Below are positions 1-60,589 of a stretch of DNA of 60,589 nt, piece by piece. Location of the stretch: contig CALJAP010000059.1 in NCBI GenBank assembly GCA_938027655.1, forward strand, positions 1-60,589. The letters are read 5' to 3'. The stretch's first letter is position 1. Each line of letters begins with the position of its first letter. The stretch is from an uncultured bacterium (GTDB lineage Bacteria; Armatimonadota; HRBIN16). A model generated the notes under the pieces. The model was not told where the DNA came from, searched no databases, and worked only from the letters and a program-made list of their open reading frames with translations. Position numbers and translations under genes: made by a program.

Positions 1-2
1 TC

Positions 3-38
3 GGCTACGGTGAGGAGTGGGAGGTTGTTGAGGAATGA
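3..38 (+). CDS. C-terminal end of an unidentified protein (partial)
   Basis: An open frame entering from the left edge reads GYGEEWEVVEE and stops with TGA at 36-38. A strong hairpin follows directly, as expected behind a gene end. Only eleven codons are visible, so no function can be given and the frame may be chance. Confidence 0.35.
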   Translation, partial: GYGEEWEVVEE

Positions 39-68
39 CGCGGGCAGGGCGCGTGCGCCCTGCCCGCC
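39..68. terminator. GC-rich hairpin between convergent genes
   Basis: A near-perfect inverted repeat (CGGGCAGGGC / GCCCTGCCCG around a short GCGT-type loop) sits between the stop of the partial plus-strand frame and the stop of the minus-strand sigma region 4 gene at 84. Neither side has a clear T tract, so it may work as a structural barrier or a weak bidirectional terminator. Confidence 0.5.
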
Positions 69-83
69 TACCTCAGCAGCCTG

Positions 84-344
84 TCACGCTTCCAGTGTCT
101 CTTTCAGCGAGCGCAGAGTTTGCCTCAGCACCTGTTCAACACGCCGTGTAGAAACATCTAGGATGTTGGCAATGGTGCTGGGATTATACTCCATACCGTA
201 GCGCAAGGCAATAATGGCGATGGCTTCGATTCCGCGTGTGGCGTAGATTCTGTGCAGAGCCTGCAGGAGGTCAGCGGAGCGTTCGGCGTGATGGAAGGCA
301 TCGGAAGCGTGACGGTCAGTGAGGTCTACGTAATGGTTGTGCAT
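84..344 (-). CDS. Sigma-70 region 4-like protein (second half of a split sigma factor)
   Basis: About 86 residues. The C-terminal half carries the sigma region 4 helix-turn-helix pattern: a helix around IYATRGIEAIAIIALRY, then NPSTIANILDVSTRRVEQ and a final helix with LRSLKETLE, the part that reads the -35 element. There is no region 2. The ATG at 344 has a Shine-Dalgarno (GCAGGAG) inside the last codons of the upstream gene and lies four bases past that gene's TAA, so the two are translationally coupled. A TTG further upstream (365) would extend it but has a poorer site. By family knowledge, ECF-type sigma factors carry regions 2 and 4 in one chain; here they appear as two proteins. It could instead be a stand-alone regulator with a region 4 fold. 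Confidence 0.7.
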   Translation of the reverse strand: MHNHYVDLTDRHASDAFHHAERSADLLQALHRIYATRGIEAIAIIALRYGMEYNPSTIANILDVSTRRVEQVLRQTLRSLKETLEA

Positions 345-348
345 GGCG

Positions 349-690
349 TTACTCCTGCGGTGCAATGTCTTCGAGTATAGCTTCCAACGAGACGGTAGGT
401 ATTCTGCTAATTCGGCGCAGCTCTTTGCGAATAGTGCTCTTGAAGTGGTGTCGTATTCTCCAGCTGAGCCACTGTTGGAGGGAGATTTTACTGTTTTGCT
501 GGTAGCGCGTCCACTGACGCCAGAGGGCGATTCTGAGCTCTTGCACTACATCTTCAGGGGACACGCAGAGGGTTTCTACCAAATAGCGGACATAACCTTT
601 GTGGACGCGCAGGTATTGTTGCAACACCTGTTCTGCTAAGGCGTCGCTATACACGGGGTTGCCCTGTAGGAGCGTATTCAGGTCTGTCAC
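349..690 (-). CDS. Sigma-70 region 2-like protein (first half of a split sigma factor)
   Basis: About 113 residues from a GTG at 690 preceded by GAGG at good spacing; the frame is open up to 816, but that extension overlaps a promoter and repeats. The segment SPEDVVQELRIALWRQW, then a basic helix LSWRIRHHFKSTIRKELRR, matches the general layout of sigma region 2 (core binding and -10 recognition). It ends in TAA four bases before the ATG of the region 4-like gene. Three 10-bp direct repeats lie just upstream. Together the two proteins would make one ECF-like sigma factor. A plain frameshifted single gene is possible, but the well-placed ribosome site of the second gene argues for two functional cistrons. 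Confidence 0.65.
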   Translation of the reverse strand: MTDLNTLLQGNPVYSDALAEQVLQQYLRVHKGYVRYLVETLCVSPEDVVQELRIALWRQWTRYQQNSKISLQQWLSWRIRHHFKSTIRKELRRISRIPTVSLEAILEDIAPQE

Positions 691-710
691 AGCAATCGCC
701 TCAGGTACTA

Positions 711-740
711 GATTGAACAGATTTGAACAGAATTGAACAG
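711..740. repeat. Three 10-bp direct repeats (xxTTGAACAG)
   Basis: GATTGAACAG, ATTTGAACAG and AATTGAACAG follow each other exactly, one DNA helical turn apart. They lie just upstream of the GTG start of the split sigma gene (minus strand) and 19 bases upstream of the plus-strand promoter at 760. The spacing puts all copies on one face of the helix, as in operator arrays. Confidence 0.7.
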
Positions 741-759
741 GCACAGCGTCGGAACGTGG

Positions 760-788
760 TTGACATCTTCTGCCCTGCGTGTTATGAT
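760..788 (+). promoter_or_regulatory. Consensus sigma70 promoter, plus strand
   Basis: TTGACA (760-765), a 17-base spacer and TATGAT (783-788). It fires rightward, away from the sigma genes. Downstream there is no convincing protein gene up to the tRNA at 981, but two clear hairpins lie at 796-824 and 851-886, so it may make a tRNA precursor with a structured leader or a separate small RNA. Confidence 0.65.
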
Positions 789-795
789 GAAAGTG

Positions 796-886
796 CCTGC
801 GCGGTGTGAGTGTCACCCGCAGGCGTGGCGTCCAGCAGTGGGCGTGCTGAACGCAGGAACATTCTACCGCTGTTCTCTTCCTGCGT
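796..886 (+). other. Two hairpins in the stretch upstream of the tRNA
   Basis: Hairpin one pairs CCTGC-GGTG with CACC-GCAGG (796-824). Hairpin two has a perfect 9-bp stem, ACGCAGGAA (851-859) with TTCCTGCGT (878-886), around an 18-base loop. They follow the promoter at 760-788. The rest of 690-980 holds no gene I can support. Confidence 0.45.
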
Positions 887-980
887 CAAGACCCCTCTGT
901 GAGAACGCCGGATTCCCGAAAATTGTCACAGTTTGGGACACAAGATGTAGTATGTTTCGCAGGCTATGAGCACAACATGT

Positions 981-1056
981 TGTGTTTTGGAGCAGCGGTC
1001 AGCTCGCCGGGCTCATAACCCGGAGGTCGAGGGTTCAAATCCCTCCCCCGCACCCA
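981..1056 (+). tRNA. tRNA-Met (CAT), initiator type, with mismatched acceptor stem
   Basis: The D stem GAGC/GCTC, anticodon stem CCGGG/CCCGG with loop CTCATAA, T stem GAGGG/CCCTC with loop TTCAAAT and a 3' end CCCCGCA-C-CCA fold as a tRNA. Three G:C pairs at the base of the anticodon stem are the initiator-tRNA hallmark. The 5' acceptor strand, however, reads TGTGTTT where TGCGGGG would be needed, leaving about three mispairs next to the body. A 14-bp palindrome CACAACATGTTGTG (971-984) runs into this 5' end. It may be a tRNA whose 5' end was replaced, or a pseudogene or integration scar, rather than a working initiator tRNA. Confidence 0.65.
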
Positions 1057-1077
1057 TTGCCCCTACAGGTTGTGCCT

Positions 1078-1356
1078 TCAGGCAATAGTATCAATCTGCC
1101 TCGCCATCTCGAAATCCTTCTCCGTCAAACCTCCTTCGGAATGGGTGGTCAAGTTCAGAATCACGGTTTTATAGTGAATCGCGATGTAGGGATGATGGTT
1201 CATCTTCTCCGCCAGCAACCCCACATGCACCACGAACGCCAGTGCCTCCCGGAAGTTGTTGAAGTTTATCGTTCGGGTAATCTCCTTGCCCAGCCGCTTC
1301 CACTGGGGAGTTTTTTGCAGCAGTTGAGCAATCTGTTCATCGCTTAGCAAAGCCAT
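1078..1356 (-). CDS. phhB: Pterin-4a-carbinolamine dehydratase (4a-hydroxytetrahydrobiopterin dehydratase)
   Basis: About 92 residues, usual for the family. It dehydrates 4a-hydroxytetrahydropterins in the cytoplasm, normally recycling the cofactor of aromatic amino-acid hydroxylases. The signature is visible: an N-terminal LLSDEQIAQLL helix, the HHPYIAIHYKTV segment with the paired histidines, then THSEGGLTEKD with the closing acidic residue. The ATG at 1356 was chosen over the frame's first start (1398) because AAAGGAGG lies just before it. It follows the MscS gene by 16 bases on the same strand, so the two are probably cotranscribed. No aromatic hydroxylase is in the window, so its real substrate here is unknown. 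Confidence 0.9.
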   Translation of the reverse strand: MALLSDEQIAQLLQKTPQWKRLGKEITRTINFNNFREALAFVVHVGLLAEKMNHHPYIAIHYKTVILNLTTHSEGGLTEKDFEMARQIDTIA

Positions 1357-1372
1357 TGGTGCACCTCCTTTG

Positions 1373-2164
1373 CTATACCAGCGGTACGCCCGCTTCACGT
1401 AGTCGTTGAAGCAGTAGTCCCCTCAGCTGTAGTTCGCGCACTTCACGCTCTTGTGCAGACACTTCACCGGTCAGGCGCAGAGTGACGGAAGCAGCGTCAA
1501 ACGCACTCACCCCCACCACCGGTCGCTCTATCCCTGCTTCGCTTGCAGCAGATTGTAACACCTCTGTTACCGCCTGCAGGTCGGCAGATGAAGCAACACG
1601 CATCTCCACACTCATCTTCACGCCCCCTACTCGCGAGTGGTTGATAACCAGGTTCACGTCTCCGTTGGCGATAACCACCATCCTCCCCTGTTCATCGCGC
1701 AGGCGGGTAGTGCGCATCCCCACCTCTTCCACAACACCACTGATGCCGCCAATCGTCACCACTTCGCCCACCACAAACTGGTTTTCCGCCAGCAGGAAAA
1801 AGCCTGAGATGACATCACGCACCAGCCGCTGCGCCCCAAAACCCACAGCCAGACCGGCTATCCCTGCCGTAGCCAGCAGAGGGGTGATATCGATGCCTAT
1901 CGCGCGCAGCGCCATCAAGATGGCAATAATCAACAGGGTGTACTCTATGATGCTGCGTATCAGGTTGCCCAGCGTGCGAATGCGCGGCTTCTGTGCGGCA
2001 ATACGCTCCACGCTTTCTAGGCGGTTCACCGTCGTACGCGCCAACCGCGCAACCAGAAAGCGCACGACCAGATACAGCAGGACAATCTTGAGCAGCTGCA
2101 AGCCCGCGTCCACACTGCGCTGCAAATGCTCTTCCAATTTGAACCGGCTCCACCAGTCGGGCAT
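1373..2164 (-). CDS. MscS-family mechanosensitive ion channel
   Basis: 263 residues in the size range of small-conductance channels. After a short basic N-terminus come hydrophobic segments (about 18-40, 70-90 and 93-115), the last being the Gly/Ala-rich pore helix (LLATAGIAGLAVGFGAQ) typical of MscS TM3. The cytoplasmic beta domain follows (EVVTIGGISGVVEEVGMRTT, then the arginine-rich strands). The family opens under membrane tension to release solutes during osmotic downshock. The ATG at 2164 has GAGAGGTG upstream. It is divergent from the CRP-like regulator, with a CRP-type operator at 2233-2248 between them. Confidence 0.9.
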   Translation of the reverse strand: MPDWWSRFKLEEHLQRSVDAGLQLLKIVLLYLVVRFLVARLARTTVNRLESVERIAAQKPRIRTLGNLIRSIIEYTLLIIAILMALRAIGIDITPLLATAGIAGLAVGFGAQRLVRDVISGFFLLAENQFVVGEVVTIGGISGVVEEVGMRTTRLRDEQGRMVVIANGDVNLVINHSRVGGVKMSVEMRVASSADLQAVTEVLQSAASEAGIERPVVGVSAFDAASVTLRLTGEVSAQEREVRELQLRGLLLQRLREAGVPLV

Positions 2165-2232
2165 GATTTCACCTCTCGCTCATAGAATATCAGCTCGAAC
2201 ACTACCTGTGCAAGGCACAGGCTCAAACCCGA

Positions 2233-2248
2233 TGTGATTTGAGTCACC
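2233..2248. promoter_or_regulatory. CRP-type operator TGTGA-N6-TCACC
   Basis: TGTGATTTGAGTCACC matches the CRP dyad TGTGA-N6-TCACA with one difference. It lies 66 bases before the CRP-like gene start (2314) and 69 before the divergent MscS gene. A second site with nearly the same core lies at 3344-3359. The regulator next door has the RExxxR recognition helix expected for GTGA half sites, so autoregulation is a reasonable inference. Confidence 0.6.
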
Positions 2249-2313
2249 ACACAGCAGGCGTCTCTGCCAAAGCAGGTACAATAAGAAACAGGTATCTCGG
2301 CTCGGGAGAAGCG

Positions 2314-2985
2314 ATGGAAGCACTGGAAGCTCTCAGACGCGTACTGTTTCTGCGTGATGCAGATGAGCAGATTCTGCATGGTTTGCTCACTCGTGCGCGC
2401 ACGATGAACGTGGCACGTGGTGAGGTGCTTTTCCTACGAGGCGAACCGTGTCATGGGTTATATATTGTCCTGCACGGCGCCATTCGCCTCTACAACAGCA
2501 GCTCCAGCGGTAGAGAACAGGTTATCGGCGTGGAGCGCAGCGGTTCCGTCATCGGCGAGCTGCCACTCTTTGATGGCGGCAACCAGCCCTACTCGGCAGA
2601 AGCGATGATGCCTTCTCGTTTGCTCTTCATCCCTCGCGACCACTTTCTCAACATACTCCACACTCACCCCCAGCTGATGCAAGCTGCGCTACGTGCGCTG
2701 GCGATTCGAGTGCGTCGGTTGTTGCATCTGGTGGAAGAGCTCTCTCTGCATGAGGTACCCGAGCGCATCGCCCGCTATCTGCTGGCGCAGGCAAAAGAAA
2801 GGGGTACCTCTTTCACCCTCGACTACACTCATGCCGAGCTGGCAGCCCAGCTGGGCACGGTGCGCGAAGTGGTCACGCGCACTCTCAACCGCTTCCGCAA
2901 AGCGGGCTGGATTGCCGTGCAGAACGGGCAAATTACTGTAATAGACCCGGAAGCCTTGCAGGCGCTAGCCTGTAGCGAGGACTAG
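2314..2985 (+). CDS. Crp/Fnr-family transcriptional regulator
   Basis: About 223 residues. Residues about 10-120 form a cyclic-nucleotide-binding jelly roll ([20 protein letters not shown], then [13 protein letters not shown]); a long dimer helix follows; the C-terminal winged helix has [25 protein letters not shown] aligns with the Arg-Glu-Arg set that CRP uses to read GTGA, not the Glu-Ser-Arg set of FNR. The N-terminal Fe-S cysteines of FNR are absent. The ATG at 2314 follows GGGAG; the frame's earlier start at 2239 has no ribosome site and falls inside the operator. Its TAG overlaps the stop of the convergent ferredoxin in the shared sequence CTAG. The effector is not evident from sequence. 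Confidence 0.85.
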
Positions 2986-3260
2986 CCGCCTACCTGACCG
3001 CTGGCGAATGCCTCGCGGTTAATACGGATAAAGTGCTGCCACTGGCTGGGCACATCCGTCTCCGCAAAAATCGCGCTGACGGGGCACTCCGGCTCGCACA
3101 GCCCGCAGTCGATGCACTCGTCCGGGTTAATGAACAGCATGTCGTAGCTGGTGCCGTCGCTATCGGTGAAGACGCCTTCCTTGATGCAATCTACCGGGCA
3201 AACCGCCACGCAAGCCTTGTCTTTCACGCCAATACAGGGTTCAGCAATCACGTACGCCAT
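2982..3260 (-). CDS. Seven-iron type ferredoxin
   Basis: 92 residues. Cysteines sit at about 9, 17, 21 and 25 (C-x7-C-x3-C-x3-C) and at 49, 52, 55 and 59 ([11 protein letters not shown]). This spacing is that of ferredoxins with one [3Fe-4S] and one [4Fe-4S] cluster, small cytoplasmic electron carriers. [15 protein letters not shown] is the usual family signature. The start is preceded by an AAGGAGG-like site. Upstream at 3344-3359 lies a CRP-like operator matching the one before the neighbouring regulator, so expression may be tied to it. The partner enzyme is not evident in the window. Confidence 0.92.
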
Positions 3261-3343
3261 TTTGAACTCTTAACCTCCTTTGGGAAGTTCATCGGAGTGC
3301 CTGTGGCACTGTTTTCATCCTATCCCAGCAGAGCGAAAAGTGC

Positions 3344-3359
3344 CGTGATTTAAGTCACA
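3344..3359. promoter_or_regulatory. CRP-type operator CGTGA-N6-TCACA
   Basis: CGTGATTTAAGTCACA has the same GTGATTT(A/G)AGTCAC core as the site at 2233-2248. It lies 84 bases upstream of the ferredoxin start. The repeat of a 14-base core at two places around the CRP-like gene is unlikely by chance. Confidence 0.6.
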
Positions 3360-3383
3360 GAGCATGATTATCGTAAGATGAGA

Positions 3384-3410
3384 GGGCGAGGCTCCGTGCG
3401 AGCCGCTGAC
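3384..3410. repeat. Dispersed palindromic repeat, AGGGCGAGGCTCC type
   Basis: AGGGCGAGGCTCCGTGCGAG recurs in closely related form at about 9653-9680 and, inverted, at about 51529-51553. Its core is a GGCTC / GAGCC hairpin. All copies are between genes. No coding content; probably a small non-autonomous repeat family of this genome. Confidence 0.55.
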
Positions 3411-3491
3411 CTTTCGTCAAAGGCACACGGACACGCACTACCCCAAACAGCGTGGTCACGACGGAGTGTGACCCCCCAACAATTTCAGAGT

Positions 3492-3519
3492 AGGGGGCAG
3501 ACCTCTGTTTCTGCCCCCT
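3492..3519 (-). terminator. Hairpin behind feoB
   Basis: AGGGGGCAGA (3492-3501) pairs perfectly with TCTGCCCCCT (3510-3519) around eight bases, six bases past the feoB stop. There is no strong T run. The rest of 3361-3524 contains a second small hairpin (GGTCAC/GTGACC near 3449-3473) and the dispersed repeat, but no gene. Confidence 0.55.
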
Positions 3520-3524
3520 ATACC

Positions 3525-5708
3525 TCATAGGTGCAGCGATCGTACGACGGCGTTCAACACCAGAAGCACACCGAAGGCGATGCCCAGAGGTAGCAACGTA
3601 GCAACCCACGCCCACTTCGCGCTTTTGGTTTCGCGCCATATCGTCAGAATGGTCGTGGAGCACGGGTTGTGCAGCAGCGAAAAGAGCATCAAGCTGATAG
3701 CGGTCATCGTCGTCCAGCCGTGTTGTTCTACCAGCAGGCGATGCAGGTCGTTCAGGCTCTCCAGTTCGGTCATCATACCCGCGCCCATGTAGGTCATGAT
3801 AATCGTAGGCACAACAATCTCGTTGGCAGGGATGGCAATGATATACGCCAGCAACACCACGCCGTCCAGCCCGATAGCGCGTCCAACGGGGTCCAGCCAG
3901 CCGGATATCCACTGCGACAGGCTCTGCCCGCCCGCGTGCATGTTAGCCAGCAACCAGATAACCCCACCCGCTGGCGCAGCCATGACCACCGCGCGCCACA
4001 ACACCAGCAAGGTGCGGTCAATCAGAGAGGTGTACAGCACCGCCAGCACGTTGGGTTTACGGTATGGGGGTAGCTCCAGGGTGAAACTGCTGGCTTCGCC
4101 CCTTAACACAGTGCGCGATAGCCCCGCGGATACGATGAAAGTGGTCAACACACCCACCATTACCACAGCAAGCAGTGCGCCGGCAGCTGCCGCCGCGGCG
4201 AATGCGGGCGGAAACGCTGCTGCCACAAATAGCGAACTCATGGTAATCAACAGAGGCCATCGCCCATTGCAGGGCATGAAGTTGTTAGTGAGGATGGCAA
4301 TCAACCGTTCGCGTGGCGAGTTGATAATGCGCGTTGCTACCACGCCTGCCGCGTTACAGCCTAACCCCATTGCCATCGTCAACGCCTGCTTGCCGTGTGC
4401 ACCCGCCTTCTTAAAAAACCTGTCCATATTGAACGCCACACGCGGCAGATAGCCCATATCCTCCAAGATGGTGAATATCGGGAAGAAGATTGCCATCGGT
4501 GGGAGCATGACGGAGACCACCCACGCCAGCCCCCGATAGATGCCATGCCACAGAAAGCCGGTGAGCCACCAGGGTGCGCCCAGCGCGTTGAACAGGGTGC
4601 TGCCTTTCGATTCCAACCAGAACAACCCTGCCGCGATAAACTCGGAAATCACGTTCGCGCCCTGAATGGTAACCCAGAAAACCCCCATCAGCAGCAATCC
4701 CATGATGGGCAGTCCCCAGACGCGCGAGGTAAGAATCCTGTCCAGCCGCTGGTCCCAGTCCCAGCGACGCTCGCCCTTCCGGTGCACTACTTTCCGGGCG
4801 ATGGCTTCTGCTTCAGCGTACAGTGATTCCACCATACGGTCGCGGAAGGAACCCTCTAGCTGGCGCTGCAACCTTTCAACATGTGAAAGAATATGGGCGG
4901 CGTGCGCACGTGCAATCGCCATCTCCTGCTCGCCGGCGTCACTTCTGGCAAGGCGTAGCAGCTCACCGTTCTCCAGCGAGCGACGCACGTTGTAGTCACC
5001 GTCTAGCAAGCGCATCGCTACCCAGCGACCGTTGGGAAGGTCGGGATAGGCTTGTTGTATCACAGGCACCAGTTCCGCCAGAGCCTGCTCCACCTTCTCG
5101 TCCACCTTCACCCGACGCGGCGAGGCGCGGAGCCTGCCCTGCACCAGCTCTGCCACCGTTTGCATCAGCAAGCCAAGTCCCGTGCCCTGCCGCGCTGCGG
5201 TAGGCACAACGGGCACGCCCAGCTCCCGCGCCAGCGCACGATGGTCTATCTCGATGCCTTTGCGTTCTGCCTCATCCATCAAGTTCAGGCATACCACCAC
5301 GCGGTCGGTAATCTCCAGTACCTGCAGCACCAGGTTCAGGTTGCGTTCCAGCGCGGTGGCATCCACCACCACCACCACGACGTCGGGTTTGGTAAACAGC
5401 ACGAAGTCTCGCGCGACCTCTTCGTCCACCGAGGCGGAGAGCAAGGAGTAGGTACCCGGCAGGTCCACGATTTTGTATCGCTTGCCGTTGAACTCGAACG
5501 CGCCCTCCATCCGTGTGACCGTCTTGCCGGGCCAGTTGCCGGTGTGCTGGCGCAAGCCGGTGAGCGCGTTGAACACGGTGCTCTTGCCGGTGTTCGGATT
5601 GCCAGCCAGCGCCAGCACATAGTCGAAGGAGTCCACACGCACGCCCATCTGCACCAGATGTTCACGCAACGCGCACGACTCACAGCCTTGACCGGTTACC
5701 TCTCTCAT
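3525..5708 (-). CDS. feoB: Ferrous iron transporter FeoB
   Basis: 727 residues, normal for FeoB, the inner-membrane Fe(II) importer with a cytoplasmic GTPase domain. G1 is GNPNTGKST (36-44), G3 is DLPGTYSL (82-89) and G4 is NLMD (142-145). The helical domain follows (about 195-310), then the membrane region with the two Gate segments, including TILEDMGYLPR and MGLGCNAAGVVATR. A CxxC (Cys9, Cys12) precedes the G domain. The ATG at 5708 has GGAG at fair spacing. It is the second gene of the operon, 34 bases after the DtxR-FeoA regulator, which supplies the FeoA-type domains. No separate feoA or feoC gene is seen. Confidence 0.97.
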   Translation of the reverse strand: MREVTGQGCESCALREHLVQMGVRVDSFDYVLALAGNPNTGKSTVFNALTGLRQHTGNWPGKTVTRMEGAFEFNGKRYKIVDLPGTYSLLSASVDEEVARDFVLFTKPDVVVVVVDATALERNLNLVLQVLEITDRVVVCLNLMDEAERKGIEIDHRALARELGVPVVPTAARQGTGLGLLMQTVAELVQGRLRASPRRVKVDEKVEQALAELVPVIQQAYPDLPNGRWVAMRLLDGDYNVRRSLENGELLRLARSDAGEQEMAIARAHAAHILSHVERLQRQLEGSFRDRMVESLYAEAEAIARKVVHRKGERRWDWDQRLDRILTSRVWGLPIMGLLLMGVFWVTIQGANVISEFIAAGLFWLESKGSTLFNALGAPWWLTGFLWHGIYRGLAWVVSVMLPPMAIFFPIFTILEDMGYLPRVAFNMDRFFKKAGAHGKQALTMAMGLGCNAAGVVATRIINSPRERLIAILTNNFMPCNGRWPLLITMSSLFVAAAFPPAFAAAAAAGALLAVVMVGVLTTFIVSAGLSRTVLRGEASSFTLELPPYRKPNVLAVLYTSLIDRTLLVLWRAVVMAAPAGGVIWLLANMHAGGQSLSQWISGWLDPVGRAIGLDGVVLLAYIIAIPANEIVVPTIIMTYMGAGMMTELESLNDLHRLLVEQHGWTTMTAISLMLFSLLHNPCSTTILTIWRETKSAKWAWVATLLPLGIAFGVLLVLNAVVRSLHL

Positions 5709-5742
5709 CTCATCTCTCCACCTTGCTCAATGACATCAACCA

Positions 5743-6798
5743 CTATGCGGTTCTTTGCTCCACACTCTTGTGCTCCTCATGCAGGGGCGCATCGCGCCCG
5801 TCGCGCCTCACCCAAATCCAGTCCGCCTGTTCGCGTCTCAGGGCGATTAGTGTGTCGCGCACGCGATACGCCACAGGGTCGCCGAAAGCGGAGCGCATGA
5901 CCACTTCGATTTCCGCACCGGGGGTGATGCCCAGGTCCAGAAACCGCCGGCGTGTTAGCCCCTGACAAGCCTCATCGATACGCAACACGGTTGCCCGCTC
6001 GCCCGGTTCCAACGAACCCAATCGTTCTCCCGGGGCGACACGCGCTCCGGGCAGGGCTTCGCGCACGCTGATGTTCGCCGCTACCACCGGCGCGAGCACA
6101 TGCTCATCGGTGTCGCTCTCCAGCACGATTCGCGTCGGCGAGCGCTCCACAACCCGCACCACCATGCCGGGGCGCAATCCCTCCGCCACAATCTGCGCGT
6201 ACACGTGCGAAGGCTCATCTTCCACATGTACGATTTGCGCGGGCTTGTCTATCGGAAACTCCACCAGCGACTGTGCTTCTATCTCCGGCATCTGGCCGCT
6301 GGCAGAAGGGATGGGGTCGCCATGCGGGTCGGAAGTGGGATGTCCCATGTAGGCGTCCAGCTGCTCTATCTGCTGGGGCGTCAGGGCGTGCCCCATGCGG
6401 TGCGCAAAATCGTGCACTTCGGTCGGTGCAACGGAGGTCTCGTAGGCAAGGTAACGCTCGAACAGACGATGCGCCCGCACCACTTGAATAGCTAGCCGGT
6501 GTCCTTCTGGGGTCAAACTCAAGCCGCCCGCGGTGGCACGCAACAACCCCTGCGTTTCCATGCGCTGCGCCAGAACTGCAGCCAGTCGGGTGGGAACATC
6601 CAGTGCCCCAGCCAGAGATTCTACAGACGCCAGCCGCCCGTCGTGCTCGCGCTGATGCAGGTGCATCAGCGCATCCTCAATCGCCTCGCGCGAACGCAAC
6701 CACCGCTTCTGCCTCCAGCGCGAAATCACACCCCATTGCGGTGCGAACAATAATAGCAGTACAATAACCGAAGCAACCAGGTAACCGTTTTCTAACAT
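5743..6798 (-). CDS. Membrane-anchored DtxR-type regulator fused to two FeoA-like domains
   Basis: 351 residues from ATG 6798 (AAAGG upstream; the frame's first start at 6948 overlaps the promoter). Residues 5-24 are a transmembrane helix followed by a basic stretch. Residues 34-100 are a winged helix like DtxR/MntR, and 105-165 the metal-binding/dimer domain, ending in the family motif MGHPTSDPHGDPIP. Two SH3-like FeoA-type domains follow, about 185-250 and 260-330 (LTRRRFLDLGITPGAEIEVV is typical FeoA). DtxR proteins repress metal uptake when bound to Fe or Mn; FeoA assists FeoB. A fused protein heading the feoB operon could sense iron at the membrane and touch both DNA and FeoB; that is inference. 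Upstream lie a promoter and a Fur-box-like palindrome. Confidence 0.88.
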   Translation of the reverse strand: MLENGYLVASVIVLLLLFAPQWGVISRWRQKRWLRSREAIEDALMHLHQREHDGRLASVESLAGALDVPTRLAAVLAQRMETQGLLRATAGGLSLTPEGHRLAIQVVRAHRLFERYLAYETSVAPTEVHDFAHRMGHALTPQQIEQLDAYMGHPTSDPHGDPIPSASGQMPEIEAQSLVEFPIDKPAQIVHVEDEPSHVYAQIVAEGLRPGMVVRVVERSPTRIVLESDTDEHVLAPVVAANISVREALPGARVAPGERLGSLEPGERATVLRIDEACQGLTRRRFLDLGITPGAEIEVVMRSAFGDPVAYRVRDTLIALRREQADWIWVRRDGRDAPLHEEHKSVEQRTA

Positions 6799-6811
6799 AT
6801 CTATACCTTTC

Positions 6812-6826
6812 TGAGAATCATTCTCA
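6812..6826. promoter_or_regulatory. Fur-box-like palindrome TGAGAATCATTCTCA
   Basis: A perfect 7-1-7 dyad differing from the Fur core TGATAATnATTATCA at one position per half. It sits about six bases downstream of the -10 of the feo promoter, over the likely transcription start, a position suited to repression. No fur gene is in the window, so the bound protein might be an unseen Fur or the DtxR-type regulator encoded just downstream. Confidence 0.7.
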
Positions 6827-6831
6827 ATAAG

Positions 6832-6860
6832 ATTGTACCCGCTGGCGCACTCTTTATCAA
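6832..6860 (-). promoter_or_regulatory. Promoter of the feo operon
   Basis: On the minus strand TTGATA (6860-6855), a 17-base spacer and TACAAT (6837-6832), about 34 bases before the regulator's ATG. Combined with the palindrome at 6812-6826 it forms a compact iron-control region. Confidence 0.7.
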
Positions 6861-7003
6861 GAACTGTTCCCGGCGCAGCCCCCTTTTCTCCTGCATAAAA
6901 GTTGCGATGCGCTGCCACAGGCAAGGCAAGAACAGGATACAGCCCCACGCAGCACGTATTCTACAGCAGGTTGTTATCCACAGGAACAGGAGGACAACAG
7001 ATA

Positions 7004-9637
7004 ATGCCTTTGCTCTACTCGACCATCCACCATACTTCTGGCATTCCTCTGGGCGGGATCGGCGCCGGCTCGGTGGAGATACGCCCCGACGGACTGTTTC
7101 ACGAATGGCAGATATTCAATACGGGCGCGTGGTCGCCGCACTCTCCGTGCGGGCTGCGCTCGGAAGAGCTGGTGCATCCTGAGGACCTCGTTTTCGTGCT
7201 GCGGGTGGCTACACAGGACGGCGACGTGCAGGTGCGTTACCTTGCCCTGCACGAGAGCCTGCACGACCTGTACTCCGCCGGATGGGCGCGCGCGGTGCAA
7301 TCCATCCAGTTCGAAGGCGCGTTCCCCCTCGCACGCCTGCACTATCTGGACGCCTCGCTGCCCGTGCAGGTGACGGCGGAGGTGTTCTCGCCGATGGTGC
7401 CACTGGATAGCCGCGCATCGGCTACGCCGGGCTTCTATGTTCGTTTTCTAGTGCAAAACACGGCGGAGGTGCCCATCGATGTGTCCATCCTGGGCGTGCT
7501 GCGGAACATGGCAGGCATCGGACAAGCGGAAAGGCAACCCCGCAACCTGCTCAGAGAGGTCAACGGAGGTGCTGCCGTTTACCTGACAGCGGAGGGATTA
7601 CAGCCTGAGCACTGTTCCACCGGCGATATGACCTTCGCCGTGCGCGGAGGCAAGGTCAGCTACATTACCGGAGGCTACCGAGAAGAGTATCGTTCGCTGA
7701 TGTTCTGGCGCAACCGCTTCGGGCTAAAGCCGGTGTCGGTACTGCGCCGTTTTCGTGAAGAAGGCGTTCTGCCCAACCTCGTCCCCGAAATCGCCCCCGC
7801 ACTCCCCGAAGGACTGGAGGTATCGCGTCTCTCGCCGGAGGAGCGCGAGGCATGGGTTCGGCAGATGCTTCAGCATCCGTTTGTGTATGACAAATACCAT
7901 CGTCTGCACCTCGTGGACCCACAGCTCGTGCAGTCGGCGGAGTTTCTGGAAGAAATCGCGATGAACCTGCAGGATCTGCGCGAGAGGCGAGCCGAATGGG
8001 GCTACGCTGCGCTATGCAGTCATCAGCAAATCGACCCGGAGGGCGAGGGCGAAGCGCTCTTCACGCTCAGCTGGTTCTTTCCCAATCACATCAGTCCCAC
8101 CGGCGCAAACATCGGACACCAGTACGCGCACTGGTTCCACAGCTCGCTAGAGGTGGCAGAGCACCTACTCAGCCATGCCTCCTCCCTGCGCGAGCGCACT
8201 CTGGATTTCGTGCAGGCTATCTACGATTCCAGTCTCCCGGCGGAAGCCGCCGACGCCATCAGCGGGCAACTCTCCACCTTGACCAAGTGCACCTGGTGGA
8301 CCAGAGCGGGGCATTTCGGCGTCTGGGAAGGGCTGGGATGCTGTGGCTTTCATACCACCGACATCACCTATCAGGGCTCTTTCCCCATTATCGCCCTCTT
8401 CCCCGACCTGCAGAAGATACAGATGGAACATGGAGCAAAGTTTCAGCGAGCGGACGGGCGCGTGCACCATTTCTTCGCCCCCGATTTCAGCGCGGTGGAC
8501 AACGGCTTTGACCGCGTGGATATGAACCCGCAGTTTGTGATGCTGGTAGCGCGTGATTACCTGTGGAGCGGGGATAAGGGCTATCTCGAGCGTCTGTACC
8601 CGCATGTTGTGCGCGCGATGGATAACACCCTGCTGCTGGACACCGACAACGATGCCCTGCCGGATACCGACACCCGCCGCAACACCTACGACGTGTGGGA
8701 TTTTCAGGGTAGTCCCTCCTACATCTGTAGCCTGTGGCTGGGTGCGTTGAGGAGTGCGGTGCGGCTGGCGGAAGAGACAGGCGATGCCGAACGCGCCGCG
8801 AAATGGCAAACCCTTTACGAAAAAGGCGTAAAGAGCTTTATCGAGAAGCTGTGGAACGGCGAGTACTTTGTGTTGTGGCGCGACGGTGACACAGTGGACG
8901 AATGCTGCATGAGCGACCAGATTAGCGCGGACTGGTTCTTTGCGGTGTGCGGCTGGGAACCGGTCATTCCCGAACAGTATATCCACCGTGCGCTGAATGC
9001 CATCCTGCGCTACAACTTCCGTGCAGGCGAGGGACTGCGCAACGCCTCCTACCCACCCGGTAAGCCCCACCGGCTTGCCGCCTCGGGCAACCTGCAGGCA
9101 GACGGTCTATGGACGGGTATCGAGTACACCGTCGCCGCTCTGCTTATCGCGCGGGGCAGGCTCGCCGAGGGTATGGCGATTGTGCGCGACATCCACGATC
9201 GCTATCTGCGGGCGGGCAGGTTCTGGAACCACGTCGAATGCGGAAACCATTACTACCGCGCGATGTCGGCGTGGACGCTGTTGAACGCGCTCACCGGTTT
9301 TCGCTGGGACGCCCCGCGAGGCGAGATGGCTTTCGCCCCACGAATCCGCACCATCGAGAGCCGATACCCCTTCTTCACGCCTACCGCATGGGGTATCTAC
9401 TCAGAGAGTGTGGGGATTACAAGCCACCGCGTGAGCATAGCAGTAGCGCACGGTGAGATACGCCTCTGTACTCTCAACCTCCCGCGCCGGCAGGGGGACA
9501 GAGCGGTCTCTGTCACGGTGAACAGGCAACCGGTTGGCGTAGAGGTCGCTCCCGATGGGCAGGGTATTTTGCTTCGCTTCGTCGTGCCTGTGACGCTGAG
9601 CGCAGGACAGGAAATAACAGTGGAAGGCATGCAGTAA
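7004..9637 (+). CDS. GH116 family glycosidase (GBA2-like beta-glucosidase type)
   Basis: 877 residues from ATG 7004, which follows AGGAGG; the open frame begins earlier (6902) without a ribosome site. GH116 enzymes have an N-terminal beta-sandwich and an (alpha/alpha)6 catalytic barrel and include human GBA2 and thermophilic beta-glucosidases. IPLGGIGAGSVEIRPDG near the start is the family's N-terminal signature. Glu442 in VWEGLGCCGFHTTD fits the nucleophile and Asp563 in NTYDVWDFQG fits the acid/base. CGNHYYRAMSAW near the end is also typical. No signal peptide is seen, so it is probably cytoplasmic, splitting beta-glucosides or beta-xylosides taken up. It is divergent from the feo operon. 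Substrate cannot be told from sequence. Confidence 0.9.
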   Translation: MPLLYSTIHHTSGIPLGGIGAGSVEIRPDGLFHEWQIFNTGAWSPHSPCGLRSEELVHPEDLVFVLRVATQDGDVQVRYLALHESLHDLYSAGWARAVQSIQFEGAFPLARLHYLDASLPVQVTAEVFSPMVPLDSRASATPGFYVRFLVQNTAEVPIDVSILGVLRNMAGIGQAERQPRNLLREVNGGAAVYLTAEGLQPEHCSTGDMTFAVRGGKVSYITGGYREEYRSLMFWRNRFGLKPVSVLRRFREEGVLPNLVPEIAPALPEGLEVSRLSPEEREAWVRQMLQHPFVYDKYHRLHLVDPQLVQSAEFLEEIAMNLQDLRERRAEWGYAALCSHQQIDPEGEGEALFTLSWFFPNHISPTGANIGHQYAHWFHSSLEVAEHLLSHASSLRERTLDFVQAIYDSSLPAEAADAISGQLSTLTKCTWWTRAGHFGVWEGLGCCGFHTTDITYQGSFPIIALFPDLQKIQMEHGAKFQRADGRVHHFFAPDFSAVDNGFDRVDMNPQFVMLVARDYLWSGDKGYLERLYPHVVRAMDNTLLLDTDNDALPDTDTRRNTYDVWDFQGSPSYICSLWLGALRSAVRLAEETGDAERAAKWQTLYEKGVKSFIEKLWNGEYFVLWRDGDTVDECCMSDQISADWFFAVCGWEPVIPEQYIHRALNAILRYNFRAGEGLRNASYPPGKPHRLAASGNLQADGLWTGIEYTVAALLIARGRLAEGMAIVRDIHDRYLRAGRFWNHVECGNHYYRAMSAWTLLNALTGFRWDAPRGEMAFAPRIRTIESRYPFFTPTAWGIYSESVGITSHRVSIAVAHGEIRLCTLNLPRRQGDRAVSVTVNRQPVGVEVAPDGQGILLRFVVPVTLSAGQEITVEGMQ

Positions 9638-9652
9638 TTCATTCTTCCGCAG

Positions 9653-9712
9653 GGCGAGGCTCCTGCCGAGCCGTTGTGGAAATTGGCTTACCGGGAGGTT
9701 CGCCCTCCAGTC
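9653..9712. repeat. Dispersed palindromic repeat (GGCGAGGCTCCTGCCGAGCC type)
   Basis: GGCGAGGCTCCTGCCGAGCC matches the inverse complement of the copy at 51529-51553 in nearly every position and is related to 3384-3410. The GGCTC/GAGCC arms form a short hairpin. It lies between the convergent GH116 and CHRD genes. Confidence 0.55.
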
Positions 9713-9726
9713 AAGTGTACATACAA

Positions 9727-9756
9727 AAGTGGGCTGAGGAAAAACTCAGCCCACTT
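9727..9756 (-). terminator. Rho-independent terminator of the CHRD genes
   Basis: AAGTGGGCTGAG (9727-9738) and CTCAGCCCACTT (9745-9756) form a perfect 12-bp stem with a six-base loop. Read on the minus strand it is followed by TTTTGTATG, fitting a terminator for the CHRD genes that end at 9774. Confidence 0.8.
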
Positions 9757-9773
9757 GCTTCGCGAAATCCTGG

Positions 9774-10310
9774 CTAGATTCGTCGCCACCGACGGAGCGC
9801 CAGTAACGCCACGCCGATGCCCAACCCAGCCATCGTAGCAGGCTCTGGTACCACCGGCAAAGCGGTAATCTGCCCACGGATCTCACCGCCCGGATGAGCG
9901 GTGGTATGGATATTGATGTACGTGTTACCGCTCAGCAAGTTCACCTCTTCAGCTGCGGGAAACGACGCGCCGGTGATTATCTTGATAAGCTGGCTACCGA
10001 GTACAGCGTAGCTACTTCCGTCACCTATCGGGAAGATAATCGGCCCGTTGGCTCCCGCAGGAGCGCGGTGGATGTGTGAGGCAGTAAGGTCGCTTTGCAG
10101 GATGCCGCTCACCGTAATAGCCAGGTTGATAGTCTTGGTGACATCATCATAGCTGCCGAAAAGCACCCCGCTGGCGTTGGTGGAAACTGGCGGCACTTCT
10201 TGCGAACCGGTCAACGTTGCTTGCAGGTACCACAAACCTGCCCGCGATGGTAACGTCACCATCGCCAATAGCACCACCAGCAAAGCAAAACGCAATCCGA
10301 ATCTACTCAA
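9774..10310 (-). CDS. CHRD domain protein with PEP-CTERM anchor
   Basis: 178 residues. A signal peptide (about 1-24) is followed by one CHRD domain (TGSQEVPPVSTNASG, later ASHIHRAPAGANGPI and NTYINIHTTAHPGGEIRGQ), a beta-rich fold first described in chordin. The C-terminus is VPEPATMAGLGIGVALLAL plus arginines, a PEP-CTERM sorting signal that is cut by an exosortase at the outer face of the membrane. The start is TTG at 10310 with AAAGGAGGG nine bases upstream. It lies just after a paralogue on the same strand. The role is probably an exported surface or matrix protein; no exosortase gene is in the window. Confidence 0.88.
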   Translation of the reverse strand: MSRFGLRFALLVVLLAMVTLPSRAGLWYLQATLTGSQEVPPVSTNASGVLFGSYDDVTKTINLAITVSGILQSDLTASHIHRAPAGANGPIIFPIGDGSSYAVLGSQLIKIITGASFPAAEEVNLLSGNTYINIHTTAHPGGEIRGQITALPVVPEPATMAGLGIGVALLALRRWRRI

Positions 10311-10364
10311 AAGAGTGTCCCTCCTTTCAATGCTGAACTGTTGCGCATGTGCCCTCCTTCTGTT

Positions 10365-10889
10365 CTACACTTTACGCCGGCGCAACAGGAGCATCCCCAA
10401 CCCTGCAGACAAGCCAACTAGCGACATGGGTTCGGGCACGGGAATAAGCTGCCCTCGGATCTCGCCGCCGGGATGAGCAGGGGTGTGGATGTTGATGTAG
10501 GTGTTGCCCGCTAACAGGTCTGCTTCGTAGGCGGAGGGGAATAAGCCACCCATAATGAACCGCGAGAAAATCACTCCGCTACCGCTCCACGAAGCGCCCC
10601 CGTCCAGATCGTAAATAATAGGACCATTTACGCCCGGCGCGCCGACGTGGATATGGGCACCTAAGATGTCGCTTTGCGAGATTCCAACCTCGTACACCGC
10701 CAGATTGAAGAGCTTCGACACGTCGTCATAGCTCATAATAGCCTGTCCGTATGCGGATGTACTAACAGGCGGAACCTCTTGACTGCCGGTAAGGCTTGCA
10801 GTAAGTACCCAAACCGTAGCGCTGGATGGCAGGGCTATCGCTGCAAGCAACACCGTAAGCAGTCCGAAGCGGTATGCCATTCGATGCAT
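10365..10889 (-). CDS. CHRD domain protein with PEP-CTERM anchor (paralogue)
   Basis: 174 residues from ATG 10889, which follows AAAGGAGG; the frame stays open upstream to 11135 but that part covers the promoter. Signal peptide about 5-27, CHRD domain (LTGSQEVPPVSTSAYG, GAHIHVGAPGVNGPI, NTYINIHTPAHPGGEI) and the C-terminal signal VPEPMSLVGLSAGLGMLLL with arginines. It clearly shares ancestry with the next gene downstream (9774-10310) and probably arose by tandem duplication. Function is unknown beyond surface export. A strong promoter stands upstream at 10965-10993, and 54 bases separate the two genes, so both may share one transcript. Confidence 0.87.
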   Translation of the reverse strand: MHRMAYRFGLLTVLLAAIALPSSATVWVLTASLTGSQEVPPVSTSAYGQAIMSYDDVSKLFNLAVYEVGISQSDILGAHIHVGAPGVNGPIIYDLDGGASWSGSGVIFSRFIMGGLFPSAYEADLLAGNTYINIHTPAHPGGEIRGQLIPVPEPMSLVGLSAGLGMLLLRRRKV

Positions 10890-10964
10890 ATCCTTTCCTC
10901 CTTTCATCATCATGGATGTATACGAAACCTCTTTTGTGCGAGCCGAGGCTCCCACTCTGCTTTT

Positions 10965-10993
10965 AGTATACACCTCGCGTGCAGAGCTGTCAA
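10965..10993 (-). promoter_or_regulatory. Strong promoter for the CHRD genes
   Basis: Minus strand TTGACA (10993-10988), 17-base spacer, TATACT (10970-10965). The leader to the ATG at 10889 is about 70 bases. The remaining divergent interval up to 11174 is A/T-rich with a short TTTTTTCTAAAAAA inverted repeat near 11020 and no gene. Confidence 0.75.
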
Positions 10994-11174
10994 GCATTTT
11001 TGCGAGGCAAGGAAAGATTTTTTCTAAAAAATTGCTTTTTTGCGCTCCGACCACATGGGACGCTGCAGGAAGGTGTGGGATGGTAAAGAATAAAACAATG
11101 GACCAACGCAACCCTTCCGTGCACGCAGGGGTCAATGGATAATGCTGAGTTCTCCATCCTGAGGAGGTGTTGAC

Positions 11175-13667
11175 ATGAGAGCGATATGTGCCACGATGCT
11201 GGGAGTGTTATGCCTGTGGAGTGTAGCGGCTGCACAAAATGCAAACGTGCTCACCGGGCGGGTGCTGGATGCCAGAGGTACCCCTGTCTCCGGCGCACAG
11301 GTGTACTACTATCCCAACTTGGTGCTGGCGTGGCTCGGCGTTCCATCCGATAGCCTGCCGCATTCCACGACCGATGACAAGGGTTACTATCGGATTCCTA
11401 ACGTCACCCATCCGCACACCCCTCTATCAGCTGTCGTCGCCCTTCATCCTCAGCTGGGTTGCAGTATCACTCGCCAGCGGGCAAAGACCCCTCGCGACCT
11501 GCGCCTGCAACCACTCAAAGAGTTCAGCGGCAAAGTGGTGGATACAGAAGGTAAGCCTGTCGTTGGTGCCCAGGTGCGCCTTGCCTACGTTGGCATCAGT
11601 GATCAGGATGCGATAATTGCACCCCCTGTACCGCCGTTTGTAAGCCATACCGATGCGGATGGCACATTTCGACTGCCTGCCCATCCGCAAATGCAGGGGG
11701 TTGCGGTCATCTGTACGGCGCCGGGCTACGAACCGCTGTACTACACTACCAACACCACCTGGGATAAGCTCCCGAAGGAGGGGGTGAAACTTATCCTGAA
11801 GCCCGGAGCGCGCATTACCGCCCGGCTGGTGTACGCCCACAACGGCGAGCCGGTGCGAGGTTATCCGGTCGCTGTGTCCCCAGGCTATTTTTTTACCTAC
11901 GCCACCACAGACGAGAACGGACGCATCACGCTGGATGTGGCAACCGGTTCGGCAGCATTGATGCCGGGCTATTCGCTTTCGTCGCCCACGCTGGTGCCGC
12001 CGGGCATTTTTGCGCGGGTAAAGGTCAATGACCTGCAGCCGGGCACAACCACCGACCTCGGCGTTATCAGGGTATACACAGAACCTGTGGTGAGTATAGA
12101 GGTGCGCGACGAAAAAGGAAAGCCGGTACCTTCCTGCTGGGTAACGATTGCGCCTGCTGCAGACCGAAATCTCCAGGACTTTCTTCCCTACTTCACCGAC
12201 GCCAGAGGACAGCTGAGCATCCCTCTATCGGATGGAGAGTACCTGCTGAGTGCATCCGGGCCCGCTTCAGAGGGTACCTACTACAGCTCGCGCGGCGAAT
12301 ACAGGCTGAGCGTACAGAAGGGCAAAGTCGCCGCTTCTCAACCGGTGGTGCTGAACGTGACCACCTCACGTATGGCACGAACGCAGCGGGTGAAGATGCG
12401 AGTGCGCACCTCGCGCAATCAGATACCGAAGAGTATCTGGACACAGTTCGGCTCCGTGATGTTTGAGGACATCGAGAACGGTCAGAACCGGTGGCGTCCC
12501 TATCGTATGGAGGGCGACACGCTGACCGTTGAATTGAGTATGCTGGGCGGGCAGAGAGTTGACCGGCTCATTATTCTCGATACCGGCACGCAGGAGGGCG
12601 CTGTCCTGCGCAACCTCAGCGCGCAGAACCCACCCAAACTGGTGCGCCTGCACCCCTTGCCCAGAGCGACGGGGCGAGTGCTGGACGCCTCCGGCAAGCC
12701 GGTCGCCGGCGCCAAGGTTAGCCTGATGTTCGGACAGGAATCGGTATATCAGATATCCGACGGAACCACCCAGAGGACATGGATGGAGTTTCTGACCCCG
12801 CTATCCACCAGCACCGACAAGGCGGGCAGGTTCGCGCTCCCGATAGTGCCGGAAGGCAAGTGCTGGGCTATCGTTACCGCGAAGGGCTACGAACCGGCAG
12901 CCATCCTCATAAGCAAGGGACAGACAGCCACGATACGCCTGCAGGGAGCAAGCAAAGAGTACACTGGTGTGCTGGTGGACGAGTACGGTGAACCGGTGGC
13001 GAAAGCGCGCCTCGCCCTGCAATACCAGTTTCCCGATAGCCGCACCCCACGGAACTATCAGCAACATCGCGTGCCGACGCGGGAGATCCCTCTGGGCAGT
13101 GTCACCACAGATGAGGCGGGAAGATTCACCCTGAAAGGGATGCCGTCCACACTGATACTGGTGCCACGCATACAGAACTTGCCGTGGAGACAGGTCAGAG
13201 TGAAACCTTCGCGCGACCTGGTGTTGACCATTGGCACCGCCAGCCCGCCATGGGGGAGCGACAGGGAGCCCGTCACGCCGAATGTGGAGAAACTGCTCCG
13301 GAGTGTGGAGTGGTTACAGCCGGTACAGTGGCAGGGCAGAAACACCCTTTTGGTGTTTACTGCGCCCTATCTGGCGCAGAACGAGCCGTTATTGCAAACC
13401 GTCAAACAGCGGTTGCGCGAGGGTTGGCAGATGGCGGTGGTGCTCGACACGACCAGCAGACAGGAGGCAGAGCGCTATTGCCAGCAAATCGGGCTGGACG
13501 TTCCGCTCGGCTACTGGAAGAGGAAAGCAACCAGACCGATAGTGCCCGCGCTACCGCGAATCCTGCCCTCTTTGCCTTATGTAGTGCACATTGGGCAGGA
13601 CGGCAAACCACAGCGACATGGCATCGCAACAGACGAGCTACCCAAACTTGTTGGGGCACTACCGTAA
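11175..13667 (+). CDS. Secreted multi-domain protein with carboxypeptidase-regulatory-like (Ig-type) repeats
   Basis: 830 residues with a signal peptide (1-20, cleaved after AAA). At least five repeats carry the pattern G-x-V-x-D-x-x-G-x-P-V-x-G-A-x-V (for example LTGRVLDARGTPVSGAQV, FSGKVVDTEGKPVVGAQV, TGRVLDASGKPVAGAKV), the CarboxypepD_reg/transthyretin-like fold. The last 130 residues look like a thioredoxin-like domain: LLVFTAPYL in the position of the first strand, AERYCQQIGL, and LPYVVHIGQDGKP, but without a CxxC, so no redox activity is predicted. ATG follows GAGGAGGTG. It is followed by another secreted protein 22 bases on. Role unknown; an exported binding or structural protein is the safest reading. 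Confidence 0.8.
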   Translation: MRAICATMLGVLCLWSVAAAQNANVLTGRVLDARGTPVSGAQVYYYPNLVLAWLGVPSDSLPHSTTDDKGYYRIPNVTHPHTPLSAVVALHPQLGCSITRQRAKTPRDLRLQPLKEFSGKVVDTEGKPVVGAQVRLAYVGISDQDAIIAPPVPPFVSHTDADGTFRLPAHPQMQGVAVICTAPGYEPLYYTTNTTWDKLPKEGVKLILKPGARITARLVYAHNGEPVRGYPVAVSPGYFFTYATTDENGRITLDVATGSAALMPGYSLSSPTLVPPGIFARVKVNDLQPGTTTDLGVIRVYTEPVVSIEVRDEKGKPVPSCWVTIAPAADRNLQDFLPYFTDARGQLSIPLSDGEYLLSASGPASEGTYYSSRGEYRLSVQKGKVAASQPVVLNVTTSRMARTQRVKMRVRTSRNQIPKSIWTQFGSVMFEDIENGQNRWRPYRMEGDTLTVELSMLGGQRVDRLIILDTGTQEGAVLRNLSAQNPPKLVRLHPLPRATGRVLDASGKPVAGAKVSLMFGQESVYQISDGTTQRTWMEFLTPLSTSTDKAGRFALPIVPEGKCWAIVTAKGYEPAAILISKGQTATIRLQGASKEYTGVLVDEYGEPVAKARLALQYQFPDSRTPRNYQQHRVPTREIPLGSVTTDEAGRFTLKGMPSTLILVPRIQNLPWRQVRVKPSRDLVLTIGTASPPWGSDREPVTPNVEKLLRSVEWLQPVQWQGRNTLLVFTAPYLAQNEPLLQTVKQRLREGWQMAVVLDTTSRQEAERYCQQIGLDVPLGYWKRKATRPIVPALPRILPSLPYVVHIGQDGKPQRHGIATDELPKLVGALP

Positions 13668-13689
13668 CAAGGAAGGAGGTTTGATTGCA

Positions 13690-14859
13690 GTGCGACACAC
13701 GTACTCTATGCTCACCGTGATATGCGCGACAGCCCTCGCGCTGGCGACTGCACAGGAGGAGACCACACGCCTTCCGGGTCAGGTACGCTTCTTGCAGTCA
13801 GCCGGCGAGGAGGCGAGGTCTTTTGCCTCGCCCTCTCACACCGTACAGTTGCGCAATCAGCCGCCGAAGGGGGTCAAACTGCCCGCATGGACAAACTCAT
13901 CCTGCCGATACGGTGTGCTGAAGCTGGGTAAGCCGATTCAAGAGTGGCATCTGATGATGGATCCGGCAAGCACACGCGCGGTCATCGACGCCAACCGCAA
14001 CAACGACCTGACAGACGACGAGGTACTGCGAGGCTCCGCCGATTCCATCTGGTATTTCAGTACCTGCTACGGACCCGTCCGCCTCGTTGTTCCTCTGAAC
14101 GGCACCCTGACTTCGCGCTACTTCAGCCTGATTCGCGACGATATGGACAACACGTCGCATGTATACGTGCGTTGCGAGGACTACCGCCTGTTTGAAGGTG
14201 AGGTAAACGGCGAAGCGGTTAAGATAGCTCTGCTGGACACCAACGCGGACGGCGCATTCGATACCCCCGCCAAAAGCCGCTGGGAGGGAGACAGGTGCGT
14301 TTTCTTACCCGACAGGGAGCAACGCCCTCTGCCACGCTATCGCAAACTCGGCGACCGCAACTACCGGCTGACCTTCGCTTCCGACGGTTCTGTCTGCGAG
14401 TTTCAGCCATCGGAAATCGGCACGAGCACGGTCATCGTGGACTATCCGCAGGTGCACCTGACGGCGGTGGGCAAAGAGGTCGGCTACTGGGAAGCCAGCA
14501 CCACCGACGGACGCCTGCAACTGCCCACCGACGAGTACTCCGTGCTTGCCTACCGCTTCGGCACGCGCGATAGCAAGGGCAATCAGTGGCAGGTAGAGAT
14601 AACGCCTATGGAACCTCTTTCCCTGAAAGTGGGCGCAGGAGAGAACACGTTCCCCCTGCCGAAGCAGCTGACCGCAACGCTGGGCTTTGGCACAAGGCAA
14701 GGCGATACACTGAACATCTCACTGGTGCTGTACGCAGGCAGCCGGACACAGCAAGTGTCTTCCCTGGCGAAGAACGACGACCTGCCGCCGCCTCCTACCC
14801 TGCGCATCGTTGACCGCAACGGCAAAACGGTGAAGGCAGAGAAATTCCACTACGGCTGA
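13690..14859 (+). CDS. Secreted protein of unknown function with EF-hand-like loops
   Basis: 390 residues from GTG 13690 (AAGGAGG ten bases upstream). An N-terminal signal peptide ends near ALATAQ. I do not recognise a family. Two acidic loops, DANRNNDLTDDE and DTNADGAFDT, resemble calcium-binding EF-hand/dockerin-type loops. The rest is predicted beta-rich. It follows the multi-domain secreted protein closely and is probably cotranscribed. Its last codons overlap the stop of a decayed minus-strand frame (14850). Confidence 0.65.
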   Translation: MRHTYSMLTVICATALALATAQEETTRLPGQVRFLQSAGEEARSFASPSHTVQLRNQPPKGVKLPAWTNSSCRYGVLKLGKPIQEWHLMMDPASTRAVIDANRNNDLTDDEVLRGSADSIWYFSTCYGPVRLVVPLNGTLTSRYFSLIRDDMDNTSHVYVRCEDYRLFEGEVNGEAVKIALLDTNADGAFDTPAKSRWEGDRCVFLPDREQRPLPRYRKLGDRNYRLTFASDGSVCEFQPSEIGTSTVIVDYPQVHLTAVGKEVGYWEASTTDGRLQLPTDEYSVLAYRFGTRDSKGNQWQVEITPMEPLSLKVGAGENTFPLPKQLTATLGFGTRQGDTLNISLVLYAGSRTQQVSSLAKNDDLPPPPTLRIVDRNGKTVKAEKFHYG

Positions 14860-15009
14860 GGCTTTACCTGCACGCTCTCGGTGAGAGTGCCAAAGAACGC
14901 CGCATATCCGTTAACGTTAATCCCCGATATCGAGATAGGACCGTTCACGGTAAAGAAGCAGACCGTCGTGCTCGCTTCGCCGAAGTCACAGCCCAAACTC
15001 GCAGCCGTC
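14850..15009 (-). pseudogene. Orphan C-terminal fragment of a beta-rich protein
   Basis: A minus-strand frame without a start codon reads sensibly (FFTVNGPISISGINVNGY, then FFGTLTESVQVKPQP) and ends in TAG at 14850. Upstream it runs straight into the GC-rich palindromic repeat at 15035, where the reading loses sense. It looks like the tail of an exported beta-sandwich gene cut off by the repeat. It overlaps the preceding plus-strand gene by ten bases. Short, so only moderately sure. Confidence 0.4.
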
Positions 15010-15034
15010 CGGTAAGGAGTGCGAGATGTCTTGC

Positions 15035-15182
15035 AGACCTCTCCCCCGTTCCCTCTCCTGCGCGGAGAGGGGAGCCTCGAAGCGAACTCCCCCTTTCCTC
15101 GTCGGGAAGGGGGTTAGATTGAACACACCTCTCCCCCACCCTCCGGCAAGCAGAGGGGAGCCATGCACCTCCCCTTTCCTTA
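15035..15182. repeat. GC-rich palindromic dispersed repeat
   Basis: A run of inverted C- and G-blocks (CCTCTCC..., GGAGAGGGG, TTCCTCGTCGGGAAGGGGG), including ATTGAACACACCTC. Related copies lie at about 33021-33115 (which shares TTGAATACACCTC), 45993-46092 and, as a minimal hairpin, 27001-27029. Noncoding; it fills most of the gap before the GH127 gene. Confidence 0.6.
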
Positions 15183-15265
15183 AAAAGGACTCCGAACCTC
15201 CTTTGGTGAAAGCACCTCCTGATTGGAGGTTGAATGCTGACCAACTAGGAGGCTTACCACTATAG

Positions 15266-17143
15266 ATGTCACCTTACTCGACAGACCCGGTGGTGCAGAC
15301 CGCACAAAGTGCTCACGCTCGCCTGAAACCTGTGGGCGTGCGAGAGGTAAATCTAACAGGTGGGCTTTTAGCGGAGCGCTATCGCAACAATATCGAGGCA
15401 GGCATCCCCGCAGGCTGGACACAGCTCTGGGAGAGCCACACCATCCCCAACTTCTACGTGGTGAGCGGCAGGCGTGCTGGTAACGTAGAGGGACCTCGTT
15501 ACATCGACTCCGACGGCTACAAATGGCTGGAAGGTGCGTGCTGGGCATACGCCCGCTCTCGGGACAGCGCGCTCAAAGCATGGATAGATGAGTTTGTGGA
15601 CGTCATCGCGGCGGCGCAGGAAGAGGACGGTTACGTAAACACCCATTTCATGGGTGAGCGCAAATCCCTGCGCTTCACCGACCTCAACCACGCGCATGAG
15701 ATTTACTGCTTCGGACATCTGACACAAGCGGCTATCGCCCATCACCGTGTTACCGGGGAAGACAAACTGCTCAACGTCGCACGGCGGTTCGCAGACCTGC
15801 TGTATCGCCTGTTCGGACCGGAAGGCAAGTGGGGCGCCTGTGGGCATCCTGAGGCGGAAATGGCTCTAGTAGAACTGTCTCGCGAGACGAGAGAGCCTCG
15901 CTATCTGCAGTTGGCATCGCGAATGATAGACGCTCGGGGGCGCAAGCCGCCTGTGCTGGACGGTTCTATCTACCTGCTGGACCATGCGCCGTTCCGCGAA
16001 CAGAAAGAGGCGGTGGGACATGCGGTGCGTGCGCTCTACCTCTATGCCGGCGCTGCCGACCTCTACGCGGAGAGCGGTGAACAGGCGTTGATAGACACCC
16101 TGCATACCCTCTGGCAGGATGTGTTCCATCGGAAGGTGTACGTAACCGGCGGTCTGGGCGCACGCTACGAGGGCGAGGCGTTCGGTCTGCCATACGAACT
16201 GCCCAACCTGCGGGCGTATGCCGAGACCTGTGCCGCGATTGCAGGCTTCATGTGGAACTGGCGAATGCTGCAGATAGAGCCAAACGCCCATTACGCAGAC
16301 TGGATGGAAATCGCCCTGTACAACGGCATCCTGTCCGGTGTCTCGCTGGACGGCACGCGCTACTTCTATATGAACCCGCTGGAATCGCGCGGCGGTTACG
16401 AGCGTTCGGCATGGTTTGGATGCGCCTGCTGTCCACCCAATGTACACCGCACTCTGGCTGCTCTGCCGGGCTACCTGTATAGCCTGAGCGACGAAACGGT
16501 ATACGTCCACTTCTACGCTTCCAGCGAGCTCCGCACGCGGCTGCCCGACGGTCAACCGGTGCAGCTACAGGTGCAGACCGACTACCCCTGGTCCGGCGAG
16601 GTGCTGCTGCGTCCCTCGGCGGGCAGGTATCGGTTGGCTTTGCGCGTGCCCGGATGGGCATTGGGGGCGGAACTTCGCATCAATGGCAAGAGCGCGGAGG
16701 CACTGCCCGGTTCCTACGCCGTCGTACAGCGCGAGTGGCAGGATGGCGACACCGTCGAACTTTCCCTGCCGATGCCGATAGAGCTGATTCGGGCGAATCC
16801 GCGCGTTGAGGACGACCGCTCTGGCGGCGCGATACGCCGGGGTCCGGTGGTGTTCTGTGTGGAGCAGGTGGACGCCCCCGGCGTAAACCTGTTGGACCTC
16901 TACCTGCCACAGCATATCGGCGCTTTGCGAGCAGCGTACGAGCCCTCACTGCTGGGCGGAGTGGTGACCATCACGGGCAGCGCGCTGGTAGATACCGTTG
17001 CTCGCGAGCAGCAACCGCTGTATGTGCCTGCGTCGCAATATACTCCTCCGCGATGGCGTGAGGTAGATATACGCTGGATACCGTACTATGCGTGGGCGAA
17101 TCGCGGCGCCGGCGCGATGAAGGTGTGGCTGCCGCTGCCGTAG
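15266..17143 (+). CDS. GH127 family glycosidase (beta-L-arabinofuranosidase type)
   Basis: 625 residues, usual for GH127, retaining enzymes that release beta-L-arabinofuranose using a cysteine nucleophile with a zinc site. The family motifs are present: AETCA gives Glu320 and Cys322, and GCACCPPN gives Cys388 and Cys389; these four align with the zinc ligands and nucleophile of the Bifidobacterium enzyme. ATEGE-like acid/base region is GGLGARYEGEAFG. The N-terminal (alpha/alpha)6 barrel is followed by beta-sandwich domains. No signal peptide, so probably cytoplasmic. AGGAGG precedes the ATG at 13 bases, rather long. Likely role: trimming arabinose from plant-type glycans. Confidence 0.9.
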   Translation: MSPYSTDPVVQTAQSAHARLKPVGVREVNLTGGLLAERYRNNIEAGIPAGWTQLWESHTIPNFYVVSGRRAGNVEGPRYIDSDGYKWLEGACWAYARSRDSALKAWIDEFVDVIAAAQEEDGYVNTHFMGERKSLRFTDLNHAHEIYCFGHLTQAAIAHHRVTGEDKLLNVARRFADLLYRLFGPEGKWGACGHPEAEMALVELSRETREPRYLQLASRMIDARGRKPPVLDGSIYLLDHAPFREQKEAVGHAVRALYLYAGAADLYAESGEQALIDTLHTLWQDVFHRKVYVTGGLGARYEGEAFGLPYELPNLRAYAETCAAIAGFMWNWRMLQIEPNAHYADWMEIALYNGILSGVSLDGTRYFYMNPLESRGGYERSAWFGCACCPPNVHRTLAALPGYLYSLSDETVYVHFYASSELRTRLPDGQPVQLQVQTDYPWSGEVLLRPSAGRYRLALRVPGWALGAELRINGKSAEALPGSYAVVQREWQDGDTVELSLPMPIELIRANPRVEDDRSGGAIRRGPVVFCVEQVDAPGVNLLDLYLPQHIGALRAAYEPSLLGGVVTITGSALVDTVAREQQPLYVPASQYTPPRWREVDIRWIPYYAWANRGAGAMKVWLPLP

Positions 17144-17213
17144 GGCAGGGGGTATCACCGTGCGCCCCCTACTGCTCGGAATCGGGAATGGTCGCCCGGT
17201 TGCCGTCGCGCAG

Positions 17214-17849
17214 CTACATACCTACTCCCAGCAACCGTGATACGACCATTACCGTCGGCAAACCGACCAGCACGCTCAGCACGCCGGGCACAATGAATAC
17301 CAGAGCCAGCAACAGAATAGGACCGAAGCGAAACATCGCCAACTCGTAGCGATAGGCGGTCTCGGCAGGTAGCAAACCTGCCAGAATCTTCGAACCGTCC
17401 AGCGGGGCAATGGGTATCAGGTTGAAGAACATCAGTCCGATGTTCATGTATACCATGAATATCAAAAACTCCACCAGACTCGGTGTCATGGGAAGGGGAG
17501 TGAAGCGCATGACGCCGGCAATCAACAGGGCGAATAGCAAATTGGAAAACGGTCCAGCCGCCGCGACCAGCATCATGTCTCTGCGAGGATGAGCAAAGCT
17601 TGCCGGATTGACCTGCACCGCCTTGCCCCAACCGATACCGCGAGCGCCGGTCACCACCATCAGTATCAACATCAACGTGCCCAGCGGGTCTAGATGGTCC
17701 AGCGGGTTCAACGTCACGCGCCCCTGTCGTTTAGGCGTAGGGTCGCCGAGCCTGTAAGCGGTGATGGCGTGTGCGAACTCGTGTACAGTGATACACAGCA
17801 CGAAGGCGAATATCTGCATGAAGATAAAGTTCCAGTCCAGTTGTATCAT
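17214..17849 (-). CDS. Site-2 protease family membrane metalloprotease (M50)
   Basis: 211 residues with about five or six hydrophobic segments. The zinc motif HEFAH gives His23, Glu24 and His27 in the first transmembrane helix; the second metal motif, NLIPIAPLDG, gives Asp151. This short form without PDZ or CBS domains is common in bacteria. S2P enzymes cut transmembrane substrates such as anti-sigma factors, but no substrate is evident here. The start has a weak ribosome site (GGAACGGTC region). It is convergent with GH127, and a GC hairpin (GGGGG/CCCCC near 17148-17173) may terminate both. Confidence 0.88.
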   Translation of the reverse strand: MIQLDWNFIFMQIFAFVLCITVHEFAHAITAYRLGDPTPKRQGRVTLNPLDHLDPLGTLMLILMVVTGARGIGWGKAVQVNPASFAHPRRDMMLVAAAGPFSNLLFALLIAGVMRFTPLPMTPSLVEFLIFMVYMNIGLMFFNLIPIAPLDGSKILAGLLPAETAYRYELAMFRFGPILLLALVFIVPGVLSVLVGLPTVMVVSRLLGVGM

Positions 17850-17929
17850 TGCTATCTGACCGTTCCTCCCAAAAGGCTAATAGCATTATACCCTATCCGG
17901 TGCAAAGGAGCTGTTGAAAGGGCGGTCTG

Positions 17930-18205
17930 AGTTTATCCGTGTCCTGCGGAATAGCCCACAGATTGACACGGATGCAACAGATGTACACGGGTTGACCCAT
18001 CCGTGCCAATCCGGGTTATCCCTGCCTATCCGTGTCCTGCGGAATAGCCCACAGATTGACACGGATGCAACGGATGTACACGGGTTGAACCATCCGTGCC
18101 AATCCGGGTTATCCCTGCCTATCCGTGTCCTTCGGGAATAGCCCACAGATTGACACGGATGCAACGGATGTACACGGGTTGAACCATCCGTGCCAATCCG
18201 TGTGC
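17930..18205. repeat. 93-bp tandem repeat, three copies
   Basis: A 93-94 bp unit containing ATCCGTGTCCTGCGGAATAG and ACACGGATGCAACGGATG is repeated three times; anchor positions are 17955, 18048 and 18142. ATCCGTGTC and GACACGGAT inside each unit form an inverted repeat. Frames run open through it on both strands, but only because the unit happens to lack stops. It lies between the S2P gene and the end of lysA and fills the 340-base gap; no gene is seen in it. Confidence 0.85.
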
Positions 18206-18217
18206 GCCTACAGACAG

Positions 18218-19567
18218 TTACCCAACCGGCGATGGCTGTTCCACGCGCAGGCGATCGGGAATGCGGTCGTGCGCCAGCAGGTCGTCCAGCGTCTCGCGTT
18301 CCACGATAATCTCAGCACGCCCTTCGTTCACCAGCACCATCGCCGGGCGCGGGAACCGATTATAGTTACTGCTCATGGCATAGTTGTATGCGCCGGTGGA
18401 CGGCACTGCCAGAATGTCGCCCGGCTCCGGCTGGGCAATCGCCACATTGCGTATAAGGATGTCCGTCTCACAGTGTTTGCCAGCAATAGTCACCACCGTG
18501 TTCGCCGGCTGGTTCGCCTTATTAGCCACCAGTGCGGTGTACACCGCATCGTACAGTTGCGGGCGCGGATTGTCCGACATGCCCCCGTCTACCGCAACAT
18601 AGGTGCGCGTGCCCGGCGGCTGGTGGATAGGCACCTGCTTGATAGCACCGATGGTATACAGGGTCAACCCCGCCTCGCCGACCAGCGCGCGCCCCGGCTC
18701 CTGAAGGAGCGTAGGATAGGGCAGGTTGCGTCGTTCCAGCTGCTCGGTGAGTACGTTCACGATACGCTCGGCATACTCGTCAAAGCTGGGCGGCTGGTGG
18801 CTTTCAATGTAGCGAATACCCAATCCTCCGCCGATGTTGAGCTCTTCCGCAGTATAGCCCAGCTGTTTGCGCAGAGTATGCATAAAGTCCACCATAATCT
18901 TGACCGCGCGCTCCTGTGCTTCCGTATCCAGCAGCTGGGAACCCACGTGACAGTGGATGCCCTTCAGATAGAGGTGCGGTGATGCCAGCGCGCGACGTGC
19001 CCCTTCCAGTGCGTAGCCGTTACGGATATTCAAACCGAACTTGGTGTCCGCCTGTCCCGTGCGGATGAAACGATGGGTATGGGGGTCGATGCCCGGCGTC
19101 ACGCGAAGCAGGATGGTCACCTGTTTGCCCGCTTCAGCAGCTACCTGCTCCAGCATCTCCAGCTCCAGCAGGTTGTCTACCACGATGCGTCCGACACCGT
19201 GCCTCACTGCCATTTGCAGTTCAAACAGCGACTTGTTATTACCATGAAAGACCAGCTTCTCAGGGGGAAAACCCGCCTTCAGGGCAGTGTACAGCTCTCC
19301 TGCGGAAGCCACGTCTAGGTCGTAGCCTTCCTGCATCACCAGTCGAGCTACCGCCATGCAGAGCAACGCCTTGCCTGCGTAGGCGATTTCGTTGCGTGGA
19401 TAGCGTTTCTCGAAGGCGCGTCGGTAATCGCGCATGTTCTGCCGAAAGGTGGTTTCATCTAATACGTAAAGCGGTGTGCCGAACTGCTTTGCCAGCTCTA
19501 CCGCATCACACCCACCGACTTCCAGATGTCCTCTCTCGTTGACCCGTTGCGTGCCTAACAGTAACAT
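18218..19567 (-). CDS. lysA: Diaminopimelate decarboxylase
   Basis: 449 residues. This PLP enzyme makes L-lysine from meso-diaminopimelate, the last step of the DAP pathway. The fold-type III barrel has the PLP lysine in AYAGKALL (Lys66), the glycine-rich phosphate site IGGGLGIRY, the HVGSQ motif, and the second-domain motifs CETDIL and GAYNYAMSSNYNRFPRP. The ATG at 19567 follows GAGGGGAAGG almost without a gap. It stands alone, with a tandem repeat downstream and a divergent DUF2207 gene upstream. Confidence 0.97.
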   Translation of the reverse strand: MLLLGTQRVNERGHLEVGGCDAVELAKQFGTPLYVLDETTFRQNMRDYRRAFEKRYPRNEIAYAGKALLCMAVARLVMQEGYDLDVASAGELYTALKAGFPPEKLVFHGNNKSLFELQMAVRHGVGRIVVDNLLELEMLEQVAAEAGKQVTILLRVTPGIDPHTHRFIRTGQADTKFGLNIRNGYALEGARRALASPHLYLKGIHCHVGSQLLDTEAQERAVKIMVDFMHTLRKQLGYTAEELNIGGGLGIRYIESHQPPSFDEYAERIVNVLTEQLERRNLPYPTLLQEPGRALVGEAGLTLYTIGAIKQVPIHQPPGTRTYVAVDGGMSDNPRPQLYDAVYTALVANKANQPANTVVTIAGKHCETDILIRNVAIAQPEPGDILAVPSTGAYNYAMSSNYNRFPRPAMVLVNEGRAEIIVERETLDDLLAHDRIPDRLRVEQPSPVG

Positions 19568-19718
19568 CCTTCCCCTCGAACCGATTTCAGGATTTATGCA
19601 ATCAGAGCAAAGAATATCATGTATCGCCTCCCAAAGTCAAGTTTTGGCGCGCGCCGCGCAACAGGAAAGTGTCATCGGGTGTCGAAGTAACCAGAGATAC
19701 CTGTGGGGAGGTAATGGG

Positions 19719-21578
19719 GTGCGGATCGCTTGCTATGTCGGGCTGTGTTTTACCCTGCTACTGCTCACGACGGCGGCGGCGAAGGAGTATGACCATCCGC
19801 TGATTGCGCAAACCTACCGTCTGCAGGCAAACGGTGATGTGGAGGTAAGTGAGTTGCGCGTTTTCCGCTTCTCCGGCTCCTTCAGCTGGGCGAACTTGAA
19901 ACGCAGCACGCGCGGACAGTACGGCAGATATGAGATAGAATATCTTGGCGTGTGGGACGCGGATACCAAACAGCCATTGCGCTACTCTCAGACCTCTGAA
20001 GGCGAGTATGCGGTGCTGCGCTGGGAGTATCAGGCGCGAGACACGACAAAGAGGTTTCTTCTACGCTACCGTATCCGCAACGCCGTGCAGAGATATTCGG
20101 ATGTGGCGCAGTTCTACTGGAAAGCGATAGAGGATGAACACGCGCCGCTGGATGAGGTGCGAATCGCTATCGTGCCCCCTGCGCCCAGCGCGAAGCTGTT
20201 CAAGGTGTTTGTACACAGTCGCGCCGCGCCGGGCAAACTGGACATCCGTCCCGACTTCACCCGCGCGGAGATACAACAGGCGAACATCCCCTCCGACAGC
20301 TTTGTGGAAGTGCGTGCGATGCTGGACCCAGCCGTTTTCCCAGACGCACCCCTGCAGAGGGGCAACCGCTACGAAGCCTTTCTAGAAGAGGAACGTCGCT
20401 TCGCCGAGAAAGAGCTGCGCGAAGCACGTAGGCGCGAGCGTATTGCCCAGATTGTTGGTCTATGGATTGTTATCGAAACCCCTATCGCCCTGCTGCTGTG
20501 CGTGGGCTTCATCGGCTATCTGGTGGTCGTCTACAACCGCTACGGTCGTGAGCCGGAGGTGCCGGAAATAGAGTACGAGCGCGAACCGCCGCGTGACCTG
20601 CCCCCCGCTGTGGTACCCGCCATCCTTACCCAGAGTAAAGCACAGCCGTCGGAGGTGGTGAAAGGTTTCTCGGCAACGGTACTGGAGGCGGCAAGGCTGG
20701 GCTACCTGCGTATCGAGGAGTTCGAGAACAAAGCGTTACTGGGCTTGCTGCGCAGCACCGAACGACGCTACGTGCTTACTCCTGAGGGGGAAGGCTTGCT
20801 CACCGGCGAAGCGGCGCAACCTGTGGGGCGTAAAGCCCGTATGCTGGAGCCGTTTGAGCGTGAGGCGTTGCGGGTGCTGTTCTTTCAGGCTGGCGATGGC
20901 AAGAGGGTGACCGAAAGCGAACTGCGCAGCTGGGCAGAAAAGACCTCCGGCAGCAAAACCCGCATGTATCGCTTTGTGGAAGACTGGGGCAAGCAGATGC
21001 GTCGCTGGTTCGAGAGGCAGTATTTTCGGCTGGATGACCCGCAGAGCGAGAAGGCAAGAAACAGGTTCCTGACGCATCTGGCGACAGCGGGCGTTATCGG
21101 CTCTCTGGTCACTCTACCGGTGAGCCTGTTCACAGTGCTGCCTGTCAGCGTGGTGCTGGGCGTGATTGCTGCTGTTTCGCTCTCCCGTCGCAGCCCCGAA
21201 GCGGCACGCGAGTACCAGCGATGGGATGCCTTCAAGCGGTTCATGACCGACTTCTCCGCCATGCGCGAGGCGGGACCGGAGCTGCTTCCCCTATGGGAGC
21301 GGTATCTGGTGTATGCGGTATCGTTAGGTGTAGCGGAGAAACTAATCCACAATCTGGCTTTGCTGGCGCGAGAGTATGACACCGCCCTGTCGCATCCTTC
21401 CTGGTATTACACCGCCTCCGGTGAAGCGTTCTCGGCGGATTCACTGTCAGGTATGACAAGCTTTGTGCAGAACCTGCAAAACCTCACCAGCGCGCTTTCT
21501 TCCAGCACCAGCAGTGGCGGTGGTTTCAGCGGAGGCGGCGGCGGAGGCGGGGGTGGCGGAAGCAGTAGTGCGGGGTGA
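19719..21578 (+). CDS. DUF2207 domain membrane protein
   Basis: About 620 residues from GTG 19719 (GGGGAGG seven bases upstream; the frame is open from 19476 but that overlaps lysA). A signal peptide (about 1-25) leads into an extracytoplasmic beta-rich DUF2207 domain (about 30-220), then a transmembrane helix near 248-270 (IVIETPIALLLCVGFIGYL), a cytoplasmic part, paired helices near 455-490, and a C-terminus of pure Ser/Gly (FSGGGGGGGGGGSSS). That Gly-rich tail is a known trait of the family. Function unknown; these proteins are often surface or envelope-associated. Confidence 0.82.
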   Translation: MRIACYVGLCFTLLLLTTAAAKEYDHPLIAQTYRLQANGDVEVSELRVFRFSGSFSWANLKRSTRGQYGRYEIEYLGVWDADTKQPLRYSQTSEGEYAVLRWEYQARDTTKRFLLRYRIRNAVQRYSDVAQFYWKAIEDEHAPLDEVRIAIVPPAPSAKLFKVFVHSRAAPGKLDIRPDFTRAEIQQANIPSDSFVEVRAMLDPAVFPDAPLQRGNRYEAFLEEERRFAEKELREARRRERIAQIVGLWIVIETPIALLLCVGFIGYLVVVYNRYGREPEVPEIEYEREPPRDLPPAVVPAILTQSKAQPSEVVKGFSATVLEAARLGYLRIEEFENKALLGLLRSTERRYVLTPEGEGLLTGEAAQPVGRKARMLEPFEREALRVLFFQAGDGKRVTESELRSWAEKTSGSKTRMYRFVEDWGKQMRRWFERQYFRLDDPQSEKARNRFLTHLATAGVIGSLVTLPVSLFTVLPVSVVLGVIAAVSLSRRSPEAAREYQRWDAFKRFMTDFSAMREAGPELLPLWERYLVYAVSLGVAEKLIHNLALLAREYDTALSHPSWYYTASGEAFSADSLSGMTSFVQNLQNLTSALSSSTSSGGGFSGGGGGGGGGGSSSAG

Positions 21579-21644
21579 GAACCTCCCACCTCCCTCCTGG
21601 GTTTGTATGAAGAGCTTCCACACTTTGTATGTGGATTGCTTCGT

Positions 21645-21673
21645 TTGACACCCTTCCCCCTGAAAGGTATACT
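21645..21673 (+). promoter_or_regulatory. Strong promoter for the PhyH-AddB pair
   Basis: TTGACA (21645-21650), 17-base spacer, TATACT (21668-21673), about 33 bases before the PhyH start. Same element pair as the CHRD promoter at 10965-10993. Confidence 0.75.
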
Positions 21674-21706
21674 TATCACAAAACTCGGCGAATGAAAAGG
21701 AGGGTT

Positions 21707-22492
21707 ATGCTTGTGATGAGATCTCCCATCCCGACGGAGCAACAGATTGCTTTCTTCCGCGAGAACGGCTTTGTGCAACTGGACAACGTGCTCAGCGCAG
21801 AGGAGCTGGAAGCGCTGCGTCGCGCGGCGGACGAGGTGTTGTCGCAACGGTATGATGCGCGCATTGAAACCTCCGCAGCCAACCCGGAGTACGAAAAGGT
21901 CTTCGTGCAAAAAGTGAACCTGTGGCGGGTACATGAGGGAATACGACAGTATACCCTCAACGCGCGTATCGCCGAAATCGCCCGGCAGCTAATTGGGGCG
22001 CAGCGCATCCGGCTGTGGCACGACCACCTGCTGACCAAGATGCCCGGTGACAGCAAGCCCTCGCCCTGGCACCAGGACCGTCCCTACTGGCCCATGATTG
22101 GCTATGACCAACTCTCCTGCTGGATGGCACTAGACGATGTAGACGAGAACAACGGCTGTATGCAGTTTATCCCGGGCTCGCACCTGTGGGGAGAACTGGA
22201 GCCGATTAACCTGGTGACCCCACAGGACATCTTCGCACTGGTACCCGATAAGCAGGTGAAGCCTCCATACATCGCCCGGATGAAGGCGGGAAGCTGCACT
22301 TTCCATCACGGGCTGACTTTCCACTACGCCGGCGCTAACCATACCGACCGCCCACGCCGCGCAATGGTCACCATCTATATGGCGGACGGCACGGCATACA
22401 GCGGTAAACCACACGTGGTGACCGATGGACTGGGGTTGCAGGTGGGCGAACCGATAGCAGGCGACCTGTTCCCGGTGCTGGCGGAGGCATGA
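21707..22492 (+). CDS. Phytanoyl-CoA dioxygenase family protein
   Basis: About 261 residues. Fe(II)/2-oxoglutarate oxygenases of this family hydroxylate varied small molecules. The jelly-roll metal triad is visible: WHQD supplies His and Asp, and THHGLTFHYAGANHT supplies the distal His, with RPRRAMV following to bind 2-oxoglutarate. IPGSHLWGE is also typical. AGGAGG is just upstream; ATG 21707 or ATG 21716 are both possible starts. The stop overlaps the next gene's ATG (ATGA), so the two are coupled, although a nuclease partner is odd for a metabolic oxygenase. The substrate cannot be predicted. Confidence 0.88.
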   Translation: MLVMRSPIPTEQQIAFFRENGFVQLDNVLSAEELEALRRAADEVLSQRYDARIETSAANPEYEKVFVQKVNLWRVHEGIRQYTLNARIAEIARQLIGAQRIRLWHDHLLTKMPGDSKPSPWHQDRPYWPMIGYDQLSCWMALDDVDENNGCMQFIPGSHLWGELEPINLVTPQDIFALVPDKQVKPPYIARMKAGSCTFHHGLTFHYAGANHTDRPRRAMVTIYMADGTAYSGKPHVVTDGLGLQVGEPIAGDLFPVLAEA

Positions 22493-25400
22493 AACCACCT
22501 GTCACCGTCTGGACAGCACCTGCTCTGGGTGGTAAAACCCGCCGGTGCATCACCACATGCCTGCAGGAGGGCGAACGTGTGCGCCTGATACTGCCCTCAG
22601 ACCTGCAGGCTCAGATGGCGCGTGCTATCCTGCTGGCAGAGGGAATGACATCCCAAACGGCTGACCGAGTAGTATGCAGCTTCCACACCTTCGCCACCGA
22701 AGTGGCGTCGGCGGTAAAAGAGGTGCACCTTGTGCCTGCACACCTGCGTCGCTGGCTACTACGGCAGGCAGTTCAGGCGGTCGCGCAGCCCGGCTCGTTG
22801 GTGGAACGTGCTGCCCGGCGGGAGGGTATCCTCACCCTGCTGTCCACGTGGGTGCGGGAAATGACACGTGAAGACGTCTCCCCGCAAACGCTGGAACGGC
22901 TTGCCGCACAATCGCAGGAACAGGAGAAAATCTCCGCGCTGGCGCAGATACTACGCCGCTATCGCCACCTGCTCACCACGCGAGGCTGGCATGAGGAAGA
23001 GGATGTCTACCCACTCGCTACGCAGGTGCTGCACGAGGCGAGTCACCACATCCAACTTCCTCATCGTGTTCTGGTGGACGGCTTCGCCCGTTTCTCCCGA
23101 ACCGAAACGGCGTTTCTGGGTGCGCTGGCGGAAGCGGGCTGCCAGGTTGTCATCACCCTCTGCTGGGACGAAGGGAGAGAGGCACTGTTTGAAAGCACTT
23201 CCGCGACCCTGCGGTGGCTGAGCGGGCAATTTGAGGTGCAGGTGGAGCCGGTTACCCTGCCCCCCGATGAGCGAACCTCTGCGGCAGTGGCGCATATCGC
23301 TACCCATCTCTTCAGTGCGCCCTCCTCGACCGTCCACACAGCACAATCCCCGCCTGCCCTAGAGATATGGGAAGCGCCTCACCTGCTGGCAGAGGCGGAA
23401 ATGATAGCCCGCGAGATAGTGCATCACCACCGCAACGGTATGGCTTGGGGCGAAATAGCGGTCTTATGTCGTGACATCGCCTCGGTACTGCCCACTATCG
23501 AGGCGACGTTCACGCAGTTCGGCATCCCCACCCAGAGGTTCGAGGTGCAAACGCTGGGTGAACATCCGCTGGTGCGCACGCTGATCGCTTTGCTCCATCT
23601 TCACGAGAGGGACTATCCGCGTGAAGGGGTGCTGCAGTGGTTCAAGAGCGGGTATCTGCCTATAGAGATTCTTGAGGCAGACCGGCTGCGCCTGTTGGCG
23701 GTGCGACGTGGAGTGCGCTCTGGAGCCACTGTCTGGCTGCGCCTTGCCGAGCAGTTGGAGCGAGAAAACAGCACGGTCGCTCCCCTGCTACGCATGCTGA
23801 TAGAGAGCACCCAATCCCTGTCTCTGGCAGAGAACCCGCGTCAGTGGCTGGAAATACTGCAGAGAGCACTCAACGCCACACGGTTCGGTCTGTCCGTCCT
23901 CGACGGCGAAGAGCAGGACACGCTGACGCAGGCGATGGAGGTCGCTCAACAGGTGGTCTCCTTGCTGGCGCAGGACGCGGGAGGAACACCTGCAGAGTGG
24001 GCGCGAGCAGTGGAACAGGCATGGGCGGTAACGCCACAGAAGCGCAGTTCGTCCCCGCGCAATGCGGTGTGGTTGCTGGAAGCCACTCGAAGCCGCCCTC
24101 TGCGCCCCCGGGTCGTCTTCGTCATGGGGATGCAGGAGGGACGCTTCCCCCGCAGGATGGTGGAAGATGCCCTCTTGCGTGACAGCGACCGTCGCTGGCT
24201 CAACGCCCATACCGGCAGCCGTCTGCCGTTGAGCACTGACAACGCCGCCATGGAACGACTGGCGTTCTACCAAGCGGCGACCTGTGCCTCGCAACGGGTG
24301 GTGTTCTCTTACTCTCGCACGGAGGGCGACCACGACGTTCCACCTTCGTTCTACCTGCGTTCGTTGCGCGAGATTTTTCCATCGGACGGCATCATGCAAC
24401 GCAGTCTGCGCCTGAGCGATGTCACCGCCCCTCTTTCCCATACGGTGGATGAGAAAGACACTGAGCGCACGCTAGTGGACTCCCTGTTCGATATCAACCC
24501 GCATACCCGTCGCATGATGGGCGAAGAGGAGCGGCTGCTCACGGCACAGACACTGCACCGCTGGCTGACCGAACGGGGGGAACGCTGTCGACAATGGTGG
24601 CGGTGGCGATACCTGCCTGATTTTCCCCGCTTAAGCACCCTCTTGCCCCACATCGGCAATCGAGCCTACTCTGCTACCGAACTGGAGGAGCTGCAGCAAT
24701 GCCCGTTCCGGCATTTCGTGCGCTGGGAGATGAAGACTCGTGGTGAAAGAACACACTACGCGGCGGGACAGGGACGTTGGCTGCACGCGGTACTGCACCG
24801 CCGTCGCCATCACCCTGAGCAACCTTTGGACGAGCTGCTGCAAGAGGTCGCCCAGCAACATCCCGTAGACCGACCCACCGGCGAGAGGCACTTGCTCCTA
24901 CAGCAACTGGAAGAGATGGTGCGTTCGGTGCTGGAACGTGAGCAACAGGTATACACCGGTTTCGGCTTGCAGACACTGTGGACGGAAGCCACCTTCGGAC
25001 CCGCAGTTGAAGAGGATGAGGAGCCTGTAGAAGACGCTGCCCCGCCTCTACGCCTGACCCTGCCCGACGGCGAACGGATGCGTATCTGCGGCAGGATAGA
25101 CCGGGTAGATGTATGCCCTCAAACCGGCGCAGCAGTGCTGTTAGACTATAAGCGCAACCTGCCCAACCAGTGGTGGTACCGGGTGCAGTCTGGCGACGAC
25201 CTGCAGACCGTGCTGTATGTCGCCGCGCTGAGACAAGTGTGGGGACTGACTCCTGCAGCGGTCGCAGTGGACGACGCGCTAGGGGGGAAGCGATACCGCG
25301 TGTTGTTCACCGACACCGCACCTGCCGAGTTGCTGCAACGGCTGGGTAAGCAGCCTCAGGAGGATTACTCGGTGGTGCAGCGCGTAAACGGGCAAAGGTG

Positions 25401-25584
25401 GAAGAGTATCGAGCGCACCGCCGCGCAGAAGATTAACGAACTGTTACACCGCCTGCAGGCGGGCGACATCCGTCCTATACCCGGCGACCACTGCGCTCTG
25501 TGCGAATATGGGGGAATATGCCGTACCGTCAAGGGAGTGGACGCTCCGACGCATGACGGCGAACCATACCCAACAGACATATAA
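22489..25584 (+). CDS. addB: AddB-like helicase-nuclease subunit (PD-(D/E)XK, Fe-S)
   Basis: 1031 residues, slightly shorter than B. subtilis AddB. AddAB processes double-strand DNA ends for recombination. The N-terminus has a helicase-like domain with a weakened Walker A (APALGGKT, first Gly replaced by Ala). The C-terminal nuclease has GRIDRVD and LLDYKRN, giving the Asp-x-Lys active site. The Fe-S staple is complete: a Cys in QQCPFRHFV near residue 737 and the CALCEYGGIC cluster (C-x2-C-x5-C) near 1003, matching AddB spacing. It overlaps PhyH by four bases. addA, normally adjacent, is not in the window. Confidence 0.85.
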   Translation: MKPPVTVWTAPALGGKTRRCITTCLQEGERVRLILPSDLQAQMARAILLAEGMTSQTADRVVCSFHTFATEVASAVKEVHLVPAHLRRWLLRQAVQAVAQPGSLVERAARREGILTLLSTWVREMTREDVSPQTLERLAAQSQEQEKISALAQILRRYRHLLTTRGWHEEEDVYPLATQVLHEASHHIQLPHRVLVDGFARFSRTETAFLGALAEAGCQVVITLCWDEGREALFESTSATLRWLSGQFEVQVEPVTLPPDERTSAAVAHIATHLFSAPSSTVHTAQSPPALEIWEAPHLLAEAEMIAREIVHHHRNGMAWGEIAVLCRDIASVLPTIEATFTQFGIPTQRFEVQTLGEHPLVRTLIALLHLHERDYPREGVLQWFKSGYLPIEILEADRLRLLAVRRGVRSGATVWLRLAEQLERENSTVAPLLRMLIESTQSLSLAENPRQWLEILQRALNATRFGLSVLDGEEQDTLTQAMEVAQQVVSLLAQDAGGTPAEWARAVEQAWAVTPQKRSSSPRNAVWLLEATRSRPLRPRVVFVMGMQEGRFPRRMVEDALLRDSDRRWLNAHTGSRLPLSTDNAAMERLAFYQAATCASQRVVFSYSRTEGDHDVPPSFYLRSLREIFPSDGIMQRSLRLSDVTAPLSHTVDEKDTERTLVDSLFDINPHTRRMMGEEERLLTAQTLHRWLTERGERCRQWWRWRYLPDFPRLSTLLPHIGNRAYSATELEELQQCPFRHFVRWEMKTRGERTHYAAGQGRWLHAVLHRRRHHPEQPLDELLQEVAQQHPVDRPTGERHLLLQQLEEMVRSVLEREQQVYTGFGLQTLWTEATFGPAVEEDEEPVEDAAPPLRLTLPDGERMRICGRIDRVDVCPQTGAAVLLDYKRNLPNQWWYRVQSGDDLQTVLYVAALRQVWGLTPAAVAVDDALGGKRYRVLFTDTAPAELLQRLGKQPQEDYSVVQRVNGQRWKSIERTAAQKINELLHRLQAGDIRPIPGDHCALCEYGGICRTVKGVDAPTHDGEPYPTDI

Positions 25585-25587
25585 GGA

Positions 25588-26187
25588 CTATTCTCGCCAG
25601 CCGCGTGTTACCTCACGCAAAGGCGGACGTTCCCACAACCAGCGCACAGGTAGACTCAGCCCCTTCAGCACCTCGCTATGGTAAACGCCCTCTGCATCCT
25701 CATGGCGACGCTCGTAGCGGCCGTCCGCACCCAGCACGAAGAAATCAGCCCGACGTGCGTCGGGGTCAATGACCCAGTACTCACGAATGCCTTCCCGCTC
25801 GTACTCGTCGAATTTCTCGTTTCTGTCGCGAGTAAGGCTTTCCGGAGAGGTAATCTCCACGACCAAATCAGCTCCACCCTCCAGATAGGTGTCATGCAAG
25901 CGGTGCAGGTTCTCCTGCGCCACGTACATCAGGTCAGGCTCGCGCCCGCGTTCCGAGCGCAGCAGGCGCATCTGGAAGGGTGGGAGTATCAGTTTGCCCA
26001 ATCCACTCCGTTCCACGAACTCTCCGACGTAACGGACAAGCCATCCGACTATATCCTGATGTTCCAGACCTGCAGGCGAAAGATAGATCACCTCTCCCTC
26101 TACCCACTCTGCCAGGGTGTCTTCGTCCAGCCAGTTCAGAAACTGCTCGTAGCTGATTTTGACCTTCTGTCGGGTAGGCAACGACAT
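25588..26187 (-). CDS. Uma2 family (DUF820) restriction-endonuclease-fold protein
   Basis: 199 residues. The Uma2 fold is a PD-(D/E)XK nuclease-like domain, often amplified in cyanobacteria and Armatimonadota; its role is unclear. YEQFLNWLDEDTLAEWVEGEV is the N-terminal signature (cut here: it starts near residue 13), REPDLMYV supplies the Asp, ADLVVEITSPES supplies the Glu, then REYWVIDP closes the core. AGAGGTGATG precedes the ATG. It converges on addB with only three bases between stops. Intact relatives lie at 29986 and a broken one at 49821. Confidence 0.9.
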   Translation of the reverse strand: MSLPTRQKVKISYEQFLNWLDEDTLAEWVEGEVIYLSPAGLEHQDIVGWLVRYVGEFVERSGLGKLILPPFQMRLLRSERGREPDLMYVAQENLHRLHDTYLEGGADLVVEITSPESLTRDRNEKFDEYEREGIREYWVIDPDARRADFFVLGADGRYERRHEDAEGVYHSEVLKGLSLPVRWLWERPPLREVTRGWRE

Positions 26188-26357
26188 GGTGCATCACCTC
26201 TTTGGCGCTATTATGCCGTATGAAACCAAATTGTGCAACTGGCGCACTCCCCCTTGTGAAAAATACAGATATCTGTGGAACAACCCCAGTGAGAACCCTC
26301 CTCCCGTAAGATAGTGTGTTTCACTCTGGTGTCCGCCGCGCCAGCGGCGTTGTGATA

Positions 26358-26380
26358 GGCACAGGCGTTTCGCCTGTGCC
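26358..26380. other. Perfect hairpin GGCACAGGCG / CGCCTGTGCC
   Basis: Ten perfect base pairs around TTT, followed on the plus strand by ATTTGCTTC. It lies in the 309-base gap between the divergent Uma2 and cytochrome P460 genes. It could be a terminator for a short transcript or a small repeat. Confidence 0.5.
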
Positions 26381-26405
26381 ATTTGCTTCTCGAAGGCACA
26401 CCCCC

Positions 26406-26438
26406 TTACCGAAAAGTAACCACCTTACTTTTTCGTAA
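26406..26438. promoter_or_regulatory. Two TTAC-N6-GTAA operator-like dyads before cytochrome P460
   Basis: TTACCGAAAAGTAA (26406-26419) and TTACTTTTTCGTAA (26425-26438) are each TTAC-N6-GTAA, 19 bases apart, and nearly inverse complements of one another. A possible promoter follows at once: TTGCAA (26443-26448), 18 bases, CATACT (26467-26472). That puts the dyads where an activator of the CRP/FNR type would sit. Confidence 0.55.
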
Positions 26439-26496
26439 CCTCTTGCAACAGTATGTGAACTTACTGCATACTCTGTAACAAGGAGGTGAACAACAC

Positions 26497-26988
26497 ATGA
26501 AACGCTTCTTCTGGATTACCGCTTTTGCGGTAGTGGGCGTTATTGCCCTGCAGGCGCAACAATCGAACGCGCCCACGCCCAACCGCCTGCCTGCGAACTG
26601 GCGCAACTGGACACACGTGACTACCGGCGTTATTTACAGTGACCAGCACCCGCTGTTTGACCCCTTTGGCGGAGTGCATCACATCTATGCCAACGCCAAA
26701 GCGGCTTCCGTCTACCAACGCAAGGGCAAGCAGTTCCCCGATGGAAGCGCGATTGTGTTCGTGTTATACGAAGCGAAAGACGTGAACGGTATGTACGTGG
26801 CGGGCAAGAAGAAGGTAACCGCCATCATGGTGAAGGACAGCAAGCGTTACGCCCGCAGCTACGGATGGGGCTGGCAGGCATGGGATGCCAGCGGTAAACG
26901 ACTGGTGACCAATCCTGTGGAACAGTGCGCCAATTGCCATCTGGCGCAGAAAGACAGGGATATGGTCTTCAGCCAATGGGTACCGTAG
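26497..26988 (+). CDS. Cytochrome P460 family protein (c-type heme)
   Basis: 163 residues. A signal peptide (about 1-20) sends it to the periplasm; one c-type heme site CANCH (Cys144, Cys147, His148) lies near the C-terminus, and the P460 beta-sheet core precedes it (PDGSAIVFVLYEAKD, SYGWGWQAWD). Family members oxidise hydroxylamine or handle NO, but many are uncharacterised. ATG follows AAGGAGG. No other nitrogen-oxidation gene is in the window. Two unusual dyads lie in the upstream region. Confidence 0.85.
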   Translation: MKRFFWITAFAVVGVIALQAQQSNAPTPNRLPANWRNWTHVTTGVIYSDQHPLFDPFGGVHHIYANAKAASVYQRKGKQFPDGSAIVFVLYEAKDVNGMYVAGKKKVTAIMVKDSKRYARSYGWGWQAWDASGKRLVTNPVEQCANCHLAQKDRDMVFSQWVP

Positions 26989-27000
26989 CTCGCACATCTG

Positions 27001-27029
27001 CTCCCCTTCTCCCGACGGGAGAAGGGGAG
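27001..27029. terminator. Bidirectional hairpin between P460 and the MoeZ fusion
   Basis: CTCCCCTTCTCCC (27001-27013) and GGGAGAAGGGGAG (27017-27029) form a perfect 13-bp stem around GAC, in the 46-base gap between the convergent genes. Sequence style matches the GC-rich dispersed repeats. Confidence 0.6.
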
Positions 27030-27034
27030 CGGTT

Positions 27035-28471
27035 CTAATACTTCGGCACGGTGGGGTCCACCTCGTCCGACCATTGCAGGATACCGCCCTGCAGGTTTTT
27101 GACCTTGCGGAAGCCTGCCGCCTTCAGGAAGGCGACAATCTGCGCGCTGCGCTTGCCCGAGCGGCAGTACACAACCATCTCCTTCGCCGAGTCGAGCTCA
27201 TGCATCCGTGCAGGCACATTGCCCATCGGTATCAGCACCGCTCCGTCCAGATGGCAGATTTGCCACTCTACCGGCTCGCGCACGTCCAGCAGGAAGATGT
27301 TCTCACCTGCGTCCAGCCGTCGCTTGAGCTCAGTGGGCGTTATCTCCTCCACCACTTCGGCAGGAGTCTCTTCAACTCCCCGTATCCCGCAGAACTCTTC
27401 GTAGTCAATGAGTTCGCGGATAATCGGGTGTTCCCCGCAGATGGGGCAGTTGGGGTTCTTGCGCAACTTCAACTCACGGAACTGCATCTTCAGCGCGTTG
27501 AACAGCAACAGTCGTCCGATGAGCGGTTCCCCCTTACCCAGTATCAGCTTGATGGTCTCCATCGCCTGTATTGTGCCGATGACGCCGGGCAGCACGCCCA
27601 GCACGCCTCCCTCGGCGCAGCTGGGAACCAGCCCCGGCGGTGGAGGCTCTGGGTAGAGACACCGATAGCACGGTCCCTCTCTGGCGTAGAACACCGACGC
27701 CTGCCCCTCGAAGCGGAAGATGGAACCATACACGTTGGGCTTGCCCAACAGCACGCAGGCATCGTTCACCAGATAGCGCGTGGCGAAGTTGTCGGTGCCG
27801 TCCACCACGATATCGTAGTCGGCAAAAATGTCCAGCGCGTTCTCGCGGGTGAGGCGCGTCTCGTGGGTGCGTACTTCGATATGAGGGTTCATCGCTTGCA
27901 GGCGCTCCTTCGCCACCTCCAGCTTAGGGCGTCCCACATCGGCAGTGGTGTAGAGCACCTGTCGCTGCAGGTTGGTGACGTCCACCATGTCAAAATCCAC
28001 CAGCCCGATGGTGCCCACCCCTGCCGCGGCAAGATACAATGCGAGGGGAGCACCTAATCCGCCTGCGCCGACACACAACACCTTCGCCGCCTTCAGCTTC
28101 AGCTGTCCCTCCATCGCCACATCGGGCAGGATAAGGTGTCGGCTGTAGCGCAGTATCTCTTCATTGTCCAGCGCGACCTCTTCTGCCACCGCCGGGCTTC
28201 CCCCCGCGATAGAGGGCACAATCATCAGCGTGTCCCCGTCCTTAACGGGGGTTTCCAGCCCCTGCAGGTAGCGCGTGTCCTCTTCGCCCAGGTACACGTT
28301 CACGAAAGAGCGCAACCTGCCCTGCTCGTTATACAGGTGCTTGCGCAGGTCGGGGTAGGCTTCGGTTAGCGCCTGCAACGCCTCACCGACGTTGCTCGCC
28401 TGTACCTGCACTTCGCTCTGATTGTGCGCGTATGCCTGCAACGCGCTGGGTATCAATACGGTTACTGCCAT
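27035..28471 (-). CDS. CysO-like carrier fused to MoeZ/MoeB adenylyltransferase and rhodanese
   Basis: 478 residues from ATG 28471 (GAGGTG upstream). Residues 1-91 are a ubiquitin-fold sulfur carrier closely resembling CysO, ending in SIAGG (Gly90-Gly91). A short linker leads to an E1-like adenylyltransferase (about 105-350): GAGGLGAP nucleotide site, CYRC and CPIC zinc cysteines, and PSCAEGGVLG. Residues about 375-478 are a rhodanese with the active cysteine in VVYCRSGKRSAQ. In mycobacteria CysO and MoeZ are separate; MoeZ adenylates the carrier's Gly-Gly end and loads sulfur. Here the Gly-Gly is internal, so the carrier must be cut free or work differently. The two genes upstream in the operon are a JAMM protease and a CysM-like synthase, the two partners of CysO. 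Confidence 0.93.
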   Translation of the reverse strand: MAVTVLIPSALQAYAHNQSEVQVQASNVGEALQALTEAYPDLRKHLYNEQGRLRSFVNVYLGEEDTRYLQGLETPVKDGDTLMIVPSIAGGSPAVAEEVALDNEEILRYSRHLILPDVAMEGQLKLKAAKVLCVGAGGLGAPLALYLAAAGVGTIGLVDFDMVDVTNLQRQVLYTTADVGRPKLEVAKERLQAMNPHIEVRTHETRLTRENALDIFADYDIVVDGTDNFATRYLVNDACVLLGKPNVYGSIFRFEGQASVFYAREGPCYRCLYPEPPPPGLVPSCAEGGVLGVLPGVIGTIQAMETIKLILGKGEPLIGRLLLFNALKMQFRELKLRKNPNCPICGEHPIIRELIDYEEFCGIRGVEETPAEVVEEITPTELKRRLDAGENIFLLDVREPVEWQICHLDGAVLIPMGNVPARMHELDSAKEMVVYCRSGKRSAQIVAFLKAAGFRKVKNLQGGILQWSDEVDPTVPKY

Positions 28472-28490
28472 CGGTTCACCTCGTCTCAAT

Positions 28491-28919
28491 CTAAAGTGCT
28501 CGGATTTGCATCGGTTCGCGTTCGAAATCGCTGCGGTCGTCAAGCAGTCGCCAGCAGTGCATCTCGGCAGGCTTACCCTTTTGCACCGAGATAATCAGGT
28601 AGGAGTACCACGGCAGAGCGTTCTCGCGGTCGTAGTCGCTGGGGCGAGCAGGGTGGTCAGGGTGGGAGTGATAGAACCCCAGCACTTTCAGTCCCTTCTG
28701 CGCCGCCGTGCGCTCTAACACCATCATCTGCTGAGGCGTTATCAGGAACCGTCGCTCGCGGTTCTCCTGCTGCGCGTTCGTGATGGGCACCACTTCCTCC
28801 ACCCATCGCACCTCCTCTCCCACTACCTGCCCCAGAAAGGCTCCACAACATTCGTGCGGGTACTCCTGTTTCGCGTGCTGGCGAATCTGCAACGCCTGTT
28901 CTGGACTTATCGACAGCAT
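28491..28919 (-). CDS. mec: JAMM/MPN+ metalloprotease (Mec-like)
   Basis: 142 residues from ATG 28919, which shares its A with the TGA of the upstream cysM-like gene (TGATG), so translation is coupled; the open frame extends to 29030 inside cysM. The JAMM zinc motif is complete: the Glu in the first segment (YPHECCGAFLG), HSHPDHPARPSDYD with both His and the Asp. In mycobacteria the equivalent protease (Mec) cuts cysteine off the CysO-cysteine adduct. Here it might also cut the carrier from its fused E1; that is inference. The next gene, the carrier/E1/rhodanese fusion, starts 19 bases on. Confidence 0.92.
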   Translation of the reverse strand: MLSISPEQALQIRQHAKQEYPHECCGAFLGQVVGEEVRWVEEVVPITNAQQENRERRFLITPQQMMVLERTAAQKGLKVLGFYHSHPDHPARPSDYDRENALPWYSYLIISVQKGKPAEMHCWRLLDDRSDFEREPMQIRAL

Positions 28920-29872
28920 CACCCTTCCTCCTCCCACAGCGGGTCGGTGATGTAACGACTGCCACCATCGGGCGCGATTGCCACCACCACACCGCTCGAA
29001 ACTCGCTCCGCCACCTGAAGCGCAACGCATATGGCCGCGGCAGCGGAGATGCCCACAAACAGCCCTTCCTCCCGCGCCAACTGACGCGCCATGGCGTGCG
29101 CCGACTCGGTGGAGATTTCTACCACCTCGTCAGGCACAGTGGGGTCATAAATGCCCGGTACCAGCGCGGTGCGCAGGTGTTTCAATCCCTCCAGACCGTG
29201 AAACGGACTGTCGGGTTGCACAGCAATCAGCTGCACATGGGGATTATACTCCTTCAGTCTTCTGCCTGTGCCCATGAGCGTGCCTGTCGTGCCCATGCCA
29301 GCCACAAAGTGCGTGACGCGCCCGTCGGTCTGCTCCCAGATTTCTACCCCTGTGCCGTCATAATGTGCCTGCCAGTTGGCGGGGTTGTTGTACTGGTCGG
29401 GATAGAAGTAGCGGTCGGGGTCCGCCGCCACAATCTGCTGCACCTTGCGGATGGCTCCATCGGTCTGCTCGCGCGGGTCAGTGAGAATAAGTTCTGCCCC
29501 AAAGGCTTGCAACATCCGCTTGCGCTCGGCGTTGGCGTTAGCGGGCAGACACAGTTGTACACGATAGCCCCGTGCTGCACCAATCATCGCATAGGCGATG
29601 CCCGTATTGCCTGAAGTGGCGTCGATGATAATTTTGTTGGGTGTGAGCACCCCCTGCGCCTCTGCCACGCGAATCATGTTCCACGCCGGTCGGTCCTTCA
29701 CCGAGCCACCCGGGTTGAACCACTCCGCTTTGACGTATACTTCGACGGCTGGCGCGAGACCTCTGGTTACCCGTCGCAGGCGAATGAGCGGCGTGTTGCC
29801 AATCAGCTGTTCGATACCCTTCTCTCCGGTCACAGGATAGACAGGACGCACCAAATGGGCGCAGGTACTCAT
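28919..29872 (-). CDS. cysM: Cysteine synthase, CysM type (carrier-dependent)
   Basis: About 317 residues; fold-type II PLP enzyme. The PLP lysine is in NPGGSVKDRP (Lys59), TSGNTG binds the substrate carboxylate and GTTGTLMG the phosphate. Cysteine synthases put sulfur onto O-acetyl- or O-phosphoserine; the mycobacterial CysM uses thiocarboxylated CysO as the sulfur donor instead of sulfide. The placement of this gene before the JAMM protease and the CysO fusion supports that use here. ATG 29872 or the GTG just before it (29875) may start it. First gene of a three-gene operon. Confidence 0.92.
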   Translation of the reverse strand: MSTCAHLVRPVYPVTGEKGIEQLIGNTPLIRLRRVTRGLAPAVEVYVKAEWFNPGGSVKDRPAWNMIRVAEAQGVLTPNKIIIDATSGNTGIAYAMIGAARGYRVQLCLPANANAERKRMLQAFGAELILTDPREQTDGAIRKVQQIVAADPDRYFYPDQYNNPANWQAHYDGTGVEIWEQTDGRVTHFVAGMGTTGTLMGTGRRLKEYNPHVQLIAVQPDSPFHGLEGLKHLRTALVPGIYDPTVPDEVVEISTESAHAMARQLAREEGLFVGISAAAAICVALQVAERVSSGVVVAIAPDGGSRYITDPLWEEEG

Positions 29873-29959
29873 CACGTCATCCCCTAGCGTTACTAAATCC
29901 TGATAAGAAGTATACCCTTAGTCAAGATTAAGATGCAACTACTGGATTGCCCCGTGTGC

Positions 29960-29965
29960 TATAAT
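29960..29965 (+). promoter_or_regulatory. -10 element TATAAT before the Uma2 gene
   Basis: GTGCTATAAT lies 21 bases upstream of the Uma2 start; an identical GTGCTATAAT precedes the broken Uma2 gene at 49780-49789. No good -35 is visible at either. Confidence 0.5.
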
Positions 29966-29985
29966 AAGGGAGGGAGGTGATAGCG

Positions 29986-30591
29986 ATGTCTGCAACTCCT
30001 GTCGCCACCAGGATGACATTCGAACAGTTCCTGCGGTGGTGTGATGAAGATACCCACGCCGAATGGGTTGATGGAGAGGTTGTGCCGATGAGCCCTGTTG
30101 GTCTGGAACACCAGCATATTTCGGGGTTTCTGCTGGAGATTATGCGCCTTTATGTGCGCATCAAGAAGCTGGGTGAAGTATTACATGAGCCTTTTCAGAT
30201 GCGGCTGTCGCACTCCAGCCGCTCTCCAGACCTGTTTTTCATCAGCAACGCGAACCTTCACCGCTTGAAGGACTCTTACCTGGAGGGCGCAGCAGACCTT
30301 GCGGTGGAGGTGATCAGCCCTGAAAGTCGTGCACGCGACCGCGGGGAGAAGTTCTACGAGTATGAAACAGAGGGAGTACGGGAGTACTGGCTGGTTGACC
30401 CCGAACGCCACCAGGTGGAGTTTTACCAGCTGGGCGAGACCGGTGTGTATCAAACCGTTCTGCCAGGAGGAGACGGGATTTACCGCAGCAAAGTGCTGGA
30501 GGGACTGTGGATAAAGGTAGAGTGGCTGTGGACGCGCCCGACGCCTCTCGAAGTGCTACAGGCATGGGGAATGGTGGCGCAGGCTCAGTAA
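29986..30591 (+). CDS. Uma2 family (DUF820) restriction-endonuclease-fold protein
   Basis: 202 residues from ATG 29986 (GGAGGTGATAG upstream). Motifs: FEQFLRWCDEDTHAEWVDGE, then SPDLFFIS with the Asp, ADLAVEVISPES with the Glu, then REYWLVDPE. Full length and intact, unlike the copy at 49821, with which it shares a promoter-proximal motif. Its stop overlaps the end of the convergent sugar kinase by seven bases. Function of the family is not settled; a nuclease role is inferred from the fold. Confidence 0.9.
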   Translation: MSATPVATRMTFEQFLRWCDEDTHAEWVDGEVVPMSPVGLEHQHISGFLLEIMRLYVRIKKLGEVLHEPFQMRLSHSSRSPDLFFISNANLHRLKDSYLEGAADLAVEVISPESRARDRGEKFYEYETEGVREYWLVDPERHQVEFYQLGETGVYQTVLPGGDGIYRSKVLEGLWIKVEWLWTRPTPLEVLQAWGMVAQAQ

Positions 30592-32072
30592 GCAAACAGC
30601 GTCTTCACCGCATCGTACAGTTCCCTGTAATGCACCTTTAGCCTCATGTACACGGCGCGGGCGCTCTCTTCCGGCACGACGCGACGCTCGACAACCGCGA
30701 CATGCTTTGCCACTGTGAAGGTCTCGAATAGCCCCACCCCTACTCCGGCGATCACCGCCGCGCCAAGCGCTGTGCTGGACTCGGCGTGTTGAGGTATCTC
30801 GATGGGGCATCCATACACATCCGCCAGAATGCGCATCCAGAGGTCGCTGCGGGTACCTCCGCCCACCACGCGCACGTTGCCCGCTATGGCACCGTGTTCG
30901 CGCATGACCTGCAAAATACTTTCCAGCGCGTACGCTACCCCCTCCAGTACCGCCCTGGCGAGATGCGCCCGTGTGCAGTGCGCCTGTAAGCCAAAGAATG
31001 CGCCCTTCGCGCGCGGATTCCATATCGGCGCGCGTTCCCCGCTGAGGTAGGGTAGGAAAATCAATCCGCCACTGCCGGGCGGCACAGCGGACGCTTCCTC
31101 CTGCAACCGCCCCGTGCCCATGCCTCTGCCGAACAGTCGCACAAGCCAGTCCCACGCGCTTCCCGCCGATTGCACCGTGCCGAACTGCACCCGGCGATGG
31201 GGTTGCGCCGCCATGAGTGTGGTCAGGCGCATGTACGGGTCGGGGCTGAACCGCTCGCGCAGGCAGGATGTCCATGCTGTGCCGCCGATGTAGGTGTAAC
31301 TCTCGCCGGTTTCCACCACCCCCGCGCCCACGGTGGCACATGCTCCATCGCCCGCTCCGAGCACGACGGGAAGCCCCTCCGGCAGGCTGGTTACCCGCGC
31401 TGCCTCACGCGACACGCCCCCCACCACTTCGGTGGATGGGACCACCTCCGGCAGCAGACGCGCAGGGATACCACCGGCTTCTATGACCTCCTCGCTCCAC
31501 CGCAGGCGGTTGACGTCATAGATGCCGGTTAGCGAGGCGTCGGACGGGTCGGTAATACCCCATCTGCCGGTCAACCGTCCCACGCAGTAGTCCTTGCACT
31601 GGAGCATCCAGCGGGCACGCTGCACCACTGCCGGTTCGCGCTCAGCCAGCATCATCAGCCGCGGCAGAGAATAGAAAGGCGCGATGCGGTTGCCGGTAAT
31701 GGCATAGTAACGCTCCTCCCCCATGCTCAGGCGTAGCCGTTCACACTGCTGCTGGGCGCGAATATCGGCATGGATGAGCGCGGGGCGAACAGGCGTCCCC
31801 GCCTCGTCTACCAGCACCACGCCGTTCATGTGACCGCTGAAACCGACAGCCACCAGTCGGCTTCGCCGACTCTCGTCCTTCTGCAGGAGAATGCGCGTGC
31901 AGCGCGCCACCGCACGCCACCAATCGGCGGGGTTCTGCTCGGCAGCGAGAGGTACCGGACGGGCGGTGCGGTAAGAGGCGAACGCGGCGTCCACCAGCTG
32001 CCCGCTCTCATCCACCAGCACCGCCTTGTTGCCCGTTGTGCCCAGGTCGTGTGCGAGAATCAGCCTGCTCAT
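30585..32072 (-). CDS. xylB: FGGY family sugar kinase (xylulokinase-like)
   Basis: 495 residues from ATG 32072. FGGY kinases phosphorylate pentoses or related polyols in the cytoplasm. The N-terminal ATPase signature is HDLGTTGNKAVL, the sugar-binding Asp is in the HADIRAQQ region, and the second domain has GAGDGACATVG, GGTAWTS and GGGTRSDLWMRI. Closest in pattern to XylB, but specificity cannot be fixed. It overlaps the TGA of the upstream isomerase gene (ATGA). Together they suggest conversion of a keto-sugar and its phosphorylation. Confidence 0.87.
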   Translation of the reverse strand: MSRLILAHDLGTTGNKAVLVDESGQLVDAAFASYRTARPVPLAAEQNPADWWRAVARCTRILLQKDESRRSRLVAVGFSGHMNGVVLVDEAGTPVRPALIHADIRAQQQCERLRLSMGEERYYAITGNRIAPFYSLPRLMMLAEREPAVVQRARWMLQCKDYCVGRLTGRWGITDPSDASLTGIYDVNRLRWSEEVIEAGGIPARLLPEVVPSTEVVGGVSREAARVTSLPEGLPVVLGAGDGACATVGAGVVETGESYTYIGGTAWTSCLRERFSPDPYMRLTTLMAAQPHRRVQFGTVQSAGSAWDWLVRLFGRGMGTGRLQEEASAVPPGSGGLIFLPYLSGERAPIWNPRAKGAFFGLQAHCTRAHLARAVLEGVAYALESILQVMREHGAIAGNVRVVGGGTRSDLWMRILADVYGCPIEIPQHAESSTALGAAVIAGVGVGLFETFTVAKHVAVVERRVVPEESARAVYMRLKVHYRELYDAVKTLFAY

Positions 32073-32884
32073 AGCATTTGTGCGCGCAGGTACTGAGCGC
32101 ACTTCGGCAGTTCCTCACGCGGGTCGCCGGGGATGCCGCACTCCAGCGCCATATAGCCGGTGAAGCCAATCTCCCTCAGCGCGGCGAAGCCTGACCGGAA
32201 GTCGGTATGCCCGTAACCCGGCAGCAGGCGCGTGCTATCGGCGAGGTGCACGTGCGCGAGATACCCTTTTGCCCCCCGGATGGAGGCAGGGATGTCGCGC
32301 TCCTCGATGCTCATGTGGAAGAAGTCCGCCATCAGCTTCAGGTGCGAGCCTCCTACCCGCTGGCAGATGTTCACCGCCTGCTCCAGGCGGTTCATGTAGT
32401 GGGTTTCGTAGCGGTTCAGCGGTTCCAGAAGGATGAAGCTCCCTGCCTTCTCGGCCACCTTGCTCAGCGGCTCCAGTAGTTTGCACAGCAGTTCGGTTTC
32501 CAGTTGCATGGCGGTCGCATAAGGCGTCAGGTCGGGAATGTGCGGTCCGCCGAAGATAGGCACCACGATGACGCCCGTCGCGCCGATTTCGCCCGCGGCG
32601 TACAACAGCGCTTCGATATCCTGCACCGCGCGCTCACGCTCATGGCGGTCGGCGTCCAACAGGGCGCCCCGGTAGCCGGCGCATATCGTGCTGGCTTTTA
32701 CCGGATGACTTGCGGTCAAGCGGCGCACTTCCGCCACACGCTCTTTGCGCATTCCCCCCGCGTCCGTGTCCACAAACTGCGCGCCCCAGAACTCGATACC
32801 CTCATATCCATACTGCGCCAGGTTGTCCAGCTTCTCTTGCAGGGTCGCACCGGGCGCCATACCTTCCTGACATGCCAGTTTCAT
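32069..32884 (-). CDS. Sugar phosphate isomerase/epimerase (AP-endonuclease-2-like TIM barrel)
   Basis: 271 residues. This family (like hydroxypyruvate isomerase and tagatose epimerases) has metal-binding Glu/Asp/His residues; here LLEPLNRYETHYMN gives the first Glu, LKLMADFFHM the Asp and His, HVHLADSTR the next His, and MALECGIPGD the last Glu. Probably a ketose isomerase or epimerase feeding the coupled FGGY kinase. The stop overlaps the kinase start. Upstream 32885-33190 has a GC-rich repeat and no gene. Confidence 0.85.
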   Translation of the reverse strand: MKLACQEGMAPGATLQEKLDNLAQYGYEGIEFWGAQFVDTDAGGMRKERVAEVRRLTASHPVKASTICAGYRGALLDADRHERERAVQDIEALLYAAGEIGATGVIVVPIFGGPHIPDLTPYATAMQLETELLCKLLEPLSKVAEKAGSFILLEPLNRYETHYMNRLEQAVNICQRVGGSHLKLMADFFHMSIEERDIPASIRGAKGYLAHVHLADSTRLLPGYGHTDFRSGFAALREIGFTGYMALECGIPGDPREELPKCAQYLRAQML

Positions 32885-33020
32885 CCTCTACCCCCAGACG
32901 GAAGATTTGTCCCTTTTCGATTCGCCATGCCACACAGAATGCTCCTGTCTACAAGGCGGGGTCTGGTGTGCAAAGACGCGGCTTTAGCCACGACCGAACC
33001 CCGCCCAGCGTATCCGGTCG

Positions 33021-33115
33021 AACGCCCCTTCCCTCGTAGGGAAGGGGACAGGGGGATAGGTTGAATACACCTCGCCCCGAACACCCCTCCCGAAGCTTCG
33101 GGAAAAGGGACAAGG
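33021..33115. repeat. GC-rich palindromic dispersed repeat
   Basis: CCTTCCCTCGTAGGGAAGGG, then TTGAATACACCTC and a CCCGAAGCTTCGGG hairpin. It is related to 15035-15182. It occupies the gap between the isomerase gene and the end of the cystathionine enzyme gene; nothing else is seen in 32885-33190. Confidence 0.6.
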
Positions 33116-33190
33116 CGATAAGGGCGACTGATTTTTTAAAGTTCACAACGGGGGAGGAACCCCGCCCCCCCGCTCGTGGTGGGGTGGCGG

Positions 33191-34339
33191 CTAAACCGCC
33201 TCCAGAGCCTGCTGCAGGTCCTCTATCAAGTCGTTGACGTCCTCCAGACCGACGGAGAGGCGCACCATGTTATCGGGGATGCCACACCAGGCGCGCTCCT
33301 CTGCGCTCATCGAGGCGTGAGACATCTTCGGCGGGTAGCCAATCAGCGATTCCGCGCCGCCCAGGCTCTCCGCGAGGTTGAAAATCTTCGTGCCTTCGCA
33401 GAATCGCTGAGCCGCTTCCGCCCCACCCTTCACGCCGACCGCAATCATGCCGCTGAAACCGTGGCGCATCTGCTTGCGCGCGATCTCATACTGCGGATGG
33501 GAAGGCAAGCCGGGGTAGCGCACCCATTCTATCTTTGGATGGCTCTCCAAGAACTGCGCAACCGCCATCGCGTTGCGACAGTGCGCCTCCATGCGCACAT
33601 GCAGGGTACGGATGCCCCGCAGGGTCAGCCAGCAGTCGAACGGGCTGGGCACGCCTCCGAAATCGTTCTGGTAGCGATACAGTTTCTCGTACAGCTCCGG
33701 ACTGCGCGTCACCACCGCCCCACCGATAAGGTCGCTGTGCCCGCCGATGTACTTGGTGGTGCTGTGCAGCACGATGTCCGCCCCAAGGTCCAGCGGGGTT
33801 TGTAGATAGGGGCTGGCGAAGGTGTTATCTACCACCAGCACGGCGTGATGACGGTGCGTGATGTCGGCGATAGCGGCGATGTCCACCACCACCAGCGTGG
33901 GGTTCGAGGGGCTTTCTATCCACACCAGCCGCGTCTGCGGGGTAAACGCCTCCTCCAGGTGGTGCAGGTCAGTGAAATCGGCGTAAGAGGACTGGATGTT
34001 ATACTTCTCACGCAGGTGGCGCAGCAGGCGGAAGGTTCCGCCGTAGATATCTTTGGTCGCCAGAATATGTTCGCCGCTGCGCACCAGCGAGGTGACCGCC
34101 GTCTCCGCCGCCATGCCGGAAGCGAACGCCAGCCCGTACTCCGCGTTCTCCAGGGCGGCGATGCTCTTTTCCAGCGCGCCGCGCGTGGGGTTGCCCGAAC
34201 GGGCGTATTCCCAACCCGCTTTCAGTTCACCCACCTTCGCCTGCACATAGGTGGAGGCGAGATGAATCGCGGGCACCACCGCCCCCGTGATGGGGTCCGG
34301 CTCCTGTCCCGCACGAATCGCCTTCGTACCAAAACGCAT
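33191..34339 (-). CDS. metB: Cystathionine gamma-synthase/lyase (Cys/Met metabolism PLP enzyme)
   Basis: 382 residues. Fold-type I PLP enzyme of transsulfuration; the PLP lysine is Lys196 in LHSTTKYIGGHSD, with YARSGNPT near the N-terminus and SLGGAESL and ASMSAEER near the C-terminus. Gamma-synthase and gamma- or beta-lyase are hard to tell apart by motif, so the symbol is provisional. It lies 3 kb from the cysM-JAMM-CysO locus and fits the sulfur amino-acid theme. The start is ATG at 34339, followed upstream by a palindromic tandem repeat. Confidence 0.88.
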   Translation of the reverse strand: MRFGTKAIRAGQEPDPITGAVVPAIHLASTYVQAKVGELKAGWEYARSGNPTRGALEKSIAALENAEYGLAFASGMAAETAVTSLVRSGEHILATKDIYGGTFRLLRHLREKYNIQSSYADFTDLHHLEEAFTPQTRLVWIESPSNPTLVVVDIAAIADITHRHHAVLVVDNTFASPYLQTPLDLGADIVLHSTTKYIGGHSDLIGGAVVTRSPELYEKLYRYQNDFGGVPSPFDCWLTLRGIRTLHVRMEAHCRNAMAVAQFLESHPKIEWVRYPGLPSHPQYEIARKQMRHGFSGMIAVGVKGGAEAAQRFCEGTKIFNLAESLGGAESLIGYPPKMSHASMSAEERAWCGIPDNMVRLSVGLEDVNDLIEDLQQALEAV

Positions 34340-34349
34340 GGATACTCCT

Positions 34350-34547
34350 CCTCTTACGCAGGCTGAAGCCTGCGGCTACTCTGTTCCTCTTGCGCAGGCT
34401 AAAGCCTGCGGCTACTGTTCCTCTAAAGCCTGCGGCTACTCTGCTCCTCTTGCGTAGGCTGAAGCCTGCGGCTACTCTGTTCCTCTTGCGCAGGCTGAAG
34501 CCTGCGGCTACTCTGTTCCTCTTGCGCAGGCTGAAGCCTGCGGCTAC
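34350..34547. repeat. 36-bp tandem palindromic repeat, six copies
   Basis: The unit contains the perfect palindrome CGCAGGCTGAAGCCTGCG followed by GCTACTCTGTTCCTCTT. Copies begin near 34358, 34394, 34424 (shortened by 12 bases), 34454, 34490 and 34526. There is no variable spacer between units. It occupies the gap between the heparinase-like gene end and the cystathionine gene start. Confidence 0.9.
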
Positions 34548-34604
34548 AGCGGAAATACGACAAAGAATAGGGTATCCTAAAAAGGCTAGGTCTGTCAAAT
34601 AGCA

Positions 34605-36401
34605 CTACCACTCACTGAGCGGCACCTCGTCGGGCAGTTGCATAGTGAACTCCTCGCTCCAGGCCGGCTCCAGCAAAATGCGCAACCGTATCGGGCGGCG
34701 TACGGTCATCTGGATGGCGAGCTTGCGCACACCCGTATTCACCGCCTGCCTCGGCGGGTGCGGTGAGGAGGGTAGTGGCTCCGCAGCCATCACGTGGAAC
34801 CGCGCGTTGTTCGGCTGAAGCAAACGCACCCGCAGGGTCTCTCCTTCCTGACGCAGCTCGGCAGACTGACCGTCCGAACCGAGGGCAACATCTGCACGAG
34901 TATGCATAAACCAGTGCAGTGTGCCCGGCTCACGCAGCTCGATCTCGTCCTGCACCAGCACCGCTTTGCCATCCAGTATCTGCACCCCTCTCCACACGCG
35001 CTTCGCAGCAGGTTGATACGCGCCGGTGAGGTCGGCGATAGCGAGCGGAGAGCCTTCCTTCCCGGAGAAGCGCGCGATACGGGTCATCGCGCCCGGAGTC
35101 TGGTCCGGTTCCTGCGAAGGGTTGACGACCAGCGTGTTATGACCTTCGGCACGCATCCGGTAATACGTCCAGCGCAGTCTGCCGAAATACTCCGGCAGGT
35201 TGTAATCGTCCGCACCCAGGTCTATTGCCCATCGCTGTCCCAGCGCCTCCAGAACAAACGAACCGATATCCAGATTGCCGTGCGGCGCGCTGGTAGGTCC
35301 CGCCTTGAAGCCCACGTAGATAGCTCTTGGGTCACTCCACGAGGTGCGCATGGCGACTACCTCCACACCTCGAAAATGGGCGCAGAGCGGTAGTTTCGCC
35401 TCCTCCGGCGACTTCGCGCGCACATCGCCCCACAGCAGGTGTAAAGCGACCGGACGGGCGTGCTGGAGCCCGAACCAGGCATACTCCGGGCGGCGAAACT
35501 GTCTGGCGAGCCAGAAGAAGTGCGGCGTGCTGTGCCCGCCGATAGGCGCTTCCGAGCAATCCGCAAAGTTATAAGCGCGCCCACTGGGAGCGGTCATGTA
35601 GAGAGGGAAAAGCGCGGCTTTGTCAAAACCGGGTGAGCGTAACAACCCATGCTCTGTGCCCAGAGCGGTCTGTAACCCCGCCAGCATAACCACCGTGTAT
35701 GCGGTGGCGTAGTTCCAGTAGCCGGGACCTTCCACCCACGCGCCGTCGGGCGCGTAGCTTGCCATCGCCAGGGGTAGAGAGCGCAACGCTCCCTCTATGA
35801 TCTCCGTCGCCACCGCCTCTGCCTCGTCCGCTATCGCCAGCGCGCCTAACGTTAGCCCGCCGTTGCATACCTGATTCCAGTTGTACGGTGATTTCACCCA
35901 CCAGCCGTAGTTCCACTCGCCTCGATAGCTCTTCAAACCCGGCTCCAGTCCCTTCTGCAGGAGGGCTTCGCGGATGACTCGCCGTTGTTCCGCATCCCAC
36001 ACGTCATGCAGCCAGTCATAGGCGATGGCGAAGGCGTGGGTCATCTCGCCAGTGTCCAGAAAATGGCGCGGGTTCCAGTCGGGAAACTGCGCCGCCGCCT
36101 GAAGCTCCTGCCATAGCCTCTCCACGTAGCGGAGGTCTCCATCCAGGCGATACATCAGCGCCAGCGTGTACGCGCGTTCCTTCACGCGCTGGCTGGTAGC
36201 AAGTAGACGCAACCCATCAGGTATCTCATACCGGCAGACCGGTTGCTGGAGCGTGTCCACAGCCTGCTTGCGCAGTACCTCCGCCCACTCTTTCAGGCGA
36301 GCGTTTTTGCCAACCCGGTCGCGCAATCGACGAAAATCCTCTGCTGTAGCAAGCAGTCGAGGGTGCGTGCGTTTCAGGGTAGATAACAACGGTGCAGGCA
36401 C
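34605..36401 (-). CDS. Heparinase II/III family protein
   Basis: 598 residues, starting at GTG 36401 with AGGGGG eight bases upstream. An N-terminal alpha-toroid (about 1-330, with YNWNQVCNGGLTLGALA, SYAPDGAWVEGPGYWNY) is followed by a beta-sandwich lyase/hydrolase domain (HGNLDIGSFVLEALGQRWAIDLG, later MRAEGHNTLVVN). Members cleave acidic polysaccharides by beta-elimination or remain untested; the conserved Asn, Tyr and His can be seen. No signal peptide is evident. It is divergent from malic enzyme and stands alone. Substrate unknown. Confidence 0.87.
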   Translation of the reverse strand: MPAPLLSTLKRTHPRLLATAEDFRRLRDRVGKNARLKEWAEVLRKQAVDTLQQPVCRYEIPDGLRLLATSQRVKERAYTLALMYRLDGDLRYVERLWQELQAAAQFPDWNPRHFLDTGEMTHAFAIAYDWLHDVWDAEQRRVIREALLQKGLEPGLKSYRGEWNYGWWVKSPYNWNQVCNGGLTLGALAIADEAEAVATEIIEGALRSLPLAMASYAPDGAWVEGPGYWNYATAYTVVMLAGLQTALGTEHGLLRSPGFDKAALFPLYMTAPSGRAYNFADCSEAPIGGHSTPHFFWLARQFRRPEYAWFGLQHARPVALHLLWGDVRAKSPEEAKLPLCAHFRGVEVVAMRTSWSDPRAIYVGFKAGPTSAPHGNLDIGSFVLEALGQRWAIDLGADDYNLPEYFGRLRWTYYRMRAEGHNTLVVNPSQEPDQTPGAMTRIARFSGKEGSPLAIADLTGAYQPAAKRVWRGVQILDGKAVLVQDEIELREPGTLHWFMHTRADVALGSDGQSAELRQEGETLRVRLLQPNNARFHVMAAEPLPSSPHPPRQAVNTGVRKLAIQMTVRRPIRLRILLEPAWSEEFTMQLPDEVPLSEW

Positions 36402-36551
36402 GTGTTCTTCCCCCTCTCATGGAGTTCTCGTTTGGGCAAGATGTTCGCGCCGGCTTCCCTTCCCTCCTGCCATCATGCTATGGCAATGCAGGAACTCAGT
36501 GGCAACGTGTCACAATCTAGTTTGACATCCCTCAGAGAGGAGGGCAAAGAG

Positions 36552-37988
36552 GTGTCAGAGACGACAACTCACGTGAGTCCCAGTTACAGCTTCACGGTGC
36601 GTCTGGAGTACGCCAACGAGCCGGGAATGCTGGGTAAAATCGCCTCCCTGATTGGGGAGGAAGGTGGCAGCATCGGCGCGGTGGACATCGTGCGAATGAC
36701 CAGCAGTGTCATCACGCGCGACTTCACCATCTATGCCAGCGGTATCGAACACGCGCACGCTATTCTCAAGAGGTTGCGTCAGGCGCCCGGCGTGAAGGTG
36801 GTTAAACATTCCGACCGCACCTTTCTGCTGCATCTGGGGGGCAAGATTTTTATCCAGCCCAAGATTCCTATTCGCACTCGTGATGACCTCTCGATGGCGT
36901 ATACGCCGGGGGTAGCCCGGGTGTGCGAGGCGATTGTGGCGCATCCCGAGGATGTGTTCAACCTCACCATCAAGCGGAACACGGTGGCGGTGGTCACCGA
37001 CGGCTCGGCGGTGCTGGGGTTGGGCAATATCGGCGCGGCAGCGTCGCTCCCCGTGATGGAGGGCAAGGCGATGCTCTTTAAGGAGCTGGGCGGAGTAGAC
37101 GCTTTCCCGATAGCGCTGAACACACAGGACACCGATGAGATTGTGAAAACGGTGGAGAACATCGCTCCCGTCTTCGGAGGCATCAATCTGGAAGACATCT
37201 CCGCTCCGCGCTGCTTCGAGGTGGAAGAGCGACTGAGCGAGCGGCTGGATATTCCTGTGTTCCACGACGACCAGCATGGCACGGCAGTGGTTACCCTCGC
37301 AGCGCTGCAAAATGCCCTACGTATCGTCAACAAGCCGATGGAGTCGCTGAAGGTGGTCATCAACGGCGCAGGCGCAGCAGGGGTGGCTATCACCAAACTG
37401 CTATTGCAGGCGGGTGTGAGGGACATTGTGTTGTGCGATCGCGCCGGAGCGATATACCGCGGCAGAACGGAGCACATGAATCGGGCCAAGACCGCTATCG
37501 CCGAGGTAACGAACCCGCGCGGCCTTCGCGGATGCCTGCATGAGGTGCTGGAGGGTGCAGACGTGTTTATCGGGGTGTCCGCTCCCCGTACGCTCACCGC
37601 AGACGATGTGCGCCGGATGGCAAAAGACTCCATCGTGTTCGCGATGGCAAACCCGGTGCCCGAGATTATGCCGGAGGAGATAATCGGTATCGCTCGCATC
37701 ATCGCCACGGGACGCTCCGACTACCCGAACCAGATTAACAACGTGCTGTGCTTCCCCGGCTTCTTCCGGGGTTTGCTGGACAGCCGGGCAAGGCGTGTCA
37801 CCGAGGAGATGAAGCTGGCAGCGGCAAGAGCCATCGCAGGGGTGATCAAACCCTCCGAGCTGCACGAAGATTACATCGTGCCGAGCGTGTTCGACCGTCG
37901 GGTCGCCGAGGCGGTAGCCAAGGCGGTAGAGCGCGAGGCGTACCGCAGCGGAGTGGCTCAGCGACGCAAGCGCAGATACAGCAGCTGA
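36552..37988 (+). CDS. NAD-dependent malic enzyme with N-terminal ACT domain
   Basis: 478 residues from GTG 36552 (GGAGGG nine bases upstream). Converts malate to pyruvate and CO2. Residues about 10-85 form an ACT domain (ANEPGMLGKIASLIGEEGG), a likely site for amino-acid allostery. The catalytic core has AYTPGVARVCEAI, then LGNIGAAASLPVMEGKA, FHDDQHGTAVV with the metal Asp, GAGAAGVAITKLL for NAD and FAMANPVPEI. It is single-copy in the window and convergent with the small CopD-like gene. An earlier in-frame ATG near 36480 would add residues without homology. Confidence 0.92.
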   Translation: MSETTTHVSPSYSFTVRLEYANEPGMLGKIASLIGEEGGSIGAVDIVRMTSSVITRDFTIYASGIEHAHAILKRLRQAPGVKVVKHSDRTFLLHLGGKIFIQPKIPIRTRDDLSMAYTPGVARVCEAIVAHPEDVFNLTIKRNTVAVVTDGSAVLGLGNIGAAASLPVMEGKAMLFKELGGVDAFPIALNTQDTDEIVKTVENIAPVFGGINLEDISAPRCFEVEERLSERLDIPVFHDDQHGTAVVTLAALQNALRIVNKPMESLKVVINGAGAAGVAITKLLLQAGVRDIVLCDRAGAIYRGRTEHMNRAKTAIAEVTNPRGLRGCLHEVLEGADVFIGVSAPRTLTADDVRRMAKDSIVFAMANPVPEIMPEEIIGIARIIATGRSDYPNQINNVLCFPGFFRGLLDSRARRVTEEMKLAAARAIAGVIKPSELHEDYIVPSVFDRRVAEAVAKAVEREAYRSGVAQRRKRRYSS

Positions 37989-38000
37989 TAAGACCCCCCT

Positions 38001-38498
38001 CTATGGCGAGCCAGGAGGCAGCTGTTGTACCTGCGCAGGCGCGGGCAGCTCCTTCAGTGCAACGCCCTTCAAACGCATCATGTTCAGCGTGCCAGAGAGC
38101 GCGATGATGACAATGCCCAGCCATGCCGCCAGCGCCACCCATCGCGCCCTGTTACGCTGAATCCCCTCAAAAGCCAGCGAAGGGTGTGACAGGGCGGTGG
38201 AGATGAAGAACAAGACAAGCACCAGCAGTATCTTTGCGCCTAACACCAGATGATAGTTTGGCTTTACGGTGGGGACCACCACCACGAGGTTGTAGATACC
38301 GGTTACCCAGATAAGCACCCAGGCGATGCCAATCACCATGCCCGCGCGCCGTTGTATCGCTTTCACCAACTCCTCCGGCACGCCCTGCACCCGACGCAAC
38401 ACCGGTAGCAACACCAGATACTGAAAGAGCGTCAGCCCCACTCCGGTCACGATGCTGACGACGTGCACCCACTTGACAATCAGGTCGCTCCAGTTCAT
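38001..38498 (-). CDS. Four-helix membrane protein, CopD-like
   Basis: About 165 residues from ATG 38498 (GGAGGGAG upstream). Four hydrophobic helices (about 6-32, 50-72, 80-102, 118-138). VKWVHVVSIVTGVGLTLFQYLVL places a His in TM1, and the general layout resembles the copper resistance D family and related heme-binding small membrane proteins. Its ATG overlaps the TGA of the preceding 70-residue Cys protein (ATGA), so the two are coupled. Copper or heme binding is possible but not proven by motif. Confidence 0.65.
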   Translation of the reverse strand: MNWSDLIVKWVHVVSIVTGVGLTLFQYLVLLPVLRRVQGVPEELVKAIQRRAGMVIGIAWVLIWVTGIYNLVVVVPTVKPNYHLVLGAKILLVLVLFFISTALSHPSLAFEGIQRNRARWVALAAWLGIVIIALSGTLNMMRLKGVALKELPAPAQVQQLPPGSP

Positions 38499-38707
38499 GC
38501 TTCTCCCTCCGCCACGAAGCACTCACGCCCGGTAGCACAGGAGGCATCGTCCGCCGGGGCACCGTCCGGCCCCAACGGCTTCATCGTGCGCAGGCACCAG
38601 AAATGCTTTTGCGAGGAAACATCCGCTAAGCCCGGGGCATCAGAGGCAACAGCGGCGCGTGCGACATAATCCATCTTGGTTCGCAGGTATTTACAGCGTG
38701 CGTTCAT
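38495..38707 (-). CDS. Small four-cysteine protein coupled to the CopD-like gene
   Basis: 70 residues from ATG 38707 (GGAGGAAGAGAGG upstream). Four cysteines: near the N-terminus (NARCKYL), in KHFWCLRTM, and two near the C-terminus ([12 protein letters not shown]). I do not recognise a named family. The cysteine pattern suggests a metal or Fe-S site. Strong ribosome site and overlap with the next gene support it being real. It would be missed by many gene callers. Confidence 0.6.
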
Positions 38708-38880
38708 CCTCTCTTCCTCCGATAAGACCTTCAAGCAGATACAAGCACTCCTATTATGGAAGAAACCTCGAGGGAAAGTCAAATCCTCAGGAAATTACCG
38801 GTTTTTACGCAGAAATATGCAAGACACCCGCATTGCTGCCGATAATGCCACTGATAAGAATACAACCGGGAAGGAAGCCA

Positions 38881-41337
38881 ATGCTCACTCACGCACAGCA
38901 TGAGGGTCGTCGCTCCGAGATGAACGACGCGGCACGGGTGGAGATAATGGACACACAGGTCAGCACAACCAGCGGACGCGCCGCGGTAGTGTTCGGCATC
39001 GTATCTGCGGTAGTTACCTTTGCTGTTGCACTGCTTGGCGGCAGCGCGATATACATACACGCTCGCGACCTCGTGGCTCACGAGGCACGCCAGGAGCTGC
39101 TGTATACGGCGAAGATTGCTGCACACGCTCTGGAGACGAGTAATGCCGTCCAGATAAGCCAACAGAGTGTTGCCCGAGACGCGCTGAGCAATTTGCTTCG
39201 CCTCTCCTCAGATTTACACGACATTCGCGTTTATACGCTCCATGGCGATAAACCGGTGCTGCTTCTCAGCGCAGCCAAGACCGGCAATTCCGGGAAGCAC
39301 CTGTCTGCGCCGCCGGAGTTGATGAACGCCCTGCGCTTTCAGGTAGCGCTGGTGGAACCGGACAGTCACGTCGAGCAGGGGCGTAACTTCATCGGTGCGT
39401 ATGTGCCCGTCAGCACGGCGGATAAGCAACATCCTCTGGTGGTTGCGGCGTCGATGTCGGTAGACAGCCTGACGAGACGGCTCGCCGGGTTGTCGCTGGT
39501 ACTCTCTGCTTCGGTTATCCTCGCGTTGGTCTTTGCTGTGGGAGTTGGGGTAGTTGTTTACTCCTCGCGTCGTCAATCCGAATACAATCAATGGGTCACC
39601 ACCCGCGCAGGACTGCTGGAGTTTGAGCTGGATGTGCTGGAAAAAGTTACCCGCAACGTACCGCTGTTGGATTTACTGGATTCCTTGTGCGGGCAGTTCG
39701 AGTCGCTATACGCAGGCACAAAGTGCGCTATGATGCTTAGAGACGGTGAGCACCTGCAACTGTTCGCAGCACCCGGCTTCGATGAAGGGCTTCGTCGCGT
39801 CTTAGCGCAGCTGCCGGTAGGCAATACCACTTCTCCGGGCGGTGCGGCCGCCTTCCGCAACGAGCCGGTTATCGTGCCCGATACCAGCATCAGCCCACTC
39901 TGGCACAGCTTCCGACACGTGGACGAACTGACCGGAGTCGCAGCTTCCTACTCGTTGCCTATCCGCTCCAGCTCTGGGCAGGTGCTGGGAGTATTCACCG
40001 TCTTCTACCCCTTCAGGCACTACCCTTCCGAAGGTGAGCAACAGATTGCGGAGGTCGTCACCCATATCGCGGGTATCGCCATCGAACGCACCAGGATGGT
40101 AGAGGCTCTGGCGGAAATGAACCGGCAACTGCAGGGCGCGCTGGCAGAAGCCACTCGCCTGGCGCAGGTCGCCGAGGCGGCAAACAAAGCCAAGTCCGAG
40201 TTTCTTGCCAACATGAGCCACGAAATCCGCACACCGATGAACGGCATCATCGGAATGCTTGACCTGCTTGCCGAGACCCCGCTGGACGCTCAACAGCGCG
40301 AGTACCTGAGCCTGGTACAGGGCAGTGCCAGTACGCTAATGGGCATCATCAACGATATCCTAGACCTCTCCAAGATAGAGTCCGGGCGCATGACTCTGAA
40401 TCCTGAGCCGTTCGACCCCGTGCAGATGTTGAAAGAGATTGCGGCACTGTTCGCCTCCTCGGCCCGCAACAAAGGGCTGCACCTGCGCACAGACATCGCG
40501 CTGAACGTACCCCATGCGGTGGTCGGCGACGAACTGCGCATCCGCCAGGTGGTGAGTAATCTGGTAAACAATGCGGTGAAATTCACCGAGCGGGGCAGTA
40601 TCACCGTCGGTCTGGAGTACCTCGGAGAAGCAGGCACGGAGGACAACAAGCAGGCGAAACTGCGCATCCGCGTGAGCGATACCGGCATCGGCATTCCCCC
40701 CGAAAGCCTGCCGCGCATCTTCGAGGAGTTTACGCAGGCAGACGGTTCCGTCACCCGCCGCTACGGCGGCACCGGTTTGGGACTGGCTATCAGCAAAAAG
40801 CTGGTGGAAATGATGGGCGGGCAGATTAGCGTGCAGAGTGAGCCGGGCAAAGGCAGTACCTTCTGGGTGGATCTGACCCTGCCGGTAGCTGGAGAGGTAT
40901 ACCAGCCGGCGGATGCGACGCTCTCCACTCTTCCCAGCCTTACCGATTGCCATGTACTGCTGGCGGAGGACAACGAGGTCAACCGGATGGTAGCGGTGAA
41001 GATGCTGGAATCGCTCGGCTGCACGGTGGAAATTGCCACCAACGGTGTGGAGGCGGTGCGAAAATCGCTGGCAGGCGAGTACGACCTCATCCTGATGGAC
41101 GTACAGATGCCGGAGATGGACGGCTACGAAGCCACCCGGCACATCCGCGAGGCGGAACGTGCCACCGGAGAACACCGCATCATTATCGCCATGACCGCTC
41201 ACTCGATGGAGAGCGATCGTCGCGCCTGTCTGGAAACGGGCATGGACGACTACCTGAGCAAGCCCGTCAAGCGCGACCGGCTGGCGGAGATGCTGGCGAA
41301 GTGGACCGGAGCGAAGGAAGTGGCACAGGCGGCGTGA
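38881..41337 (+). CDS. Hybrid sensor histidine kinase/response regulator
   Basis: 818 residues from ATG 38881 (GGAAGG upstream; the frame is open from 38659 but that part overlaps the divergent gene). Order: transmembrane helix (about 32-55), extracytoplasmic sensor region (about 56-190), second transmembrane helix (about 190-216), GAF-like domain (about 240-400), a helix linker, HisKA with [10 protein letters not shown] (His447), ATPase with [18 protein letters not shown] and GGTGLGLAI, and a receiver with LLAEDNEVN and Asp740 in [11 protein letters not shown]. There is no separate output domain, so phosphate would pass to another protein. Signal unknown. Confidence 0.93.
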
Positions 41338-41343
41338 CGTTTA

Positions 41344-42312
41344 TTATCCCCTCACCCGCCTGCTCGTCATCTGGTCAAACGCGACCACCGCAATCACTAC
41401 CGCGCCGATAATGAGCTGATTGTAGTCGGACGCACCCACCATCGCCAGACCGCTCCGCAGTACCTGAAAGATCAGCGCGCCGATGCAGGTTCCCCAAATC
41501 GAACCTCGCCCACCCGACAGGCTGCCTCCGCCGATGACCACAGAGGCAATGGCGTCCAGTTCCCAGCCCATCGCCGCGGTGGATTGCCCTGTGCCGTAAT
41601 ACGCGGTGAATATCACCCCCGCCAGCCCTGCCATCAGCCCGCCAAGCAGGTACACCAGCACCTTCAGGCGCACCACCGGCACGCCCGACAACCTCGCCGC
41701 CTCCTCGTTACCGCCGAGCGCATACACTTCGCGCCCCCAGCGCGTGCGCGTCATGAGCAGGTGGAACAGCAGCGCACACACCAGCAACAACAGCACCGGC
41801 ACGGGAACCGACAGCCCCGGAAGCGGTATCATGCCGCTGCCCAGCCCGCGCGTAAAGCCCGAATCGGGGATGGGGATGGTCGCCCCTTTGGTAATCAGAT
41901 ACGCCAGTCCACGCGCGATGCTCATCATGCCCAACGTGGCGATGAAAGGGGGCAGTTTGGCGCGGGTGATGAAGGTCGCGGACAGAAGACCCATTGCCAT
42001 CGCCGCCAACACACCCAGCAGAGACGCGGTCAGCGGTGAAGACCCCGATACAATCGCATAAGCGGTAATCACCGAAGTGAGTGCGATACAGGAGCCAACC
42101 GACAGGTCTATCCCGCCCGAAATAATGACCACGCACGAGCCAAGCGCGGCGGTGGCAAGAACGGTCATGTCGCGAACGGTCGCCAGTAAGTTCGAGGCAT
42201 CCAGCATGGGATTGGGACGGTCTGGGCGATGCGTCAAGACGCTAAAGGCGGCGATTTCCGCCGCCAGCACTATCAGGATACCGAACTCGCGCGCCCGAAA
42301 CAGGCGACGCAT
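41344..42312 (-). CDS. ABC transporter permease, ribose/RbsC type
   Basis: 322 residues, about ten hydrophobic segments. Motifs match sugar-import permeases (IISGGIDLSVGS, EEAARLSGVP as the ATPase contact, GGGSLSGGRGSIWGT). ATG 42312 overlaps the TGA of the upstream exchanger gene by one base. Neither a sugar-binding protein nor an ABC ATPase is in the window, so it is an orphan permease here, with partners presumably elsewhere or lost. It is the last gene of a four-gene operon beginning with the Gfo/Idh/MocA oxidoreductase. Confidence 0.9.
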   Translation of the reverse strand: MRRLFRAREFGILIVLAAEIAAFSVLTHRPDRPNPMLDASNLLATVRDMTVLATAALGSCVVIISGGIDLSVGSCIALTSVITAYAIVSGSSPLTASLLGVLAAMAMGLLSATFITRAKLPPFIATLGMMSIARGLAYLITKGATIPIPDSGFTRGLGSGMIPLPGLSVPVPVLLLLVCALLFHLLMTRTRWGREVYALGGNEEAARLSGVPVVRLKVLVYLLGGLMAGLAGVIFTAYYGTGQSTAAMGWELDAIASVVIGGGSLSGGRGSIWGTCIGALIFQVLRSGLAMVGASDYNQLIIGAVVIAVVAFDQMTSRRVRG

Positions 42313-43544
42313 CAGGTAACCTCCTCAGGAACCGGCAACCGTTTTGCCAGACGGTAGAAGAGGTTCAGGTTCACCGTCACCTCACGGCGGTAGGCGAACA
42401 TCCATCCTATTGCCAGCACGAAATAGAGTACCGTGAAAGCGTAGCGCGCGGTGATACTGGGTATCAGCAACTGCGTAGCAAACAGCACAAACAACAGCAA
42501 CGCCTCTAAACGGCTGAAGAAGCGATTGGCAATCACCGCGCAGGCAAACAGCGACTGCGCCGCCGTAAGTAACACCTCCTCGCGAGGGCGTGGGTCCAAA
42601 GGCAAGAAGGATACCTGCCCTGCGGATATCGAGTAGATGACAGGCAGGGAACCGATGAGCAGAGTCCACTGGTTGATTTTGGAGGAAATAATCGCCGACA
42701 TGGCGGACGCCACATGCCCGCGCAGCGCAAAGTAGCACAGGATAATCATCTCCGGCGACTCGGAAGCCAGCGGGGCAAGCCACTGGATTAACAGGAACTC
42801 GCTGATGCCAAAGCTCTTACCCAGCTGAATAAGTCCTTCGGTGAACGGTTCGGTGGCTATCAGGATGATAAAGCCGGAATACAGGAACATCAGCACGTAC
42901 GCCATACGACGCCACCTTTTGGGAAGCTCGGCAAGCGTCGCCACCGGTCCCGCCGGTTCGGGCTCGATATGCGGGGCGCGCCCCGCCAGCCACACGTAGC
43001 CGGCGAACATCAGCACAAATACCACCGCGTCCCATATGGTTATCGTGGCTTTGAGCGGCAACAACAGAGAGTACAGCGTAGCGACGGTCAGCACGGTCAC
43101 CTCTATAGCCAGCACCGGCTCGATGGATATCTGACCGCCTGATGGCAGCTTACCCTGCCTGCGCAGCGCAAGCCACCCCAAAAACACCACACCCGACCAG
43201 CCGATGCCCACCAGCAGGCGATTCGCGCCCGTCATGTTGGCAGCAACCAAAGGGATATAGCTATCATTGTGAGCTGCCTTCCACGCTAAGTAGATATCCA
43301 CCGCGTACTCCGGCAGCACCGCAATCAACGCAAGCAACGCCATCGCCAGAGAGCGCGATACGTCGAACTGCGCCAGCTCCGCCGACCACGAGATGAGAAA
43401 CGCTGCCCCTAGTATCGCCAGTCCGGACAGCAGTACGGTTGCCACCGCGGAAGGGTGCGTCCCGAATGCCACGCTCAGCCACGGTACGGTGAGCAACACC
43501 GTACCGGCGAGCAACGCGATATGCAGTTTGTTGACCTGTTGCAT
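42312..43544 (-). CDS. Sodium/calcium exchanger-like membrane protein (CaCA superfamily)
   Basis: 410 residues from ATG 43544; the frame is open to 43685. About eleven hydrophobic segments. The two alpha-repeat signatures are recognisable: AVLPEYAVDIYLAW in the first half and APLASESPEMIILCYFALRG in the second, with acidic residues where CaCA exchangers bind the ion. It differs from typical GNSLPE motifs, so the ion is uncertain. It starts 11 bases after the MFS gene and ends overlapping the permease. Confidence 0.75.
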   Translation of the reverse strand: MQQVNKLHIALLAGTVLLTVPWLSVAFGTHPSAVATVLLSGLAILGAAFLISWSAELAQFDVSRSLAMALLALIAVLPEYAVDIYLAWKAAHNDSYIPLVAANMTGANRLLVGIGWSGVVFLGWLALRRQGKLPSGGQISIEPVLAIEVTVLTVATLYSLLLPLKATITIWDAVVFVLMFAGYVWLAGRAPHIEPEPAGPVATLAELPKRWRRMAYVLMFLYSGFIILIATEPFTEGLIQLGKSFGISEFLLIQWLAPLASESPEMIILCYFALRGHVASAMSAIISSKINQWTLLIGSLPVIYSISAGQVSFLPLDPRPREEVLLTAAQSLFACAVIANRFFSRLEALLLFVLFATQLLIPSITARYAFTVLYFVLAIGWMFAYRREVTVNLNLFYRLAKRLPVPEEVT

Positions 43545-43555
43545 TGTCCTGCCCT

Positions 43556-44836
43556 TCAGCCTCCTGTCGCCTCCTGTTGACGGACGCGCCTGCCGTCGCG
43601 AAAAAACCACACCGTTAAGGCAAACGAGATGGTCAGGGCAAGCGCAGTACCCAAAAACGGCGTGATGTGGCTTGGTATCACCCACTGTCCGATTCGGATG
43701 GGCACTTTATCGTACAGGTATGCTCCCAGCGGTGCGCCCAGCATCGCGCCTACCCCTTGCGCGGTGAACACCGCGCCCATCACCGCCCCTCGTCGATTAC
43801 CCCCTATTTCCGATACCAGTGCCATCCACGCCGGTATCGCCAGAATGTAGCCTATGCCTACCACGCACCCACAGACCAACAAGACCCAGTAACTGTGCAC
43901 GAATGGGATAAACCACATGCCCACCATTGCCAGCCCGACGCCCAATCGCATGGCACGCTCTCTGCCCCACAGGTCGCCGATTCTGCCCGCGGGCACACTG
44001 GCAAGCGCGAACAGGATAGCCGGAGGAAGCAGCAACGCGCCATACGCGCTCTCGCTAAGACGCAACACCTCCATTGCATACAGCTTCACCAGCAACATCA
44101 CCATGCCGATGCCGAAGAAGGAGATAAACCCCAGCAACAGCGTATCGGGCACCATCTTCGCGCTCTCCCACATCTCGCGCAGAGAGATATGGGGAGGATG
44201 CGGGTCGGCATGATGCTCGACATGGCGGGGGAAGCGGGCAGGCACTCCCAGCAGACAAACCGCCGTCGCCAGCACAAACAGCACGCTCGCCAGATAGAAG
44301 GAAGCGGTTCGGCTTCCGGTCAGGTCGTTCGCTACCCCACCGAGCAAAGGTCCCATCGCCACCCCTATCAGGTAGGTGACGTTTAGCAGGCTCATGGCGG
44401 TGGAGCGGTCTTTTTCCTCCACCGCATCGGCAACGGCGGCAAAGATGGTGGGCCATAGCGCCGCCGCTCCCATACCGTCCAGCGCACGCAACAACAACAA
44501 CCCCAGTGGATGATGCACCAGCACGGTGATCGGCGCGGTAAACGCCGAGATGACGGGACCGACCAGCAACAGCCTCTTTCGCCCAAAGCGGTCGCTTAAC
44601 AACCCCAGCGGCGACTTCAGAGCGGTTTCCGCCAGCAGGAAAGCGGCGCCAACCGCTCCTACCCATGCTCCCAAACCCAGATCGAAGCGTAAGTATGGAG
44701 GCATGGCGGAAAAGTTCACCACGGCGTAAGCCAGCTCCGCCACCCCCGCCAGTGCTACCAGCGCAAGCAGAGCACGCCCGCGCGAAGAGTGGCGGAGCAG
44801 TTCCATCTGCGGTTTCTGCCGGTCGGCACCCATCAT
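43556..44836 (-). CDS. MFS transporter
   Basis: 426 residues with 12 predicted helices and a central loop near 205-225. The motif after TM2 is GLLSDRFGRKR, the classical MFS loop 2-3 signature, repeated in weaker form as GRIGDLWGRERAM. Members move sugars, drugs or other small solutes by secondary transport; substrate is not evident. It starts 14 bases after the Gfo/Idh/MocA gene and is followed closely by the exchanger. Probably part of a sugar-derivative operon. Confidence 0.9.
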   Translation of the reverse strand: MMGADRQKPQMELLRHSSRGRALLALVALAGVAELAYAVVNFSAMPPYLRFDLGLGAWVGAVGAAFLLAETALKSPLGLLSDRFGRKRLLLVGPVISAFTAPITVLVHHPLGLLLLRALDGMGAAALWPTIFAAVADAVEEKDRSTAMSLLNVTYLIGVAMGPLLGGVANDLTGSRTASFYLASVLFVLATAVCLLGVPARFPRHVEHHADPHPPHISLREMWESAKMVPDTLLLGFISFFGIGMVMLLVKLYAMEVLRLSESAYGALLLPPAILFALASVPAGRIGDLWGRERAMRLGVGLAMVGMWFIPFVHSYWVLLVCGCVVGIGYILAIPAWMALVSEIGGNRRGAVMGAVFTAQGVGAMLGAPLGAYLYDKVPIRIGQWVIPSHITPFLGTALALTISFALTVWFFRDGRRVRQQEATGG

Positions 44837-44850
44837 GTACCTAAGGTCGC

Positions 44851-45909
44851 TTACCTCAGCACAACCTCTTTGCCGGTCTCCGCCGAGGTGTAGATGGCGT
44901 CGATAATCTCGGTTGCCATCAGACCTTGCTCGGCGGTCACCTCCGGCTCGGTATCGTTGACAATCGCCTGCAGGAAGGCGTATACCTCCTGCTGGTGGCT
45001 GTTGACCTCACGCAGTCCAAAGGGCGTGATGTCCAGAAGCGTCTGCTCCTCCTCGCGGAAGATCTTGAGCGGGTTAAGCTGCGCTCCACCTTCCGTACCC
45101 AGTACGGTCGTGTTGAAGACATCATGCTCGATGTTAGCACAGAAGCTGGACTCGATTACCAGCGTGGCATCGTTCTCGAATCGCACCAGCCCCACCGCGA
45201 AGTCTTCCACCGTGTAGGTCTTGGGGTCCCACTGACCCATCAAGCCGACAACGCCCTCGCGCGTGCCGAACTTGGTGTAGGTCATGCCGCTGACCGATAC
45301 CGGCTTCGGATGCCCCATGAAGAACAGCGTCGCATCCAGAATGTGCACGCCGATATCGATGAGCGGTCCTCCGCCCTGCTTATCCTTCTGGGTGAACACC
45401 CCCCAGCCAGGGATGCCACGTCGGCGCAGAGCCTGCGCCCGCGCATAGTAAATCTCACCCAGCTTGCCGGCGTCGATGAACCGCTTGATGGTGCGCACGC
45501 CGGTGCTGAAGCGCATGTTCAGTGCGACCTGCAGTTTCTTGCCCGTGCGCCTCGCCGCCTCCAGCATCTCGCGCCCTTCCTGCGCATTCATCGCCATCGG
45601 CTTTTCGACCAGCACATGTTTGCCCGCCTCCAGCGCGTCGATGGTGGGCTGTTTATGCAGATAGTTGGGCGTACAGACGCTCACTGCATCCACTTCTTTC
45701 AGTTTCAACAGGTCACGGTAGTCGGTGAAAACGTGAGGTACGTTGAACTTCTCAGCAGCCGCTTTTGCCACCTCGGGGTTGATGTCCGCTACCGCTACGA
45801 TTCGGCACAGGTCGGGGTAAGCCGCATAGCCGGGCATGTGTGCCGCCTGAGCGATACCCCCGCTGCCGATAATGCCAATCCCTATCGGCGTTTTTACCTT
45901 TCTGCTCAT
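44851..45909 (-). CDS. Gfo/Idh/MocA family oxidoreductase
   Basis: 352 residues from ATG 45909 (AAGGAG upstream). The N-terminal Rossmann fold has GIIGSGGIAQAAHMPGY, and VLVEKPMAMNAQEG carries the conserved EKP Lys. The C-terminal domain has DIGVHILDATLFFMG, typical of sugar dehydrogenases of this family. They oxidise or reduce sugar or inositol derivatives with NAD(P). It heads the operon that continues with the MFS, exchanger and permease genes. Confidence 0.92.
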   Translation of the reverse strand: MSRKVKTPIGIGIIGSGGIAQAAHMPGYAAYPDLCRIVAVADINPEVAKAAAEKFNVPHVFTDYRDLLKLKEVDAVSVCTPNYLHKQPTIDALEAGKHVLVEKPMAMNAQEGREMLEAARRTGKKLQVALNMRFSTGVRTIKRFIDAGKLGEIYYARAQALRRRGIPGWGVFTQKDKQGGGPLIDIGVHILDATLFFMGHPKPVSVSGMTYTKFGTREGVVGLMGQWDPKTYTVEDFAVGLVRFENDATLVIESSFCANIEHDVFNTTVLGTEGGAQLNPLKIFREEEQTLLDITPFGLREVNSHQQEVYAFLQAIVNDTEPEVTAEQGLMATEIIDAIYTSAETGKEVVLR

Positions 45910-45992
45910 CTCCTTCTCCTTCTTGCGTTGTTCGGTTAGCGTAGAGGACTGTCCGACCTCCACATCATGACACGCGCTGTTTTGTCATGCTG

Positions 45993-46092
45993 ATTGAACC
46001 TAACCCCCTGACCCCCTTCCCTTGTCGGAAAAGGGGCACTCCAGACATGGCTCCCCTCTCCTTGTAGGAGAGGGGCTGGGGGAGAGGTTAAA
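45993..46092. repeat. GC-rich palindromic dispersed repeat
   Basis: CCCCTCTCC-TTGTA-GGAGAGGGG and CCTTCCCTTGTCGGAAAAGG hairpins, ending in GGGGGAGAGGTTAAAT. Related to 15035-15182 and 33021-33115. It lies upstream of the Gfo/Idh/MocA operon. Confidence 0.6.
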
Positions 46093-46186
46093 TCGCTCTA
46101 CTTCTTCAAAGTTCATTAGCGCCTGCGATAGTATTAACGCAGGTCGGATTTTTCTCCTGCTTTTCAAAAGAGTATACAAAAAGATA

Positions 46187-46215
46187 TTGATTTTTGGTGC
46201 ATGTTATGGTATGAT
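46187..46215 (+). promoter_or_regulatory. Promoter of a candidate small RNA
   Basis: TTGATT (46187-46192), 17-base spacer, TATGAT (46210-46215), plus strand. The interval from here to the HAD gene stop contains no coherent protein frame but ends in an intrinsic terminator at 46286-46323. Confidence 0.65.
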
Positions 46216-46221
46216 GTCACT

Positions 46222-46323
46222 ACCAACCTGGAGCAACAACATGGTGCTTCCTGCGAGCGACCTCCAGAAAGCCGCAGGAACACTCGCCCCTCTGTTCCCA
46301 CCCCCGGGCAGAGGGGCTTTCTT
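46222..46323 (+). ncRNA. Candidate small RNA of about 100 nt
   Basis: It begins downstream of the promoter at 46187-46215 and ends at an intrinsic terminator. Inside is a perfect 8-bp hairpin, TTCCTGCG (46248-46255) with CGCAGGAA (46273-46280). The terminator stem is GCCCCTCTG (46286-46294) with CAGAGGGGC (46309-46317), followed by TTTCTT. It is antisense to and converges on the end of the trpFBA-HAD operon. I could not match it to 4.5S, 6S or a known riboswitch. Whether it is transcribed is untested. Confidence 0.5.
46286..46323 (+). terminator. Rho-independent terminator
   Basis: Nine perfect pairs with a 14-base C-rich loop, followed by TTTCTT on the plus strand. The opposite orientation lacks a T run, so it serves the plus-strand transcript; it also abuts the HAD gene stop. 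Confidence 0.7.
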
Positions 46324-47101
46324 ACAGGTCTGCCAAGGTATGTATCACCCTCTCCGGCAACATCTCCTCAGGTGCGGAACGCACTGCCTCCTCATCCGTT
46401 ACCCCTGTCAGCACCAGCACCGTGTGCAATCCCACGCGCTTGCCTACCAGCACATCGGTATCCAGGCGGTCGCCCACCAGCACTGCATCCTGTGGGGAAA
46501 CATTGCACCGCTGTAGCAGCAGCTCCATGCTATAGGTATTCGGCTTGCCGATAACCAGAGGTTCCACCCCTGTGCAGGTGGCGATAGCTGCGACAATCGC
46601 CCCGCCTCCGGGCACAACTCTTCCACCTGACGCCGGATAGGTTGCGTCGCGATTGGTGGCGATGAACTGCGCACCGTGTCGGATGGCGAAGTGCGCCCTG
46701 CGCAGCTTATCGTAGGTGAAATCGCGGTCGATACCTGCCACCACGTAGTCTGCGCCCTCCTCCTCGGGGTCCACCACCACCCTCATCCCGATGCGCCGCA
46801 GCTCTTCATGGATACCCTCCTCGCCCACGATAAACACCCGCTTGCCCTCTGCTCCCTGTGACTGCAAATAAATCGCCGTCGCATAGGCAGAGGTCATAAA
46901 ATCCTCTTCCTCACAGGGAATGCCCATGCCTGTCAGGCGACGTACGTACGCCTCTCGCGTGAGGGCGGAGTTGTTGGTCAGGAAGCGCACCCTTTTGCCC
47001 TCTTCACGCAGGCGCTGTATCGTCTCCGCCGCACAGGGCATCGGCTCCTCGCCGCGATAGATTACGCCGTCAAGGTCAAAGATATACAGATGCAAGCTCA
47101 T
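46322..47101 (-). CDS. HAD-IIA family phosphatase (NagD-like)
   Basis: 259 residues. The DxD motif is FDLDGVIYRG (Asp9, Asp11); FLTNNSA is motif II; a C2 cap with the ATNRDATYP region; LVIGKPNT is motif III; LVGDRLDTDV is motif IV. Members remove phosphate from small sugar phosphates or 2-phosphoglycolate-like compounds. Its ATG overlaps the TGA of trpA (ATGA), so it is made from the trp operon, perhaps as a housekeeping side gene. Confidence 0.92.
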   Translation of the reverse strand: MSLHLYIFDLDGVIYRGEEPMPCAAETIQRLREEGKRVRFLTNNSALTREAYVRRLTGMGIPCEEEDFMTSAYATAIYLQSQGAEGKRVFIVGEEGIHEELRRIGMRVVVDPEEEGADYVVAGIDRDFTYDKLRRAHFAIRHGAQFIATNRDATYPASGGRVVPGGGAIVAAIATCTGVEPLVIGKPNTYSMELLLQRCNVSPQDAVLVGDRLDTDVLVGKRVGLHTVLVLTGVTDEEAVRSAPEEMLPERVIHTLADL

Positions 47102-47904
47102 CGTGCTCTCGTCGCCTCTTTCAGCTCCTTCACAAACCGATGTACCGCCGAAAGCACCGCCCGTTCTCCCTTCTCCATCTCCTGTGCGATAAGCGAAACT
47201 ACCGCACTGCCCACCACGGCTCCATCAGCAATCCGACACACCGCCTGCACATGCTCAGGACGTGAGATGCCGAAGCCCACGCACAGGGGCAGTTCGGTTA
47301 GTTGGCGCATCGCCTGAAGCATCTGCGGCACCTCTTCGGGCAGGTGCTCCCGTGCACCCGTGACGCCGGTGCGCGACACACAGTACACGAACCCACTGCT
47401 CATCTGCGCTACCAGTCTCATGCGCTCCGGGGTGCTGGTGGGCGCAATCAGAAAGATAGTATCCAGCCGGTGCTGGCGCGCAACAGGATGCCACTCTCCC
47501 GCTTCGTCGGGTGGCATATCGGTCATAATGACGCCATCTACTCCCGCTCCCGCCGCCTGCTGAGCAAACCGCGCCACCCCCATCTGCCAGACAGGGTTGA
47601 AGTAGGTCATGACCACCAGCGGCACTTCGCTCTGTGACCGCACGCGGGCTATCATCTCCAGCGTAGAGGCAGGAGTAACACCTTGCTGCAGGGCGCGAAA
47701 GGTGGAGGATTGGATGGTGGGACCATCCGCCAGCGGGTCGCTGAAGGGGATACCGACTTCGATAATATCCGCCCCTGCCTCGGCAATAGACAGCACCAGT
47801 TTCTCACTCAGTTCCGGGTTTGGGTCGCCTGCAGTGACAAATACCACCAGTGCGCCCTCACCTCTTTGGCGCAGGGTAGAGAAACGCTCGGAGATTCGGC
47901 TCAT
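47098..47904 (-). CDS. trpA: Tryptophan synthase alpha chain
   Basis: 268 residues. It cleaves indole-3-glycerol phosphate to indole, which is channelled to TrpB. The catalytic Glu49 ([10 protein letters not shown]) and Asp60 (PLADGPTIQ) are present, as is [10 protein letters not shown] in the phosphate-binding region and FGISRPEH near the end. The start overlaps the trpB stop by four bases. Third gene of trpF-trpB-trpA-HAD. Confidence 0.97.
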
Positions 47905-49103
47905 AATCCCCCTCCCAGCGCGCGGGAGACGATGTCCACATCTTTGTCGCCTCTGCCGGAGAGGTTAATCAAGATGGTGCTATCCTTCGGCATGGTGGGG
48001 GCGATTTTGATGGCGTGCGCTACGGCGTGTGCCGTTTCCAGCGCGGCGATGATTCCTTCCATTCGCGCCAGCACCTGCAATGCTTGCAACGCCTCCTCAT
48101 CGGTAGCGGTGACGTATTCGGCACGCCCTGTCTCCTTCAGGTAGCTGTGTTCCGGTCCCACACCCGGATAGTCCAGTCCTGCCGAGATAGAGTGCGTCGG
48201 TTTCACCTGACCATGTTCGTCTTGCAACAGGTAGCTCGCCGCGCCGTGCAACACACCCGGGCGACCGGTAACAAGGGTAGCGGCATGTTCCCCCGTGTGC
48301 AGTCCACGCCCAGCTGCCTCTACCCCAATCAGCCGCACGGGGTCCTCCAAGAAAGGATAGAAGATACCCATGGCGTTGCTGCCGCCTCCCACGCACGCCA
48401 GCACCACATCGGGTAATTTGCCCGTCATCTCCAGCATTTGCTGACGGCTTTCCTGCCCGATGACCGACTGGAAATCGCGCACAATCATGGGATACGGATG
48501 CGGTCCGACTACCGAACCGATGATGTAATGGGTGGTGCGAACATTCGTAACCCAGTCCCGGATGGCTTCGCTGGTGGCATCCTTCAGGGTGCGCGTGCCC
48601 GACGTGACGGGAATGACCTTCGCACCTAACAGTTTCATGCGGAAGACGTTGAGTGCCTGGCGGTGTACATCTTCCTCACCCATATACACCTCGCACTCGA
48701 AGCCAAAGCGTGCACATACCGTAGCGGTTGCTACGCCATGCTGTCCTGCGCCTGTCTCGGCAATGATGCGCCGTTTGTTCATGCGCTTTGCCAGCAGGAT
48801 TTGACCCAGCGTATTGTTGATTTTGTGCGCGCCCGTGTGGCACAGGTCCTCCCGTTTGAGGTAGATTCGCGCCCCGCCCAGATACTCGCTGAGACGTTCA
48901 GCAAAGGTAACGGGTGTCGGTCTGCCCACGTAATGGCGCAGATAATAGTGAAACTGCCGCTGGAAATCGGGGTCTTGCTGCGCTTTGCGGTACTCCTGTT
49001 CCAGCTCGTCTAGCGCGGGTATCAGTGTTTCGGGCACGAACCGCCCGCCAAAGATGCCGAAATGACCGCGCGCATCAGGAACCGTCTGCAAACCGCCGGA
49101 CAT
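47901..49103 (-). CDS. trpB: Tryptophan synthase beta chain
   Basis: 400 residues. PLP enzyme joining indole and serine. The PLP lysine is Lys94 in [19 protein letters not shown] is the substrate site and [10 protein letters not shown] the phosphate-binding loop. It begins [17 protein letters not shown] as in most TrpB1 proteins. It overlaps trpF by 29 bases and trpA by four, a tight coupling. Confidence 0.98.
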
Positions 49104-49701
49104 TCGCGATGAACTCCTTTATCTTGTGATGGTCTTTCTTGCCGGGCGCACTCTCCACGCCACTGCTGACATCCACCGCGTGAGGCATCACCTGCCGGAT
49201 GGCTTCCTGCACATTATTGGGGTTCAAACCGCCTGCCAGGATGGTCGGTTTTTGCGCCTGTTCGCGCAACAAGCGCGCCAGCCTCCAGTCCGCTCGCTCG
49301 CCCGTGCCTCCGGGTTTATCGGGGTGGTAGGCGTCCACCAGCAGGGCATCCGCTTCCGCCTGCAAACTCAGCGCACGCGGGATGTCCTCCTCTGCGCGCA
49401 GGCGCACGGTGAGGATACGTCGCAGGTGCAGAGGCAGCGGCGGCCGTTCATCCGCCGGGATGAACTGCACCGCATCCACACTCCGCCACACCTCCTCAGG
49501 TAGTTCGCGCAGTGTGCCGAACACCGCCACACGCACCACGAACGGAGGCACGCTACGCAGCATCTCCAGCAGGTGCAACCGTTCGCCTGCATAGCGCGGA
49601 CTGGACGGTTCGAACACGAATCCCACCGCGTGCGCCCCGCTCTCCACCGCTACCTGCAAATCCTCGCTTCGGGTAATGCCGCAGATTTTCACACGCACCA
49701 T
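49075..49701 (-). CDS. trpF: Phosphoribosylanthranilate isomerase
   Basis: 208 residues from ATG 49701 (AAAGG upstream); the frame is open to 49896 but that part overlaps the divergent gene and promoter. TIM barrel; VKICGITR holds the catalytic Cys, [15 protein letters not shown] the loop with the general acid Asp, AGGLNPNNV the phosphate site and VDVSSGVES the end. First gene of the trp segment; trpD, trpC, trpE are not in the window. A TATACT near 49737-49732 may be its -10. No Trp-rich leader peptide is visible. Confidence 0.95.
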
Positions 49702-49820
49702 GTTGACGAAAACCTTTCCTATAGAGTATACACCACACACACCGGAAAGCGTATGGGTTTCGCTGCAGAGGCAATGTGCTATAATCACGAGTAGAGGCTG
49801 TTGGCAGGGAGGGCAACACG

Positions 49821-50171
49821 ATGAGCACTGCGATGTCCAAGTCCCCGCCCGAAGAGGCGTACCGTCTGCGCATGACCTACGAGGAGTTTCTCGCATGGGC
49901 GAATGAGGACGTTCACGTCGAATGGGTAGAAGGGGAAGTTTTCGTATTCATGCTACCAGGAACAAGGCATCAGAGTGTCGTGCCTGCGCCGATCGATAGT
50001 GGCATCTTCCGCTCGCGGGTGTTGCCCGGTTTCTGGCTGAAGACCAAATGGCTCACTGCTGTCGAAATGCCCGACCCGCTCCCTGCATTTGCCGAGATAG
50101 TGGGCTTGCCCGAAGAGGTAAAGCAGACGCTACGGCGAATCGCAGAGCAGGGACCGCGTATCCCCGAATAA
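49821..50171 (+). pseudogene. Uma2 family remnant with internal deletion
   Basis: 116 residues. The N-terminus (RMTYEEFLAWANEDVHVEWVEGEV) matches Uma2, and the C-terminus (DSGIFRSRVLPGFWLKTKWL) matches the family's last strands, but the 110 or so residues between, which hold the catalytic Asp, Glu and the REYWVIDP core, are missing. The joint is around 49960-49995 and stays in frame. Ribosome site GGAGGG and the GTGCTATAAT promoter motif at 49780 are intact, so it may still be expressed as a non-catalytic stub. Compare the full genes at 25588 and 29986. Confidence 0.75.
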
Positions 50172-50183
50172 GGAGGTGTGTTC

Positions 50184-51443
50184 ATGACGCCGCGTGAGCG
50201 GTTCCGCGCCATTGTGCGCGGAGAGAAACCCGACCGGATGCCCTACATGTTCGGCGGACCACGCGCATCTACCTTCGCCGCCTGGCGCAAACAAGGGCTT
50301 TCCGAAGAGCAAGAGCAGCACTGGGGCGAGTTTGTGGGGGCGGAAGGCTTTGTGGGTATCGGCAAGTTTGACTGCGGACCCATCCCACGCTTCGAGGAAC
50401 GGGTGCTGGAAGAGCGCGGCAACGTGCGCATCTGGATAGACCACTGGGGTGTGAAACGCCTCGACGCCATTCACCAGCCCACCGCCGGCTTCGCCACCCG
50501 ACGCTATTTGGAGTTTCCCGTGAAGACGCCCGAAGACTTCGAAGAGATGAAGAAACGCTTCGACCCGCACACTCCAGAGCGCACCATCCCTCTGCCGGGC
50601 GAGAACGAACGCCCTACCCTCAACCCCGACGGTTATCGCGTCTACCAGGCGACCACCTGCTGGCGTGACCGTGTGGAGGAGTGCAATCGGGGTGAACATC
50701 CCGTTTCGGTAGGCATCCCCGGATTATGGTGGACGGCGCGCGACTGGGCAGGTTTCGAGGGGTTGTGCATGATGTGCGTGGAACAGCCGAACCTGGTGCA
50801 CGAGATGATGGAGTACTGGACCTGGTTCATCACCGAGCTGTTCGACGAGCCATTACAGGCGATTCAGGTGGACATGGTTATGCTCAGCGAGGACATGGCG
50901 TTCAAAACGCACGCGATGATCTCGCCACAGATGATGCGCGAGTTCATGCTGCCGCGTTACCGTCGGCTGTATCGATTCTTTAAGGAGCGTGGCGTGGAGT
51001 GCGTCATGATGGACTCGGACGGTTATATTGGGCAGATACTGGAGGTGTTCCACCCGGAGGGAATAGACGGTACGGCGCCGGTGGAGATTGCGGCGAACAA
51101 CGATCCCGAGCGCTACCTGCGCCAGTATCCGCGCCTCTTCCTGATGGGCGGTATCGATAAGCGCGAGCTGATGCGCACCAAGGCAGAGGTGCGCCGCGAA
51201 GTCGTTCTGCGATACCGCACTGCCAGAGAGTATGGACGCTATATCCCCACCGTGGACCATGGCGTGCCCCCCGATGTACCGCTACGCAATTTTCTGTATA
51301 TGGTGGAGTTGATACGCGGGTTCGCGAGCGGTGAGGATTTAGACACCTACGAGCCTCCCTGCGTGCTGGAAAGCCAGCTGGGCGAGATCGAGGAGATGTT
51401 TGACCCGCTGAAAGCTATCGAGCAGGCGTACGGGGAAGAGTAG
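50184..51443 (+). CDS. Uroporphyrinogen decarboxylase-like (URO-D family) protein
   Basis: 419 residues from ATG 50184 (AAGGAGG upstream). URO-D fold TIM barrel, a family that also includes corrinoid methyltransferases. The start [19 protein letters not shown] is the usual N-terminal motif. The region [19 protein letters not shown] replaces the His-x-Cys found in zinc methyltransferases with Asp-Ser-Asp. The end has [15 protein letters not shown], typical of this group. Heme biosynthesis is unlikely, as these genes in Armatimonadota usually sit among sugar-use genes. Function unsettled. Confidence 0.8.
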
Positions 51444-51528
51444 CGCGGCAAAGCGTCGAGGTGCGAACCTCCCTTCACTCCTCTGGAGGACGAACCTTCG
51501 GGTGAGCCGAACCCTGTGCCCCAGCAAG

Positions 51529-51553
51529 GCTCGGTAGGAGCCTCGCCCTCCAA
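51529..51553. repeat. Dispersed palindromic repeat, inverted copy
   Basis: GCTCGGTAGGAGCCTCGCCC is the inverse complement of the copy at 9653-9680 with one or two changes. The whole 51444-51575 gap consists of this and related AT-poor sequence; no gene seen. Confidence 0.55.
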
Positions 51554-51575
51554 CAGAATGAAACTTGACGCTCCA

Positions 51576-52052
51576 CTACCCCGTTGAGTTTCCCGATTGA
51601 ACGTCGCGCAGGGCTTCCAGCTCGGCGATGGCTTCGTAGTCTCTGGGGCGTCCCGCTGCGCGCTTGAGGCGAATCAGCGTATCGAGGTCCACCACGCGAA
51701 CAGTCGTTCCCTCCATCTCCACTTCGGTAGTATGCTCCTGCGGGCTCTCGTAGTCACCGCCCGCCACCTCGCCCCAGAGGTCGATATAGCCTGCGGTTGT
51801 TTCCAGCATGAAATTGAGACCGCGCCACAGCGTTTGCTCATCCCACTGGAATGGCAAACCGAGTGGGGCATCGCGCGGATAGGGCTTGAAGGGAGCCGCG
51901 CACTCGCAAGGCGCGCGAGATTCTCCCCTGTGCGCCGATACACGATGTCAATATCCTGCGTGAGGCGAGCCGTGCACGGTAGCCGCCGCCCCACCTATCA
52001 GGATATACTCTACCTGGTGCTCACTCAGAGCTTTCAGCAGGTCCAGAAACAT
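51576..52052 (-). pseudogene. Nucleotidyltransferase gene with two frameshifts
   Basis: Reading from ATG 52052 (GGGGGAGAG upstream): FLDLLKALSEHQVEYILIGG, then AAATVHGSP; a frame change near 51964 gives LTQDIDIVYRRTGENLARLA; a second near 51900 gives APFKPYPRDAPLGLPFQWDE and continues to the stop at 51576. The GG...HGS...LTxDID pattern is the nucleotidyltransferase (MNT/AbiEii-like) metal site. Two frameshifts in 480 bases mark it as decayed, unless base errors are present. It follows the small gene at 52021-52254. Confidence 0.75.
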
Positions 52053-52254
52053 CTCTCCCCCGCCTGTGTAGCCGTTTGCCCGCTTGACGCAACTGTCTGG
52101 AGAACCGGTGCAGATCTTCTAACCGTTGTAGACGCTCCGCATAGCTCAGTCGCAGGTTCGCCCGTAGCAGGGTGCGGTCAATGCCCCGCTTGTAATGTTC
52201 TATCACCGGGTCTGGTTCCAAAGAAATGGTATCCAGCAAACAATGCGGCTTCAT
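52021..52254 (-). CDS. Small protein upstream of the broken nucleotidyltransferase
   Basis: 77 residues. EPDPVIEHYKRGIDRTLLR followed by ANLRLSYAERLQRLEDLHRF is a helical, charged sequence of a type commonly coded just before stand-alone nucleotidyltransferases. I do not recognise a named family. ATG 52254 follows AGGTGAC. It overlaps the nucleotidyltransferase start by 32 bases. Possibly one half of a toxin-antitoxin-like pair; the partner is broken. Confidence 0.55.
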   Translation of the reverse strand: MKPHCLLDTISLEPDPVIEHYKRGIDRTLLRANLRLSYAERLQRLEDLHRFSRQLRQAGKRLHRRGRDVSGPAESSE

Positions 52255-52348
52255 GTCACCTTAGACTGTACCGCCAAAAGCATGTGTTGACAACCTTATC
52301 CGATTGAGGTACCAAATTGCTCTGCCAAAACGGCAGAAGCAGGAGAAA

Positions 52349-52424
52349 CCTTTCCCTGCGCGAAAGTGAAAGCTATGCGAGCTCTCTCATAGCGAAAGCG
52401 TTGCGAGGGAGGGTTTCACTGGGA
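52349..52424 (+). promoter_or_regulatory. Long structured leader before the sialidase gene
   Basis: AAACC-TTTCCCT-GCG at the left pairs with GCG-AGGGAGGGTTT at the right, and between them GCTATG pairs with CATAGC, each flanked by a GAAAG. The result is a long two-part hairpin ending just before the ribosome site (GGGAGG). A weak promoter-like TTGACA lies near 52287. It may be a riboswitch, a thermosensor or simply a stable hairpin. Confidence 0.5.
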
Positions 52425-52432
52425 GGTGTACC

Positions 52433-53413
52433 ATGCTCATCGACACAGCGTACTACCAGCGCATCTCGCGTGGGGAGGTAGCGGGGTCTTATCAGGCGTT
52501 CCCGGATGCCTGTCGGCTAAAGAACGGCGACATCCTGTGCGTCTTCTATGCGGGCTATGGACATGTGTCTGAGCCCAACAGAGATTATCCTCGAGGAGGG
52601 CGCATCTGTATGGTGCGCTCACGCGATGAGGGACGCACATGGAGTCCGCCGGAAGTGCTCTACGACAGTGCCGACGACGACCGCGACTCTCACATCGCCC
52701 AACTGAGCGACGGAAGGCTGGTCTGCAGCTTCTTCTCTAGCCGCCACACCCGCAACGGATGGGACTACGCCACTAAAATAGTGTATTCCTACGACGACGG
52801 TCGCACCTGGAGCAAGCGCGCCGTGACCGTGGCGAGGGGGTACGCCGTTTCCGCACCGGTGCGAGAGATAACTCCCGGCAGATACCTGTTGGGTGTTTAT
52901 ACGGAGGGAGGAGAACGATATTTTGCTGCTATCACTGCTTCCAGCGACGGTTTGCGCTGGAGTGAACCTATCCCCATTAGTGCAAATTACCCCGGCTTGC
53001 CCGACGGATCCGAAACGGACATCATCCGCCTGAAGGACGGCTCGCTGATGGCGGTCATCCGCAGCGACAAGGTAAACATGCACTTCTGCCTCAGCAAGGA
53101 TGAGGGGCGCACGTGGACGCCCCCGCAGGACATCGGCTTCCCCGGTCACGCCCCGCACCTGACGCGCCTGAGCACGGGCGAAATCCTGCTCACACACCGT
53201 TTGCCCAATACTGCCCTGCACATCAGCCGCGATGAGGGCAGGAGCTGGCAGGGACCGTATGTGCTGGACGAGTTTGAGGGCGCGTATCCCTCTACAGTAG
53301 AACTGAAGGACGGTTCGGTGCTGGCGGTGTACTACGAAGAAGGCGAAGGCAGTGCCGTGCGCGCCATGCGCTTCCGCGTGCGCAAGGACGGCATTGAGAA
53401 ACTGAAGTGGTAG
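52433..53413 (+). CDS. Sialidase/neuraminidase family protein (BNR repeats)
   Basis: 326 residues, a six-bladed beta-propeller size. Four Asp-boxes are visible: SRDEGRTW, SYDDGRTW, SKDEGRTW and SRDEGRSW. An early Arg in the CRLKNGDIL region and REITPGRYL fit the arginine set that holds carboxylates. No signal peptide, so it may be cytoplasmic. It could release sialic acid or be a related exo-hydrolase; many members in this phylum are untested. Ribosome site GGGAGG. The next gene starts 12 bases past the stop with its own AGGAGGAG. Confidence 0.82.
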   Translation: MLIDTAYYQRISRGEVAGSYQAFPDACRLKNGDILCVFYAGYGHVSEPNRDYPRGGRICMVRSRDEGRTWSPPEVLYDSADDDRDSHIAQLSDGRLVCSFFSSRHTRNGWDYATKIVYSYDDGRTWSKRAVTVARGYAVSAPVREITPGRYLLGVYTEGGERYFAAITASSDGLRWSEPIPISANYPGLPDGSETDIIRLKDGSLMAVIRSDKVNMHFCLSKDEGRTWTPPQDIGFPGHAPHLTRLSTGEILLTHRLPNTALHISRDEGRSWQGPYVLDEFEGAYPSTVELKDGSVLAVYYEEGEGSAVRAMRFRVRKDGIEKLKW

Positions 53414-53424
53414 GAGGAGTAGCC

Positions 53425-54804
53425 ATGCGAAACGATACGTGGACGGTAGATTCCTACTGGGAGCTGTTCGTGGACGGCGCAGTGGTAGAAAGCCTCACAG
53501 GCGGAACACAATTACGCCTGCACCACCCCACACCGCAGGAAGTGGTGATCGAATGTGACCGCCCGTGGGAAGGCAACACCAGCGGCTATTTCAGCCTGTT
53601 GCAGGACGGTAACACCTTCAGAATGTACTACCGTGGCTCCGCTTACGACCTCCGCACACGTAAGGAGACCCATCCTGAGGTAACCTGCATGGCAGAGAGT
53701 CGGGATGGCATTCACTGGGAACGTCCCAATCTGGGGCTGTTCGAGTTCGGCGGTTCCAAACGGAACAACATTATCTGGATGGGCAGAGAGAGCCATAACT
53801 TTGCACCTCTTCTCGACCAGAATCCCGATGTTCCCCGCACCCGGCGCTATAAAGCGCTGGCAAGCGTGAATGTGCCCGGCAACGATTGGGGCGCGTTAGG
53901 AGCACTGGTCTCCGCCGACGGCATCCGCTGGAAGCGACTGCAAGAGCAACCGGTGATAACGGAAGGTCAATTTGACTCGTTGAACACCGCCTTCTGGGAC
54001 GCCGTCCATCGCCGGTATCTGGAGTATCACCGCATCTGGCACGAGGGCTACCGCGATGTGGGAGTGTGTCAGTCTCAAGACTTCGTTACGTGGAGCAAGC
54101 CGGTGCTGGTAGACTGGGGTGATGCCCCACGCGAGCACCTGTACACCAACGCCATCCGTCCCTACTTTCGCAATCCCCGCATCCTGCTGGGCTTCCCCAT
54201 GCGCTTCGTGCCCGACCGAGCCAAAGTGCCCGAAGACCCCTACCCTGCGCTGTGCGACAACGTGCTGATTGTCAGCCGCGATGGCTTCCACTTCAAGCGG
54301 TGGCAGGAGGCGTTCCAGCGACCGGGCCCACAGCGCGAGCGGTGGGTGAACCGCAACAACATGCCCGCGTGGGGGCTACTGGTGACGCGCTCCCCCCTGC
54401 CCGGTTGCCCCGATGAGATTTCGTTCTACTCGGTGGAGGGTTACTACCTGCCCAACCAGACCGCTCGCGTGCGGCGGTTCACGCTGCGTCTGGACGGTTT
54501 CGTCTCGGTGAACGCGCCGTATTCCGGAGGCGAAGTGCTCACGAAGCCGGTGGTGTTGCAGGGGGAACGGCTGCAAATCAACTATGCCACTTCGGCGGTG
54601 GGGAGCGTGAGGGTGGAGGTGACTGACCAGCGGGGCAACCCCATCAAAGGCTTCACTGCCAACGACTGTGTGGAGATGTACGGCGATGAGGTAGAGGCAG
54701 ACGTGCGCTGGAAGGACGCCGACATCCGCTCGCTGCGGGGCAAACCGGTGCGCCTGCGCTTCCTGCTACGCGACGCCGACCTGTATGCTTTTCGCTGTGC
54801 GTAG
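53425..54804 (+). CDS. Predicted five-bladed beta-propeller glycosidase-like protein
   Basis: 459 residues from ATG 53425 (AGGAGGAG upstream). Repeated motifs such as CMAESRDGIHWERPNLGLF, ALVSADGIRWKRL and VCQSQDFVTWSKP mark propeller blades of the GH32/43/68-like (clan J/F) type; the last 120 residues form a beta-sandwich. Exact family is uncertain. It follows the sialidase gene and is probably cotranscribed, so both may act on the same sugar chain. Confidence 0.72.
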   Translation: MRNDTWTVDSYWELFVDGAVVESLTGGTQLRLHHPTPQEVVIECDRPWEGNTSGYFSLLQDGNTFRMYYRGSAYDLRTRKETHPEVTCMAESRDGIHWERPNLGLFEFGGSKRNNIIWMGRESHNFAPLLDQNPDVPRTRRYKALASVNVPGNDWGALGALVSADGIRWKRLQEQPVITEGQFDSLNTAFWDAVHRRYLEYHRIWHEGYRDVGVCQSQDFVTWSKPVLVDWGDAPREHLYTNAIRPYFRNPRILLGFPMRFVPDRAKVPEDPYPALCDNVLIVSRDGFHFKRWQEAFQRPGPQRERWVNRNNMPAWGLLVTRSPLPGCPDEISFYSVEGYYLPNQTARVRRFTLRLDGFVSVNAPYSGGEVLTKPVVLQGERLQINYATSAVGSVRVEVTDQRGNPIKGFTANDCVEMYGDEVEADVRWKDADIRSLRGKPVRLRFLLRDADLYAFRCA

Positions 54805-54827
54805 CGGGATGCGCGATACTAAAGAGG

Positions 54828-55103
54828 ATGAAGGGGGTGAAAACAACCGAGTACTTCAGAACCAGTGTGCTGGCACGCCGTCCTTACCTTAAATGGGAAT
54901 GGATTGAACAGGTTCTACAACAACCTGTGTACACTGAAACGCAACCTAACGGGCGTATTCGCTACTGGGGATACATTCCTGAAGCGAACCGATATTTGCG
55001 GGTTGTGACGGAGGCGGATGGTGAGACGGTGCACAACGCTTTCTTCGACCGGAGATTTAGACCGCGTGAGGGGAACAAAGATGGTATTCGAATATCATCC
55101 TGA
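54828..55103 (+). CDS. Small protein, toxin-like partner of the DUF2283 gene
   Basis: 91 residues. FRTSVLARRPYLKWEWIEQVLQ and the segment RIRYWGYIPEANRYLRVV resemble the small DUF4258-type proteins coded before DUF2283 genes. The last 23 bases overlap the next gene. I infer a toxin-antitoxin-like pair; neither activity is shown. Start ATG 54828; a GTG at 54837 is also possible. Confidence 0.6.
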   Translation: MKGVKTTEYFRTSVLARRPYLKWEWIEQVLQQPVYTETQPNGRIRYWGYIPEANRYLRVVTEADGETVHNAFFDRRFRPREGNKDGIRISS

Positions 55104-55317
55104 TACAGACATGCTCATTATCAAGCTTATCGAAGGGATAAGCAGTGAATCCGCAGAGATTGCTCCCGGCATCGTGGCGGATTTCGATGAAGAGAACCGT
55201 ATCGTCGCCATCGAGATCGAGGATGCCAGTAAAACAGTCAATCTTACTGCGATAGAATTGCGCTCACTACCTCTCAACCAGCTGCTGGTAACAAACGGAG
55301 GGCGGAAAGTAGCCTAA
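55081..55317 (+). CDS. DUF2283 domain protein
   Basis: 78 residues from ATG 55081 (GAGGGG upstream). FEYHPDTDMLIIKLIEG, then GIVADFDEENRIVAIEIEDA is the DUF2283 signature. These small proteins often pair with a DUF4258-type gene upstream, as here, and are thought to be antitoxins. The overlap with the upstream gene supports coexpression. Confidence 0.82.
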   Translation: MVFEYHPDTDMLIIKLIEGISSESAEIAPGIVADFDEENRIVAIEIEDASKTVNLTAIELRSLPLNQLLVTNGGRKVA

Positions 55318-55340
55318 AGGGTCAAACAGGAGGAGTCTCC

Positions 55341-55843
55341 ATGAAAACTATCGTCGTGGAAGTGCCTGACGAACTGTGGGAGCTACTGGAACCGATTGCC
55401 CTCGAGCAGAACATTCCGGCGGAGCGGTACATCCTGGACATGATGCTGAAGGTCAACCCACCACGCCCCCAGTTGAGCGAAGAGGAGAGGCAGAACCAGC
55501 AAGGTTGTTCACAGGTACATTCTGGCGGAGTTTATACCACTCTGCCGTTCCCGTCGGCTGGACATGAGAAAAGCCCTTGCCTTTGCGCGAGAACTGTTGG
55601 AGAGCGAAGATGTCCTCGTAGTGTGGGTAGACGAGCCGATGCATCGTGCCGCCCTCACCCTGCTCGAAGCGCGTCCCGATAAAGCGTACTCCCTCTGTGA
55701 TGCGGTGAGTTTCGTCATCATGCGCCTGCTGGGCATCACGGAAGCTCTCACTACCGACAGGCACTTCGAACAGGAAGGCTTCACTCGCCTTCTGGAACCG
55801 TCGCAACGGCTCAGGTACGCCGCAGGCTACCCGTCCCGCCGAT
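55341..55843 (+). pseudogene. VapBC-like module fused by internal deletion
   Basis: The left part (ATG 55341, AGGAGGAG upstream) is an antitoxin-like N-terminus: KTIVVEVPDELWELLEPIAL to about 55490. From there another frame reads the C-terminal part of a PIN-domain toxin: KVVHRYILAEFIPLC, VLVVWVDEPMHRAALTLL, YSLCDAVSFVIMRL, ALTTDRHFEQEGFTRLLEP. The toxin's N-terminus with its first catalytic Asp is missing, and so is the antitoxin's end. One deletion of a few hundred bases would explain both. The tail runs into the end of the convergent DUF2339 gene. Confidence 0.75.
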
Positions 55844-58519
55844 GCCATATCGGCTATATAACCAGGAGATGGCTATCAGCGTCAGCCCGAGGCCTCCAAA
55901 AGACAGGATGCGCATCGGCGTGTCCAGAAAGCTCAGGTCATACAGGAACACTTTCAGCGCAGTGAAACCCAGCAACCCTAACGCGGCAAGCCGCGCCGGT
56001 TGCAGAGAACGTAGGATACCTACGATCAACATCACCGCCCCGAACAGCGTCCACACCAGCGAAATCGCCATCTGCGCCATGCGCTGCCAGTCGCCTGCGA
56101 ACGCGCCCGTCACGTGCCAGTAGTAAAACGCCGCATAGGTCTCCTGCGTCACGCCCCAGAGCAGTACCGCCACCGCCAGCGCGACGATGCCACCCGCCAG
56201 CGAAGTCTCGGAGGGGGTGCTCCCTGACGGGCGACGGCTGAGGAGTAAGGCTATCCAAGCTGCCGCTAGCGCGCTCACCACAAACGCCAGCGCACGCAGG
56301 TTCAGAAGCGGAACCCATACCGGGGAAGCCGCCGAACCGGGCAGAGTGGACAGCGAATACATCAGCAACACGACGACCGCCGCGCCTCCAGCCACATAAC
56401 CCAGCAAGCGCAGCCCAAGCAGATTCCATGTGATGCCCAACGCGACAAACAGCGCGGCGAGTAGGCTCCACAGCGTCACGAGCGCAAACCATGCCGCAAC
56501 CGCCCACAGCTGCGGGTCTATAGACATCCGCCAGGCGCGAAAGCCTAGATACACCTCTGCCGAAAGCGCAATCCACATCAAGATGCTGACCAGTACAGTC
56601 AGATAGCCAAACGCCTCTGCCTCTTCGGGAAGGGCGCGCTCCTGCTCTCGCGCCACCATCCACGCTAAGGTTCCCAGCAAGATGCCCACCAGCAGGGTGG
56701 AGAGCCAGCGTACGTTCCAGAAAGGCGTCCAGGCATCTCCAGGCGCGGATACCATCGCCCATACCGGCAGTACCGCCGCCAGAGTCGCTGTCAGCAGGGC
56801 GCAGAAGCGCACCCAGAGGTCGCTCACCTTCGCGCCCAGCCGGTGCATCAGGAGGGCATATACCGCCCACACGGCGGCTACCGAGTAGGTCGCTACCGCG
56901 TGCCACGCCTGCCCCAGACGGGAAGACTGCCACTGCACGGCAAGGGTGGCCTCCTGCGCCAGCAGCCACGCTCCACCCAGCGTCGCCAATGCGCTATACC
57001 ACGCTGCGAGTTCGTCTTTCAACGCGGTAGCCCGTCGGCTTTCCACAGCCATCCACGCCGTCGCCGCGACCACCGCCAGCAGGGGCAAGCCTCGCTCGTT
57101 GAGGAAGAGCAGATGCCTTGTCGCTTCCACATTCACCATAACCACCGCCAGAGACAGCAGGGCAATCACCCACACGATTTGCCCGGCGCGGTGCAACAGC
57201 GGGCTGTTCAGGCGCAATCCCAGCGCCACCAGTACTGCCGCCTGTACGCTCCACCCCACCACTAACCAGTCTTGCTTCAGCTGCATAGGCACGGCAATGG
57301 TCAGGAAGAACAGCGCCAGTCCGCCGAGGCTATCTGTCAGGTTACGGTTCTGAGGTGCTCTGTGGTGAACCAGTACGCTCAAAGCACCAAACAAGATGGC
57401 CAGGGTGAGCGCGAAAACGGAGGGATAATCTCCCATCGCCTTACCCAGCAGAGCATACCCAGCCAGAGCGTACACACCCGCATCGGCGAACACCAGCAGC
57501 ATTTCTTCCGCTTCGGTGCTAACGCGCTGGACCAGGCTGCGGAAGCAAGCACATCCCAGAAACAACAGAAAGTTGAGAGAGACGTATGCGAAAACCGCCC
57601 AGCGGAAACGCTCCTGATAGCTATCCACCGCCCAGCCCAGCACCAGCAGGATGGTGGCGAAGAAGCTCAGCCACACCAGCGCGCGCCACTGCCGGTACAG
57701 CGACACTGCCAGGATGCCGGCGTTCAGCACCGTCACGTAGGTGAGCAGCGGATAAGGGCTGGCAGACGCTCCACCTTCGGAGCGCAGCAACACCGGGGTC
57801 AGGAAACCGCCGATGGTGGCGAGCACGCTGAGGCTCATGGCGTCGTAGCGCAATGCGAGCATGACCCCCAGAAAAACGGTCGCCCCCATCAGCGCAAAGG
57901 AAGCCTCAAAAGAGAACAGGTGGTACCGCTGTGCTCCAGCCCAGATACTGAGGTACAGCACCGCGATGCCAGCGCCCGAGATGCCCTCGCTGAACCACCG
58001 CTCCACCCGCTTGCGCGAGTATTCGCCGAATGCCAGCAGAGCGGCGCCTGCCGCGAACCCCAGCATCAGCTTCACCACGTCACCAAGCAACTGCCACGTG
58101 TATGCGAGGAAGAAGGCGAGCGCAAAAAAGGTGGCAATGGAACCGAGCCAGAGCGCGCCTTTTCCTCCCACCAGCTGCTCCCAGTATCCGAACAACGTCG
58201 GCGGCGGAGGCTCCGCCACAGCACCAATCGTCGGTGCAGGTTCTGGGAGGACATCTGTTTCGGGCGGCTGTGGAGCAATGCGCGCAACGGTTTCCTCCGA
58301 TAGTGGGGGCACAATCGGAGGCGGAGGAATAACCGGCTGCGCCGCTATCACGTCGCGCGGGGGGGACGGTCCCGAAGGAGCAGGCACGACCGGCTCCGGA
58401 GGCGCTGAAGGAGTTCTCCCTTGCTCCACCCGCTCCACACGCTGGGTTAAATCCTCCATCCGACTCTCCAACCGCTCCAGCCGCTCTAAAATGCTGTTCC
58501 AATCCTCCTGTTCCGGCAT
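55811..58519 (-). CDS. DUF2339 multi-pass membrane protein
   Basis: 902 residues. A coiled-coil N-terminus (ILERLERLESRMEDLTQRVE) and a Pro-rich linker (about 35-105) are followed by some 24-26 hydrophobic helices to the C-terminus. KGALWLGSIATFFALAFFL and ISGAGIAVLYLSIW are typical DUF2339 segments. Function unknown; the membrane mass suggests a scaffold or transport role. It stops inside the PIN remnant. Confidence 0.88.
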   Translation of the reverse strand: MPEQEDWNSILERLERLESRMEDLTQRVERVEQGRTPSAPPEPVVPAPSGPSPPRDVIAAQPVIPPPPIVPPLSEETVARIAPQPPETDVLPEPAPTIGAVAEPPPPTLFGYWEQLVGGKGALWLGSIATFFALAFFLAYTWQLLGDVVKLMLGFAAGAALLAFGEYSRKRVERWFSEGISGAGIAVLYLSIWAGAQRYHLFSFEASFALMGATVFLGVMLALRYDAMSLSVLATIGGFLTPVLLRSEGGASASPYPLLTYVTVLNAGILAVSLYRQWRALVWLSFFATILLVLGWAVDSYQERFRWAVFAYVSLNFLLFLGCACFRSLVQRVSTEAEEMLLVFADAGVYALAGYALLGKAMGDYPSVFALTLAILFGALSVLVHHRAPQNRNLTDSLGGLALFFLTIAVPMQLKQDWLVVGWSVQAAVLVALGLRLNSPLLHRAGQIVWVIALLSLAVVMVNVEATRHLLFLNERGLPLLAVVAATAWMAVESRRATALKDELAAWYSALATLGGAWLLAQEATLAVQWQSSRLGQAWHAVATYSVAAVWAVYALLMHRLGAKVSDLWVRFCALLTATLAAVLPVWAMVSAPGDAWTPFWNVRWLSTLLVGILLGTLAWMVAREQERALPEEAEAFGYLTVLVSILMWIALSAEVYLGFRAWRMSIDPQLWAVAAWFALVTLWSLLAALFVALGITWNLLGLRLLGYVAGGAAVVVLLMYSLSTLPGSAASPVWVPLLNLRALAFVVSALAAAWIALLLSRRPSGSTPSETSLAGGIVALAVAVLLWGVTQETYAAFYYWHVTGAFAGDWQRMAQMAISLVWTLFGAVMLIVGILRSLQPARLAALGLLGFTALKVFLYDLSFLDTPMRILSFGGLGLTLIAISWLYSRYGIGGTGSLRRT

Positions 58520-58678
58520 GGCGAAGACCCCCTAACGACGGTTGCCCCGTCATTTGCGACAGCAACAGGTAAAGGCTTGAATGCTGACCTCACCCTCTTT
58601 GCGGCGCGCCATATGATAGGACACAACATGCTGTGCAAAAGTTGCAGGGCAACCAGACAACCATACCGCCGCAGTCGT

Positions 58679-58717
58679 AAAAAAACCCACAGGTCAGTGC
58701 TGCCTCCGACCTGTGGG
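58679..58717 (-). terminator. Rho-independent terminator
   Basis: CCCACAGGTC (58686-58695) and GACCTGTGGG (58708-58717) form a perfect 10-bp stem with a 12-base loop; on the minus strand a T7 run follows (58685-58679). A textbook intrinsic terminator. Confidence 0.9.
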
Positions 58718-58762
58718 AAGTTGGGTGTGCTGCCGATAGGATTGTCCAGTAGTGCTTAGTTT
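58679..58762 (-). ncRNA. Candidate small RNA of about 80 nt
   Basis: A perfect TATAAT lies at 58774-58769 on the minus strand (with a weak -35, TGGATT, 17 bases upstream), and the intrinsic terminator ends at 58679. There is no protein frame between. A short independent transcript is the simplest reading. It lies in the 419-base gap between the divergent DUF2339 and URO-D genes and is not matched to any RNA family I know. Confidence 0.6.
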
Positions 58763-58938
58763 ATCTAAATTATACAGCATCTGTCCTCAAAAATCCAGTG
58801 GTTTCGATGGTTCCTCAAAAATTTTCGTAAAAAACATTTTTTCCGCCATGCTGCATGACCGCTCGGTACCGTGGGCAGGTTTTCTTCTGGAAACGCTGGA
58901 ATATAACCCCAAGGCGTGTACAAGAGCGGAGGACACTC

Positions 58939-60024
58939 ATGCAGACGCTAACCAGCGTAGAACGCATACACAACATCCTGAAACGCCAGCCGGTGGATCG
59001 CATCGGTGTGTTCGAGCACTTCTGGGGCGACACCTACAGGAGCTGGCTGGAGGCAGGCTACATCCGCGAAGGCGAAAACTTAGCGGACCATTTCGGCTAC
59101 GATTTGGAGCTCTGCTGGCCTTTCAACATGGTTGCTGACCTGGACCATGTGCCGGAAGTGGTAGAAGAGACGGAGGAAACCATTCTCGTACGCGATGGAA
59201 ACGGTGCGCTGCTACGCCGCCACAAACTACATGATGCCACGCCGGAACATGTGGACTTTCTGGTAAAAGACCGCCATGCGTGGGAGGAACATATCAAACC
59301 GAAGCTGACGCCCGACCGCCGGCGCATCCACTTCGAAGCCTACCGTAATACCCGCCGCTATGCGCAGGAGAAGCAACGCTTCTTCTGCTGGTCCGGCGTG
59401 AACGTCTTCGAGCTGATGCACCCCGTTTGCGGCCATGAGTACATGCTGATGGGCATGATCGATGACCCCGACTGGGTGAAGGATATGGTCAATACCTACG
59501 CCGACCTGACGATTAACCTGATGGAAATCCTCTTCGCGGAAGAGGGTCTACCCGACGGCATCTGGTTCTACGAGGACATGGGTTTCAAGGGGCGTCCTTT
59601 CATGTCGCCCGCAATGTATAAAGAAATCGTACAGCCGGGGCATATCAAGACCATCCAGTACGCGAAGAGCCTGGGGCTGCCGGTGATTATGCACTCCTGT
59701 GGCTATGTGGAACCGCTGGTGCCGGGTATGATCGAGGCGGGCATCGACTGCCTGCAGGTCATCGAGGTGAAAGCGGGCATGGACCTGGTGCGCCTGTACC
59801 ACAACTTTGGCGACAGGCTCTCCTTCATGGGTGGCATCGACGTGCGCGTACTCTACTCGAACGACAAGCGCAAGGTAGATGCCGAGCTGGAGGCGAAAAT
59901 CCCCATCGTGAAGGGCAACTACGGTTACGTGCTACACAGTGACCATTCCATTCCCAACACGGTGCACTACGAGACCTATCGCTACTTCGTGCAAAAGGGG
60001 CTGGAGCTGGGGAAGTACGAGTAG
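58939..60024 (+). CDS. Uroporphyrinogen decarboxylase-like (URO-D family) protein with His-x-Cys motif
   Basis: 361 residues from ATG 58939 (GGAGG upstream). URO-D fold. IMHSCGYVEPLVPGMIEAGI carries the HSCG motif found in zinc-binding corrinoid/CoM methyltransferases (MtaA-type) and related enzymes, unlike the paralogue at 50184. FYEDMGFKGRPFMSPAMYKE and HSDHSIP near the end are typical. A methyltransferase or a demethylation role is possible; heme synthesis is unlikely. The next genes on the other strand are a broken hydrolase. Confidence 0.83.
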   Translation: MQTLTSVERIHNILKRQPVDRIGVFEHFWGDTYRSWLEAGYIREGENLADHFGYDLELCWPFNMVADLDHVPEVVEETEETILVRDGNGALLRRHKLHDATPEHVDFLVKDRHAWEEHIKPKLTPDRRRIHFEAYRNTRRYAQEKQRFFCWSGVNVFELMHPVCGHEYMLMGMIDDPDWVKDMVNTYADLTINLMEILFAEEGLPDGIWFYEDMGFKGRPFMSPAMYKEIVQPGHIKTIQYAKSLGLPVIMHSCGYVEPLVPGMIEAGIDCLQVIEVKAGMDLVRLYHNFGDRLSFMGGIDVRVLYSNDKRKVDAELEAKIPIVKGNYGYVLHSDHSIPNTVHYETYRYFVQKGLELGKYE

Positions 60025-60045
60025 GCGTTATCCTGCTGATGGAGT

Positions 60046-60441
60046 CTACGGCTCGGCAGCAGCCTTGTGCTCCGGACGTTCGGAATGTCCTCGCCTTCTT
60101 GTCCCGCCCATGTCACGATGCGCCCTGTCAACTCGGCTACCCTGTCCATGAACAGAGGGTGGTGTCCGCGCGTGAAGGTCTTCCACACCCACTGCGGGTT
60201 GCCTCCCTTGTCTGGGGATTCGCCATCTGGGCATTTCCCATCGCCATAGCCGAATAAAGTTGTGACTGTGTCGTTGCAGGAAGTTCAGATAGGCGTCGAA
60301 GTCGAACGGCGCAGGCGGGTCCGACATGCCCATATCCTGCAGGTCGCTCCATGTGTGGGAGCCGGTTACGTAAACGGCGCGCTTTCCGTCATCAGTAAAG
60401 TAACGTGGGTTCTTTGGGTGTACTCGCAGGGGTGCTTTCAT
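60046..60441 (-). pseudogene. Remnant of a DUF4038-type glycoside hydrolase
   Basis: From ATG 60441 (AAAGGAGG upstream): KAPLRVHPKNPRYFTDDGKR, VTGSHTWSDLQDMG, HNFIRLWRWEM is the N-terminal part of DUF4038/apiosidase-like TIM barrels. After that the frame loses sense, while another frame reads GGNPQWVWKTFTRGHHPLFM, DRVAELTG, which is the family's C-terminal part. The two pieces are joined near 60250, so about 300 residues are missing. It starts 11 bases after another gene's stop. Confidence 0.72.
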
Positions 60442-60452
60442 GATGTCCTCCT

Positions 60453-60589
60453 TTAAGTTCCTCCGGGTTTTCGGAACCGTTTACCTACTTCATCCAGCAC
60501 CAGAACCCAGTCCTCCTCGCGCGAGTCGCCGCCGGGGGGAGTGAAGGTACGCTCGCCGCGTCGGGCAAACTCGCCGACCAGTTGCGCCT
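60453..60589 (-). CDS. C-terminal end of a probable glycan-active protein (partial)
   Basis: The frame entering from the right edge reads LVGEFARRGERTFTPPGGDS, EEDWVLVLDEVGKRF and stops at TAA (60455-60453). FTPP plus DWVLVLD resembles the small C-terminal domain at the end of DUF4038/collagen-binding-type hydrolases. It is followed on the same strand by the DUF4038-type remnant, so two related genes may stand in tandem. Only 45 codons are present. Confidence 0.6.
   Translation of the reverse strand, partial: AQLVGEFARRGERTFTPPGGDSREEDWVLVLDEVGKRFRKPGGT

Follow-up and report, generated by a model that had tools for sequence, protein, structure and literature searches.

Two questions are open in the biology of bacterial iron, namely what FeoA does for the transporter FeoB and how Fe(II) import can be stopped fast. 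In B. fragilis, FeoA contacts FeoB and stabilises its GTP-bound form, and the role of FeoA is debated (PMC8980893). Fusions of FeoA to repressors of the DtxR family were removed from the FeoA census in the same study (PMC8980893), so that proteins of this kind are present in databases but have been little studied. PgMntR (PG1044) of Porphyromonas gingivalis is a soluble DtxR with twin FeoA domains, encoded in an operon with feoB2. Each monomer takes three Mn(II) or two Fe(II), through the ligands D19-H85-E89-H104-C108-E111-H112-D132-H134-H166-D169-E170, and in vitro the protein attaches to its own promoter at 700–1000 nM with or without Mn(II), an activity that is lost without the second FeoA domain (PMC4805248). 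How repressors of this type hold DNA is known from IdeR, where the contacts are made by Thr7, Arg27, Arg29, Gln36, Ser37, Thr40, Ser42, Arg47, Arg50 and Arg60 and the base contacts by Gln43 and Pro39 (PMC8464063). Hence DtxRs with twin FeoA domains are already known, and for a membrane tether and an eroded DNA-contact helix, the two features described below, no published description was found; in the open-access literature no paper on a membrane-bound DtxR was found.

The window analysed here is a stretch of 60,589 nucleotides from an uncultured bacterium of the phylum Armatimonadota. A sequence-only reading had placed a membrane-tethered iron regulator fused to FeoA-like domains, at the head of a feoB operon, at positions 5743 to 6860, and this stretch does hold a reading frame for 351 aa (stop at 5743, ATG at 6798) together with the promoter, −35 hexamer included (Table 1). 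The transmembrane helix assigned in that reading stands: the best 19-residue Kyte-Doolittle mean is 2.32 (residues 7–25), the segment is bordered on its C-terminal side by RWRQKRWLRSR, which by the positive-inside rule predicts an N-out/C-in orientation, and the AlphaFold2 model (82 relatives in the alignment) has an N-terminal helix over residues 2–18 with a pLDDT of about 90. The overall pLDDT is 93 and all elements are present in the model, including the recognition helix at residues 70–82. The DtxR-type DNA-binding and dimer region of the earlier reading holds in part, as the metal-binding and dimerisation domain and the winged-helix (wHTH) fold are there while the DNA-contact residues are not, and PF01325, the N-terminal DNA-binding domain of DtxR, is unmatched in the protein even at an E value of 1. 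Likewise, of the two FeoA-like domains, both of which match PF04023 in the Pfam scan, the second is a real FeoA domain, 59% identical to one free-standing FeoA of the same phylum, whereas the first is the SH3 domain that DtxR proteins ordinarily have in third place, since 5zr6, ScaR and IdeR align with the model over wHTH, dimer and SH3 domains; DtxR-family MntR, ScaR and IdeR are its best structural matches, over the first three soluble domains. The protein falls below the curated NCBIfam cut-offs for MntR (NF047407, 116 bits vs 350) and DtxR (NF053665, 54 vs 290).

Table 1. Features of the fusion locus and neighbouring genes in the window (strand "." where none applies).
Feature	Positions	Strand	Basis or remark
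FeoB, 727 aa, N-terminal CxxC extension (CESC)	3525–5708	-	TIGR00437 over cut-off
Fusion protein: TM helix, DtxR-type wHTH/metal/dimer/SH3, FeoA; 351 aa	5743–6798	-	ORF, Pfam, AlphaFold2
Bona fide FeoA domain, residues 259–331	5806–6024	-	PF04023, E 8.9e-21 for domain
DtxR-type SH3 domain, residues 177–250, with HVEDE (H191, E193, D194, E195)	6049–6270	-	
Metal-binding/dimerisation domain PF02742, residues 96–164	6307–6513	-	Pfam E 1e-22
Metal-domain residues H110, E114, H129, H133, H137; position 136 is G, not E			
Codon of residue 136 (GGG)	6391–6393		
Winged-helix region, residues 38–96, degenerate recognition helix 70–82, shortened wing	6511–6687	-	
Single N-terminal TM helix, about residues 7–25, N-out/C-in	6724–6780	-	Hydropathy, K/R on C-side
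Fur-type palindrome TGAGAATCATTCTCA over predicted start site	6812–6826	.	Perfect palindrome
Sigma-70 promoter TTGATA-N17-TACAAT	6832–6860	-	
Divergent neighbour, glycosyl-hydrolase family 116 (beta-glucosidase 2 type) enzyme	6902–9637	+	
CHRD-domain protein with PEP-CTERM signal	9774–10310	-	
Neighbour of the preceding gene; similar secreted protein, looks alike	10365–11135	-	

The same arrangement recurs across phyla. In a scan in which each species was represented by a single genome, the best 80 loci included, as judged by record titles, representatives from Chloroflexota, Bacteroidota, Ignavibacteria/Calditrichota, Acidobacteriota, Gemmatimonadota, Verrucomicrobiota, Planctomycetota and Myxococcota; 72 of these loci were compared and, together with 14 members from the window's own phylum, where the fusion is rare (14/291 genomes at E 1e-35), they make up the 86 family members considered below. 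An N-terminal transmembrane helix was found in 66/72 of the loci compared from these best 80, with an excess of K/R on its C-terminal side in 65 of the 66. PF02742 and PF04023 were each matched in 82/82 members. In a phylogenetic tree a branch with support 100/99 separates the 86 family proteins from 43 ordinary DtxRs, a split that is helped by the inclusion of the helix columns in the alignment. Relatives are present in 6/198 genomes of Bacteroidales, including two that lack the transmembrane helix (L194 and L195) and whose contact helices are likewise degenerate.

The linkage to feoB that had been read from the window was borne out both locally, where feoB starts 34 nt downstream of the fusion's stop codon, and in the cross-phylum scan (best 80 loci), where a FeoB partner lies within 250 bp downstream of the fusion in 72/72 loci. 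A FeoA-like match outside the fusion's reading frame was found in just 2/72 of these scan loci. In the window's phylum, related FeoBs that are without a fusion have a DtxR and then a free-standing FeoA upstream of them (e.g., L219, L221 and L227), and the fusion occupies the slot that the free-standing FeoA has in these DtxR-FeoA-FeoB operons, its C-terminal domain being 43–63% identical to the free FeoAs in that slot. One genome (G019) has the order DtxR, fusion, FeoB, with the operator TTTAGCCTATCCTAAA. The partner FeoBs have features of their own: 61/65 carry an N-terminal CxxC extension before the G domain, which the second FeoB of the window's genome does not have, and in many relatives from the same phylum (L217–L231) FeoB is apparently split into a G-domain reading frame of ~270–360 aa and a separate membrane reading frame. 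The CxxC extension was considered as a marker of the fusion and dropped, as in the same phylum it is also found on FeoBs whose FeoA is free-standing.

The metal-sensing half of the protein has been kept. D42, H110, E114, H129, E136 and H137, which correspond to M10, H79, E83, H98, E105 and H106 of DtxR, are all present in 82/86 members, and column entropy at the metal domain is scarcely raised (1.49 in the family vs 1.30 in ordinary DtxRs). H191 and D194 on the SH3 domain are kept in 86/86 members, whereas position 191 is never H in ordinary DtxRs (R in 31/44), and the HVEDE motif that contains them is likely to be an additional, family-specific metal site. The window protein itself has G in place of E at the E105 position, where 85/86 members have E, and its primary metal site could therefore be weaker; G136 is either a real variant or an assembly error. 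This copy without E136 would suit a reading in which the fusion is a structural carrier of FeoA, its DtxR part merely dimerising and anchoring FeoA near FeoB and its metal being structural, with no switch. The fixed FeoB linkage and FeoA slot would be expected of such a carrier as well, and a metal-bound fold can be just stabilising. We nevertheless regard it as quite unlikely, because a near-invariant full set of ligands plus H191 and D194 exceeds what dimerisation should require, and because the binding of Mn(II) and Fe(II) by PgMntR is tight and takes place at distinct sites (PMC4805248).

The part of the protein that would hold DNA has fared very differently from its metal sites. The motif at the Pro39-Thr40-Val41-Ser42 positions of IdeR is present in 0/86 family members and in 33/44 ordinary DtxRs, and Ser37, Thr40, Ser42 and Arg60 are among the IdeR contact residues that have been replaced in the family; the window protein has L, A and V at the positions of Thr40, Ser42 and Gln43. 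A basic residue at the position of Arg60 in the wing was found in 3/86 members vs 26/44 ordinary DtxRs, the net charge of the wHTH is −2.7 vs +0.8, and PF01325 is matched, weakly, in 9/82 members vs 42/42 ordinary DtxRs. Column entropy at the recognition helix is 2.71 in the family and 1.65 in ordinary DtxRs and is also raised at the wing, the increase in variability being confined to these two elements. In one relative (L015) the recognition helix has been deleted outright. In the window protein the helix is not lost, since the AlphaFold2 model, the structural check proposed with the earlier reading, keeps the fold and the contact residues alone are gone. This degeneracy, as seen in the alignment, is correlational evidence on DNA binding, which we infer to be lost or weak in the fusion. 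Many members have R or K at the Thr40 position, and an altered rather than a lost DNA binding is therefore possible.

These observations bear on the proposal, made in the sequence-only reading, that the fusion, if tethered, could link Fe(II) import through FeoB directly to repression at the operon, which the absent motif, the missing basic residue in the wing, the more acidic wHTH and the few PF01325 matches all speak against. In this case the fusion would be a membrane-tethered transcriptional repressor, its metal-loaded DtxR part binding the operon promoter and the status of FeoA and FeoB feeding into repression. Membrane-tethered one-component regulators such as ToxR and CadC do exist, and the wHTH fold is intact in the model. 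A DtxR-type operator, TTTAG-N6-CTAAA with at most one mismatch, lies before 18/37 operons that have no adjacent DtxR, as it does before 14/25 operons that have one (expected, 0.3 and 0.6, respectively). In addition, in vitro binding to its own promoter is known for the probable relative PgMntR (PMC4805248), and this is the main evidence against a reading without DNA binding. If the family were repressors, however, a single operator, constant across phyla, would have to be recognised by a contact helix that is hypervariable. Furthermore, among the 66 loci whose upstream DNA was long enough, 30 have an ordinary DtxR gene next to the fusion, 26 of these genes lying in the same orientation and 4 divergently. 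Such a neighbour is seen, for example, at the Allomuricauda and Mangrovimonas loci L117 and L132. The helix is absent from L015, the operators elsewhere in the family are mostly of the DtxR type, and the site in the window is of the Fur type. A further DtxR-domain protein besides the fusion was found in 16/20 genomes tested; in the other 4 the fusion is the only one detected, a point against the loss of DNA binding, although these assemblies are perhaps incomplete. Overall, we consider a tethered repressor unlikely.

The Fur-type palindrome that had been read over the start site was confirmed: TGAGAATCATTCTCA follows the −10 hexamer and is at the same place in 9/9 orthologues of the genus, the window included, seven being perfect and two having one mismatch. 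By pattern search, as used for all genome-wide operator scans here, it is the sole perfect copy in the genome, and column identity within the genus is 0.98 over the palindrome vs 0.44 for the DNA farther upstream; together these results argue that it did not arise by chance. The other box in the genome with one mismatch (C86:5008) was set aside, as it falls where a coding sequence of the pfkB type begins. A Fur-type operator is not a rule of the family, since it was found at 0/25 and 1/37 promoters of operons with and without an adjacent DtxR, respectively, whereas an operator of the DtxR type was found at 14/25 and 18/37. No RNA family of Rfam matches within positions 3300–7100.

Which protein binds the palindrome was asked when the site was first noted, and the question is a fair one given the degenerate contact helix of the fusion and the Fur type of the site. 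Each of the nine genomes of the genus has one Fur-family gene, which heads a peroxiredoxin operon and whose product scores best against PerR models without reaching their cut-offs; its own promoter (L041, L053–L060) has a sequence conserved across the genus, GTGAAAATAgGAACGAATAcTATT, that is unlike the feo box. A gene for a ferritin/VIT-type membrane iron exporter is also conserved in the genus and has at its start site a one-mismatch Fur-type box (L052/L071; G009 C401:3724) or, in other genomes, looser Fur/PerR-like boxes. The other DtxR operon of the genus (contig C21), which has its own FeoB and FeoA, carries TTTAGATAGAGATAAA directly after the −10 hexamer; this is one mismatch from TTTAG-N6-CTAAA and unlike the window box, and the sister genomes have related, looser sites. 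Because the contact helix of the fusion is degenerate and the site of the C21 DtxR does not resemble the box, the single Fur/PerR-family protein of the genome, encoded on contig C82, is the best candidate and the likelier binder. Alternatively, the fusion itself or the second DtxR, an ordinary one, could bind the palindrome, which would be compatible with the fusion acting either on FeoB or on the promoter. The different sequence at the Fur-family gene's own promoter and the similarity of its product to PerR point in this direction, and a box that is almost confined to the feo operon in the genus would suit an operon-specific binder. Its sequence is nonetheless of the Fur 7-1-7 type, the DtxR operators in the family and at the DtxR operon of the genus resemble TTTAG-N6-CTAAA, and the exporter gene has degenerate Fur/PerR-like sites at its start, one of them with a single mismatch. 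A binder other than Fur/PerR therefore seems to us unlikely.

With the sensor kept and the grip on DNA apparently lost, the fusion probably controls the FeoB channel rather than genes. The reading that we favour, and hold to be probable, is that it is a membrane-tethered, metal-sensing FeoA subunit of FeoB, which derives from a DtxR/MntR repressor and in which DNA binding is lost or weak. The transmembrane helix would hold the fusion at the membrane beside FeoB, where cytoplasmic Fe(II) or Mn(II) would fill the metal sites kept from DtxR and, on the SH3 domain, the HxEDE site that is peculiar to the family. Metal loading may then rearrange the dimer and shift the FeoA domain on the FeoB G domain, which would tune GTP turnover by FeoB, and hence import, to cytosolic metal; both the contact between fusion and FeoB and the direction of this effect are presumed here. 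The Fur-type palindrome would belong to a second layer of control, at the level of transcription, with the single Fur/PerR-family protein as its most likely reader. More tentatively, with the chances a little short of even, an iron/manganese repressor has been turned in many phyla into a membrane-bound post-translational valve on FeoB, transcription being left to an ordinary DtxR or to Fur. If so, cytosolic metal would tune the activity of FeoB via FeoA, for which the fusion would provide a test object, and the metal-sensing half of a repressor would have been reused to gate a transporter. Many feoB-adjacent genes annotated as DtxR/MntR 'transcriptional regulators' may then not encode transcription factors.

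Compared with known systems, the family is closest in build to PgMntR, which has the same DtxR-type metal/dimer domain, two FeoA/SH3 domains and feoB operon context. From published residue numbers, its ligand spacings are also those of the family (19 for H110-H129, 20 for H137-D157, 54 for H137-H191, and H-x2-D-E). The distance from D to H, 66 in PgMntR, is nearer to that in the family (68 in most members, 66 in one other) than to that in ordinary DtxRs (at least 69). PgMntR differs in having Cys at the C102 position and in being soluble, in contrast to the window protein and the 66/72 loci with a transmembrane helix; its DNA-binding domain is reported to start at residue 13, which leaves no room for a preceding helix. 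On the matching ligand spacing, PgMntR is probably a member of the family that lacks the tether. The repressors DtxR, IdeR and MntR (5zr6, 3hrs, 1u8r and 1c0w) superpose on the family over the wHTH, metal/dimer and SH3 domains and share the ancillary and primary ligands, but they have neither a transmembrane helix nor an extra FeoA domain, and their contact helix and wing are conserved where those of the family are eroded. FeoA is otherwise found free or fused to FeoB, as in FeoAB of B. fragilis (PMC8980893), whereas in the family it is fused to a transmembrane DtxR part. Lastly, regulators of the ToxR/CadC type also have a winged helix tethered to the membrane by one transmembrane helix; they have kept DNA binding and have a periplasmic part, whereas the fusion has a cytoplasmic sensor, has lost its DNA-contact residues and has an unrelated wHTH.
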